A stretch of DNA of 34,180 nt from a virus. The notes under the pieces were generated by a model. The model was not told where the DNA came from. It worked only from the letters and a program-made list of their open reading frames with translations, and did not search any database. Made by a program: the position numbers and the translations under genes. Where the stretch lies: the IMG/VR virus record IMGVR_UViG_3300030380_004710, positions 1 through 34,180 of that record, one strand, 5' to 3'. Of the stretch, positions 1-34,180 are shown in pieces (within the stretch, counting starts at the first letter, position 1; the number at the start of each line of letters is the position of its first letter).

Positions 1-126
1 ATAAAAATTATTAATTTTTATTGTTATTTTATTCTAGATTATGAATCTAAATTTCCTTGAGAAAATTTCTGCGAATCTAGATCATTTTCCGAGAGCCATT
101 TTTTTGGGTTGCAATGAGAAGCAAAA

Positions 127-149
127 ACATTTCACGGATCGTGAAATGT
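127..149. promoter_or_regulatory. 10-bp perfect inverted repeat
   Basis: ACATTTCACG (127-136) and CGTGAAATGT (140-149) are perfect reverse complements around a 3-nt centre. No T-run follows on either side, so it is less likely a terminator than an operator or a leader hairpin. It lies just upstream of the TTGACT box that may drive the gene starting at 216. Confidence 0.45.
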
Positions 150-162
150 AATTACTTTATGC

Positions 163-191
163 TTGACTCTGGGATCAAATGGGATTAATCT
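163..191 (+). promoter_or_regulatory. Candidate promoter for gene at 216
   Basis: TTGACT at 163-168 matches a -35 box well. At 17 nt spacing the -10 position reads TAATCT (186-191), which is weak. TGGGAT occurs twice in the spacer (170-175 and 180-185). Similar TTGAC plus TGG(G/T)AT arrangements precede the operons starting at 1448 and 6951, so this may belong to a phage-specific promoter or operator class. The motif is seen; the function is inferred. Confidence 0.35.
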
Positions 192-198
192 TATAGAT

Positions 199-212
199 AG
201 AAAGGAGGTGAT
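199..212 (+). promoter_or_regulatory. Exceptionally long Shine-Dalgarno site
   Basis: AGAAAGGAGGTGAT is complementary over 14 bases to the 16S rRNA 3' end typical of many alphaproteobacteria and Firmicutes (ATCACCTCCTTTCT). The core GGAGG lies 7 nt before the ATG at 216. Other genes here use shorter sites such as AAAGGA, so the first gene is probably translated very strongly. Confidence 0.7.
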
Positions 213-215
213 AAT

Positions 216-542
216 ATGAGTGCAATCGGTGATGTTATCGAAGATTATATCGATAATAAGATTGATGAAACCATTGACGAGAAAGTCAACGACTCTGTTG
301 ATAACTCTTATGTGGTTCAAGATCTTCGTACTGATGTTGACGATCTTAAATCTCAGATCGAAAACTTCGATGAGAATGCTATTGCTCAAATGGTCGTGGA
401 TACAATAGTTTCCAAAATGATCGGTGGCGAAAAGCAAGTTTATCAAACTGCTTACGTTACAAAGTTAGTTAACAGAGTTAACGAACTTGAGCAAGAGATT
501 CACAATCTCAAGAATCCAAAGCCAACTGCTATCAACGAGTAG
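216..542 (+). CDS. Small acidic coiled-coil protein
   Basis: A 108-residue protein that I do not recognise. It is acidic and predicted to be mostly helical. Residues 5-30 form a repetitive D/E/K-rich amphipathic stretch (IEDYIDNKIDETIDEKV). Residues about 35-55 and 83-102 have heptad-like hydrophobic spacing typical of coiled coils. There are no cysteines, signal peptide or membrane segment. The start is fixed by the strongest ribosome site in the window. A clear intrinsic terminator follows 7 nt after the stop, so it is a single-gene transcript. Such heavily expressed small acidic early phage proteins often bind and redirect host proteins, but no specific role can be assigned. The frame is almost certainly real. 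Confidence 0.85.
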   Translation: MSAIGDVIEDYIDNKIDETIDEKVNDSVDNSYVVQDLRTDVDDLKSQIENFDENAIAQMVVDTIVSKMIGGEKQVYQTAYVTKLVNRVNELEQEIHNLKNPKPTAINE

Positions 543-548
543 TTGGGA

Positions 549-580
549 AATGGGGACAGAAATGTCCCCATTATTTTTTT
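549..580 (+). terminator. Intrinsic terminator after first gene
   Basis: A 10-bp stem pairs AATGGGGACA (549-558) with TGTCCCCATT (563-572) around a GAAA tetraloop. A T-rich tail runs to 580. It lies directly after the stop codon at 542, separating the first gene from the one at 596. Confidence 0.9.
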
Positions 581-595
581 AGAAAGGAAAATAAA

Positions 596-754
596 ATGAC
601 AAGAAAACATTTCATCGCACTTGCTAAAGTGTGTATCAAAAATAAACTAGATGATGTAAGTATTCACGACATCGCTCTAGTCTGTAAAAACTTTAATAAA
701 AACTTTAGTTACATAAGGTTTTTAGATTATGTAAAAGATCCTAAAAATGGTTAA
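596..754 (+). CDS. Small conserved phage protein, 52 aa
   Basis: The protein starts MTRKHFIALAKVC and ends FLDYVKDPKNG. AGAAAGGA lies 9 nt before the ATG, and a strong UUCG-loop terminator follows 26 nt after the stop. It is basic and helical with three cysteines' worth of spacing too irregular for a clear zinc site. The pattern of an N-terminal helix, then a V/L-C-K-x-F-N motif, then a C-terminal RFLDYV helix recalls small hypothetical proteins of marine phages that end in RF and a short helix, but I cannot assign a function. The ribosome site and flanking terminators make a real gene likely. Confidence 0.7.
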   Translation: MTRKHFIALAKVCIKNKLDDVSIHDIALVCKNFNKNFSYIRFLDYVKDPKNG

Positions 755-780
755 TAGTTTCCGCGACCATGGAAAGATAA

Positions 781-807
781 GAGGGTGCTTCGGCACTCTC
801 TTTTTTT
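781..807 (+). terminator. Intrinsic terminator with TTCG loop
   Basis: GAGGGTGC (781-788) pairs with GCACTCTC (793-800), with one G-T pair, around a TTCG tetraloop. A run of seven T follows (801-807). It ends the short transcript carrying the 52-aa gene. Confidence 0.92.
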
Positions 808-834
808 GGTTCTCGGATTTTGTTCTTTTTAAAA

Positions 835-877
835 ATCGCAGAGAATCGCAAAGCGACCACTCCGTTTTCTCTGCGAT
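835..877. repeat. Tandem structured repeat, copy 1
   Basis: Eleven-bp perfect arms ATCGCAGAGAA (835-845) and TTCTCTGCGAT (867-877) enclose a 21-nt loop, which itself contains a mini-stem TCGC-AAA-GCGA (846-856). Read on the - strand, the hairpin is followed at once by TTTTT (complement of 831-835), so it can end the leftward nuclease transcript. The loop is nearly identical to that of copy 2, while the arms differ by compensated changes. Confidence 0.75.
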
Positions 878-921
878 CTACCGAAATTTTTTTTGAAGCC
901 GCAGTCGTGTTCGGAAGCAAA

Positions 922-966
922 AGTTGCAGAAATTCGCAGAGCGATCACTTCGTTATTTCTGCAACT
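922..966. repeat. Tandem structured repeat, copy 2
   Basis: Twelve-bp perfect arms AGTTGCAGAAAT (922-933) and ATTTCTGCAACT (955-966) enclose a 21-nt loop with the mini-stem TCGC-AGA-GCGA (934-944). The loop differs from copy 1 at three positions. The right arm overlaps the stop codon and last codons of the leftward nuclease gene. On the - strand the hairpin is followed by TTTTGCTT, a weaker tail than copy 1. The pair could be a double terminator or a conserved RNA element. Confidence 0.75.
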
Positions 967-1369
967 GTTCCACTTTTTGATTTGCAATCGCAAGAGCCAT
1001 GTCCAATTCTCCACGCACCAAGAACCCAGGACTATCGGTTGACAACGAAGGGTTGCAAGGGTCGGACACAAGAAACTTGCAAAGCGTACCACCCTCAAAC
1101 AAATATAGAGCCTTGGTTAAAGGGTGTCGAACCAAGAAAAAAGAAACATAATTATTAGCTTGTATCCTCAAATGCGTTGATATTTGGGACAACTCAACCT
1201 TAAATTTGTTTCCTTTTGTTGGTGCTTTTAGTTCAATAAATAATGGAAACTTTTTATTAATTATTATTACATCAGTAAAGCCACTATTAAATTTGTTTTC
1301 TATTTTTTGTATAAAAGTATTTGATGGTAATTGTTTTTTTATATTCAAAAAAAATTGTTTTTCTTTCAT
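953..1369 (-). CDS. PD-(D/E)XK nuclease-like protein
   Basis: A 138-residue protein with the small endonuclease core of VRR-NUC or Holliday-junction-resolvase-like PD-(D/E)XK enzymes. Asp33 lies in GFTDVIII; Glu46 and Lys48 lie in FIELKAP (the E-x-K pair); Gln62 lies in the following helix (LSQISTHL). That order (D, ELK, Q) is what the fold uses to bind metal and cut DNA. It probably acts in the cytoplasm on phage recombination or packaging intermediates or on host DNA. It is read opposite to all its neighbours and shares a short divergent promoter region with the operon starting at 1448. The SD before the start is only fair (AAGCAAGA). Two tandem hairpins overlap and follow its end. Fold confidence is fair; the substrate is unknown. 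Confidence 0.72.
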   Translation of the reverse strand: MKEKQFFLNIKKQLPSNTFIQKIENKFNSGFTDVIIINKKFPLFIELKAPTKGNKFKVELSQISTHLRIQANNYVSFFLVRHPLTKALYLFEGGTLCKFLVSDPCNPSLSTDSPGFLVRGELDMALAIANQKVEQLQK

Positions 1370-1377
1370 TTTCTTGC

Positions 1378-1407
1378 TTGACCTTTATGGGATAATATGA
1401 GATAAAT
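1378..1407 (+). promoter_or_regulatory. Candidate early promoter/operator
   Basis: TTGACC (1378-1383) is followed by TTTATGGGATAATATG. GATAAA at 1401-1406 lies at 17 nt spacing. Alternatively TGG-GATAAT (1388-1396) could serve as an extended -10. The TTATGG box resembles those ahead of the two RHH genes. It lies between the divergent nuclease gene and the first gene of the rightward operon. Confidence 0.45.
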
Positions 1408-1447
1408 AATATAAGGCATAATTTAATTTTAACAGAAAGGTTATTAA

Positions 1448-1585
1448 ATGGAAGACGTAAACTCAACCGAGTATTTAAAAAACCAAGAATGGTTTTTAAG
1501 TGGTTTGTATGTTTTACAAATCATTGTTGAAGAGCAAGAAGAAACTAAAAATTATATAAGGGGGAAAAAATGGGAGTACCAATAG
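1448..1585 (+). CDS. Small hypothetical protein, 45 aa
   Basis: The protein starts MEDVNSTEYLKNQEWFLSG and ends RGKKWEYQ. AGAAAGG lies 8 nt before the ATG, and it is first in a rightward operon behind a candidate promoter. It is acidic in the middle (VEEQEETKN) with an amphipathic helix. The last 16 bases overlap the start of the 111-aa gene in another frame, which suggests translational coupling. I recognise no family. It is supported mainly by the ribosome site and position. Confidence 0.6.
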   Translation: MEDVNSTEYLKNQEWFLSGLYVLQIIVEEQEETKNYIRGKKWEYQ

Positions 1586-1905
1586 TTCAAGCAGATTTTA
1601 ATACAGTAGATTATTCGAAAGAAATGTTATTAAAAAACTTTCCAAAGGGATCTACTGTTCATTTAGTTATTAGACAAGTTTCAAGGTCTGGAATGTATAG
1701 ACATATTTCAGTTCATGGCATTAAAAATAATACAGTTTATCATTATTCTTTTCATGTCGCTAAAGTTTTAGAATGGACATACAAAGACAAAACCAATGCC
1801 GTTGGTGTCGGTGGTTGTGGTATGGATATGGGTTTCCATCTTGTATACACTTTAGCAAGTGTTTTATATAATGATGGTTACGCATTAACACATAAATATA
1901 TATAA
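1570..1905 (+). CDS. Conserved phage protein with VSRSGMxR motif
   Basis: A 111-residue protein that I recognise only as a conserved uncharacterised family of phages and mobile elements. The diagnostic parts are VIRQVSRSGMYRHISVHGI (residues about 33-51), then an aromatic-rich strand region, and near the C terminus VGGCGMDMGFHLVYTLASVLYNDGYAL (about 79-105). The invariant-looking SGM, GGCGMDMG and final Tyr and His residues suggest a small catalytic or nucleotide-binding fold, but no reaction is known to me. The start has AAGGGGG about 5 nt upstream. It overlaps the preceding small gene and lies 9 nt before a DUF3846-like gene. Early-operon context is consistent with a host-takeover or metabolic role. 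Confidence 0.85.
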   Translation: MGVPIVQADFNTVDYSKEMLLKNFPKGSTVHLVIRQVSRSGMYRHISVHGIKNNTVYHYSFHVAKVLEWTYKDKTNAVGVGGCGMDMGFHLVYTLASVLYNDGYALTHKYI

Positions 1906-1914
1906 GGGGGTAAA

Positions 1915-2376
1915 ATGAAAGCATATTTAATTGATCCGATTAATAAAATAGTTTCCGTTGTTGATTACAACGGAGACTATCAAACCATTAATAAACTAAT
2001 AAATTCGCAAAGAGGATTTGACGCAGTTTATGGTTTTAGAAATGAAGACACATTGTATGTTGATGACGAAGGCTTATTAAGAAAAGAAAATTACGGCTTT
2101 GAATTTACATATGATAATGGTCATACTCAACCTTTAATGGGGAAGGCTTTAGTTTTAGGCACAGACGCAGAAGGCGAAAGTGTTGCAGTTAAAAGCACAT
2201 TGGAAGAAGTTGAAAGTAAAATTAAATGGATTGGCAAAGTTCAAATCTATCATGGACAAACTGGTTTTGAGATTGTCCCAATAGAAGCAGATGTAGAGGA
2301 AGCAAAGAACTCTATAATAAGAGAAGAAGTTAATAAAACATTATCTAAAATATTTGACGAAGGGAGGAAAAAATGA
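1915..2376 (+). CDS. DUF3846-like protein
   Basis: A 153-residue protein that looks like DUF3846, a phage and plasmid family of unknown function. The start MKAYLIDPINKIVSVVDYNGDYQTINKLI matches the family's MKAYLIDP...V.YNGDY.xIYELI opening, followed by DTLYVDDEGLLR and PLMGKALVLGTDAEG. The C-terminal part (residues about 100-153) goes beyond the core and ends in a charged helix. It is soluble, with no signal or membrane segment. The ribosome site AAGGGGG precedes the ATG. Its stop overlaps the ATG of the next small gene (ATGA), so the genes are translated together. Confidence 0.8.
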   Translation: MKAYLIDPINKIVSVVDYNGDYQTINKLINSQRGFDAVYGFRNEDTLYVDDEGLLRKENYGFEFTYDNGHTQPLMGKALVLGTDAEGESVAVKSTLEEVESKIKWIGKVQIYHGQTGFEIVPIEADVEEAKNSIIREEVNKTLSKIFDEGRKK

Positions 2377-2552
2377 CAGTTGAAGTTTTAGAAAAGAAAA
2401 GTCTATCGTCTTTGTATAGCGAGGTTACATTTATTCAAGGTCAAGTTAAATCAAATCTTGAAATGCAATTACATTTGAAGAAAGAAGAGATGAAGTTGCA
2501 AGACATGAGAGCCGATCTTGAAAAAGAAATCGTAGGTTTGCAAAATGACTAG
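2373..2552 (+). CDS. Small coiled-coil protein, 59 aa
   Basis: The protein opens MTVEVLEKKSLSSLYSEVTF and continues with a long helix rich in Glu, Lys, Leu and Met that ends KEIVGLQND. AGGGAGG lies 6 nt before the ATG, which overlaps the previous stop as ATGA. The gene overlaps the next start by 8 bases. Residues about 20-57 have the heptad pattern of a coiled coil (LEMQLHLKKEEMKLQDM), so it probably dimerises. No function can be assigned. It is too short to be judged alone, but the ribosome site and the overlaps on both sides support it. Confidence 0.7.
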   Translation: MTVEVLEKKSLSSLYSEVTFIQGQVKSNLEMQLHLKKEEMKLQDMRADLEKEIVGLQND

Positions 2553-2748
2553 GCTTTTAAAATTAGTCGAGAGAGTTGGGGAAGATTTAGATATCTTCCT
2601 CAATGACAAGGGCATGACAAACGATCAAGCATTTAAAGAGATAGGTGCAAAACTTTATGAAGTTGATGGACTTACTTGGAAAGGTGGCTTTGTTGTTAAG
2701 ATCGCAGAGCAATTAATATTAGAAAATATCGAGGAAGAAAATATATAG
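2545..2748 (+). CDS. Small hypothetical protein, 67 aa
   Basis: A 67-residue acidic protein that starts MTRLLKLVERVGEDLDIFLN and ends ILENIEEENI. No family is recognised. It overlaps the previous coiled-coil gene by 8 bases and has no strong ribosome site of its own (AAATCGTAGG lies upstream), so it is probably coupled to that gene's translation. It is the last gene before a hairpin at 2761-2783. There is no signal peptide or membrane segment. Confidence 0.65.
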   Translation: MTRLLKLVERVGEDLDIFLNDKGMTNDQAFKEIGAKLYEVDGLTWKGGFVVKIAEQLILENIEEENI

Positions 2749-2760
2749 TAATAATCAAAG

Positions 2761-2783
2761 TTAGGCATGGTTTCCGTGCCTAA
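2761..2783 (+). promoter_or_regulatory. 10-bp hairpin between genes
   Basis: TTAGGCATGG (2761-2770) pairs with CCGTGCCTAA (2774-2783) around a TTT loop, with one G-T pair. There is no T-run after it, so it may be an attenuator, an mRNA end-protecting hairpin or an inefficient terminator. It sits 37 nt before the ATG at 2821. Confidence 0.6.
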
Positions 2784-2820
2784 TCTTGAATATTGCAACA
2801 ACAAAATGAAAGGAGATGTT

Positions 2821-3327
2821 ATGCAAATATCAAAACTAGAACTCAAGAATATTGAGTATTATAAAAGAGGAAGTGAAGAAACTCCTTGTTATAATGCGAC
2901 AGTATATGTCAACGGCAAAAAAGCAGTTGAAGTATCTAATGATGGTCATGGGGGTTGTGATAGACAACATACCTATCCACAGTTTATGGACGATCATCAA
3001 GATGTGAATGTTTTACAAACTCTTAATGAATATTGTGTTAAGACTTTTGGTAGCAAAAAATATGAATGGGGAAAAGTAGAGATTGATCTTGAGCATTGGT
3101 GTCAAGATAGACTTTATGATCATCTTGAGCAAAAGAAACTTAAGACCGATATGAGAACTAAATTTATTTGTGTCGATAAAGTTAAGAACGAACTTTATGC
3201 TTATAATAAAAAAGGTATTTCAGATATTCAATTCAAAGCACATATGGTTAAAAAGCACCCACAAGATACTTGCCTAAACTTTTTAGAATTTGATTTGGCA
3301 TGGAAACTTTTTGATGGAGTTGTGTAA
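2821..3327 (+). CDS. Conserved phage protein with SNDGHGGCD motif
   Basis: A 168-residue protein that I recognise as an uncharacterised family in marine and other phages. The hallmark is a strand pair followed by VSNDGHGGCDRQHTYPQF (residues about 38-55), with a conserved Cys and His that could bind metal. A second half contains EHWCQDRLYDHLE and a C-terminal LDLAWK-like helix. A longer reading frame opens at 2767, but AAAGGAG 6 nt before the ATG at 2821 decides this start. The start of the next gene overlaps its stop by one base. No function can be given. The size and ribosome site leave little doubt that it is expressed. Confidence 0.85.
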   Translation: MQISKLELKNIEYYKRGSEETPCYNATVYVNGKKAVEVSNDGHGGCDRQHTYPQFMDDHQDVNVLQTLNEYCVKTFGSKKYEWGKVEIDLEHWCQDRLYDHLEQKKLKTDMRTKFICVDKVKNELYAYNKKGISDIQFKAHMVKKHPQDTCLNFLEFDLAWKLFDGVV

Positions 3328-3491
3328 TGAACGAACCAAGACCAACTAGTCTAGATCTAGCAAAAGCAGTAGAAGATTTTCTTCTCCATGAACTTGATGT
3401 GGTTACGGAGAGTGATTGGTTTGATGAAGTTATAGATAAGAAAGTAACTGAAGTAATAAATAGAAAACTATCAGAATTAGGAAAGGATTAA
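3327..3491 (+). CDS. Small hypothetical protein, 54 aa
   Basis: The protein starts MNEPRPTSLDLAKAVEDFLL and ends INRKLSELGKD. The ATG overlaps the previous stop (TAATG), which indicates coupled translation. It lies 2 nt before the next start. The second half (WFDEVIDKKVTEVINRKL) is an acidic amphipathic helix like the repetitive helix in the 108-aa gene at 216, though the resemblance may just reflect composition. It is soluble and of unknown function. Confidence 0.65.
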   Translation: MNEPRPTSLDLAKAVEDFLLHELDVVTESDWFDEVIDKKVTEVINRKLSELGKD

Positions 3492-3493
3492 TT

Positions 3494-3901
3494 ATGGGTA
3501 GATATTACAACGGAGATATTGAAGGTAAGTTTTGGTTTAGTGTGCAAAGTAGTGATGATGCAGATTTCTTTGGTCAACAAGGAGAAGCAAGGTTTTTAAA
3601 TTATTACTTTGATACAGAGGACTTGCCGAAAATAGAAGAAGGTATCAAGAAATGCAAAGATTATTTAGGTCGTCTTTTAAAGATACTAGATAAATTCTTT
3701 GAAGAAAATAATGGATACAATGACAAGATGTTAGTTGATTATCTAAACGACATTTATTCTTTTGAAGGGTTACCATCAAAGAAGTTTACCGAACAAGGGG
3801 TAAAGCATTATTTAGAATGGTATGCAAGACTTGGGTTAGGTGAACAAATCTTGGATTGTGTTAAAGAAAAAGGCGAGTGCCAATTTGAGGCAGAGCTATG
3901 A
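3494..3901 (+). CDS. Conserved phage protein (MGRYYxGDIxGKFWF family)
   Basis: A 135-residue protein of an uncharacterised phage family recognised by the N-terminal motif MGRYYNGDIEGKFWFSVQSS with DDADFFG, a middle helical part (YYFDTEDLPKIEEGIKKC), and a C-terminal segment LEWYARLGLGEQILDCVKEKGECQFEAEL. The near-invariant start suggests a conserved interaction surface or an aromatic-lined binding pocket. There is no known catalytic motif, signal peptide or membrane span. A GGAAAGGA site precedes the ATG. Its last bases overlap the start of the next gene by 4 (ATGA). Similar proteins sit in early phage operons, and nothing here contradicts that. Confidence 0.85.
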   Translation: MGRYYNGDIEGKFWFSVQSSDDADFFGQQGEARFLNYYFDTEDLPKIEEGIKKCKDYLGRLLKILDKFFEENNGYNDKMLVDYLNDIYSFEGLPSKKFTEQGVKHYLEWYARLGLGEQILDCVKEKGECQFEAEL

Positions 3902-4086
3902 AAGACCCAATAGAAAATATGGTTTTTAAAATCTTAGATGATTTTAAAGATGGGACTTATGATGCTTTAATATATGGCATTAAAAGTGAAACTAATAAAA
4001 CTTATGCCTACAAACAAGGTTATGACTTTGGTTTAGTTTTATATAACGATCAGATAAGTGAGGAAAAAGATGCTCAAACATCTTGA
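3898..4086 (+). CDS. Small hypothetical protein, 62 aa
   Basis: A 62-residue protein with no recognised family. It opens MKDPIENMVFKILDDFKDGTY and contains YAYKQGYDFGLVLYN. The ATG overlaps the previous stop (ATGA), and its last 17 bases overlap the methyltransferase start, so the three genes are likely co-translated. The Tyr/Phe/Gly-rich second half could be a small helical hairpin that binds a partner. It has no membrane segment. The only support is the operon context. Confidence 0.65.
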   Translation: MKDPIENMVFKILDDFKDGTYDALIYGIKSETNKTYAYKQGYDFGLVLYNDQISEEKDAQTS

Positions 4087-5179
4087 TTTATGTAGTGGTA
4101 TTGGTGGCTTTGCCGTAGGTTTTTCTATGGCAGAGTTATCAGAGCCTATCGCTTTTTGCGACACAGACAAGTTTTGTCAGAAAGTTCTTGCTAAAAACTT
4201 TCCAGGTATTCCAATTTATGATGATGTAAAGGAGATCGCAGATGACCCAAGAAGATTTATTTCAGAACGACCAGATATCCTCACGGCAGGATATCCGTGT
4301 CAACCCTTCTCAACAAGTGGCAAAAGGGGTGGATCGCAAGACCCTCGCCACATCTTTCCGTACTTGCATAAACTTATTGAACAAATCAGACCCACTTATT
4401 GTGTTTTCGAAAACGTATATGGACACCTCTCATTGGGACTTGACGAGGTACTGTTTGCAATGGAAAGCCTCAACTACCACACGAGGACATTTGTACTTCC
4501 GTCTAGTGCAATCGGAGCAAGACATAAACGAGAAAGATTATGGATCATCTGTAGAAACTTGGGCGACCCCCACAACTATGGATTCCCTACCACCGAGAAG
4601 TGCAGAGGCAACGAAGAAGATGCAAGAGGGACACAGAAAAGGTCGCAAGAGACCGAGCAATCTGAGGGAGCAAGTCGATCCGAAGACAATGGAAATGTAT
4701 CCAACACCGACAACAAAAGGTTTCGGTCATGCCTCGGAGGGTCAAACAATGATGTTCAGAAGGAAAGTGGAGAATGGAGAACTGACAGAAGCAGAAGCTC
4801 AAGCCATGATGAACGGAGTAACTTTGAGACCACCGAGAATGGAAGAATGGAATTATCCAACACCGACATCAAGTCTAAAGAAGCACAGTTACAACGGCAA
4901 CAAGGACTTTTGGGAGAACCGAGTGGAGAAGGGGAGACAGATGGACTTGGGAATGAAAATGTACCAAACGGAAGGAGACGGAAGGTTGAACTGCGATTGG
5001 ACGGAGTGGTTGATGGGGTATCCTATTGGTTGGACGAACCTAGAGGAGTTCCAAGAATAGTTGTCGATCAGAAAGATCGTGCCAATAGGTTGAAAGCATT
5101 GGGTAATGCTATCGTACCACAAAATGCAAAGTTAATTGGATTAGCAATAAAGAAGGAGATACAAGATGGAATTAAATGA
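4070..5179 (+). CDS. dcm: C5-cytosine DNA methyltransferase
   Basis: A 369-residue cytosine-5 DNA methyltransferase. It transfers a methyl group from S-adenosylmethionine to cytosine in a specific site, probably shielding phage DNA from host restriction. Visible motifs: I DLCSGIGGFAVGF (6-18); IV GYPCQPFSTSGKRGG with catalytic Cys77; VI FENV (113-116); VIII GARHKRERLWI (149-159); X RLKALGNAIVPQ near the C terminus. A GTG at 4058 is in frame, but GAGG 6 nt before the ATG at 4070 and the family start MLKHLDLCSG decide the start. Residues about 165-320, where the target-recognition part lies, are low-complexity and hydrophilic because a second gene is encoded in the +1 frame across most of this gene. 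It overlaps the next gene by 14 bases. The target sequence is unknown. Confidence 0.95.
   Translation: MLKHLDLCSGIGGFAVGFSMAELSEPIAFCDTDKFCQKVLAKNFPGIPIYDDVKEIADDPRRFISERPDILTAGYPCQPFSTSGKRGGSQDPRHIFPYLHKLIEQIRPTYCVFENVYGHLSLGLDEVLFAMESLNYHTRTFVLPSSAIGARHKRERLWIICRNLGDPHNYGFPTTEKCRGNEEDARGTQKRSQETEQSEGASRSEDNGNVSNTDNKRFRSCLGGSNNDVQKESGEWRTDRSRSSSHDERSNFETTENGRMELSNTDIKSKEAQLQRQQGLLGEPSGEGETDGLGNENVPNGRRRKVELRLDGVVDGVSYWLDEPRGVPRIVVDQKDRANRLKALGNAIVPQNAKLIGLAIKKEIQDGIK
4242..5060 (+). CDS. Nested Dcm-associated protein (PTPT/WLMGYPIGWT family)
   Basis: A 272-residue frame wholly inside the methyltransferase gene, in the +1 frame. AAAGGAG (4228-4234) lies 7 nt before its ATG, which is as good as any site here. 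The protein is not a random shadow. It has the features of a phage family usually found near dcm genes: SHWDLTRYCLQWKASTTTRGHLYFRLV (63-89), WATPTTMDSLPPRSAEA (107-123), GRKRPSNLREQV (134-145), YPTPTT (153-158), a second YPTPTS, and the closing WTEWLMGYPIGWTNLEE (253-269). The function is unknown, but dependence on the methyltransferase is likely. Where this frame reads PTPT, the methyltransferase frame reads SNTD, so both proteins constrain the same bases. Local base composition is less AT-rich than its surroundings. Homology is recalled, not searched. Confidence 0.85.
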   Translation: MTQEDLFQNDQISSRQDIRVNPSQQVAKGVDRKTLATSFRTCINLLNKSDPLIVFSKTYMDTSHWDLTRYCLQWKASTTTRGHLYFRLVQSEQDINEKDYGSSVETWATPTTMDSLPPRSAEATKKMQEGHRKGRKRPSNLREQVDPKTMEMYPTPTTKGFGHASEGQTMMFRRKVENGELTEAEAQAMMNGVTLRPPRMEEWNYPTPTSSLKKHSYNGNKDFWENRVEKGRQMDLGMKMYQTEGDGRLNCDWTEWLMGYPIGWTNLEEFQE

Positions 5180-5372
5180 ATATCAAAAAGGTTGGCGATA
5201 TCTTGTTTGGGTTGGTGGTGTTGATGATGCCTTCGTCCACTATCAAGATGCTTTGGATAGTTACAATGGTTGGACTAGACAAGGTTATGATGATGTCATT
5301 TTATCTAAACTAAATGAAGATGACACAGAAAAAATTATTATAAATTCAAACTATCAAGAACCAAGAGGTTGA
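5166..5372 (+). CDS. Small hypothetical protein, 68 aa
   Basis: A 68-residue protein starting MELNEYQKGWRYLVWVGGVDDAF and ending NSNYQEPRG. AAGGAG 7 nt upstream gives a strong ribosome site, and the first 14 bases overlap the methyltransferase end, so it belongs to the same operon. The first half (WRYLVWVGGVDDAFVHYQDALDSYNGW) resembles small phage proteins with an aromatic strand and a helix. No function is known. It ends just before a TTGACA sequence at 5369 and faces the end of the leftward small-terminase gene. Confidence 0.75.
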   Translation: MELNEYQKGWRYLVWVGGVDDAFVHYQDALDSYNGWTRQGYDDVILSKLNEDDTEKIIINSNYQEPRG

Positions 5373-5427
5373 CATTTATATGTTTTTTAAATTATCCTTG
5401 GATTGCACGGAGCAATATCGGGAATTG

Positions 5428-5925
5428 CTATTTGCCCAGGTTGGAGAGAGCTTTTACTTTCCCCTTTCTCTCTTCAACCACTTTGAAGTCTCCGTCAATG
5501 AACGCAGAGGGGTAGTTTTTACGAAGTTCCTTAAGCCTAACAACAATTTCATCACGAGAAAGTTTATCTAAATTATGTGTAACATGAGTTTCTCTCTTAT
5601 CGATAGCAAGACCACCGAGTGCAGATCTTATCTTTTCTGCATTAACGGCTGCCGAGAACTGTCCAGATTCTTCTGCACCTTTCGACAGATCTGCAAACCT
5701 TTTAAGTTGACCCATAAGAGTGACACCATACTTTCTTTCTCTAGATTCACGAAGTTCTTTAATATATTCAGTTACCAGAGGAAAATCTCTACCATTCAAG
5801 AGGAGACTCGCAGTCTTACGAGCTTGACCTTCAGAGTATCCAGACTTTCTAGCGCACTCGGAGTTAGAGTATGTTCCTTCAACAATATATTTACAAAAAG
5901 TTTTCTGACGATTAGTAAGTGCCAT
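5428..5925 (-). CDS. Phage terminase small subunit-like protein
   Basis: A 165-residue protein with the Terminase_2-type architecture. The N-terminal DNA-binding part reads MALTNRQKTFCKYIVEGTYSNSECARKSGYSEGQARKTAS with the helix-turn-helix pattern (about 8-42), followed by the ARxxASxLL...EYIKELRE helix. The middle helix GQFSAAVNAEKIRSALGGL (about 90-108) matches the family's oligomerisation part. It would recognise the packaging site and hand DNA to the large terminase. Unusually it stands alone on the - strand among rightward early genes; no large subunit is visible. The start is favoured by GAGGT upstream (ATGAGGTC before ATG). The region upstream is the repeat-rich regulatory tract at 5935-6084. 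Confidence 0.8.
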   Translation of the reverse strand: MALTNRQKTFCKYIVEGTYSNSECARKSGYSEGQARKTASLLLNGRDFPLVTEYIKELRESRERKYGVTLMGQLKRFADLSKGAEESGQFSAAVNAEKIRSALGGLAIDKRETHVTHNLDKLSRDEIVVRLKELRKNYPSAFIDGDFKVVEERKGKVKALSNLGK

Positions 5926-5934
5926 GACCTCATA

Positions 5935-6084
5935 GTAGAGTTTCTACCATATTTTTGCAATAGCAAAGCCAAAAATATGACGCGGTCGGCTTTAAACTGT
6001 AGAAAGTGTAACCAAACTGTAGAAAAGACATCTAGTGTCACCAAGGGTTACAGAGTGTTTTCTACGTTTCTACACTTTCTACAC
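5935..6084. promoter_or_regulatory. Divergent regulatory region with GTAGAAA repeats
   Basis: GTAGAAA occurs at 5999 and 6019, and its reverse complement TTTCTAC at 5941, 6059, 6067 and 6076. Twelve-base AAACTGTAGAAA occurs twice exactly 20 bp apart (5994, 6014). A 12-bp arm GTAGAAAGTGTA (5999-6010) matches TACACTTTCTAC (6071-6082). A separate 10-bp hairpin CATATTTTTG/CAAAAATATG lies at 5948-5979. The region separates a leftward gene (5925) from a rightward operon (6132). It is probably an operator array or origin; I see no clear promoter boxes. Confidence 0.7.
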
Positions 6085-6131
6085 CTCTTTTTAAAAAATT
6101 TTATCAAACAAAAAAATATGGGAGAAACACT

Positions 6132-6353
6132 ATGTATAAAGCAATATTAACAGTATGCCTCTTGAACCACGCACCACATATCGAGACAGATTGTTTCAAT
6201 GTTTATGATTTACAAGCACCGAAAGGTTATAATAAAATTGATGATTGTTATGACCGAGCAAGTGAAATGTTAATTTTAGTTAGGGATAGAATGACCTATC
6301 CTCATGCGATTAAAGTACAATGTTTAGTAGAAGGAGATAAGTATGGATCGTGA
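6132..6353 (+). CDS. Small cysteine protein, family A copy 1
   Basis: A 73-residue protein with a short hydrophobic N terminus (MYKAILTVCLL) and cysteines at 9, 21, 39 and 64. The protein encoded at 6673 shares M-(Y/F)-KA-(I/V) and cysteines at 9, 22, 37 and 60, so the two are paralogs. The hydrophobic start resembles a short signal, and four conserved cysteines suggest disulfides in the periplasm or a metal site. Neither is proven. The ribosome site (GGGAGAAACACT) is adequate. It overlaps the next zinc-ribbon gene by 11 bases and is first in the operon behind the GTAGAAA repeat region. Function is unknown. Confidence 0.75.
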   Translation: MYKAILTVCLLNHAPHIETDCFNVYDLQAPKGYNKIDDCYDRASEMLILVRDRMTYPHAIKVQCLVEGDKYGS

Positions 6354-6498
6354 TCAAACAATACTAACAGAAGATGGGTCTTCTGATGAACCATTAAAAG
6401 TTTTTATGTGCGAAAGATGTAAAATCGCACTTAAAAAAATAGAATTGAAAGGATTATACCAATGTCCAATGTGTTTTACAGTAACGGAACAAGAATGA
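6343..6498 (+). CDS. Zinc-ribbon protein, family B copy 1, 51 aa
   Basis: The protein opens MDRDQTILTEDGSS and continues FMCERCKIALKKIELKG then LYQCPMCFTV, giving a CxxC...CxxC zinc ribbon (C27, C30, C46 and C49 by my count). AAGGAG lies 7 nt before its ATG. It overlaps the gene before it (11 bases) and the next ribbon gene. The arrangement CxxC-x-(I/V)-A-(L/M)-(K/R)KI matches the neighbour at 6462, so the two ribbons are paralogs. Small zinc ribbons often bind nucleic acid or RNA polymerase. No target is known. Confidence 0.75.
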   Translation: MDRDQTILTEDGSSDEPLKVFMCERCKIALKKIELKGLYQCPMCFTVTEQE

Positions 6499-6680
6499 GA
6501 TTTGAAGACAAATTAAAATGTTCCAAGTGCCAGGTAGCAATGCGAAAGATCGGAGTAAAATTCGAGAACTTAGAAGTAGTCGAGGTTCACAAGTGCATGG
6601 CTTGTGGCAAAAGAAGAGTAAAAAAGGCGAAGGACTTAGCCATTAGATCAAGTCCAATATTGGAGGAAAGAGATGTTTAA
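6462..6680 (+). CDS. Zinc-ribbon protein, family B copy 2
   Basis: A 72-residue protein with a four-cysteine ribbon: KCSKCQVAMRKIGVKFENLEVVEVHKCMACGKRR (residues about 19-52), where two CxxC pairs clasp zinc around a beta turn. The basic tail KRRVKKAKDL would suit nucleic acid contact. Start choice is uncertain: 6462 has AAAGGA 8 nt upstream, while ATG at 6495 overlaps the previous stop (ATGA) and gives a 61-aa protein that still contains the ribbon. I list the longer form. It overlaps the next gene by 8 bases. Confidence 0.75.
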   Translation: MSNVFYSNGTRMRFEDKLKCSKCQVAMRKIGVKFENLEVVEVHKCMACGKRRVKKAKDLAIRSSPILEERDV

Positions 6681-6867
6681 AGCAGTAGCATTAATATGCA
6701 GTGTTTGGATTGCAGATGGTAGAGCAAAGCAAGAATGTTTTACCCATATGTTTGAATGGGAGTTTCAGACAAGGAAGGAATGTCAGATAAGATTAATTCG
6801 TTATCGAGCCAAAGAAAAACCTGCATACCATAATATAATCTTAGATGAGTGCATAAAAAAATCATAA
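6673..6867 (+). CDS. Small cysteine protein, family A copy 2
   Basis: A 64-residue protein with a hydrophobic start (MFKAVALICSVWIADG) and cysteines at 9, 22, 37 and 60, matching the spacing in the protein at 6132. Short marine-phage proteins with this plan (hydrophobic start, C-F, E-C, final C) recur as hypotheticals. A cleaved or uncleaved signal could place it in the periplasm with two disulfides; this is inferred. GGAGGAAAGAG precedes the ATG. A pair of 20-bp-spaced repeats (6872-6903) follows its stop, so a new promoter for the next operon lies there. Confidence 0.75.
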   Translation: MFKAVALICSVWIADGRAKQECFTHMFEWEFQTRKECQIRLIRYRAKEKPAYHNIILDECIKKS

Positions 6868-6871
6868 ATTT

Positions 6872-6910
6872 TTATGGTATCCCCTCTTGACTTATGGTAT
6901 CCCATATACT
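6872..6910 (+). promoter_or_regulatory. Operator repeats and candidate promoter of first RHH operon
   Basis: TTATGGTATCCC occurs twice, at 6872-6883 and 6892-6903, exactly 20 bp (two helical turns) apart. TTGACT (6887-6892) lies between them and TATACT at 6905-6910 follows, but at only 12 nt spacing, so the promoter assignment is provisional. The next gene encodes an RHH DNA-binding protein, and tandem boxes at a two-turn spacing are what RHH repressors commonly bind. Autoregulation is inferred. Confidence 0.65.
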
Positions 6911-6950
6911 ACTTATATATAAGTACAACTAACTATTTATAGGAGATATT

Positions 6951-7247
6951 ATGGGAGGTACGAAAAGGCTCTGGGAGGAGGGTATCGAAGAGGAAGTCGG
7001 AGATTACGTTGACGGCATCATTCCCAGAAGCAAAGTAAGTGAAGATGCCGAGGAGGTTTATGATCTTGATGATGAAGACGTAGGCTTCAAATCTTTAAAT
7101 GTCCGTGTTTCGGTATACGAGCAGATAAAGAGAATAGCCAAGGAAGATAATAGAACGATTGCAGCGACAGTTGCTTTGATGGTTCGAGATAGTATAGCCG
7201 TTAAAAGATGGAAAGAGAAAAATAGGAGGGATATAAGTGCCAAATAA
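6951..7247 (+). CDS. RHH DNA-binding protein with acidic N terminus
   Basis: A 98-residue protein. Residues about 48-92 form an Arc/MetJ-type ribbon-helix-helix unit: strand KSLNVRVSV, helix YEQIKRIAKED, then NRTIAATVALMVRDSIAVKRW. The first 45 residues are acidic (EEGIEEEVGDY, EDAEEVYDLDDED) and may mediate self-interaction or act as a decoy tail. RHH proteins dimerise and insert the paired strand in the DNA major groove. The core aligns well with the 52-aa RHH protein at 10277 (KS...YEQIKRIAKEDNRT against KS...WEKLNRMAKENFRT). AGGAG precedes the ATG. The stop overlaps the GTG start of the ParB-like gene by 11 bases, as in partition-like pairs, though that role is unproven. Confidence 0.85.
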   Translation: MGGTKRLWEEGIEEEVGDYVDGIIPRSKVSEDAEEVYDLDDEDVGFKSLNVRVSVYEQIKRIAKEDNRTIAATVALMVRDSIAVKRWKEKNRRDISAK

Positions 7248-7974
7248 TAGAATATATTCAACGTCAGATTACGATCAATTTACCTATATCGTGGGTAATA
7301 GAGAAGTAGTTAATAAGCATGTTAGAGAATTATCTAACGAAATAGAAACGAAAGATTTAGCAATACCTATAATTGTTAATGAGAAGATGGAAGTATGTGA
7401 TGGTCAACATAGACTAGAAGCATATAAGGTATTGGGATTACCCGTGCAGTATATTATAAAAGAAGGTCTTAAGTTAAACGATATACGAAAATTAAATTCA
7501 GTAAATCGAAAGTGGACTATGCAAGAGTACATGATGAGCCATGTAAAACTCGGAGCAAAAGAGTATGAGACCATGGAATGGTTTACCAGAACGTATGGTT
7601 TTTCTATAACGGATTCAATAGCCATGTTGAATGGTAAGGGTTATCGTAGCCAACAAGACCTGGAGGATTTCAAGCTAGGAAATTTTGTTGTGCATGATTT
7701 GGAACATGCGAAAGATACGGCTTCTGCGATTATTAAAGTGGGAGACTATTTTGAGCATTTTAGAAAGAAATCTTTTGTCAATGCAATGATATCAGTGATG
7801 AGAGACCCTGATTTTGTTTGGAGTATCTTCGAGAATAAGTTAAGACATTTCTCCTCGAAGCTAAAAAACCAAGGTAGTCGTAATGATTTTATAATTAATA
7901 TAGAAAAATTATATAACCATAATACGGGAGCCGATAGAAAGATCCGATTAAAAACGTATCGTGAGACTCGCTAA
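7237..7974 (+). CDS. ParB-like nuclease domain protein
   Basis: A 245-residue protein with an N-terminal ParB/Srx-like domain. VVNKHVRELSNEIETKDLAIPIIVNEKMEVCDGQHRLEAYKVLGLPVQYII (residues about 24-74) includes the phosphate-binding box DGQHRLEA (55-62). The rest is helical and unassigned. Phage and plasmid copies of this domain include CTP-binding switches, nucleases and transcription regulators. Here the N-terminal domain is all I can support. It starts at GTG with GGAGG 7-8 nt upstream and overlaps the RHH gene, so the two make a co-translated unit. The next gene starts in its stop codon region (ATG overlaps by one base). Confidence 0.85.
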   Translation: MPNNRIYSTSDYDQFTYIVGNREVVNKHVRELSNEIETKDLAIPIIVNEKMEVCDGQHRLEAYKVLGLPVQYIIKEGLKLNDIRKLNSVNRKWTMQEYMMSHVKLGAKEYETMEWFTRTYGFSITDSIAMLNGKGYRSQQDLEDFKLGNFVVHDLEHAKDTASAIIKVGDYFEHFRKKSFVNAMISVMRDPDFVWSIFENKLRHFSSKLKNQGSRNDFIINIEKLYNHNTGADRKIRLKTYRETR

Positions 7975-8192
7975 TGGCTCAATCTCACATGAAATTATCT
8001 CAAAAAGAGATTAAGTTATGTATCAAGAGCACCAGGTTGTTGTTAGAAAAATTTGATGCTGAGAATAATTTAGATTATTACCCTTACAATTCTGAGGTAG
8101 CAGTTGAAAGAAGATATATGATTGACTTCATAGGTAAGCTGCAGAATGAGTTAAGGGTAAGAGAGATGAGACCACACAAGGTTACGACATGA
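7974..8192 (+). CDS. Small hypothetical protein, 72 aa
   Basis: A 72-residue basic, helical protein starting MAQSHMKLSQKEIKLCIKSTRLLLEKF and ending LQNELRVREMRPHKVTT. It has no recognised family. It overlaps the ParB-like gene by one base and the SNF2 helicase gene by four (ATGA), so it is in the replication operon and co-translated. The helix pair KEIKLCIKSTRLLLEKF and RRYMIDFIGKLQNELRVRE could be a small partner or loader of the helicase, but that is speculation from position. Confidence 0.7.
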   Translation: MAQSHMKLSQKEIKLCIKSTRLLLEKFDAENNLDYYPYNSEVAVERRYMIDFIGKLQNELRVREMRPHKVTT

Positions 8193-9661
8193 GTGTGGAA
8201 ATAGATAAATTTCTTTTCAGATGTTTCAAAACTAAGCCATATGCTCATCAGTTGAAAGCATTACAACTAAGCTATGACAAAGAAAACTTTGCATACTTCA
8301 TGGAGATGGGGTGTGGCAAATCAAAAGTTCTCATTGATAACATAGCTTGGTTGTATTGGCACAAAAAAATAGATACTGCAATTATTGTAGCACCGAAAGG
8401 TGTGTATACGAATTGGAAAAACAATGAAATACCTGCACATCTAACAGATGACATAGTTCCGAAGGTATATACATGGAAGTCAACTCTTAACAAACGAGAA
8501 CAAGCAGACTTAAAAAGCTCCGTGGGTGGGGAAGCAAGAAGGCATTTACGAATACTACTCGTCAATGTTGAGGCTTTTGCTTCAAAGAAAGTGTTTCAGT
8601 TTTTGGAGATGTTTACCCACAGAAGCACCTTTTTACTTGCCGTTGATGAGTCAACCACAATCAAGAACATCAAGGCGAAGAGAACCAAGGCGCTAATAAA
8701 ATTTGCTGAAGGTGCGAGGTATAAAAGAATACTAACAGGTGCTCCGATAACCAAGTCGCCACTTGATTTATACTCACAATGTTTATTTATGAGTAAAAAA
8801 ATTTTGGGGTTTGAATCGTATTGGTCGTTTCAAGGACGATATGCCGTAATTAAAAATATCAAGATGGGATCACATCAGTTCAATCAGATTATAGGATATA
8901 AGAACCTGGACGAACTGAAAAAGAAAGTGGAGCCACACTCGTTCCGAGTTACGAAAGATGAAGCATTGGATTTGCCTCCGAAGATATATACAACCAGGCA
9001 AGTTGATCTGACAATGGAGCAAGAGAGATATTATCAAAGTATCAAGAAGACATCAGTAGCACTTCTTGAAAGTGGAGATATGGTTACAACTCCAGAGGTT
9101 ATGACAAGGCTTTTGAGATTACAACAGTTGTTGTGTGGATATCTTGTTACAGATGACGGAGAAACAAAAGAGATAGAGAACAATAGGTTAGACGTATTAC
9201 TTGAAGTCATAGAAGAGATGGAAGGTAAAGTTATTATATGGTCGAGGTTCAGACATGACATCTTAAAAATACAAAGCAAGTTAGCACAAATCTATGGTGC
9301 GAGTTCCGTGGTTACTTATTTTGGAGACACGACAATGGAGCAAAGAGACAATGCTATTGCGAGGTTTCAAGATTCGGCTGATCCCACGAGGTTCTTTGTA
9401 AGTAATCCACAGACAGGTGGTATGGGTATCACACTCCATGCCGCGAAGAATGTGATTTATTATTCAAATGATTTTAATTTGGAGTCTCGTGTTCAATCAG
9501 AAGATAGAGCACATAGGGTAGGGCAACAGAATAAAGTGTTATATGTTGACCTGGTATGTCCGAATACTGTTGATGTTCACATTGTAAAAACATTAGTGAA
9601 CAAAAACAAATTAGCAAACATAACACTAGGAGAAAGGATATTAGAATGGTTAAAGGTGTAA
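8189..9661 (+). CDS. SNF2-family helicase/translocase
   Basis: A 490-residue SF2 helicase-like ATPase of SNF2 type. Motif I is GCGKS (41-45), motif II DEST (153-156, the phage-type DExx), motif III TGAP (183-186), and motifs V/VI are GGMGITLHAAKNVIYY and QSEDRAHRVGQQ near 436-447, with Arg440 and Arg443 as likely arginine fingers. It translocates on double-stranded DNA using ATP. Phage copies may act in replication, recombination or clearing of host protein from DNA. It overlaps the preceding gene by 4 and the following nuclease gene by 16 bases. Length is typical for the compact phage form, with no extra domains. Confidence 0.93.
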   Translation: MSVEIDKFLFRCFKTKPYAHQLKALQLSYDKENFAYFMEMGCGKSKVLIDNIAWLYWHKKIDTAIIVAPKGVYTNWKNNEIPAHLTDDIVPKVYTWKSTLNKREQADLKSSVGGEARRHLRILLVNVEAFASKKVFQFLEMFTHRSTFLLAVDESTTIKNIKAKRTKALIKFAEGARYKRILTGAPITKSPLDLYSQCLFMSKKILGFESYWSFQGRYAVIKNIKMGSHQFNQIIGYKNLDELKKKVEPHSFRVTKDEALDLPPKIYTTRQVDLTMEQERYYQSIKKTSVALLESGDMVTTPEVMTRLLRLQQLLCGYLVTDDGETKEIENNRLDVLLEVIEEMEGKVIIWSRFRHDILKIQSKLAQIYGASSVVTYFGDTTMEQRDNAIARFQDSADPTRFFVSNPQTGGMGITLHAAKNVIYYSNDFNLESRVQSEDRAHRVGQQNKVLYVDLVCPNTVDVHIVKTLVNKNKLANITLGERILEWLKV

Positions 9662-10092
9662 GAGCCGAGAAGATAGTAGGTAATGCAGGTGAGAATCTAA
9701 CTGTGTTTAAATTATCTATGCTCGGATATGCCGCCTCAACTGTGAAACAAGACGGAGTTGATATAGCAGTTGTGGGAGGTAAAGATTTGATGGTAGCACA
9801 AAGAGTGGAAGTTAAAACAGTTTTACAAGATGAAGGAGACGGAAGATTCTCTTTTCTTATTTGCAAGGGCAAAGACAGAAGATGTTACACTAGAAAAGAT
9901 TGCGATATTATAGCACTCGCAACTTTATCTGAAGAAAAAGTTCTGTTCTTTCCCGTAGAATCTTTCACAACAACAAGGTCAATTACATTAACAAAGAATG
10001 ATTTTAACAAACCATCATCAAAAAATAATTGGGCAGAAGTTCTTGACTATAGCCAAAAAATGATGGGCGAATTATTATATAAGAAAAAATAA
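9646..10092 (+). CDS. PD-(D/E)XK nuclease-like protein
   Basis: A 148-residue protein with the core of a small PD-(D/E)XK endonuclease: GNAGENLTVFKL (about 12-23, with Glu16), GVDIAVVG (Asp39), QRVEVKTV (Glu55-Val-Lys57), then aromatic and Cys/Lys residues in SFLICKGKDRRCYTRKDCDIIAL. These fit a metal-dependent DNA nuclease, probably a resolvase-like or restriction-like enzyme that acts after the SNF2 helicase. It overlaps the helicase gene by 16 bases, a sign of coupling. It is distinct from the nuclease at 953-1369. It is the last gene before a new promoter region at 10097-10276. Confidence 0.78.
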   Translation: MVKGVRAEKIVGNAGENLTVFKLSMLGYAASTVKQDGVDIAVVGGKDLMVAQRVEVKTVLQDEGDGRFSFLICKGKDRRCYTRKDCDIIALATLSEEKVLFFPVESFTTTRSITLTKNDFNKPSSKNNWAEVLDYSQKMMGELLYKKK

Positions 10093-10096
10093 GATT

Positions 10097-10132
10097 TTAT
10101 GGTTGACATTACAAATAATTTTATGGTAAAAA
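10097..10132 (+). promoter_or_regulatory. Candidate promoter with TTATGGT boxes ahead of second RHH gene
   Basis: TTGACA (10103-10108) is a perfect -35. TAAAAA at 10127-10132, preceded by TGG, gives an extended -10 at 18 nt. TTATGGT overlaps the -35 edge (10097-10103) and the -10 region (10121-10127), so a repressor there would block RNA polymerase. The same heptamer forms the core of the repeats ahead of the first RHH gene. Repression by one or both RHH paralogs is inferred. Confidence 0.65.
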
Positions 10133-10201
10133 AAACTGAACATAACAATAACAACAAAATACTTATGTTGAGATTCTTATGTCTTGTTAAGATAAGTCGA
10201 G

Positions 10202-10258
10202 TTGGGGTGGTTTCCTTTCTTAAATTTTGCCTTAAAAATTTAATCATTACCACCCCAA
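10202..10258 (+). ncRNA. Two-tier hairpin leader
   Basis: An outer 10-bp stem pairs TTGGGGTGGT (10202-10211) with ACCACCCCAA (10249-10258). An inner 9-bp stem pairs TTAAATTTT (10220-10228) with AAAATTTAA (10235-10243). It ends 18 nt before the ATG at 10277 and just before the ribosome site ATAAGGAG. Both stems are perfect. It is probably a 5' leader structure that tunes translation or mRNA stability; a terminator or cruciform site is an alternative. Confidence 0.6.
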
Positions 10259-10276
10259 TGAGATAAGGAGATTAAA

Positions 10277-10435
10277 ATGGATACAGATAAGTGGAAGTCG
10301 ATTGCAGTACCAATAGCAACTTGGGAGAAACTAAACAGGATGGCTAAAGAAAACTTTAGAACTGTTGGTGCAACGATTACATATTTAACTGAAAAAGAAT
10401 ACGAGTCTGAAAAACTCGTTGACGAGAAGGTATAA
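10277..10435 (+). CDS. Second RHH DNA-binding protein, 52 aa
   Basis: A 52-residue protein, MDTDKWKSIAVPIATWEKLN and onward, that fits the ribbon-helix-helix fold: strand KSIAVPIA, helix TWEKLNRMAKEN, turn FRTVGATI, helix TYLTEKEYES. It aligns along most of its length with the C-terminal half of the 98-residue protein at 6951, so the two arose by duplication. It lacks the acidic N-terminal tail. AAGGAG precedes the ATG after the two-tier hairpin. It is first in the replication operon that ends with the polymerase. A small RHH repressor of that operon is the best guess. Confidence 0.8.
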   Translation: MDTDKWKSIAVPIATWEKLNRMAKENFRTVGATITYLTEKEYESEKLVDEKV

Positions 10436-10454
10436 TACTTTAAACTATACCTTC
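10426..10454 (+). promoter_or_regulatory. 9-bp hairpin at end of RHH gene
   Basis: GAAGGTATA (10426-10434) and TATACCTTC (10446-10454) are perfect complements around an 11-nt loop. The left arm overlaps the end and stop codon of the RHH gene. There is no T-run after it, so it could partly shield mRNA or attenuate transcription into the gene at 10503. Confidence 0.5.
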
Positions 10455-10502
10455 GACTATAACCGCTGAAGAGCATAAACTTTAACGTAGAAGGAGAGAA
10501 AG

Positions 10503-11072
10503 ATGAGTGATGTGTATTCACTATTCGAGCAAGAGGCAGCTGACCCTCAAGCATTTAATAAAGTCAGAGAAGGCGACACTAAAGATCTGTCGTCACTAAT
10601 CCGTAGATCCGTAGATTTGGATCAACAGATTAAAGATACCGAAGCACAACTTAAAGACTTAAAAGACAAGAAGAGAGCAGTAGACGAGGAAGACATTCCT
10701 TCGATAATGCAGACTATGGGTGTTGAAAGTCTACAAGTAGATGGCAACAAAGTTACAGTTGATAAGTTTGTTTCTGCGAGGATACCCGAAACAAAGAAGC
10801 AAGAGGCGTTCCAATACCTAAGAGATATTGGAGAAGGCGATCTTATCAAGAACGAAGTTGTTGTTAGTTTCAGTATGGGTCAAGATAATCAAGCTGGTGT
10901 TGTGGTTGCAGATTTAGAGAGCAAAGGCTTTGCACCACAAAAGAAACAGCATGTGCATCCAATGACTTTAAAAACCTGGGTAAAGAATAGAATTGAAAGT
11001 GGTAAAGAAATAGACTTTGATCTATTTGGTATATACCAGGGCAACCGTGCTAAAATAAAAGGAGGTCAGTAA
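10503..11072 (+). CDS. Conserved phage coiled-coil protein of replication operon
   Basis: A 189-residue protein that I do not assign to a function. Residues about 33-60 form a coiled coil (LDQQIKDTEAQLKDLKDKKRAVD), followed by IPSIMQTMGVESLQVDGNKVTVDKF, a conserved beta-hairpin signature in phage hypotheticals, and a C-terminal part with LKTWVKNRI and FGIYQGNRAKI. There are no cysteines or catalytic motifs. AAGGAGAGAAAG precedes the ATG. It overlaps the start of the probable ssDNA-binding gene by one base, so they are co-expressed. Similar two-part proteins sit next to ssDNA-binding genes in phage genomes, which suggests a replication or recombination accessory role. Confidence 0.8.
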   Translation: MSDVYSLFEQEAADPQAFNKVREGDTKDLSSLIRRSVDLDQQIKDTEAQLKDLKDKKRAVDEEDIPSIMQTMGVESLQVDGNKVTVDKFVSARIPETKKQEAFQYLRDIGEGDLIKNEVVVSFSMGQDNQAGVVVADLESKGFAPQKKQHVHPMTLKTWVKNRIESGKEIDFDLFGIYQGNRAKIKGGQ

Positions 11073-11854
11073 TGAACCAGATTGCACAGAAAAAGACCAC
11101 ACAAGTGGTGGTATCAGAGTTAGATAAAATGCTAGAAGCAGACTCTGGTGCTGGTCTTGAGAACATCACAACGGAAGATATGCAGATACCTTTTATTAGG
11201 ATTATTCAAGCATTATCTCCACAGTTACAGAAGGACGATCCTTTGTATATTAAAGGTGCTGAGCAAGGCGACATCTTCAATACCGTTACACAAGAAGTGT
11301 ATAAGGCAGATGAGGGTGTTCTTGTTGTTCCTTGTTTCTTCGAGAAGAAGTTCTTGGAGTTTATGTTAAGGTCATCTGGTGGTGGGTTTGTAAAAGAACT
11401 CGTGGCAGATGATAAAGACATAGCCATGACAACTCGTGAAGGTAGCATAGAGATGTTACCTAATGGTAATGAGTTAGTCCGAGCACACCAGCATTTAGTC
11501 ATTGCACAATCTGCTGATGGAACGATTGCACCGAGTGTTCTTGATATGAAAAAGACACAGTTGAAAGTGTCTCGTAGATGGAATACATTAAAGAATAGCA
11601 TAAGATTACCTTCTGGTAATGCTATGCCGATTTACGGAACGGCTTGGAGTATAACTACAATCTTGGAGAAGAATGACCAAGGTTCGTGGTACAATTACAA
11701 GTTGGATCGTGTAAATGAACTTACACCAGAGATAGAAAAGATGATGCTAGAAGCTCGTACTATGTATCAAAGTGTAAGCAAGGGGGAAGTTAAAATGGCT
11801 GCTGCGTCTGCTGATGAGATGTCATCAACAGAGGAGAACGAAGTACCGTTTTAA
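11072..11854 (+). CDS. Probable phage ssDNA-binding protein
   Basis: A 260-residue protein of a widespread phage family. Recognisable parts are PFIRIIQALSPQLQKDDPLYIKGAEQGDIFNTVTQEVYK (about 40-78), LPNGNELVRAHQHLVI (about 129-144) and a C-terminal low-complexity tail rich in Ser, Glu and Ala ending EENEVPF. That tip has the acidic-plus-Pro-Phe pattern of bacterial SSB tails (DDDIPF), which bind partner proteins. The family is often annotated as unknown; I infer ssDNA binding from tail and neighbours (primase, helicase, polymerase). GGAG precedes the ATG. An intrinsic terminator lies right after the stop. Confidence 0.72.
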   Translation: MNQIAQKKTTQVVVSELDKMLEADSGAGLENITTEDMQIPFIRIIQALSPQLQKDDPLYIKGAEQGDIFNTVTQEVYKADEGVLVVPCFFEKKFLEFMLRSSGGGFVKELVADDKDIAMTTREGSIEMLPNGNELVRAHQHLVIAQSADGTIAPSVLDMKKTQLKVSRRWNTLKNSIRLPSGNAMPIYGTAWSITTILEKNDQGSWYNYKLDRVNELTPEIEKMMLEARTMYQSVSKGEVKMAAASADEMSSTEENEVPF

Positions 11855-11863
11855 ATATCGTGG

Positions 11864-11907
11864 GCCGTACAAGTCTAATCCTCCACTTGTACGGCTCTTT
11901 TATTTTT
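11864..11907 (+). terminator. Intrinsic terminator after ssDNA-binding gene
   Basis: GCCGTACAAG (11864-11873) pairs perfectly with CTTGTACGGC (11886-11895) around a 12-nt loop, then TCTTTTATTTTT. The next gene starts 11 nt beyond the tail, so the terminator is probably partial and reduces transcription of the primase, helicase and polymerase relative to the ssDNA-binding protein. Confidence 0.88.
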
Positions 11908-11917
11908 GGAGTGAAGA

Positions 11918-13456
11918 GTGAATTTAACAGAAGAATTATTACTTGCGTTTGAAGGGTTCGGTGGTGCTCATGGACAGACGGAAGTTTCCAACCAAAGAAT
12001 GAATGGCAAACAGAAAGCTAAATCATTTATCGTAAGACAACCACTAACATTAGAATTATTACAAGGACATATTGATGGCAAGAAAGGTGTTGGTGCAATA
12101 CCTATCAACGAACATAACAAATGTAAGTTCGGTGCTCTTGATATAGACGAATATCCACTAGACCATAATGCTTTGGTCGATAAGTTAGAAGAATTAAAAG
12201 TTCCGTGTATCGTGTGCCGTAGTAAAAGTGGGGGTGCACATATATTTTTTTTCTTTACAAAGTGGATGGAGGCGGCAGACTTCAGAGACAAAGCTGCCGA
12301 GATAGCTGCAGCTCTTGGACATGGACGTTGTGAAATATTTCCAAAACAAGAGCAAGTATTGGTAGAGCGAGGAGATGTGGGCAACTTCATTAATCTACCA
12401 TACTTTGATGCAGAGAAAACTTTGAGGTATGCCATTATTAAAATTGGCAAAACTTATATTGAAGCTAGTCTAAAAGAATTTATCCAACATTTGGGAACAG
12501 TAAGATGTGACCCAAATAAATTTATGCAAGTATCTGTGGGTGGTAAACCAAACTTGTTTCCAGGTTTTGTGCCGTGTCTTCGTGCTATGTTATCTGTTGG
12601 AGTGCATGAAGGTGGCAGAAACAAAGTCGCTTTTCAGTTAGGTGTTTTTTTACAAAAGTCCCAACCTAATGATTGGAAGTCGCAGTTGGAACAGTTGAAT
12701 GTAAAACATTTTACCCCACCGTTGCCTGCTGCCGAGATCGTTACAATACAATCGCAGTTAGAGAAAAAAGAATATCAGTATCTATGTAAAGACGAGCCTA
12801 TGTCCTCACACTGCAATCAAGGTGTGTGTCGAGGACTCAAACATGGTATTGGAACAACATCTATGCCTGCGATCAGTGGCTTATCTGTTATATTATCAGA
12901 GCCTCGTTTATGGTTCTTGGATATAGATGGTAGACGATTAGAACTTACAACAGAAGAACTACAAGCTCCAAGACTATTTCAAAGAGCATGTATGGAGCAG
13001 TTAAACTTTATGCCTCCAAAGATGAAGGACGGAGATTGGGAGGTACAAGTTAATGGTCTTCTTGAGAACTGTAATGAAATAGCTGTGCCACAAGAATTAA
13101 CGTACAAGGGACAGTTTCTATCTTATCTAGAACTCTTTTGTACGGGCAGAGTACAAGCACAAAGTTTTGAGGAAGTTGTTCTTGGTAAACCTTTTACAGA
13201 TGCAGAAGAATCAAGAACTTATTTCAAGATAGATTCTTTGATGGAGTTTCTGCGAAACAGAAAGTTTGATAATTATACCAGAGCACAAGTTCAAGAGAGA
13301 CTCAAAGAGGTAAATAACGGAGATAGCTCCGTAGTTAAAAAGTTTCAAACATCACAAGGTAAATGGAAGTCCGTTAGAGTTTGGTGGATACCAGAGTTTG
13401 GAGCAGAAGTAGAAATAAAACCAATAACAATAGAAACAGATGAGGTTCCGTTTTGA
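11918..13456 (+). CDS. TOTE-type archaeo-eukaryotic primase
   Basis: A 512-residue primase or primase-polymerase of the AEP superfamily, TOTE-type. It makes primers for replication. Catalytic Asp75 and Asp77 lie in FGALDIDEYP; SKSGGAHIF (102-110) with His108 is the family's nucleotide-binding strand; KQEQVLVERGDVGNFINLPYFD (about 146-167) continues the active-site scaffold. A later Cys/His group (C290, H298, C299, C304) may bind zinc. The rest is a helical C-terminal region. The protein ends TDEVPF, the same SSB-like tip as its upstream neighbour. It starts at GTG with GGAG 6 nt upstream. The last bases overlap the UvrD-like gene. Confidence 0.88.
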   Translation: MNLTEELLLAFEGFGGAHGQTEVSNQRMNGKQKAKSFIVRQPLTLELLQGHIDGKKGVGAIPINEHNKCKFGALDIDEYPLDHNALVDKLEELKVPCIVCRSKSGGAHIFFFFTKWMEAADFRDKAAEIAAALGHGRCEIFPKQEQVLVERGDVGNFINLPYFDAEKTLRYAIIKIGKTYIEASLKEFIQHLGTVRCDPNKFMQVSVGGKPNLFPGFVPCLRAMLSVGVHEGGRNKVAFQLGVFLQKSQPNDWKSQLEQLNVKHFTPPLPAAEIVTIQSQLEKKEYQYLCKDEPMSSHCNQGVCRGLKHGIGTTSMPAISGLSVILSEPRLWFLDIDGRRLELTTEELQAPRLFQRACMEQLNFMPPKMKDGDWEVQVNGLLENCNEIAVPQELTYKGQFLSYLELFCTGRVQAQSFEEVVLGKPFTDAEESRTYFKIDSLMEFLRNRKFDNYTRAQVQERLKEVNNGDSSVVKKFQTSQGKWKSVRVWWIPEFGAEVEIKPITIETDEVPF

Positions 13457-14973
13457 CAGAGACAACAATATTCGGTCCACCTGGCACAGGCAAGACCACA
13501 ACATTAATTGATATAGTAAAGGATGAGATATCCACAGGTGTAGATCCTAAAAAGATAGGTTTTATGTCTTTTAGTAGAAAGGCAGCGGAAGAGGCAAGAA
13601 CAAGATCAGCGACATCTTTGAGGATAGACTACAAAGATATGTTGTTTTTTAGAACATTACATTCTCTTGCTTTTACTTGGCTTGGCTTGAGCACGGCAGA
13701 AGTAATGTCTGGTCGTGATTATAATGAGTTAGGTAAATTAGTTGGTCTGGATTTTAGAACAACACAAACAATGAATATGGAAGAGGGACCTTTATTTTCT
13801 ATTGGTGCTGGTGGAGATAAATACATGTCTCTAATTCAATTTGCTCGTGTTAAGCAAGTTGATTTGCAAGAGGAGTTTCACAAGGGAACTTGGAGTAATG
13901 ACATGAGTTGGCAACAGTTAACAGTGTTAGACAAGGCTTTCAAAGACTTCAAAGAGAGAAGAGGTAAAATAGATTTTATCGACATGATAGAAAGATTTAT
14001 CAAGGAAGGAACATCACCGAAGTTTGAACTATTAATTATAGACGAAGCACAAGACTTAGCACCAATACAATGGAAGATGGTTAAGGATGTTCTTGTTCCT
14101 AACTCAGAGCAAGTATACTATGCTGGAGATGATGACCAGGCGATATATTCTTGGATGGGTGTAGATGTAAAACATTTTTTAAATGCAAGTAAACAAAAAG
14201 TATTACTTGAAGACTCTCACAGAGTTCCAAATCACATTCACGCATGGGCACAAAATATTACAGATAAAATAACAATAAGAGAAAAGAAAGAATGGAAACC
14301 AACAGATGAAAAAGGAATGGTTACATGGCACAATGATATTCTTGATGTGGATATGCGAGAGGGCGAATGGTTGATACTTACAAGAACAAACTACATAGCG
14401 AACCAGGTTTGTAATAAACTCAGAGAAGAAGGTTACATATTCTGGCGAGAGGGAGATGGTTGGTCTGTATCTTTAAATGTATTGTTAGCGATAGAGGTAT
14501 GGATATCTTTACAAAGAGGTAAATCAGTAGAACCAAAATTGTTAAAAGTCTTTGCTAAGTTTATAGATCCTTCTTTGATAAAGAGAGCTGGTAGAAAAGC
14601 TATGGGTAACCTTGTTGAAGATTTAGAATATAATTTAGAACATTTGAAAACTTTATGTGGGTTTGAGGCTAATCATTTTATGGGTTGGCAAAAGGTTTTG
14701 AAGCTATCGGAACAAGTTGTTGCATACATAGTCTCTACTAGAAGGCGAGGAGAGAAAATTTTGTCGGAAGATCCTAGAATCCGTGTATCGACAATACATA
14801 GAGCAAAAGGAGGAGAAGCAGATAATGTAGCAATACTTATGGACTCGACAAAAGCATGTGTCGAGAGTGAAGATCAAGATGCCGAGAGAAGAGTATGGTA
14901 TGTTGGTATGACAAGAGCAAAAAAAGAATTACATATAATAGAAAAATCAGGAAGGTATGGGTTTGATTTATGA
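13453..14973 (+). CDS. UvrD/Dda-like SF1 helicase
   Basis: A 506-residue superfamily 1A helicase that unwinds DNA 3' to 5' or, if Dda-like, 5' to 3'. Motif I is GPPGTGKT (8-15); Ia includes FMSFSRKAAEEA; II is DEAQD (197-201); III is AGDDDQAIYSWMG (224-236); IV includes DSHRVP; V is VSTIHRAKGGEADNV (445-459); VI is VGMTRAKK. These are all intact. It starts at TTG inside the primase end (TTGA overlap), with GAGG nearby, so the two are translationally coupled. No DnaB-type replicative helicase is visible in this window, so this enzyme or the SNF2 protein may serve the fork. The stop overlaps the next start (ATGA). Confidence 0.93.
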   Translation: MTETTIFGPPGTGKTTTLIDIVKDEISTGVDPKKIGFMSFSRKAAEEARTRSATSLRIDYKDMLFFRTLHSLAFTWLGLSTAEVMSGRDYNELGKLVGLDFRTTQTMNMEEGPLFSIGAGGDKYMSLIQFARVKQVDLQEEFHKGTWSNDMSWQQLTVLDKAFKDFKERRGKIDFIDMIERFIKEGTSPKFELLIIDEAQDLAPIQWKMVKDVLVPNSEQVYYAGDDDQAIYSWMGVDVKHFLNASKQKVLLEDSHRVPNHIHAWAQNITDKITIREKKEWKPTDEKGMVTWHNDILDVDMREGEWLILTRTNYIANQVCNKLREEGYIFWREGDGWSVSLNVLLAIEVWISLQRGKSVEPKLLKVFAKFIDPSLIKRAGRKAMGNLVEDLEYNLEHLKTLCGFEANHFMGWQKVLKLSEQVVAYIVSTRRRGEKILSEDPRIRVSTIHRAKGGEADNVAILMDSTKACVESEDQDAERRVWYVGMTRAKKELHIIEKSGRYGFDL

Positions 14974-15236
14974 GAAGAGATAAAGCATTAAAAAAAGCAG
15001 AAGGTTTAGTTAGCACCGAAAGGGCAGAAGTATATGGAGATGCTAAACTTAATCATCAACGGATAGCTAATATGTGGAGTGTAATTTTTGGAATAAAAAT
15101 TACAGTGCCAATGGTATATTTAGCTATGGTTGCTGTTAAGATGTCTAGACTTATAAACACACCAGACCATGAAGATTCATGGGTGGATATTTGTGGATAC
15201 GGTGCATTAGGAGCAGAGGAAAAAAATGACAAGTGA
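14970..15236 (+). CDS. DUF6378-like protein
   Basis: An 88-residue protein resembling DUF6378, a phage family of unknown function. The signature is ERAEVYGDAKLNHQRIANMWSVIFGIKITVPMVYLAMVAVKMSRL followed by DHEDSWVDICGYGALGAE, where the helix pair and DSW(V)D(I)xGYxALGAE end are nearly invariant in relatives. The hydrophobic middle could be a dimer core rather than a membrane span. Some relatives look like the all-alpha NTP pyrophosphatase fold, but I cannot see the EExxE metal site, so no activity is claimed. ATGA overlap with the helicase and an 11-base overlap with the polymerase gene place it in the replication operon. Confidence 0.85.
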   Translation: MRRDKALKKAEGLVSTERAEVYGDAKLNHQRIANMWSVIFGIKITVPMVYLAMVAVKMSRLINTPDHEDSWVDICGYGALGAEEKNDK

Positions 15237-17145
15237 TCAATATCATCTACTTGAACAAGATATAAAAGATGTAGCATGGGGTAATGTGGATTCTGATTGG
15301 ACTCCACCAGAAACGATACCAGATCTATCGCAGTATGATACAATAGCCATAGACTTGGAGACAAGAGATGAGAATCTTTTAAAGTTAGGACCTGGTTGGT
15401 GTAGAAAAGATGGACACATTATAGGTGTAGCAGTTGCAGCTGGAGATAGCTCTTGGTATTTTCCAGTGGCTCACACAGTTGGTAATATGCCGAAAAGAGT
15501 TATTTATCAATGGCTTACAGACTTATGTAAAGATACAACTAAAACTTTCGTGTTTCACAATGCGTTGTACGATCTTGGTTGGCTTCGAGCAGAGGGTATA
15601 GAGGTCAAAGGTAAGATCAGAGATACAATGGTTGCAGCACCGTTATTGAATGAGAACAGAAGATATTATAATCTTAACTCTCTTGCTGGAGATTATCTTG
15701 GAACATATAAAGATGAGAAGATGCTCAAGAGCGCTGCCGAAGAGTTTGGAGTAGATCCGAAGTCTGGCATGTGGAGACTACCACCTCGTTATGTTGGTGC
15801 ATATGCAGAACATGACGCTGCAATAACTTTGAGATTATGGAATGAGCTCCGAAAACAAATAACAAAAGAGGAGTGCAGTAACGTATTTGATTTAGAAACT
15901 AGACTTACACCCTTGCTTCTTGATATGAAAACAAACGGTGTACGAGTTGATCTTATAAAGGCAGAACAAGTTAAAAAAGAACTTATAACTTTAGAAAAGA
16001 AACTACTTGATGAGATAGCCACGGAAACAAAGGTTGCGTTGGAACCGTGGGTCGCCACATCTGTAGCAAAGGTCTTTGATGCGGTAGGACTTTCGTATTC
16101 TCGCACAGAAAAGTCCAGGGCCCCCGCCTTTACAAAACAGTTTCTTGCAAATCACAGCCATCCGATTGCGAAAAAAATTATAAAGATAAGGGAGGTCAAT
16201 AAAGCCAATACGACTTTTATCGATACAATTCTTGAACACTCTCATAAGGGTCGTATACATTGTGACTTTCATCCTTTACGTTCTGATGGTGGAGGCACTG
16301 TTACTGGTAGGTTTAGCTCAAGCAATCCTAATTTGCAACAGATACCTGCACGAGATCCGTATATTAAAAAAATAATTAGAGGATTGTTTATTCCAGAGGC
16401 AGATTGTGAGTGGGGTTCATTTGATTATGCCTCACAAGAACCAAGATGGCTTGTGCATTATTGTGCAACATTAACGGGCATAGACAGACATCCACAGATA
16501 GATGATGTCGTGAATTTGTATAAAAAAGGACAAGCTGACTTTCATCAGATTGTAGCAGATATTGCTGGTATACCTAGAAAACAAGCAAAGACAGTTAATC
16601 TTGGTTTGATGTATGGCATGGGTAAAGGTAAGTTGGCAAACATACTTGATCTCTCGATGGAGGAGGCAACGACTCTGTTGGATAAATACAATGACAAAGT
16701 TCCTTTCTTAAAAAGAATCTCAGAGAAAGCCATGAGAAGAGCAGCCGATAGTGGTGTGATTAGAACTTGGTTGGGTCGTAAATGTAGATTCAATATGTAT
16801 GAGCCTATCTCGTATACATATAATAAAGCATTACCCATGAAAGAAGCTATTGATGAATATGGTGGCAAGGGTAGAATCAGAAGAGCGTTTACATACAAGG
16901 CGCTAAATAGATTGATTCAAGGATCGAGTGCCGATCAAACTAAGAAAGCTATGGTCGATTGTTACGAAGCTGGAATAACTCCTATGTTAACAGTGCATGA
17001 TGAACTATGCTTTAATATAGAAAACTCCAAGACTGCTAAACAAATAGATCAAATTGAAGAGATTATGTGTAATTGTATACCAGAACTTAAAATACCCTTC
17101 GAAGTAGACGTTGAGATAGGTCAAAATTGGGGAGAGGTTGGATAG
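15226..17145 (+). CDS. polA: Family A DNA polymerase with 3'-5' exonuclease
   Basis: A 639-residue replicative DNA polymerase, without a 5'-nuclease domain. The proofreading exonuclease has IAIDLETRD (D43, E45), FHNALYDLGW (N112, D116) and YAEHDAAI (Y193, D197). The polymerase has motif A FDYASQEPR (D400), motif B RKQAKTVNLGLMYG (R451, K455, L459, Y463) and motif C VHDEL (H591-D592-E593). Position 459 aligns with E. coli Pol I residue 762 and is Leu, where many lytic phages have Phe or Tyr. AGAGGA precedes the ATG, and the gene overlaps DUF6378. It is the last rightward gene before the convergent junction. Likely host-independent replication. Confidence 0.96.
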   Translation: MTSDQYHLLEQDIKDVAWGNVDSDWTPPETIPDLSQYDTIAIDLETRDENLLKLGPGWCRKDGHIIGVAVAAGDSSWYFPVAHTVGNMPKRVIYQWLTDLCKDTTKTFVFHNALYDLGWLRAEGIEVKGKIRDTMVAAPLLNENRRYYNLNSLAGDYLGTYKDEKMLKSAAEEFGVDPKSGMWRLPPRYVGAYAEHDAAITLRLWNELRKQITKEECSNVFDLETRLTPLLLDMKTNGVRVDLIKAEQVKKELITLEKKLLDEIATETKVALEPWVATSVAKVFDAVGLSYSRTEKSRAPAFTKQFLANHSHPIAKKIIKIREVNKANTTFIDTILEHSHKGRIHCDFHPLRSDGGGTVTGRFSSSNPNLQQIPARDPYIKKIIRGLFIPEADCEWGSFDYASQEPRWLVHYCATLTGIDRHPQIDDVVNLYKKGQADFHQIVADIAGIPRKQAKTVNLGLMYGMGKGKLANILDLSMEEATTLLDKYNDKVPFLKRISEKAMRRAADSGVIRTWLGRKCRFNMYEPISYTYNKALPMKEAIDEYGGKGRIRRAFTYKALNRLIQGSSADQTKKAMVDCYEAGITPMLTVHDELCFNIENSKTAKQIDQIEEIMCNCIPELKIPFEVDVEIGQNWGEVG

Positions 17146-17193
17146 TGGCGATCACACAAACACACAAAAGACAAGGTATTTCTTGGGTATAAT

Positions 17194-17248
17194 CATACCA
17201 GAGGAGGTTGTTACCCCCTCTGTATGCTTCTTATACGAAGACTTTTTT
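17194..17248. terminator. Hairpin terminator at convergent junction
   Basis: CAGAGGAGG (17199-17207) pairs with CCCCCTCTG (17214-17222) with one mismatch around TTGTTA. The stem is extended by CATAC and TATG with one bulge. A 4-bp hairpin CTTC/GAAG (17227-17240) and a T6 run (17243-17248) follow. It probably ends rightward transcription of the polymerase operon. Confidence 0.75.
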
Positions 17249-17307
17249 CTCGGAACTCGCTCTGATTCACGGCATCCTCTTAATGTGGTGGCGAAGAAGC
17301 AAGTATT

Positions 17308-17325
17308 TTAAACTTGCAAGTTTAA
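17308..17325. promoter_or_regulatory. 18-bp perfect palindrome
   Basis: TTAAACTTGCAAGTTTAA is its own reverse complement. It lies 5 nt after the end of the last leftward gene (stop at 17331-17333) and about 160 nt after the polymerase stop. There is no T-run on either side. It could be a protein-binding dyad or a transcript-end hairpin. No gene is seen in the remainder of 17146-17330; an overlapping rightward frame (17208-17414) is a shadow. Confidence 0.6.
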
Positions 17326-17330
17326 TGCCA

Positions 17331-17513
17331 TTATCTTTTTCTAACTGGCTTACAGTACGCTATGATTTTACCAGGTTTTTCATCTTCATTAGGAACATTT
17401 GGTTGGGCCGTTAACCTTTCGGCAAAATACAAACATCTATCCACGCTTTGAAATCTTTGTGTCTTATCTATAATTTTTTCGTCTATCATAAATATCAACA
17501 AGAACTCAATCAT
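17331..17513 (-). CDS. Small hypothetical protein, 60 aa
   Basis: A 60-residue protein starting MIEFLLIFMIDEKIIDKTQRFQSVDRCLYFAERL and ending IAYCKPVRKR. Its start and the stop of the upstream gene share ATGA. I recall similar short marine-phage proteins with F-Q-S-V-x-x-C-L-Y-F-A-E-R-L and a final YCxPV segment; no function is known to me. The first 12 residues are hydrophobic and could be a weak signal or a short buried strand. It is last in the leftward late operon. Confidence 0.78.
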   Translation of the reverse strand: MIEFLLIFMIDEKIIDKTQRFQSVDRCLYFAERLTAQPNVPNEDEKPGKIIAYCKPVRKR

Positions 17514-18151
17514 TCATCCTTTGCTTTCCAAAAATATTCATCTGTATCTCCGAGTCTAAACTTTTGTCCATTCTCTACTTGATATATTTCTGTACTAACT
17601 TTGAAGTCTGGTTGCAATGGTTGATCTGGTGTGAGTGAGTTGTCGTACACTCTCATTCTATTGTTTGGATATAAACAGAACTGCCCGTTTTCTAATTCTA
17701 TGATGTTATGTGATTTGTGCTCTGCTGGTTTTTCACTGGTTGAGAAGTCAACTGCATTTACATTTTCGTGATAGTTGTCAAGTGTACAGACATAAGATCC
17801 TTTGAGTATGCCGTGATCTCTTGTATAAACTTCGAAGTCCATTGAGCCTATAAACTGTTTACTGACTGCCACCACGCCATAGTCCATGCAATTCCAAAAC
17901 TGGAGATTATAAAGATCCATATCTGGAGTCGGGGTTTGTGGTTCAACAGTAAAAGCACTAATAGGTAGTTTATCATAAAGAGCACCATAGTCTGGAAGGT
18001 AAGTTTCAAAATAGAAAGCTCGACCTGGAATAGATTTCGCAGTAACCCAAATGCCTTTGACAAACTCACCATGTCCGTCTTCGCCATCTCTTAAATATTC
18101 TTTCCGTACCCATACATCCACCGATGGTAAATTTACAATTAGTGTAGACAT
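17510..18151 (-). CDS. Conserved phage protein, 213 aa
   Basis: A 213-residue acidic protein, unassigned. Notable segments are WVRKEYLRDGEDGHGEF (about 14-30), WVTAKSIPGRAFYFETYLPDYGALYDKLPISAF (about 35-67) and a Trp/Tyr-rich C terminus DTDEYFWKAK. I recall marine-phage homologs with the GHGE and YGALYDKLPISAF motifs next to lysis genes. There is no signal peptide, so it is probably cytoplasmic or a minor virion part. It lies 3 nt after the endolysin-like gene and overlaps the next small gene by four bases. The role could be in lysis or late expression; the evidence does not decide. Confidence 0.82.
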   Translation of the reverse strand: MSTLIVNLPSVDVWVRKEYLRDGEDGHGEFVKGIWVTAKSIPGRAFYFETYLPDYGALYDKLPISAFTVEPQTPTPDMDLYNLQFWNCMDYGVVAVSKQFIGSMDFEVYTRDHGILKGSYVCTLDNYHENVNAVDFSTSEKPAEHKSHNIIELENGQFCLYPNNRMRVYDNSLTPDQPLQPDFKVSTEIYQVENGQKFRLGDTDEYFWKAKDE

Positions 18152-18154
18152 TAG

Positions 18155-18616
18155 TTAATAAATCAAACCTTTCCTATATCCGTTTGACCTATCGTAAGTT
18201 AACACATCTAATCTGTTTTCTGGTTGACCCACAAAAGATACATGCACCCAACCAGAGCTGGGACCTTTTGCTTGATCGTAACATTCTAAAATAAGTTGAT
18301 CAAAAGAAAGATTGTCTTTAATAAATACAGCAAGATCTGCATTGCTTATACTTGGTATCTCTATGTCCGCCGCCTCTCCTTTTGCATGTTGACTGGTAGA
18401 TTTTGATCCGATTGCTTCACATAAGTCCACACTGCGATACCCAGAATTTATTGTCATGGGTTTACCAAAATGTTCTCGGATAGGCTCTAACACATTTAAA
18501 CAAAGCGTTTCCATACATTTAATATGTATTGGCTCTGGTGTATTATCGATACCTTTTCGCTCTGCTGTTTGTGATTTTGTAAATTCGTTTAAAGTAAAAT
18601 GTGATGATAGTCTCAT
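18155..18616 (-). CDS. M15-family peptidase endolysin
   Basis: A 153-residue zinc peptidase of the M15 type (Peptidase_M15_3-like), predicted to cut peptidoglycan cross-links at lysis. The zinc site pattern is S-x-H77-xx-G-x-A-x-D84 (TSQHAKGEAADIEI) and His125 in GWVHVSF. The N-terminal SHFTLNEFTKSQTAERKGIDNTP and INSGYRS parts are also typical of family members. There is no signal peptide, so a holin or pore is needed; none is recognised nearby. It overlaps the end of the large virion gene by 4 bases (ATGA), and the 213-aa gene follows 3 nt later. The size matches other compact phage endolysins. Confidence 0.9.
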   Translation of the reverse strand: MRLSSHFTLNEFTKSQTAERKGIDNTPEPIHIKCMETLCLNVLEPIREHFGKPMTINSGYRSVDLCEAIGSKSTSQHAKGEAADIEIPSISNADLAVFIKDNLSFDQLILECYDQAKGPSSGWVHVSFVGQPENRLDVLTYDRSNGYRKGLIY

Positions 18617-21600
18617 GCTCTAGGATTCCTCTGTGCTATTTGTAAATTTTTTAAAACACTTTCTGGATCACTACCTAAGAAAGAAGCTACTTGTCTAGTG
18701 GCAGACTCTCCAAACAAAGGATCTGAAGGTGGTAAACCAGCTATCGGTGAAACATTCGTGGGTGCAGTTTCTGATACATTTGTTGGTGTGCTAAAAAGTG
18801 GTGTAGGAGTAGAGTCTTCACCTGGAGGGAACATACTTGTTTGGTCATCCTCAAAAGTTTGTAACTCTGGTTCTATAAATTTTGAAAGAGGTATATCTTC
18901 TCTTTGCATTTGTAAATCCTTAATTAATCTCCTTGGGTACTCTACTCTTTTTCTTCTAAAAAATTTTATAGTGTCTTCACTAGGTTGAAAAGGCTCATAC
19001 CTATCTTTAAAAAGAGAGTTCATTTCATCCTTTCCTACCTTGTGTTCTTTTCTTAATTTTCTTCTTATTTCTCTTGGATCCATACCTAAAGTAATTAAGT
19101 CATCAATCATTAATTTAAATTTTCTAAATGTTTTTAACCTTGCATTATCAGCTTTAATCCATTGTGAAACAAATTGATCGTATGTAGGATCTTCTACTTT
19201 TTTAATTTGATTAAAGATAGAAGCCGCTTGTGATCTGTTTTCTTTAAACTCAACAGATTTGAATTTGAGTTGTTTTTCCATGTCTATTGTTTCAGATTGC
19301 AGTCCAGTGAAAGCTCTGAACAATTCACCAGACCGAGTAAAACTTCTACCAGTCAGAGGATCTTTTTCACCTGGAGATACAACACCTCTAGCAAAACGAG
19401 ATAACTTAACAGACTTAGCTGCACTTGGATCAAGTTCAGCTCCTATTGGTATATCTATCGGAACAATACTAGGAGTAACTGCTCGTAATAAATGCAATAT
19501 TGATTTTTCAGTTTTCTTTGAAAGAGGGTCAAGTTCTCTGTATACAATCGCACCCTCTCTTGTTTCTCCCCCTCGTCCAAATAATGCTTTTGGAGCTATA
19601 TCTGACACAGCTTCAAATGCAATGGAAGGATCGGCAAAAGGTTGAAAAAATTCATATAAACTTTCCATGGCTGCATCTGCAACTTTTTCATATCCGTCTC
19701 TACTTAACTTACCACTATTGTCTAATTCATTGATGGCAGCTCTAAAAGGTCTTGATAAATAGTCATAAGGGTTTGTTCTACTAAAATCTATGTATTCTAA
19801 ATTACCTTTTTCATCTCGTCCCACTGGTATAATTTGAGAGTTTCTCTGCCAGTGTGGTGCTATTCTTCTTGCTGCATCCAGTTCTTCTTCTGAAGTCCCA
19901 GTCATATATTTTGCAAACGCTCCAAGAGATGGACCAACTGTTCCGAATGTAACTGTAGCTCCCATTAATCTACGCATACCTATTTCTCTTATCGCTGCAT
20001 CGTCTGAAGCTAATTCTTTTAAAGACATTTCTAAAATATTATAACCAGTTCTTAATATCTCTGCTGGGAACGCTATGAAGTTACCAAGAGGTAATCCTCT
20101 CAAACCAGTGATAAACTCTGGGACAAGTTCGTAGTTAGGAACTGTGTTTCTCACAACATCTGCCGCGTGTTCTTTCATAGCTTCATCTATATTTGTATTT
20201 GGTTTTGCGTTTATGTGCCCGTAAAAATCTTGTTTATATTTTAATTCTTGGTTCAAGGTTCGTGCTTTATTTAAAGATTTAATTCTTGCATTTCTTAATT
20301 TAGCAAGTTCAAACTCATAGTTGTAAATCTTCCAAATATCATCACCACCTTTGTATAAGTCTTCTGCAAACTCAAAAGGAGGTTTAACAACATTTGTCAT
20401 AAATCTTCCTAAACGACTGTCTTTTTTAAGCAAGTCCATCGAAGTTGTTACATCACCACGACCAGCTGCTTGTCTTTCAAGCTCTTCAAATTCTGCTCTT
20501 TTAAAACCAAGTCCTTTTCTTAAGTTATCTTGTATCTCTCTGAGTTGAGCTGAACTACCGATAATGCCTCTGTTCTGTAAATCTTGTAGGTATTTGGTTG
20601 TGTAATCATCTCCTTTACCTAGTATGTCTCTTAAAACTAAACTAACAGAAGTGCCCACACTACTATCTTTACCTACGTTTCCATTTGCAAGAGCAAAACC
20701 AAAAGCAGAAGTTACGTTTCTTACTTGTGTGATAGGAGATAAAATAGTTTTTGTGTATTGTGTGATACCTTTTGCTTTTAACAGAGGAGCATATATGTAT
20801 CTTAATAACATTCCAAAGTTATCGTCATCTGCATAAATAGGAGAAGTCATAGATTTCCACATAGCTTTTGGAACAGCATAACCAAACATTCTACCATACA
20901 CACTTTGTGAAGCTGTTGCTCCACCATCAAAACTACCATCTTGTCCGTGTCTTCCTAGTACTTTAAAGTTCTCTCCTTCTCCTATACTTTGAGCATAGTT
21001 CTTTAATATTTTTTCAACGTCTGTGCTTGAAAGTTCGTCTGCACTGGCAAGTCCTCGTCTTGTTGCTTCTTCTTCTAATATATCTTGTGTTCTACGAAAT
21101 ATAGGTTGAATACCTTTCTCGGCAGACTCTGCTATATTCTTATCAGCTATTCTTCTCAACTGAGAATAAAATTTATCTGATCCTATTAAATTAGATATTT
21201 CAGAAATAGTTGTGATAAAAGACTCTCTTGGGTTTCTTACCTCACCATATATCTCTCTTAATATTTCATTATCTACTTTTCTTTTACTAACAAGTGCAGT
21301 GTTGATTCTAACCTTTGCAAGTCTTCCACTTTCCAAACCAGTTCCACCTCTTTGTTTCGCGGCTATGGAAACTAATTTAATATATTCTTTTGCAGCTTCT
21401 GGAGAAAGACTATCTTCTCCAGCTGCAAATCTTGTTTTCGCTGCATCATCAAAACTATATTGTGTTTGACTTAAAATGTCTTGAACATGTTTAAAGTCAA
21501 CACCTCTATTGTCTACTATCTTTGTAGCGATTTCATTTATTTGTTGGTCTGTTAAATTAAAATTTTTATCGTTAAAAATATTGTACTGCCTCGATAGATA

Positions 21601-23031
21601 CCCACCTTCTTTTATGTTTTTTTCTACAAAAAATCTAAACTGTGCTTGAGTAACACCTTTTCCAGTCGTGGTTGGCAACTCTTCTATGATACCTAATTTC
21701 AAAACTTGTTTTGACAATCCATCAATTACGTCTTTTGCTTCTTTGTATACATCAAAAAGTTCTTTTGGAAACGGAGCATCTATTTGATTGTATTGTTTAC
21801 CCTCTAATACATCCATAAAGTTATCAATAAATTTTTTCTTGTATTGCTCTGGTGCATCTTTAAAGGCATCTTGTTTTAAGACTTCTTTAATTTTTTGGTC
21901 TATCTTTTTTAATTTTGCACGACCAGCTTTTATGTTAGCTTCTGTTGCTGGATTAATTAAAGATCTAATATTGGCAGTTTCTGGATCAAGAAACTGTCTG
22001 TATCTTAACATGGACAAAGCATTACCTATTGCTTTGTCTAATCCTGTTGCTGTGCCTCTCACAACTCTTTCTTCTTGTTTCGCAATTAGTCGCTTTGTTG
22101 TATCAATCGCCTTGTTCGGAACAGCAGCAAGTATTTGTGCAGCACTTTTATCAACACCAGGTATTCTAGCAGCACCTACTTTTGCAACACCAGATAAAGT
22201 TGTTCCTATAACTTTCGGTACAACGGCAGTTGCAACACCACCTTCAAATCCAACTTTTATTTTATTAAACAATCTTCGAGCAGCTTCTTCTCTTCCTTCT
22301 AAACCAACTCTTTTATCTGTGCCTATGTAATCATTATCAAAAAAATCAGCAATGGTCAGTGTTCCATCAGTCGAGACTATTGCATCTGCTAAACCAGCTG
22401 CACCTATTTGTTTTGCAGCTAAACCAAATCTCTGACTTTTACTTAAGGCTTGGGGTCTTCCCTTTATTACGTCACCTCTTTTACCACCTTTTAATTTAAC
22501 TTCTTTACCGCCTATTGTGCCTTCAAAACGATTTGGTGTTCCTAATTCTCTTGGTTTTATATCCGTGCCTTTGACTCTTTTAACACCTATCTTTGGCTTT
22601 CCTTTTGCAATTCTTGCTACTCTCCCAGCCTTAGACACAATATTAGCAGCTGTGATTCCAGGTATACCAAACTGAACAACTGCTTCTGTTATTTTACCAA
22701 CGGCACCTGCTGGGTCGATACCACCTGCGTCTCTTAAATCATTTGCAAATTTAGTAACTGCACTTCCATAGTTTGTATCAAAAATTAAATCTGGAACAAG
22801 ACTTACTGTCTCTGCTAGACCTTGACCGATACCAATAACGCCAGAGACTACACCTTCACCAGCTTCTGTGAAGAACCCTTCATACTTTGGATCTTCGTAA
22901 GTTCCTTCTGGTTCTCCTTTTCTATTTGAGATAATACCAGACGTTCTTTTAGCAGCTCTTTTTTCTGCTTCTTCTTGACTTAAATTGTCTTTAAAAAAAT
23001 AAGCTCGTCCATCGATAATATATTTTGGCAT
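18613..23031 (-). CDS. Giant ejection/internal virion protein
   Basis: A 1472-residue protein, the largest gene here. It is basic and largely helical. Residues about 58-160 contain Gly/Ala-rich hydrophobic stretches (VVSGVIGIGQGLAETVSLVPD, VVQFGIPGITAANIVSKAGR) that could insert in membranes. Later come a hydrophobic patch near residue 1040 and a Lys/Arg-rich C-terminal third that ends with a Pro/Thr/Ser-rich tail. I see no transglycosylase or polymerase active site. The size, place upstream of the endolysin, and neighbours point to a T7 gp16-like or other ejected core protein that helps DNA cross the cell envelope. This is inference from position and composition. ATTAGTT-type spacing and an SD-like AGGTAACTA precede the start. 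Confidence 0.82.
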   Translation of the reverse strand: MPKYIIDGRAYFFKDNLSQEEAEKRAAKRTSGIISNRKGEPEGTYEDPKYEGFFTEAGEGVVSGVIGIGQGLAETVSLVPDLIFDTNYGSAVTKFANDLRDAGGIDPAGAVGKITEAVVQFGIPGITAANIVSKAGRVARIAKGKPKIGVKRVKGTDIKPRELGTPNRFEGTIGGKEVKLKGGKRGDVIKGRPQALSKSQRFGLAAKQIGAAGLADAIVSTDGTLTIADFFDNDYIGTDKRVGLEGREEAARRLFNKIKVGFEGGVATAVVPKVIGTTLSGVAKVGAARIPGVDKSAAQILAAVPNKAIDTTKRLIAKQEERVVRGTATGLDKAIGNALSMLRYRQFLDPETANIRSLINPATEANIKAGRAKLKKIDQKIKEVLKQDAFKDAPEQYKKKFIDNFMDVLEGKQYNQIDAPFPKELFDVYKEAKDVIDGLSKQVLKLGIIEELPTTTGKGVTQAQFRFFVEKNIKEGGYLSRQYNIFNDKNFNLTDQQINEIATKIVDNRGVDFKHVQDILSQTQYSFDDAAKTRFAAGEDSLSPEAAKEYIKLVSIAAKQRGGTGLESGRLAKVRINTALVSKRKVDNEILREIYGEVRNPRESFITTISEISNLIGSDKFYSQLRRIADKNIAESAEKGIQPIFRRTQDILEEEATRRGLASADELSSTDVEKILKNYAQSIGEGENFKVLGRHGQDGSFDGGATASQSVYGRMFGYAVPKAMWKSMTSPIYADDDNFGMLLRYIYAPLLKAKGITQYTKTILSPITQVRNVTSAFGFALANGNVGKDSSVGTSVSLVLRDILGKGDDYTTKYLQDLQNRGIIGSSAQLREIQDNLRKGLGFKRAEFEELERQAAGRGDVTTSMDLLKKDSRLGRFMTNVVKPPFEFAEDLYKGGDDIWKIYNYEFELAKLRNARIKSLNKARTLNQELKYKQDFYGHINAKPNTNIDEAMKEHAADVVRNTVPNYELVPEFITGLRGLPLGNFIAFPAEILRTGYNILEMSLKELASDDAAIREIGMRRLMGATVTFGTVGPSLGAFAKYMTGTSEEELDAARRIAPHWQRNSQIIPVGRDEKGNLEYIDFSRTNPYDYLSRPFRAAINELDNSGKLSRDGYEKVADAAMESLYEFFQPFADPSIAFEAVSDIAPKALFGRGGETREGAIVYRELDPLSKKTEKSILHLLRAVTPSIVPIDIPIGAELDPSAAKSVKLSRFARGVVSPGEKDPLTGRSFTRSGELFRAFTGLQSETIDMEKQLKFKSVEFKENRSQAASIFNQIKKVEDPTYDQFVSQWIKADNARLKTFRKFKLMIDDLITLGMDPREIRRKLRKEHKVGKDEMNSLFKDRYEPFQPSEDTIKFFRRKRVEYPRRLIKDLQMQREDIPLSKFIEPELQTFEDDQTSMFPPGEDSTPTPLFSTPTNVSETAPTNVSPIAGLPPSDPLFGESATRQVASFLGSDPESVLKNLQIAQRNPRA

Positions 23032-23042
23032 TAGTTACCTTA

Positions 23043-24701
23043 TTATAAATTAAATTCTCTTTTGAAAATTTCATCATTTTCATCAAATCTATTAGCATAT
23101 TTTTCTAATAGTGTTTCTGTTTCACCTCTATTTTTTTGAGCTGTACTAGGAGGTCTTAGTAATTCTTGTTGTATTATTAATGGAACTTGAGATAATTTTA
23201 TTTTTCCGTTAACCTCTTGAGATAAATCTAGATAGTCTAAAGTTATAGCCATAGGATCATCATCTGCTTTTAGTTTATTGAATTTCTTAACAAAAGCATC
23301 TGCTTTTACTCCAAAGGATTTTTTGTCAAATCCCTCTCCCATTACAATCCCTTTGACTTTTCCTTCTTCTGATAAAACTTTCTGTTCTAGACTTGGTCTT
23401 TGTTTTGCTAATACGTCACCACCAAAATCATCTTTGACAATACCTTTAAGAATTTCTTGTCCTTCTGGAGCCACAATATAATTGCCTGGAATCAGTCCTT
23501 TACTTTCATCTTTTAATGTAACGAGACCTGCATCATAAAGTGTTCTAAGATCCTGTGAAGGTATTTTTTGGAGTGTTGCACTTAAACTTTTATCGAATTG
23601 TTTTTGTTCAATTCGAAACTTTTTTTCTTTAAAATTTTGATCTCTCATTGTAGCGTAAAAATTTAATTTTAAACTAGCGTTTGCATTTTTAAGTTCTAGT
23701 TCTTTGAGTAATTTATTTTTTTCATCTCCTACTTTCGAAGAAACAATTTGTTGTTGTGCTATCTTTTTATTAAGACTCAATGTTTCTTTTGCAATTTGCT
23801 CTGATTTTGCATCACCTAACAACCTATACATTGTGTTAGCGGCTTCTCTTCTATCTGCTTTCATTTCTTTTGAAAGAAATTTAACATCATCACCATAACC
23901 AGCAAGACCAACAGATAATCCTTTAGCTACATTTGTAAGTGCATTATCACTTTCACCTGCTGCCATGGCAAGACCAGCCTGCATAATTCTTAAGAACACA
24001 GCAGATCTTCTATCTTCATCAAAATTTTCTTCTAACTTATCTGGATCAAACCCTAATATTTTTATACCTTTGTCTCTGACATCTGCTAAAGTAACTTCTT
24101 TTCCTTCCTTGTTGTATTCATCAAATAATTCTTGTGTCACTTTATTTGCGGTCGTTCCAAAAAATTCTTTATCCTCAAGACTAGCCATATCTGTCAAAGC
24201 AGTTCTGTTCCTAGCAATCATTTCATTGGTAAGACCTAGCTCTTTACTCATGTCTGAAGTTATGCCTTTGTTTGGAGTTTCTACATTTTCTGTTTCTGCT
24301 TTTGGCTTTTTAATAAAAGGCTCAAACAAAGACTTAGCAGTTGGTTCGGTAGCAGCATCTGGATCTTGTTCTTCCATTTTATTTAATTTATCTAATCTTT
24401 CTTTTTCTGCTTTTTCTGCTTTTATTTTATCTTGTTTAAACAATTCTGTAGCATCAGATACTTCCTCTTCACCAAAACTCTGTTGATAGTTTTCTGCTGA
24501 TTTTGCTTGACCTATCGTGGAAGCACCTGCTGGTGTAACTATAAAATTTTTTATTTCTCTTGCAGTTTCACCAATAGTTTTTGGTTTGGGTGGTTGATAA
24601 CTTGCTCTCATTAACTCTGGTCCACTAGCCATGATACCACTGAGCATATCATTTCTAACATTTGGGTTACGAAACATTGGTCTAGCGAATATATTCCTCA
24701 T
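23043..24701 (-). CDS. Internal virion protein, coiled-coil rich
   Basis: A 552-residue, Lys/Glu-rich protein. The first 40 residues are basic and aromatic (MRNIFARPMFRNPNVRND). Residues about 90-115 and 295-370 have coiled-coil character (KIKAEKAEKERLDKLNKM; SEQIAKETLSLNKKIAQQQ), and residues about 237-275 hold AVFLRIMQAGLAMAAGESDNALTNVAKGL, a hydrophobic helix pair seen in relatives. I cannot name a catalytic domain. It sits in a run of four large leftward virion genes between the tail protein and the endolysin, a typical place for podovirus internal core or ejection proteins. It is separated from its neighbours by only 2-11 nt. Confidence 0.8.
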   Translation of the reverse strand: MRNIFARPMFRNPNVRNDMLSGIMASGPELMRASYQPPKPKTIGETAREIKNFIVTPAGASTIGQAKSAENYQQSFGEEEVSDATELFKQDKIKAEKAEKERLDKLNKMEEQDPDAATEPTAKSLFEPFIKKPKAETENVETPNKGITSDMSKELGLTNEMIARNRTALTDMASLEDKEFFGTTANKVTQELFDEYNKEGKEVTLADVRDKGIKILGFDPDKLEENFDEDRRSAVFLRIMQAGLAMAAGESDNALTNVAKGLSVGLAGYGDDVKFLSKEMKADRREAANTMYRLLGDAKSEQIAKETLSLNKKIAQQQIVSSKVGDEKNKLLKELELKNANASLKLNFYATMRDQNFKEKKFRIEQKQFDKSLSATLQKIPSQDLRTLYDAGLVTLKDESKGLIPGNYIVAPEGQEILKGIVKDDFGGDVLAKQRPSLEQKVLSEEGKVKGIVMGEGFDKKSFGVKADAFVKKFNKLKADDDPMAITLDYLDLSQEVNGKIKLSQVPLIIQQELLRPPSTAQKNRGETETLLEKYANRFDENDEIFKREFNL

Positions 24702-24703
24702 AA

Positions 24704-25600
24704 TTATCTTCCAAAGAAATTGTTAAAACCACCAGCTGCACCGATACCTCCAATACCAGCTGTCAATAAACCTAGAAGTTGAGACCCCGTACTAGGAGGA
24801 GGAGTGCTAGTTCTCATGTATGTTTGATTCATAGAAGGCACACCTCTTAAAACGTCAGATAAGAATCCTATTCTTTGAAAAGGTAATCCTTCTCTTCCAA
24901 GTTCATTTGCTCTGTCTATATCTAGTTGTTTTTGTTCTTGACTTTGTTGCAGTCCACCTATTCCAAGTAAAGTGTTGATGTCTTGAACTGCCATTTGCTG
25001 TCCCATTTGTCCAAGACCTGCTTGTGAAACTCCTAGTTGTCCACTTAACTGTGCTTGTTGTAACGCTTGGTTAGCTGCTTGTTGTGCAGCGCTTTGTGCT
25101 TGTGCAAAACCTTGTGATCTCAACTGTGCACCAGTTCTTGCTTGTTGTTCTGCTGTATTTCTTGCGAGTTCACCTTGTAAAATACCTTGTCTTGATCCAC
25201 CAAAAGCACCCGCACCAACTGCACTTGCTTGTGCTTGAAGTTGTTGCTTTTGCCCTTCTCTTGCGATGTCTTTATACTGTTGTTGTATAACGTCTTCAAG
25301 AAACGGATCCATAAATTCTTTGTAAGAATCTGGAGAGTATTGAGCTCCTTGTGCACCAGCTATTCCTTTTTGAATAGCGTCACTGCCTTGTTGTAAATAC
25401 TGTTGGAATGTACCTACTCCTTCGCCAGCTTTTTTTATAGCTAGTTTTTGTTCATCTGATAAACCAGCTAATACTTGATCTGCATAAGGGAGCGTTCCGT
25501 CTCCTTCAAATAAAGCTCTAGCACTCGCTAATATATCTGCTAAAAATTTTTCTTGATCTTGTGGTAATCTTTGTACTTGTTCAACGGTTTGTGTTGCCAT
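24704..25600 (-). CDS. Gln/Ala-rich internal virion protein
   Basis: A 298-residue protein with a helical first half (LPQDQEKFLADILASARALFEGDG; YKEFMDPFLEDVIQQQYKDIAREG) and a Gln/Ala/Gly-rich middle (GAGAFGGSRQGILQGELARN, then AANQALQQAQLSGQ, about 135-205). The segment PFLEDVI...REG...GAGAFGGSRQ is a conserved marker of marine-phage virion proteins. It lacks cysteines and is likely exposed or ejected with the other core proteins. The C-terminal Gly-rich stretch (LLTAGIGGIGAAGGF) may contact membrane. Its start overlaps the stop of the upstream 463-aa gene by one base, so the two are translationally coupled. Confidence 0.82.
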   Translation of the reverse strand: MATQTVEQVQRLPQDQEKFLADILASARALFEGDGTLPYADQVLAGLSDEQKLAIKKAGEGVGTFQQYLQQGSDAIQKGIAGAQGAQYSPDSYKEFMDPFLEDVIQQQYKDIAREGQKQQLQAQASAVGAGAFGGSRQGILQGELARNTAEQQARTGAQLRSQGFAQAQSAAQQAANQALQQAQLSGQLGVSQAGLGQMGQQMAVQDINTLLGIGGLQQSQEQKQLDIDRANELGREGLPFQRIGFLSDVLRGVPSMNQTYMRTSTPPPSTGSQLLGLLTAGIGGIGAAGGFNNFFGR

Positions 25601-26991
25601 TACGCAATCCTTTCTAACTGTGACATCATATCATACATTCTTGCTGCACCCAAGTCCCTATCTCCACCACCTGCACCTCTCACTGCTTGGGCAGTTAATA
25701 CGAACTCACCATCTGATAATCTTGCTGGAACAGAATCACTTGTTCCAGTTCCAGGTCCATTGACCTCTCCACCTTCATTCATGTAATTTGCTATCGAACC
25801 AAGACCTGTTATAGCTGAATTAAGACCACTTTTCCTTGCTTGACCTGCTCCAAAGGGTGACGCTCCAGCATTTGTCACACCTCTAGAAAAGCCTTCCCCA
25901 AATATATTACCAAAAAATTGAGCTTTTTCTTCATCTGTCATACCTTCTGTTGGATTTGGAGCTACGTCTCTCATAGGTCTACCAAATTGATCTATACCCT
26001 CACCTTGATCCGTTTGCACATATTGAAGTTCTACATCTGTATTTGGATAAGCGTTACTGCCATCTGGATTTACTGCACCAAAATCTAGTCTTGAACCACT
26101 TGGTGCAAAAGCATTACTACCAGTTTGATTGTTTTGATTAAATAAATCACTTTGATTTTTCAAATCAGTGAGAAAATTATCTTTTAGTTGATTAGCATTG
26201 GACATACCCAGTCCACCACTTAAACCAGGTAGTTGAGAAGGAAAGCCTAAACCATCACCGAAACCAGAACCTCGTAAAGACACACCAAATTTCTGTGTTG
26301 CCATTTCATTAATTTGATCTAAAAAAGGATCAATTTGATCTTTTAGTGGCATCACTCCTCTCATTATCCCTTGATTAAGTGTGTCTCTTATCTGTGCAAG
26401 TCCTCCAGAAGCCATAGAAATAACTTCATCGTCATCTTCTTTTTTTCTTTTTTCTTCATCTTGTTCTAATAATGCTTTAAAATAAGCTTCTCTATCGTCC
26501 TTATCATTTAAATCGTACGTTTTGTCATCTTTTGCATTATAAATTTTATTAGAACCTAAGAACACAACTTCTCCTTTTGGATACTCTCTAATTTTTGTTT
26601 CGTCCTTCGGCTCTTCTTCCATGCCAAGTGCACCTAATGTTCCAAGTCCAGCAATCGTAGCTATACCTGGACCAGATGTGGCAAAGTCTTTAACTTTGCT
26701 GATAAAGGTAGGAGCCACAACATTTCCAACATTCCCACTAACTGGATTACCCATGGGACCAGTTGCTTTCGCTGCAGCAGGACCAAAGAATTGATTGCCT
26801 GCATATCCAGCTATACCACCCATTAATCCAGCTTTTACAGCATCTTCTGCATCGCCACCTGCAACTAGAGTTCCTATACCAGTTCCTAAAGCCGTACCAA
26901 GAAAAGGTGTTCCCATAGAAAAGCCTATGGCACCACCGATAATGGGTGCTGCTTTCTTTAAAACTTTAGTGATGCTTTTAAATATTCCCAT
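25600..26991 (-). CDS. Internal virion or tail protein with Gly-rich N terminus
   Basis: A 463-residue protein. Residues about 12-75 are Gly/Ala-rich and hydrophobic (KKAAPIIGGAIGFSMGTPFLG, then GIGTLVAGGDAEDAVKAGLMGGIAGYAG), which suggests pore-like or membrane-contacting helices. A charged Lys/Asp/Glu patch follows (LEQDEEKRKKEDDDEV). The C terminus contains GPGTGTSDSVPARLSDGEFV and ends with RMYDMMSQLERIA, a widely conserved marine-phage end. Domains like this occur in podovirus core proteins. It lies 39 nt from the 130-aa gene and overlaps the 298-aa gene. The exact place in the particle is unknown. Confidence 0.82.
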   Translation of the reverse strand: MGIFKSITKVLKKAAPIIGGAIGFSMGTPFLGTALGTGIGTLVAGGDAEDAVKAGLMGGIAGYAGNQFFGPAAAKATGPMGNPVSGNVGNVVAPTFISKVKDFATSGPGIATIAGLGTLGALGMEEEPKDETKIREYPKGEVVFLGSNKIYNAKDDKTYDLNDKDDREAYFKALLEQDEEKRKKEDDDEVISMASGGLAQIRDTLNQGIMRGVMPLKDQIDPFLDQINEMATQKFGVSLRGSGFGDGLGFPSQLPGLSGGLGMSNANQLKDNFLTDLKNQSDLFNQNNQTGSNAFAPSGSRLDFGAVNPDGSNAYPNTDVELQYVQTDQGEGIDQFGRPMRDVAPNPTEGMTDEEKAQFFGNIFGEGFSRGVTNAGASPFGAGQARKSGLNSAITGLGSIANYMNEGGEVNGPGTGTSDSVPARLSDGEFVLTAQAVRGAGGGDRDLGAARMYDMMSQLERIA

Positions 26992-27030
26992 GATTTTTTA
27001 TTCTACCAACTCTTTTCTTTTTTTACAATA

Positions 27031-27423
27031 TTATATACCACTTATAGCACTTGTTGTTATTCTTGTCTTCGCAAACTCTTGTATACTTGCAACAACATGA
27101 AGTCTATCTGCTGTTGCTGCTTGAACTTTTAATACTTCACCTTCGTTTAACACTAAATCTTTTGTTAACAGTTCTACAGTTGTATTAGCTGTTACAGCAG
27201 TAACTTTAAATAAACTGAAAGTCGCGGGTGCTGTTGTCACTAGAGTCACTGTAATAGTATCTGCACTACCAGAATCATTAGACACAAGTAAAGAACTTAC
27301 AACTGAAGCATTAAAATCAGCTTCTGTTGGAACAGTGTATAAAGTTGTAGCGTTTGTTGTTGTTAAATCAACTTTTTCGTTTTTTAAATTTTGTAAATAT
27401 TGTGGTATGCCACTAACTAGCAT
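27031..27423 (-). CDS. Small beta-rich virion protein
   Basis: A 130-residue protein rich in Thr, Val and Ser, predicted to be all beta. The start MLVSGIPQYLQNLKNEKVDLTTTNATTLYTVPTEADFNASVVSSLLVSN reads like a capsid-decorating or neck immunoglobulin-like domain, and similar small beta proteins adjoin the tail gene in other marine phages. There are no cysteines. Its start overlaps the stop of the P22 gp10-like tail gene by one base. A neck or tail ornament is plausible; it is not shown. Confidence 0.72.
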   Translation of the reverse strand: MLVSGIPQYLQNLKNEKVDLTTTNATTLYTVPTEADFNASVVSSLLVSNDSGSADTITVTLVTTAPATFSLFKVTAVTANTTVELLTKDLVLNEGEVLKVQAATADRLHVVASIQEFAKTRITTSAISGI

Positions 27424-29561
27424 TATCTTCTCCCATCTGGTCGCATGTCAACACGAGGCGTACCCAACTTATACTTAACACCAGTGCCAGTTGATTCTAC
27501 TTTTATAGCAAAAGAACGTCCTCGTAATCGATAATCTATCTTACCTGTAAATTGCTCTATTGGAGTTGTTGTACTTCGAGAAGTATCTTTTGATTCTGTT
27601 TGCAGAAAATTACCTCCAGCAGAGTTTTTTGCTTTTAAAGTAAACGACACACTTGGTGTTGGGTTACTAGATCCGTTAAAAGTAATATCAGGTAACATTT
27701 GTTTTATAGAAACAAATTTGTCACCGTCCCCCATATCCATGGGACCTGATTCAATAAACGAAGTCATAGCCGATCCGTCATCGTCATTTGTTAATTCGTG
27801 GTTATATAAAAGAGAATTACCCGTTGCGATTGGAAATGTTCTGATACCACGATCTATCCAAGCGTCTCTGTTTAGTGTTCCATAATACCAAACTTTTTCT
27901 GCATAGTTATAAACAACATAAGCATTAACAGAAGAACTATCTGCTTTTGGGTAAAACCAAATAACTTCACTAAACTCTGAGTTAACACCAACATGAACTT
28001 TATCTCTTTCATCAAAGTTAAAATCTAAAAATACTTTATCTTTTACAGTGCAAGGTAACTGTTGTGTGCCTCCAGCATAAATATAAAAAGTATCAACACC
28101 CATCCAAAACACAACATCTTCAACGGCTACGGCAGAGGCTGGACTCATAATCGTAATGTTTTTTGATAATTCTTGCAGACCAAAAGTAAATGGTGGTCCA
28201 ATAAATTTCATAGAGTGTAGTGTTTTATTTGTAAACACAAGTATTTGTTGCTTTGTTTCCACGGCTTGAACAAAAGTAGAACCTCCACCTAATCTTAAAT
28301 CTCCAGCTGTATTCGTTGCAGTGGGAAAAAAATCAACGGGGTTCTCTTGTGAACTAAAACGCACTAATAATGGATCTTGTGTTCCGTTCCCTTGCGTTGT
28401 TGTAGGTGTTGCACCTAGTCCATCACATCCAAAAGCAATGACATGGCGATCTTGGTCAGACACCAAAACTTGTTTAGCTATGGTAGGAACACTTGTTCGA
28501 GTAGTAAAAACAGGTGAAGCACTTAGTTCTTTTGCACGAACACTAAGTCCAGTTGATTTATCCCAATAATATATAGCACCGTCTCTTGGATTTATAATTA
28601 AATCTTCACCAAAATTATCATGTGACCATGTTCTTATCTCTGCTCCAGGAGCCGTGATTGATGCTGCTTGACCCCACCCTACAAAATCATTAGCAGAATC
28701 TGCATTTCCTTTTACTAATCTTACAAGAGTATTATCTGCGTGAGTGGCGGCTGTTGTACCACTATGTCCACGAGTCACAGTCAAAGTATTATCATCAGTA
28801 GTTGGAGAAACTAACATTAATTCGTTATCTACTAAAATAACATCTCCTGCGTCAGTTATTCCTGTTTCGTCATCAACGTCAATACCAGTTTCACTTGCAT
28901 CTAAAGCTTCGTTAAGTTGAGTAGCTAATGCTCCGTCAGTCGTGCCACTCCATTGACCTGCACCCCATCCTGTACCACCAACCGTAGCATCAAGACCAGT
29001 ATTTATTTGATAAGTACCTACTACATTTGATCCTCCATCACCAGTATCAGATGAATTAGCTGCAACACTTGAAGTAATTGTATAAGAGTTAGAGCTTATA
29101 ATAGCCGTAATTTGATATTCTTTATTTAAGACATTAGTTGTAATTAATCCTCCTAAACTTGCTGCTCCAGAAAAGGTAACGAAATCATTTACGTTTGCTC
29201 CATGTGCTGCATCTGTAACAGTAATTGTTGTTGAACCATTAGTGGCGGCGAAAGTTATGTCACCAGCCGCAGTAGGATCTTTTTCTGGAGTGATATCATT
29301 AAAAGTGCCACCTTCTTCTATATAATATTTAAGATGTGTGCCTATTCCAAGAAAGTCAGAGCCATCTAAAGCAACCCAGTTGTGTAATCTTCTGGCAGAT
29401 CCAAGATAGGTATTACTGTTTTGTTTTACCCAACCTCCAAACTTTTCTGGAAAACCATTACGAAATCTTATTTTATCCCCATCAATATAACCACCTTCAT
29501 TACTATAGGATGTTATGTCTGATATAATTCCTGGTCTAAATTTTAAACTTGTATATGCCAT
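27423..29561 (-). CDS. Tail/DNA-stabilisation protein, P22 gp10-like
   Basis: A 712-residue tail protein. The N terminus MAYTSLKFRPGIISDITSYSNEGGYIDGDKIRFRNGFPEKFGGW matches the start of the P22 gp10-like packaged-DNA stabilisation and tail proteins of podoviruses, which form the collar below the portal. Residues about 218-285 (SETGIDVDDETGITDAGDVILVDNELMLV, then TRGHSGTTAATH) are a module that recurs in unrelated phage fibres, here apparently inserted near the N-terminal part. Later strands (SHDNFGEDLIINPRDGAIYYWD) fit a beta-propeller. It overlaps the neighbours by one base on each side, which indicates translational coupling. Confidence 0.87.
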   Translation of the reverse strand: MAYTSLKFRPGIISDITSYSNEGGYIDGDKIRFRNGFPEKFGGWVKQNSNTYLGSARRLHNWVALDGSDFLGIGTHLKYYIEEGGTFNDITPEKDPTAAGDITFAATNGSTTITVTDAAHGANVNDFVTFSGAASLGGLITTNVLNKEYQITAIISSNSYTITSSVAANSSDTGDGGSNVVGTYQINTGLDATVGGTGWGAGQWSGTTDGALATQLNEALDASETGIDVDDETGITDAGDVILVDNELMLVSPTTDDNTLTVTRGHSGTTAATHADNTLVRLVKGNADSANDFVGWGQAASITAPGAEIRTWSHDNFGEDLIINPRDGAIYYWDKSTGLSVRAKELSASPVFTTRTSVPTIAKQVLVSDQDRHVIAFGCDGLGATPTTTQGNGTQDPLLVRFSSQENPVDFFPTATNTAGDLRLGGGSTFVQAVETKQQILVFTNKTLHSMKFIGPPFTFGLQELSKNITIMSPASAVAVEDVVFWMGVDTFYIYAGGTQQLPCTVKDKVFLDFNFDERDKVHVGVNSEFSEVIWFYPKADSSSVNAYVVYNYAEKVWYYGTLNRDAWIDRGIRTFPIATGNSLLYNHELTNDDDGSAMTSFIESGPMDMGDGDKFVSIKQMLPDITFNGSSNPTPSVSFTLKAKNSAGGNFLQTESKDTSRSTTTPIEQFTGKIDYRLRGRSFAIKVESTGTGVKYKLGTPRVDMRPDGRR

Positions 29562-30781
29562 TAATACACCTTTGTTGAAAGAATTCCAGTATAACCTTGT
29601 GTTGAAGTATCTATACTACCTGTACCATTGTTAACATCTACTAATACATAAGGTTTACTATTAGCATCTGAACCCGAAACTGTTAATGTTATATTAAAGG
29701 AGCCATCTGTTGAGCTTCTATTAGCGACAGATGTATTTGAACCACCACCTGAATGACCAACTGTTACATTATCAAAAGGATCAGCACCACTTAAAGTGTA
29801 AGTTGCTGCATTGCCACCTGTGCTTGCTTGTGTCATAAGATTAGTAAAAGTAAAAGTTCTTCCTGTTCCAGTTACTGTAACGCCTGTAACTGTTATATAA
29901 CTTATTATTGGATTACCTTGAGGTGAATTAAGACTTGTTTGAGTCCACTGAGTAACAGGTGCTTCATCTTGTTGATTATTTTGCCGATAAGCAAAAGAAT
30001 TGAATATCTGTCCTGTACTCGTATTAAAAGATAGATAAGCAAAAGAAGTATTATCTCCTAGATAAGAACTATTTAATGTTATTGCTACCATTCTTCTATA
30101 ACCTGAAAAAGCACTAGAAAATGCAAAGTTACCAGTAGTAGCATAAAGATCATATGAACCTGTATTATTTTGATACCCACCATAAGGATTATTATTTGCA
30201 TATATATTTGATACATTTGAAAGATCAGAACCCATGACAGTTCTTGCTTGAGCAGGCGTTAGTATACTATTACTTGTTATATCTGTGCCACTTATAGTAA
30301 TAGTTTTTCCACTAGGCGATCTAAGTTGAAATGGATTATAATTATTATTGTAATTAGTAAACCCAAAGTTTTCAGTGTTGTTACTTGTTGAAGCTGAAAC
30401 AACAGCTATATTCGATCCATTTGTATTATCAAAAACAGTTGTACCAGTATGGCTAGTTGTATCAATAGTTTTAGTTGATGTCTTTAACTGAGACTGTATG
30501 TTACCAGAGCCTTTTAATTCCATCGCAGTGCTTGAATTATTTGTTAAAGGCGAACCAGATGAATTTAGTAAGGTTTTAGCATTTGTATCTAATATAATTT
30601 TTTTATTATTAGCGACATTATTTAAAGTTAAGTTACCACTAATGTTCTCACTTAATTTAAAATATTGTATTGGAAGATTAATTTTGCTTCCAGCTATAGT
30701 GTTTAAAACTCCAGAGTTACTATCAACTAAAGATTGAGTTACTTCTGTAAAGCCAACATTTGATACCAAAGGTATAGACAT
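29561..30781 (-). CDS. Asn/Ser/Thr-rich tail fibre-like protein
   Basis: A 406-residue protein dominated by Asn, Ser, Thr and Gly with no cysteines, the composition of trimeric fibres and beta-solenoids. The N-terminal part (about 1-110) has alternating polar and hydrophobic strands (ISGNLTLNNVANNKKIIL; GSGNIQSQLKTSTKTIDTTSH). A middle segment (ATTGNFAFSSAFSGYRRMVAITL, about 217-240) suggests a carbohydrate-binding or receptor part, and the C terminus ends in VLVDVNNGTGSIDTST. It lies downstream of the other fibre-like genes, so fibre or spike is the best guess. Its end overlaps the next gene by one base. Confidence 0.78.
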   Translation of the reverse strand: MSIPLVSNVGFTEVTQSLVDSNSGVLNTIAGSKINLPIQYFKLSENISGNLTLNNVANNKKIILDTNAKTLLNSSGSPLTNNSSTAMELKGSGNIQSQLKTSTKTIDTTSHTGTTVFDNTNGSNIAVVSASTSNNTENFGFTNYNNNYNPFQLRSPSGKTITISGTDITSNSILTPAQARTVMGSDLSNVSNIYANNNPYGGYQNNTGSYDLYATTGNFAFSSAFSGYRRMVAITLNSSYLGDNTSFAYLSFNTSTGQIFNSFAYRQNNQQDEAPVTQWTQTSLNSPQGNPIISYITVTGVTVTGTGRTFTFTNLMTQASTGGNAATYTLSGADPFDNVTVGHSGGGSNTSVANRSSTDGSFNITLTVSGSDANSKPYVLVDVNNGTGSIDTSTQGYTGILSTKVY

Positions 30782-30788
30782 TAATCAC

Positions 30789-31688
30789 CTAAAACTTAAC
30801 TGTTTCTGTAAATGAAAATCCAGTGCCATTATATATTCCTAAAGCAAACTCAACACTTGATCCTAATGTAATTCCGTTAGATGTTACAGAACCTCCATTC
30901 GTCCAATCTAAAGTTACACTGTTAGCACTTGTTGTTTTATCTATAATTACATATTGTCCAATAGCTAAATTTGTAATAGCAATTTTTAATGTGTGTGCTC
31001 CATCACTTGTTACTCTTTGATATACAGATGTAGCACCAGTCGCAGCTATTGGGTCACTTGGTGAGCTTGTTAAAGCTAGAGGACTTTTTACTTCAACTAG
31101 ATTTGAATTAAAATAAGTTGAAAATGTAGCGGCAGTTGTTTGTCTCATCGTGCCACCATCGTTTGTAAGAATACCATCACCTGCTGCAACAGCCGTGGTT
31201 CCGATAGTGCTTCCACCTGTTAGTAAAGCTAACTCTGCTTGAGTAACCTTTGTACCACCAGTGGATATATCTGACAAAAGATCAAACACATCTGCATTAC
31301 TACTACCTTTTCCATCTGCATAAATAAAAGCCTTTGCACCATCTGGTACAGCAACACCAGTATTAGCAGATCTTTGTTTAAAAGTTACAGTGGATCCTGA
31401 TCCGTTGTGAACAATGTAAAAAGCTTCTCTATCGTCTGGGTGTATCGTTAAAGTAGATGCACCGCCTCCACCATTTGTTAATTTTAAAACTCTTGTGTGA
31501 CCATTTGATGTTTTATCTCCATCAGTTACAGTTATGTTCATAGCACCTGTTACAGCTACATCTGATACGCCATTCAAAGCTTTATCAATAATTTCTAAAT
31601 TATTATTGGTTGTGGTTCCCCAGGTTCCCGATTGTTCGCCAACCCCTATGAGTTCTATTCCACTATTATCTGTATATGAACTTGCCAT
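30789..31688 (-). CDS. Tail fibre protein (TxxSGTWGTTTNxN family)
   Basis: A 299-residue fibre protein. MASSYTDNSGIELIGVGEQSGTWGTTTNNNLEIIDKAL is the recognisable N terminus of a marine and cyanophage fibre family (ELMATGDQSGTWGTTTNTN). Repetitive beta strands follow, with a Gly-rich loop (TNGGGGASTLTIHPDDREAFYIVHNGSG) and the C-terminal ALGIYNGTGFSFTETV. No receptor can be named. The order and 7-nt spacing to neighbours fit a fibre locus. Translation start MASSY is preceded by an SD-like AGGTAAAA on the - strand. Confidence 0.85.
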   Translation of the reverse strand: MASSYTDNSGIELIGVGEQSGTWGTTTNNNLEIIDKALNGVSDVAVTGAMNITVTDGDKTSNGHTRVLKLTNGGGGASTLTIHPDDREAFYIVHNGSGSTVTFKQRSANTGVAVPDGAKAFIYADGKGSSNADVFDLLSDISTGGTKVTQAELALLTGGSTIGTTAVAAGDGILTNDGGTMRQTTAATFSTYFNSNLVEVKSPLALTSSPSDPIAATGATSVYQRVTSDGAHTLKIAITNLAIGQYVIIDKTTSANSVTLDWTNGGSVTSNGITLGSSVEFALGIYNGTGFSFTETVKF

Positions 31689-31695
31689 TTTTACC

Positions 31696-31839
31696 TCATG
31701 CGTCTATTTCTTCATATGTTTCTGTTGTTGATGGTGTAATTTCTGTGTAACTTTCAGAGCCACTTGGTGATACTTCATTAAAAGTTTCAGAGCCACTCGG
31801 AGTAATTGGACTGTAACTTTCGTTTGCACTTGGTGTAAT
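31696..31839 (-). repeat. Four 11-residue C-terminal repeats
   Basis: The last 47 residues of the repeat protein read as four units beginning ITPSANESYSP, ITPSGSETFNE, VSPSGSESYTE and ITPSTTETYEE, then IDA. Comparable Thr/Pro/Glu-rich tails end other marine-phage fibre proteins. It may be a tip or attachment segment. Confidence 0.85.
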
Positions 31840-32820
31840 CTCATTAAAAGTTGCAACATTTAAATTTAAAGCTCTCCTTCTACTAACAACAGTATCATCT
31901 TTATCAATAACATCTTCGTATAATAACTTACCTAAAGTTGATTTTACAAAACTTAACTCTTGGCTTGATATACCTACACCTATCTTAATACTATTTGCCG
32001 TCTGTGTAAACTCTGCACTTTGATCACTTACACCTAATCTTAATCTCACACCACTAGAAGTTTCTATAAAATTACTTAATACTTCAGCGGAAGTGGTTCC
32101 TATTCTTATTCCACTGCTTGTTTTGGTAAACTCTGCACTTTGATCGCTTGTGCCTACAGCCACTTTAATTGCATCAGTGGTCTTTGTAAAATCACCACTG
32201 ATATCGACTACACCAGCCAGTATTCCAACACCAACCGCAGTCTTAGATGAAATCCCGCTCATGTCAGCAGAAGTTATTGCTATTTTAATTCCATCCGTTG
32301 TTTTGGTAAAATCGCCACTAATATCAGCAGAGCTTACGCCTATCTTTATACCATCCGTTGTTTTAGTGAAGTCTCCACTCATAGCAGCCGAGCTTGAACC
32401 TAATATAATACCATCTGTTGTTTGTGTGTTGTTAAAACTAATATCAGCAGAGCTTACGCCTATCTTTATTCCATCAGTAGTTTTCGTAAAGATTGCACTT
32501 TGATCTGCTGAAGCAAGTCTTATTCTTTCTGCTACGGAAGTTTGTGTATTATCTGATAGAAACTCTATTGCAGAAGTTCCTGCTGCAATCTTTATAGCAT
32601 CTGTATCATCAACAAAGTTACTACTTATATCTGATGTACCTGCTAGTATACCAACACCTACAGATTGCTTAGAAGCAATGCCAGACATTTCAGCAGAGCT
32701 TACACCTATTTTTATAGCGGCAGAAGATTCAGTAAAATTAAAACTTTGATTTGAAACACCAAAAAAAACATTACCTACAGCTGAAAAAGGTTGTGCTGAA
32801 AAAGCGTTAAAGCCTAACAT
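31696..32820 (-). CDS. Repeat-built spike or fibre protein
   Basis: A 374-residue protein built of about 14 tandem repeats of 18-23 residues (most often 20), such as GVSSADISGDFTKTTDGIKI, from residue 21 to about 294. They suggest a beta-solenoid or beta-helix rod. Residues 295-327 are a charged linker with RRRALNLNVATFNE. Residues 328-374 are four 11-residue repeats of the ITPS(A/G)xE(S/T)(Y/F)xx type, ending IDA. Two repeat systems in one protein suggest a rod plus a flexible tip. The ribosome site is not strong, but the start lies one base from the upstream gene's stop. Receptor contact is inferred, not proven. Confidence 0.85.
   Translation of the reverse strand: MLGFNAFSAQPFSAVGNVFFGVSNQSFNFTESSAAIKIGVSSAEMSGIASKQSVGVGILAGTSDISSNFVDDTDAIKIAAGTSAIEFLSDNTQTSVAERIRLASADQSAIFTKTTDGIKIGVSSADISFNNTQTTDGIILGSSSAAMSGDFTKTTDGIKIGVSSADISGDFTKTTDGIKIAITSADMSGISSKTAVGVGILAGVVDISGDFTKTTDAIKVAVGTSDQSAEFTKTSSGIRIGTTSAEVLSNFIETSSGVRLRLGVSDQSAEFTQTANSIKIGVGISSQELSFVKSTLGKLLYEDVIDKDDTVVSRRRALNLNVATFNEITPSANESYSPITPSGSETFNEVSPSGSESYTEITPSTTETYEEIDA
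31939..32760 (-). repeat. About 14 solenoid-type protein repeats
   Basis: The repeat part of the 374-aa protein. A 24-base stretch beginning ACTAATATCAGC (+ strand) is identical at 32317-32340 and 32437-32460, exactly 120 bp apart, or two 20-residue repeats. That identity at the DNA level suggests recent duplication or gene conversion and makes copy-number change likely. Confidence 0.85.
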
Positions 32821-33392
32821 TAGACAGCTATTTCCATAAAGGTTACAGAAGATTCAGTAGTATTATGATAATTTGAGTGTGATGGAGTATAACCATCTAT
32901 GTTTATATGCAAATCAGCACTTGTAGAATTAGAATAACAAGTTATTTTATAAGTGATTGCACTAGATGAATCTGTTAAACCTGTGCTTGTTGAATCAAGA
33001 AACTGATAAAATTCTGCATGAATACCATATCCCATAGCATTTACAGATGTGGTATTATAATATGCTCCTAATAATTGTTTATTAGACGTTCTTCCATTTT
33101 GAGTGCCTGTTGCACCAGTTGATATGGTAGCATAACTACCACTGCCAATTTTTCTTTGTAGGTTAAGATATAAATTGAGATTACTAGTCGTTTTTAAATT
33201 ATACTGAACAAGTATTTTGCTATCAGAAAACAATCTAGTAAAACTTTGTTCTGTTCCTGGAACATCAGTACCATTTGCAGATGTGGTTAGATCAACTGTA
33301 CCAAAGTCAGTAAAAGGAGTTGTTTCTACTTTTATAATTTTACCAGCTTTACCACTTCCTATAAAACTTGCTAAATCTGCTGCTTTACTCAT
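32820..33392 (-). CDS. Beta-rich fibre-like virion protein
   Basis: A 190-residue protein. An upstream in-frame ATG would add 10 residues, but the ATG at 33392 has GGAG 7 nt upstream and overlaps the previous stop as ATGA, so I choose it. The start MSKAADLASFIGSGKAGKIIKVE and the rest (SFTRLFSDSKILVQYNLKTTSN, a Ser/Thr/Tyr-rich beta region ending SSVTFMEIAV) match fibre-tip or capsid-decorating families in marine phages. The SKAADLA(S/N)F(I/V) start is common there. There is no catalytic site. It is coupled to its neighbours on both sides. Confidence 0.8.
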   Translation of the reverse strand: MSKAADLASFIGSGKAGKIIKVETTPFTDFGTVDLTTSANGTDVPGTEQSFTRLFSDSKILVQYNLKTTSNLNLYLNLQRKIGSGSYATISTGATGTQNGRTSNKQLLGAYYNTTSVNAMGYGIHAEFYQFLDSTSTGLTDSSSAITYKITCYSNSTSADLHINIDGYTPSHSNYHNTTESSVTFMEIAV

Positions 33393-33778
33393 GCTAAGTC
33401 TCCGTGAATAATAAACATACAAGGGTCAACATCAAAAGCATCGGCAGAATTGTGAACATCAGTTATCCCAAACCTTGCAGTTCCTGCTGCTCTACTAATT
33501 ATATGAGCCATACATTCATCATCAAAACTATTTATTGCACCACACATACTTGAACAAGCATATGTAGCATTACCCATATCACTTGCTATGGTTACTGTTA
33601 CATCTCCAGTTCCATTATCTGTTATCCCTGTAACATTAAATGAGTCATCAAGAGTAGCAGTACCTGTCATGTCAACATCTGCCCACACTTTAGCACTACC
33701 ACCTGCTACAAAACTTGTAGCAATACTATTATTGCCACTTGCATCTTTTAATGTATTTACTCTTAATTCACTAGCCAT
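33389..33778 (-). CDS. Tandem fibre-like paralog, copy 2
   Basis: A 129-residue protein, starting MASELRVNTLKDASG (chosen over an in-frame ATG six codons earlier because of GGAG upstream and homology at the start). It contains KVWADVDMTGTATLDDSFNV, TGITDNGTGDVTVTI and NATYACS, a beta-domain pattern (VWxxxxGTGTxxxxDSFNVSSITDNGTGDYTV) frequent in marine phage tail proteins. It ends FIIHGDLA. The gene at 33778 shares the plan and end. It overlaps it by one base and the downstream gene by four. It is probably a receptor-contact or decorating part. Confidence 0.8.
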   Translation of the reverse strand: MASELRVNTLKDASGNNSIATSFVAGGSAKVWADVDMTGTATLDDSFNVTGITDNGTGDVTVTIASDMGNATYACSSMCGAINSFDDECMAHIISRAAGTARFGITDVHNSADAFDVDPCMFIIHGDLA

Positions 33779-34149
33779 TATGCAAGGTCTCCACAAATTT
33801 GCATTTCTGTGTGTGTAATATTACTTTCTGTATTTACGCCACTATCCATAGTCATCATTCTTACTTCTACTGCACTTGCTGTTTTGCTAGGACTTTGAAC
33901 CATTCCTCTAGGATTTAATCCATCAACTGTAACTGCGATTGCTGAAGAGTATAAAGCATTGCTTAGAGCATTTGTAAAATGTATTCCAAAGTCTCCAGTA
34001 CCATCATCATCTACAGAACTGCAATTAAAACTATCGTCTTGTACTGCATCCATTCCTAATGTAAACCACACTTTATTTAAACCAGCCATAGTATCCTGAG
34101 TTTTACCAGAGGTTTTCCCTATGTTATCTACTTTTAATATACTTGCCAT
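33778..34149 (-). CDS. Tandem fibre-like paralog, copy 1
   Basis: A 123-residue protein, starting MASILKVDNIGKTSGKTQD. It contains KVWFTLGMDAVQDDSFNCSS, VDDDGTGDFGIHFT and NALYSSA, aligned with copy 2, and ends MQICGDLA. The short N terminus with ILKVDxI is a standard start for this family. Cysteines and Ser/Thr/Val suit a beta sandwich. Its start overlaps the end of a further, mostly unseen gene whose last codons also encode GDLA. The three together are a tandem array, likely grown by duplication. Confidence 0.8.
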   Translation of the reverse strand: MASILKVDNIGKTSGKTQDTMAGLNKVWFTLGMDAVQDDSFNCSSVDDDGTGDFGIHFTNALSNALYSSAIAVTVDGLNPRGMVQSPSKTASAVEVRMMTMDSGVNTESNITHTEMQICGDLA

Positions 34150-34180
34150 TATGCTAAATCTCCAATAACTTGTCCTGCGT
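34149..34180 (-). CDS. Partial fibre-like paralog, copy 0 (3' end only)
   Basis: Only the last codons are inside the window. On the - strand they read A-G-Q-V-I-G-D-L-A and TAA, the same closing GDLA as the two downstream paralogs, with the stop overlapping the next start codon by one base. It continues past the right edge, so length and start are unknown. Confidence 0.65.
   Translation of the reverse strand, partial: AGQVIGDLA

What the first reader, a model, noticed from the sequence alone, without database searches (positions are those of the whole stretch)
835..966. Two tandem hairpins with nearly equal loops and covarying arms
Copies at 835-877 and 922-966 share a 21-nt loop (three differences, same mini-stem TCGC...GCGA) but have different arms that stay perfectly paired (ATCGCAGAGAA/TTCTCTGCGAT against GTTGCAGAAAT/ATTTCTGCAAC). 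At least four arm positions changed on both sides together. Compensatory change is strong evidence that the fold itself matters. It may be a double terminator of the leftward nuclease gene (a T5 tail follows copy 1 on the - strand), a small RNA, or a mobile structured repeat.
Basis: seen in the sequence. Interest (0 to 1): 0.72.

Follow-up and report, generated by a model that had tools for sequence, protein, structure and literature searches.

The report
Hairpins beside a phage resolvase-like gene
The two hairpins are real and belong to a previously uncatalogued family of structured DNA elements that mark the edges of swappable single-gene cassettes in marine bacterial viruses, always next to a gene for an enzyme shaped like those that cut crossed DNA strands, which suggests a way these viruses may shuffle genes.

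Summary
Both hairpins (835-877, 922-966) exist as described and belong to a family absent from Rfam (gathering scores), from the INPHARED phages and, for the exact core motif, from GTDB genomes. I found more than 50 distinct copies in about 60 IMG/VR contigs. Across the 45 distinct units aligned, the structure pairs in 99.2% of cells, and all 10 stem pairs tested show double-sided changes. The loop is itself structured: mini-stem TCGC..GCGA, plus mini-hairpin A-C-TYC-G-T whose C-G pair swaps to T-A with no exceptions (36 against 17).

Copies cluster at one locus. They bound single-gene cassettes (terminator - hairpin - promoter - gene), and one overlaps the stop codon of a leftward nuclease gene (953-1369) whose model matches RecU/Hjc Holliday-junction resolvases (Z 11.3). 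All 49 distinct nuclease 3' ends found independently of the hairpin carry such a hairpin there or just downstream. At least ten gene families occupy the adjacent slot.

Best explanation: a cassette-boundary recombination element, perhaps also a leftward terminator. Mechanism inferred.

The parts
835..877 (+). Element copy 1: 11 bp perfect stem ATCGCAGAGAA/TTCTCTGCGAT, 21-nt structured loop
   Evidence: CM 74.1 bits
922..966 (+). Element copy 2: 12 bp perfect stem AGTTGCAGAAAT/ATTTCTGCAACT, 21-nt structured loop; overlaps the 3' end of the nuclease gene
   Evidence: CM 69.3 bits
846..856 (+). Copy 1 inner mini-stem TCGC-AAA-GCGA
   Evidence: 100% of cells paired, compensatory C-G to T-A in two relatives
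859..865 (+). Copy 1 second mini-hairpin A-C-TCC-G-T (on the - strand AC-GGA-GT, a GNA triloop)
   Evidence: C-G swaps to T-A in 17 of 53 units, 0 discordant
934..944 (+). Copy 2 inner mini-stem TCGC-AGA-GCGA
947..953 (+). Copy 2 second mini-hairpin A-C-TTC-G-T
953..1369 (-). Leftward PD-(D/E)XK nuclease, RecU/Hjc-type fold (family F0), stop codon at the loop/arm junction of copy 2
779..802 (+). Canonical rightward terminator (TTCG loop, T tract) of the upstream cassette gene
596..754 (+). Small rightward cassette gene (52 aa, family F43) in the variable slot next to the elements
887..894 (+). T8 tract about 9 nt after the copy 1 stem, present at the same place in many relatives

Best explanation
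The two hairpins are members of a family of DNA cassette-boundary elements in a group of marine tailed phages distantly related to pelagiphages. Each unit is AAA - variable perfect stem - conserved loop made of two mini-hairpins - stem. It is genetically tied to one nuclease gene (F0) with the fold of Holliday-junction resolvases. I propose that the unit works as DNA: when single-stranded or extruded as a cruciform it forms a branched structure with a constant, recognisable tip, and F0 cuts or resolves junctions there. Exchange between units then swaps the promoter-gene-terminator cassettes lying between them. The copy at the F0 stop codon probably also stops leftward transcription, weakly. 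Shown here: structure, conservation, covariation, linkage to F0, variable cassettes, one chimera of two units. Inferred: that DNA is the acting form, that F0 acts on the element, and that recombination at it is promoted rather than incidental.
For: Covariation in all three helices: 45 distinct units, 99.2% of cells paired, 136 double-sided changes against 39 in shuffles; loop pair 36 C-G / 17 T-A / 0 other. In inner stem pairs only 2 of 486 cells are G-U, both traceable to a chimera, against 41 of 685 in canonical terminators of the same contigs (Fisher about 4e-8, not corrected for relatedness), as expected if both DNA strands or the DNA form are under constraint. Every one of 49 distinct F0 3' ends, found by protein alone, carries a perfect hairpin with TGCGA/TGCAA next to the right arm, or in a few short-loop variants up to 3 nt before it. 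F0 model matches RecU (Z 11.3, 131 residues) and Hjc (Z about 8.5); catalytic E24, D33, E46, K48 and Q62 are invariant in 27 homologs; phage VRR-Nuc relatives cut four-way junctions (PMC4103454). Same slot occupied by at least ten gene families; homology blocks end at the left edge of the element (4-fold enriched) and just before the next gene. L059 holds a fused unit with the left arm of one tandem copy and the right arm of the other as in L073, crossover in the loop.
Against: No direct evidence that F0 binds or cuts the element, or that DNA hairpins form in vivo. The conserved AAA before the stem (UUU after it in F0 sense) and the position at the F0 stop codon fit a terminator. Genes also move on the other side of F0, where no elements lie, so shuffling does not need them. 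The chimera could be a metagenome assembly artefact. Cross-phage comparisons are not independent. The F0 model has a weak stretch (residues 24-31) and the same fold is used by homing endonucleases (I-Ssp6803I, Z 8.1).
Confidence: 0.4

Rival explanations
1. A leftward transcription terminator or insulator. The units end the nuclease transcript and protect the cassettes from antisense transcription; a phage or host protein reads the conserved loop and compensates for the weak U tract.
For: All units point the same way, with AAA before the stem, i.e. UUU(U) after the stem in nuclease sense; one lies at the 3' end of the nuclease gene in every distinct case; U count 4.1 of 8 in that sense against 2.8 in the other; some copies (L012 594, L036 7290) are flanked by A4 and T4 like bidirectional terminators.
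Against: U tracts are weak compared with canonical terminators in the same contigs (7.0 of 8); near absence of G-U pairs; internal copies follow a canonical rightward terminator and precede a rightward promoter; one group has A+T stems that absorb the U run (L054, L060); does not by itself explain the structured conserved loop.
Confidence: 0.35
2. An RNA regulatory element: a structured 3' end of the nuclease mRNA, or a read-through RNA bound by a phage RNA-binding protein that controls stability or timing.
For: Stem free in sequence but paired, loop fixed in sequence: the usual look of a protein-bound RNA hairpin.
Against: Near absence of G-U pairs; internal copies lie between a terminator and a promoter, so should be little transcribed; no Rfam family.
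Confidence: 0.12
3. No selected function: a quasi-palindrome kept perfect by template-switch correction and copied around by homologous recombination.
For: Perfect arms with different sequence can arise by hairpin-templated repair without selection (general knowledge; arms shown).
Against: Canonical hairpins in the same contigs, with shorter loops, keep G-U pairs; the loop is conserved in sequence while the arms are not; covariation inside the loop mini-hairpins; strict linkage to one gene.
Confidence: 0.05
4. The nuclease is a free-standing homing endonuclease and the hairpin is part of its mobile unit or target, so the whole nuclease-plus-hairpin is the mobile element.
For: Fold shared with the homing endonuclease I-Ssp6803I (Z 8.1); constant nuclease-hairpin junction in diverse phages.
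Against: The nuclease keeps the same genomic neighbourhood (near the terminase large subunit) in the groups where that region is held, unlike a roaming gene; the cassettes vary, not the nuclease.
Confidence: 0.08

Closest known systems
PeSLs (promoter-early stem-loops) of T4-type phages, Arbiol et al. 2010 and Comeau et al. 2014 (cited in PMC4503421; the original papers are not in the library, details from memory)
   Same: Short intergenic cassettes pairing a stem-loop with a sigma-70-like promoter in regions rich in small accessory genes; associated with modular shuffling of genes between relatives.
   Different: Different phages; here the canonical terminator is separate and the extra hairpin has a conserved, internally structured loop with freely varying perfect arms, and is linked to a resolvase-like nuclease gene.
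Integron attC sites and gene cassettes
   Same: Single-gene cassettes bounded by hairpin-forming sites of uniform orientation, next to one gene for a DNA-processing enzyme; arms free, pairing kept.
   Different: No tyrosine integrase identified; the enzyme has a PD-(D/E)XK fold; no R'/R'' core sites or extrahelical bases seen; cassettes often carry their own promoters.
Phage VRR-Nuc / RecU / Hjc Holliday-junction resolvases (PMC4103454)
   Same: Predicted fold, size and catalytic residues of the adjacent nuclease.
   Different: No described member is known to me to be tied to a hairpin at its own stop codon; sequence similarity is weak (Pfam hits below cut-off).
Intrinsic (rho-independent) terminators
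   Same: Hairpin at a gene end followed by a short U run in nuclease sense.
   Different: Weak U tract, 20-22 nt structured conserved loop, almost no G-U pairs, placement upstream of promoters.

Membership tests
Intrinsic terminator | G+C-rich stem directly followed by a U-rich tract | tested here: inconclusive
   4.1 T of 8 in nuclease sense, 2.8 in the other, against 7.0 in 76 canonical ones
Intrinsic terminator | 3' ends of transcripts map there | not testable with these tools
   needs Term-seq or a reporter
T4 PeSL | stem-loop combined with a sigma-70-like promoter between small genes | tested here: met
   terminator, element, TTGACN-17-TATATT, start codon in many internal units; in the window itself no promoter directly follows, as the next gene is the leftward nuclease
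T4 PeSL | the stem-loop is the effective terminator | tested here: inconclusive
   a separate canonical terminator is present
T4 PeSL | found in T4-type myoviruses | tested here: not met
   DNA polymerase 48-52% to pelagiphages of the HTVC023P type and phage 023Pt_psg01; no unit in INPHARED phages
Integron cassette array | tyrosine recombinase of the IntI type next to the array | tested here: not met
   the adjacent enzyme is PD-(D/E)XK
RecU/Hjc/VRR-Nuc resolvase | PD-(D/E)XK fold close to known resolvases | tested here: met
   RecU Z 11.3 over 131 residues, Hjc 8.5; pLDDT 77.6
RecU/Hjc/VRR-Nuc resolvase | catalytic acidic residues, E-x-K and Q | tested here: met
   E24, D33, E46, K48, Q62 invariant in 27 sequences
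RecU/Hjc/VRR-Nuc resolvase | passes a curated family score | tested here: not met
   Pfam VRR_NUC, PDDEXK_9 and Hjc hits all below cut-off; PHROG HJ-resolvase E 3e-4 to 8e-4
RecU/Hjc/VRR-Nuc resolvase | cuts four-way junctions symmetrically | not testable with these tools
   needs a biochemical assay
Any Rfam family | match at the family's gathering score | tested here: not met

The most novel reading that the evidence does not exclude
A cassette-exchange system in marine phages in which a resolvase-fold nuclease recognises a branched single-stranded or cruciform DNA hairpin with a constant tip and variable stem, so that genes are captured and swapped at hairpin sites without a site-specific recombinase of any known class.
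Probability: 0.2. Interest if true: 0.9.

Novelty: new variant of a known kind. Interest (0 to 1): 0.7.

Why it matters
How tailed phages of the open ocean exchange small accessory genes is an open question. Here is a sharply defined, repeated DNA structure at the cassette borders, tied to one candidate enzyme, present in dozens of environmental phage contigs and testable with short synthetic DNA. Even if it turns out to be a protein-dependent terminator, it would be a new, easily recognised signal family with a conserved tip, useful for annotating a large uncultured phage group.

Tried and rejected
Rfam: nothing at gathering scores; a weak microRNA hit (E 0.63) is chance. tRNA scan: none. Direct DNA similarity to cultured phages: none. 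GTDB genomes: no exact core-motif match and no nuclease relative. Allowing the inner mini-stem to vary found only stemless chance hits. The closest DNA-polymerase relatives (HTVC023P, 023Pt_psg01; first 50 kb of each) lack the element by covariance model. Coding artefact rejected: frames through the units are not conserved because the arms differ. Both-strand terminator as explanation for missing G-U: rejected as general cause, since the rightward sense has no U enrichment. Resolvase sequence preference (RecU cognate site) could not be checked; the one search found no usable paper. N4 virion-polymerase hairpin promoters were considered because of the GNA triloop, but the arms here are free in sequence and the unit sits upstream of ordinary sigma-70-like promoters.

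Full report
Observation. The loop motif has no other copy in the window, and none is expected by chance.

A family. The motif TCGCANAGCGANCACTNCGTT occurs in 20 IMG/VR contigs. None occurs in GTDB genomes, and no unit was found in the INPHARED phages. The first 12 distinct units all have perfect stems of 9-12 bp with different sequences. A covariance model from them and three further pattern scans gave more than 50 distinct units in about 60 contigs. Records that could be searched whole carry 1 to 6 matches, nearly all at one locus, and copies inside one record nearly always have different arms (59 of 62 pairs).

Structure. On 45 distinct units, 99.2% of cells form standard pairs. All ten stem pairs tested show double-sided changes, and the covariation score is 0.513 against 0.174 in shuffles and about 0.1 in slid controls. 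Sequences are related, so shuffle counts are not probabilities; the slid controls keep relatedness. The loop is structured too. The mini-stem TCGC..GCGA changes C-G to T-A on both sides in two relatives (L032, L085). On the opposite strand this is AC-GRA-GT, a GNA triloop of the kind known (from memory) to be very stable as single-stranded DNA. Expanded variants keep the AC/GT pairs and lengthen the arm (L018 1034-1101, L010 9129-9181). A second loop class of 10-12 nt (GAGTTTGCGA in nuclease sense) keeps TGCGA next to the right arm.

DNA or RNA. Canonical T-tailed terminators in the same contigs have 41 G-U in 685 pairs; the elements have 2 in 486. The U run after the stem averages 4.1 of 8 in nuclease sense and 2.8 in the other, against 7.0 in canonical terminators, which were selected for at least 6, so the comparison shows only that the elements fall short of that class. 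I read this as constraint on DNA, or on both strands, rather than on one RNA. This is inference.

Setting. Across phage groups the order is terminase large subunit - small genes - element - one or more single-gene cassettes each ending in a canonical terminator, an element and a new promoter - element - leftward nuclease (the label terminase large subunit for family F10 rests on reading its sequence, not on a family search). In the window the cassette is the 52-aa gene at 596-754 with its terminator at 779-802, then both elements, then the nuclease. The slot beside the nuclease holds at least ten gene families in 65 loci. None of the cassette proteins tested has an informative Pfam match. Homology blocks between records end preferentially at the left edge of the element, shortly before the next gene, and at the 5' end of the nuclease gene (descriptive, pairs not independent).

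The nuclease. Searching by protein only, 80 IMG/VR loci were kept. All 49 distinct 3' ends that could be read carry a perfect hairpin at or just after the stop codon. Sequence hits to PDDEXK_9, VRR_NUC and Hjc are below cut-off. The predicted model (pLDDT 77.6) aligns best with RecU (Z 11.3, 3.3 A over 131 residues), then Hjc and the homing endonuclease I-Ssp6803I. The expected catalytic residues are invariant. Related phage VRR-Nuc proteins cleave four-way junctions (PMC4103454).

Recombination trace. L073 carries two tandem units with different arms. L059 has one unit at the same place with the left arm of the first and the right arm of the second, joined in the identical loop, and therefore unpaired. 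Either recombination within the loop or an assembly join could make this.

Conclusion. I am nearly certain of a real structured family linked to this nuclease and to a variable cassette slot. A DNA-level cassette-boundary function acted on by the nuclease is my best explanation (0.4). A weak, perhaps protein-assisted leftward terminator is the main rival (0.35), and the two can both be true. The closest described concept is the T4 PeSL (via PMC4503421); this is not a member, since the phage group, the loop and the nuclease differ.

Noticed in passing
L082 14902-14930 (HTVC023P), L164 2772-2905 (HTVC027P), L165 1864-1945 (023Pt_psg01): Distant homologs of the nuclease in these pelagiphage-type genomes (27-34% identity) are also followed by a perfect hairpin without U tract (HTVC023P, AAC-GAA-GTT tip) or by short tandem repeats (GCTTG or GCTC units).
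   Followed up: partly
L059 rc about 2535 compared with L073 rc 46-180: A chimeric unit with mismatched arms that looks like deletion between two tandem copies.
   Followed up: partly
L012 1458-1482, 1931-1953 and relatives: A second palindrome, TTTTTTTGAGT-CGC-ACTCAAAAAAA, lies between the element and the promoter in several internal cassettes.
   Followed up: no
L003 247-270, L012 642-665, L018 1114-1137: Conserved palindrome GGAGTCGCAT-CTAG-ATGCGACTCC near the 3' end of the leftward small gene F1, again containing TCGCA/TGCGA.
   Followed up: no
window 746-1170: TCGCA is about 16 times denser here than in the rest of the window (4 in 425 nt against 20 in 33.8 kb), on the strand opposite to the nuclease.
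   Followed up: partly
window 127-149: Perfect palindrome ACATTTCACG-GAT-CGTGAAATGT just upstream of a promoter-like TTGACT and the small gene at 216.
   Followed up: no

Follow-up and report, generated by a model that had tools for sequence, protein, structure and literature searches.

A 34,180-base record of a marine phage (IMGVR_UViG_3300030380_004710), whose full length is the window studied here, carries a dcm-type C5-cytosine methyltransferase gene with a second gene nested entirely inside it in the +1 frame. The products, called alpha and beta below, very probably are the two subunits of a heterodimeric C5-cytosine DNA methyltransferase encoded by a single stretch of DNA, a reading for which we infer translation, assembly, the recognition role of beta and the purpose of the enzyme. 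Frame 0 would yield alpha, consisting of an AdoMet-binding catalytic core (motifs I-VIII), an unstructured tether and a motif X that folds back onto the core. Translation of the +1 frame would begin at a separate ribosome site, a short way upstream of alpha motif IV, and would give beta, made up of an N-terminal domain that probably docks on alpha, target-recognition modules that number from one to six (three in this phage), and motif IX. The two chains would then assemble into one complete C5-methyltransferase, whose most likely task in the phage is to protect phage DNA from host restriction by methylating it. As long as the region of the modules stays open in frame 0, alpha accepts nearly any sequence there, and the modules could therefore be swapped without harm to alpha. 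The features of the locus are collected in Table 1.

Table 1. Features of the overlapping alpha and beta genes, with positions in the window.
Feature	Positions	Strand	Basis or remark
Alpha chain, dcm-type C5-cytosine methyltransferase	4070..5179	+	369 aa from ATG; PF00145 E 9.8e-37
Alpha catalytic core, motifs I-VIII	4070..4564	+	pLDDT >90 for most of residues 1-165
Alpha GYPCQPFS	4289-4312	+	
Alpha ENV	4409-4417	+	
Alpha ARHKRERLW	4517-4543	+	
Alpha inter-motif linker, the frame-0 reading of the beta modules	4574..5044	+	Low complexity, kept stop-free
Alpha motif X helices RANRLKALGNAIVPQ	5078..5173	+	Helices 337-345 and 350-368
Nested-gene ribosome binding site AAAGGAG	4228..4234	+	7 nt to ATG
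Beta chain, nested gene in the +1 frame	4242..5060	+	272 aa, ATG start; PHROG_1008 E 3.6e-19
Dual-coding stretch, alpha motifs V-VIII overlapped by the beta N-terminal domain (VDRKTLATSFRT...CLQWKASTTTRGHLYFRLV)	4338..4546	+	
Beta module 1 (WATPTTMDSLPPRS...)	4560..4697	+	Module cluster common to 96 loci
Beta module 2 (YPTPTTKGFGHASEG...)	4698..4853	+	Module clustering
Beta module 3 (YPTPTSSLKKHSYNG...)	4854..4985	+	Module clustering
Putative motif IX in beta (LNCDWTEWLMGYPIGWT)	4986..5036	+	PDB profile match and IX-X order in L099/L108

The rest of the window is occupied by tailed-phage genes, including those for a terminase small subunit, primase, helicase, DNA polymerase, tape measure and virion structural protein. 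Besides its ATG, dcm has an alternative in-frame GTG start at 4058. The initial annotation described the nested gene as a 272-codon +1 frame inside dcm that is preceded by an AAAGGAG site at a spacing of 7 nt, and the coordinates and the site are all present; an RNA structure check found the site free of RNA folding. The motifs that were attributed to the nested product could also be located, namely CLQWKAS, WATPTTMDSLPPRS, WLMGYPIGWT and two copies of YPTPT (YPTPTTKG and YPTPTSSL). In the dcm frame, the codons of these two copies are read as VSNTDNK and LSNTDIK, which bears out the proposal that the SNTD repeats of dcm are the other-frame reading of PTPT codons. Upstream of dcm, a 135-aa ORF at 3494-3901 matches PHROG_33624 (unknown function) with an E of 4.7e-21.

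Selection was evaluated in both frames by using a set of close relatives in which 57 distinct dcm genes served for counts of diversity, stops and start signals, and pairs among 21 representatives served for approximate dN/dS values with codon bootstraps. Among the 57 genes, diversity at dcm codon positions 1, 2 and 3 is.19,.10 and.38 in the 5' non-overlapping part,.34,.11 and.075 over 4547-4960, and.24,.14 and.44 in the 3' non-overlapping part. The protein-coding signature passes from frame 0 to the +1 frame and back to frame 0 along dcm, and the third-position diversity of 0.075 in the overlap versus 0.38-0.44 in the two ends is the synonymous-site suppression that had been put forward as a check on the nested gene. 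When substitutions over 4547-4960 are counted by their effect in each frame, dN/dS is 0.043 and 0.030 for the nested frame and 1.6 and 1.1 for the dcm frame. The pattern is reversed in the two ends that belong to dcm alone, with constraint on the dcm frame (NN/SN about 0.03-0.09) and none on the nested reading. Both frames are constrained in the dual-coding stretch that covers motifs V-VIII, where nested NN/NS is 0.18 (0.04-0.54). Protein constraint is slight across the first 32 nested codons, and over 4961-5059 constraint is apparent in both frames with wide intervals. From motif VIII up to the region of motif IX, protein-level conservation exists in the nested frame only, and the dcm frame is simply kept open. 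The suggestion that two conserved proteins share about 800 bases consequently had to be given up, as the dcm reading from motif VIII to motif IX lacks amino-acid constraint and is predicted to be disordered.

The start signals of the nested gene and the openness of both frames are also maintained. The AAGGAG sequence at 4229-4234, although located inside dcm codons, is invariant in 57/57 genes, and a start codon for the nested gene is kept in every one of them (43 ATG, 14 GTG). None of these relatives carries a stop in the nested frame, versus about 11 expected per sequence if dcm is synonymously recoded, and none carries a dcm-frame stop over 4548-5056, versus 8.1 expected in each if the nested protein is synonymously recoded. 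The dcm frame of 148 distant loci contains 18 stops versus 533 expected, with 16 of the 18 confined to two loci that have a split alpha (L099 and L108), and the third frame, which serves as a control, contains 717 stops versus 678 expected. That frame 0 remains stop-free despite its freedom of amino acids implies that translation continues along it as far as motif X. For the beta N-terminus, 85 diverse loci were each scored with a profile built from other loci. The real sequence exceeds all 30 alpha-synonymous shuffles in 85/85 cases, with a median of 127 bits versus 49 for shuffled synonymous dcm codons, and contains no stops where 224 are expected. These analyses confirm that the nested ORF is real and under selection.

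The alpha chain exhibits the hallmarks of a C5-methyltransferase up to motif VIII, including PCQ, ENV and a Rossmann-type core. As the initial annotation had proposed, motifs I-VIII and motif X are intact in the dcm frame; PF00145 is matched by residues 3-250, phmmer aligns the core with M.HhaI 12-184, and the match to PHROG_363 extends to residue 362. However, neither a recognition domain nor motif IX is evident in the alpha sequence. The AlphaFold2 model is confident for residues 1-165 and 337-369, with pLDDT values of 81-97 by block from residue 341 through the motif X region, whereas residues 169-325 have pLDDT values mostly below 50 and no secondary structure. Comparison of this model with M.HhaI by VIA-align gives a Z of 22.7 over 212 residues with both ends matched; the C-terminal motif X helices are in place, and the small domain of M.HhaI is absent. 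With no amino-acid constraint and with predicted disorder, the stretch from motif VIII to motif IX can hardly read DNA sequence, and because a motif IX-like sequence resides in the +1 frame, alpha alone appears by its sequence to be an incomplete enzyme.

The missing half is most likely the nested protein itself, which would provide the recognition domain and motif IX. A link between the nested protein and target recognition was part of the initial annotation and is retained, but the nested protein had been cast as a partner that co-evolves with the recognition domain of dcm, whereas it most likely is that domain. Residues 10-266 of beta align with positions 36-280 of the 329 in the PHROG_1008 profile ('DNA methyltransferase'). 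The putative motif IX is preceded by repeats that open with W/Y-x-T-P ('WPTP' modules), which number from one to six per nested protein and three in the present case. Loci L088 and L093 share a module that is 91% identical, whereas their alpha cores are just 43% identical. Similarly, five clusters were found in which modules are at least 65% identical while the alpha chains are at most 50% identical, in differing positions and neighbourhoods. Exchangeable target-recognition units would look like this, and we infer that the modules read DNA.

A profile of the nested C-terminus yielded three matches with E <10 when searched against the PDB, two of which are 4onj and 4onq (plant DNA methyltransferase). 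This alignment, which is weak (E about 0.7), falls at LEPDEVEMLLGFPKNHT and is followed by RTDRYKSLGNS, corresponding to motif IX and then motif X; M.HhaI carries LTPRECARVMGYPDSY at the motif IX position. Together with the in-frame IX-X order in the two split-alpha loci, the weak database match suggests that the beta C-terminus is a putative C5-methyltransferase motif IX. Searches of the PDB with the beta sequence directly or with the IX-X piece of L108 gave no match, nor did a search of Pfam with beta. An AlphaFold2 model of beta alone, computed with 128 relatives in the alignment, was poor (pLDDT 60.5, pTM 0.26), and the fold of beta as a recognition domain is therefore putative. Structural matches of the beta model in BFVD were set aside because of its low confidence.

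The two exceptional loci, found in Brevibacillus borstelensis (L099, 2238-3522) and in a Bacillota MAG (L108, 2808-4107), unite the beta region with motif X. In both, the dcm ORF stops just past motif VIII, and the nested-frame ORF continues in frame through LNPDWVExLMGFPxGWTD to motif X (RLKACGNAVVP / RVKCLGNAVVP), such that the recognition region, motif IX and motif X follow one another in the canonical order on a single chain. The dcm frame of this stretch has 11 stops in L099 and 5 in L108, which are too many for a sequencing slip. These loci appear to be natural conversions of the layout to an order like that of M.AquI.

Other explanations for the nested frame can be weighed against these observations. 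It might be an overprinted accessory gene, encoding for example a regulator, an inhibitor or a nuclease partner, with the alpha frame holding an unusual recognition domain of its own. Phages have known overprinted accessory genes, beta matches no Pfam model, and for M.EcoHK31I the recognition domain has been predicted to lie in alpha (PMC3404938). However, from motif VIII to motif IX the alpha frame lacks constraint and is predicted to be disordered, the motif IX-like sequence sits in beta, the beta region and motif X form one chain in L099/L108, and beta is kept in 80/80 relatives of alpha, all of which makes an accessory gene unlikely. Programmed frameshifting that fuses alpha motifs I-VIII to the +1 modules and motif IX in one chain would fit the change in the frame of constraint just after motif VIII, because a shift at this point gives the canonical order. 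We nevertheless rejected this reading as very improbable, since frame 0 is open throughout, which is needless for a shifted product, the ribosome site and start of beta are invariant, and a second shift would be required for motif X. The N-terminal part of beta, which lies upstream of such a shift, is also under selection.

Least credible, with next to no probability, is that the nested ORF is an untranslated by-product of dcm coding or composition. Conserved alpha motifs do explain part of the N-terminal conservation, as the median of 49 bits for shuffled sequences attests, but the real sequences lie above every shuffle, nested dN/dS is 0.03-0.04 where dcm is free, and the nested frame is devoid of stops in all 57 sequences; this reading was rejected because the selection tests contradict it. 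The two-subunit reading also has points that count against it, namely the poor model of beta alone, the E of about 0.7 for motif IX, the lack of a Pfam match for beta, the constraint on both frames in 4961-5059, and the accounts of M.EcoHK31I that place its recognition domain in the large subunit.

Homology searches indicate that many phages and prophages have the split two-frame arrangement. A search of IMG/VR with the nested protein recovered 80 relatives that are 68-97% identical, with both frames open at +1 in 80/80, and the nested protein is often the more conserved of the two, as in L055, where it stands at 78% and dcm at 62%. More distant loci, of which 80 were drawn from bacterial genomes and 80 from viruses and which reach down to about 24-30% identity, have the +1 nested family in or overlapping dcm in 158/160 cases, the exceptions being L099 and L108. 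A sample recruited with the dcm protein alone, in which a +1 beta is present in 80/80, was also evaluated; the recruited samples have some contigs in common. The initial annotation had related the nested product to phage proteins near dcm genes. Members do exist in other phages, but they lie in or over dcm at +1, rather than near it, in all but two of the loci examined. Isolated phages with this layout include P. larvae, Lacticaseibacillus, Xanthomonas and Rhodobacter phages as well as N15, epsilon15, K1H and PMG1.

Several variations were encountered among these loci. Another alpha build, which starts YYNE..., is accompanied by the same kind of +1 beta in L248 and L254-L259 (K1H, epsilon15, N15, ESSI2_ev129, PhiXhv-18, EBPR podovirus 2 and RcPacific). 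Beta in this group ends LNPxHSRWLMGxPxxW, or LNPALSLWLMG in ESSI2_ev129, and the selection tests covered loci outside the group. Five apparently identical copies of the locus (L134-L138) reside on one Roseovarius MAG chromosome and three (L143-L145) in Lihuaxuella thermophila, as would be seen for multi-copy prophages. In L223 (2120-2350) and L225 (3685-3915), a second, non-overlapping cassette of module plus motif IX follows the end of alpha, and the adjoining alpha frame has stops. This second copy may be a leftover or spare recognition cassette.

To our knowledge, M.EcoHK31I and M.AquI, with the specificities YGGCCR and CYCGRG, are the known natural two-chain C5-methyltransferases. Lee et al. 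reportedly found in 1995 that the small chain of M.EcoHK31I is encoded by an alternative frame within the large-chain gene, an arrangement like that of the present genes, although beta has 272 aa and three modules versus 176 aa for that small chain. Tandem recognition modules of ~40 residues between motifs VIII and IX are characteristic of the multispecific C5-methyltransferases of Bacillus phages (SPR, phi3T type). The modules described here are likewise arranged in tandem between these motifs, but those of the Bacillus phages are in frame with the catalytic motifs on a single chain, whereas these are in the other frame.

The large chain of the naturally two-chain M.EcoHK31I carries motifs I-VIII and X and is where its recognition domain has been placed, and its small chain carries motif IX (PMC3404938). 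Alpha similarly has motifs I-VIII and X, with a motif IX-like sequence in the second chain, but the dN/dS values (alpha 1.1-1.6, beta 0.03-0.04) and the predicted disorder of alpha assign the recognition region to the nested chain. Because the pair is built as M.EcoHK31I is, it would be expected to work in the same way, the likeness being one of described build. M.EcoHK31I and M.EaeI were looked for in plasmids and were not identified. In M.AquI, motifs I-VIII are on the catalytic chain, and the second chain has the recognition sequence and motif IX (PMC3404938). This division appears to be shared by the present pair. Motif X, however, belongs to the second chain in M.AquI but to alpha in the present pair, in which the nested frame already ends at 5060, short of motif X. 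The M.AquI-like order is seen in L099/L108, and both layouts thus occur within one family.

Nested genes that are homologous or similarly built, and located at +1 inside a C5-methyltransferase gene, have already been annotated in K1H/K1ind, fKuEco01 ('Mte8-like protein') and Shelly ('g55 internal gene'), in records that offer no mechanism. In the majority of related records, a single frame of the two is annotated. Public records are inconsistent in this respect, with some giving alpha only, others beta only (PMG1, PhiXhv-2) and few giving both, and PHROGs labels both families 'DNA methyltransferase'. In the literature searched for C5-methyltransferases with overlapping or nested frames, no account of the general case or of a mechanism was found.

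On balance, we lean towards the view that this is a phage and prophage family in which catalysis is encoded in one frame and a swappable recognition array with motif IX in the other, and in which an enzyme with several modules may have several methylation targets. The accepted placement of the recognition domain of M.EcoHK31I would be wrong if that enzyme is related to this family. Many phage and prophage 'DNA cytosine methyltransferase' genes appear to be annotated as one protein while encoding two, and Pfam is without a model for the second chain. A recoded (codon-optimised) clone of the annotated ORF would destroy beta, and an active enzyme could therefore look dead. The family also offers a large natural example of gene overlap, with a switch of the constrained frame that can be followed along the sequence, and how phages change methylation specificity becomes a directly testable question.
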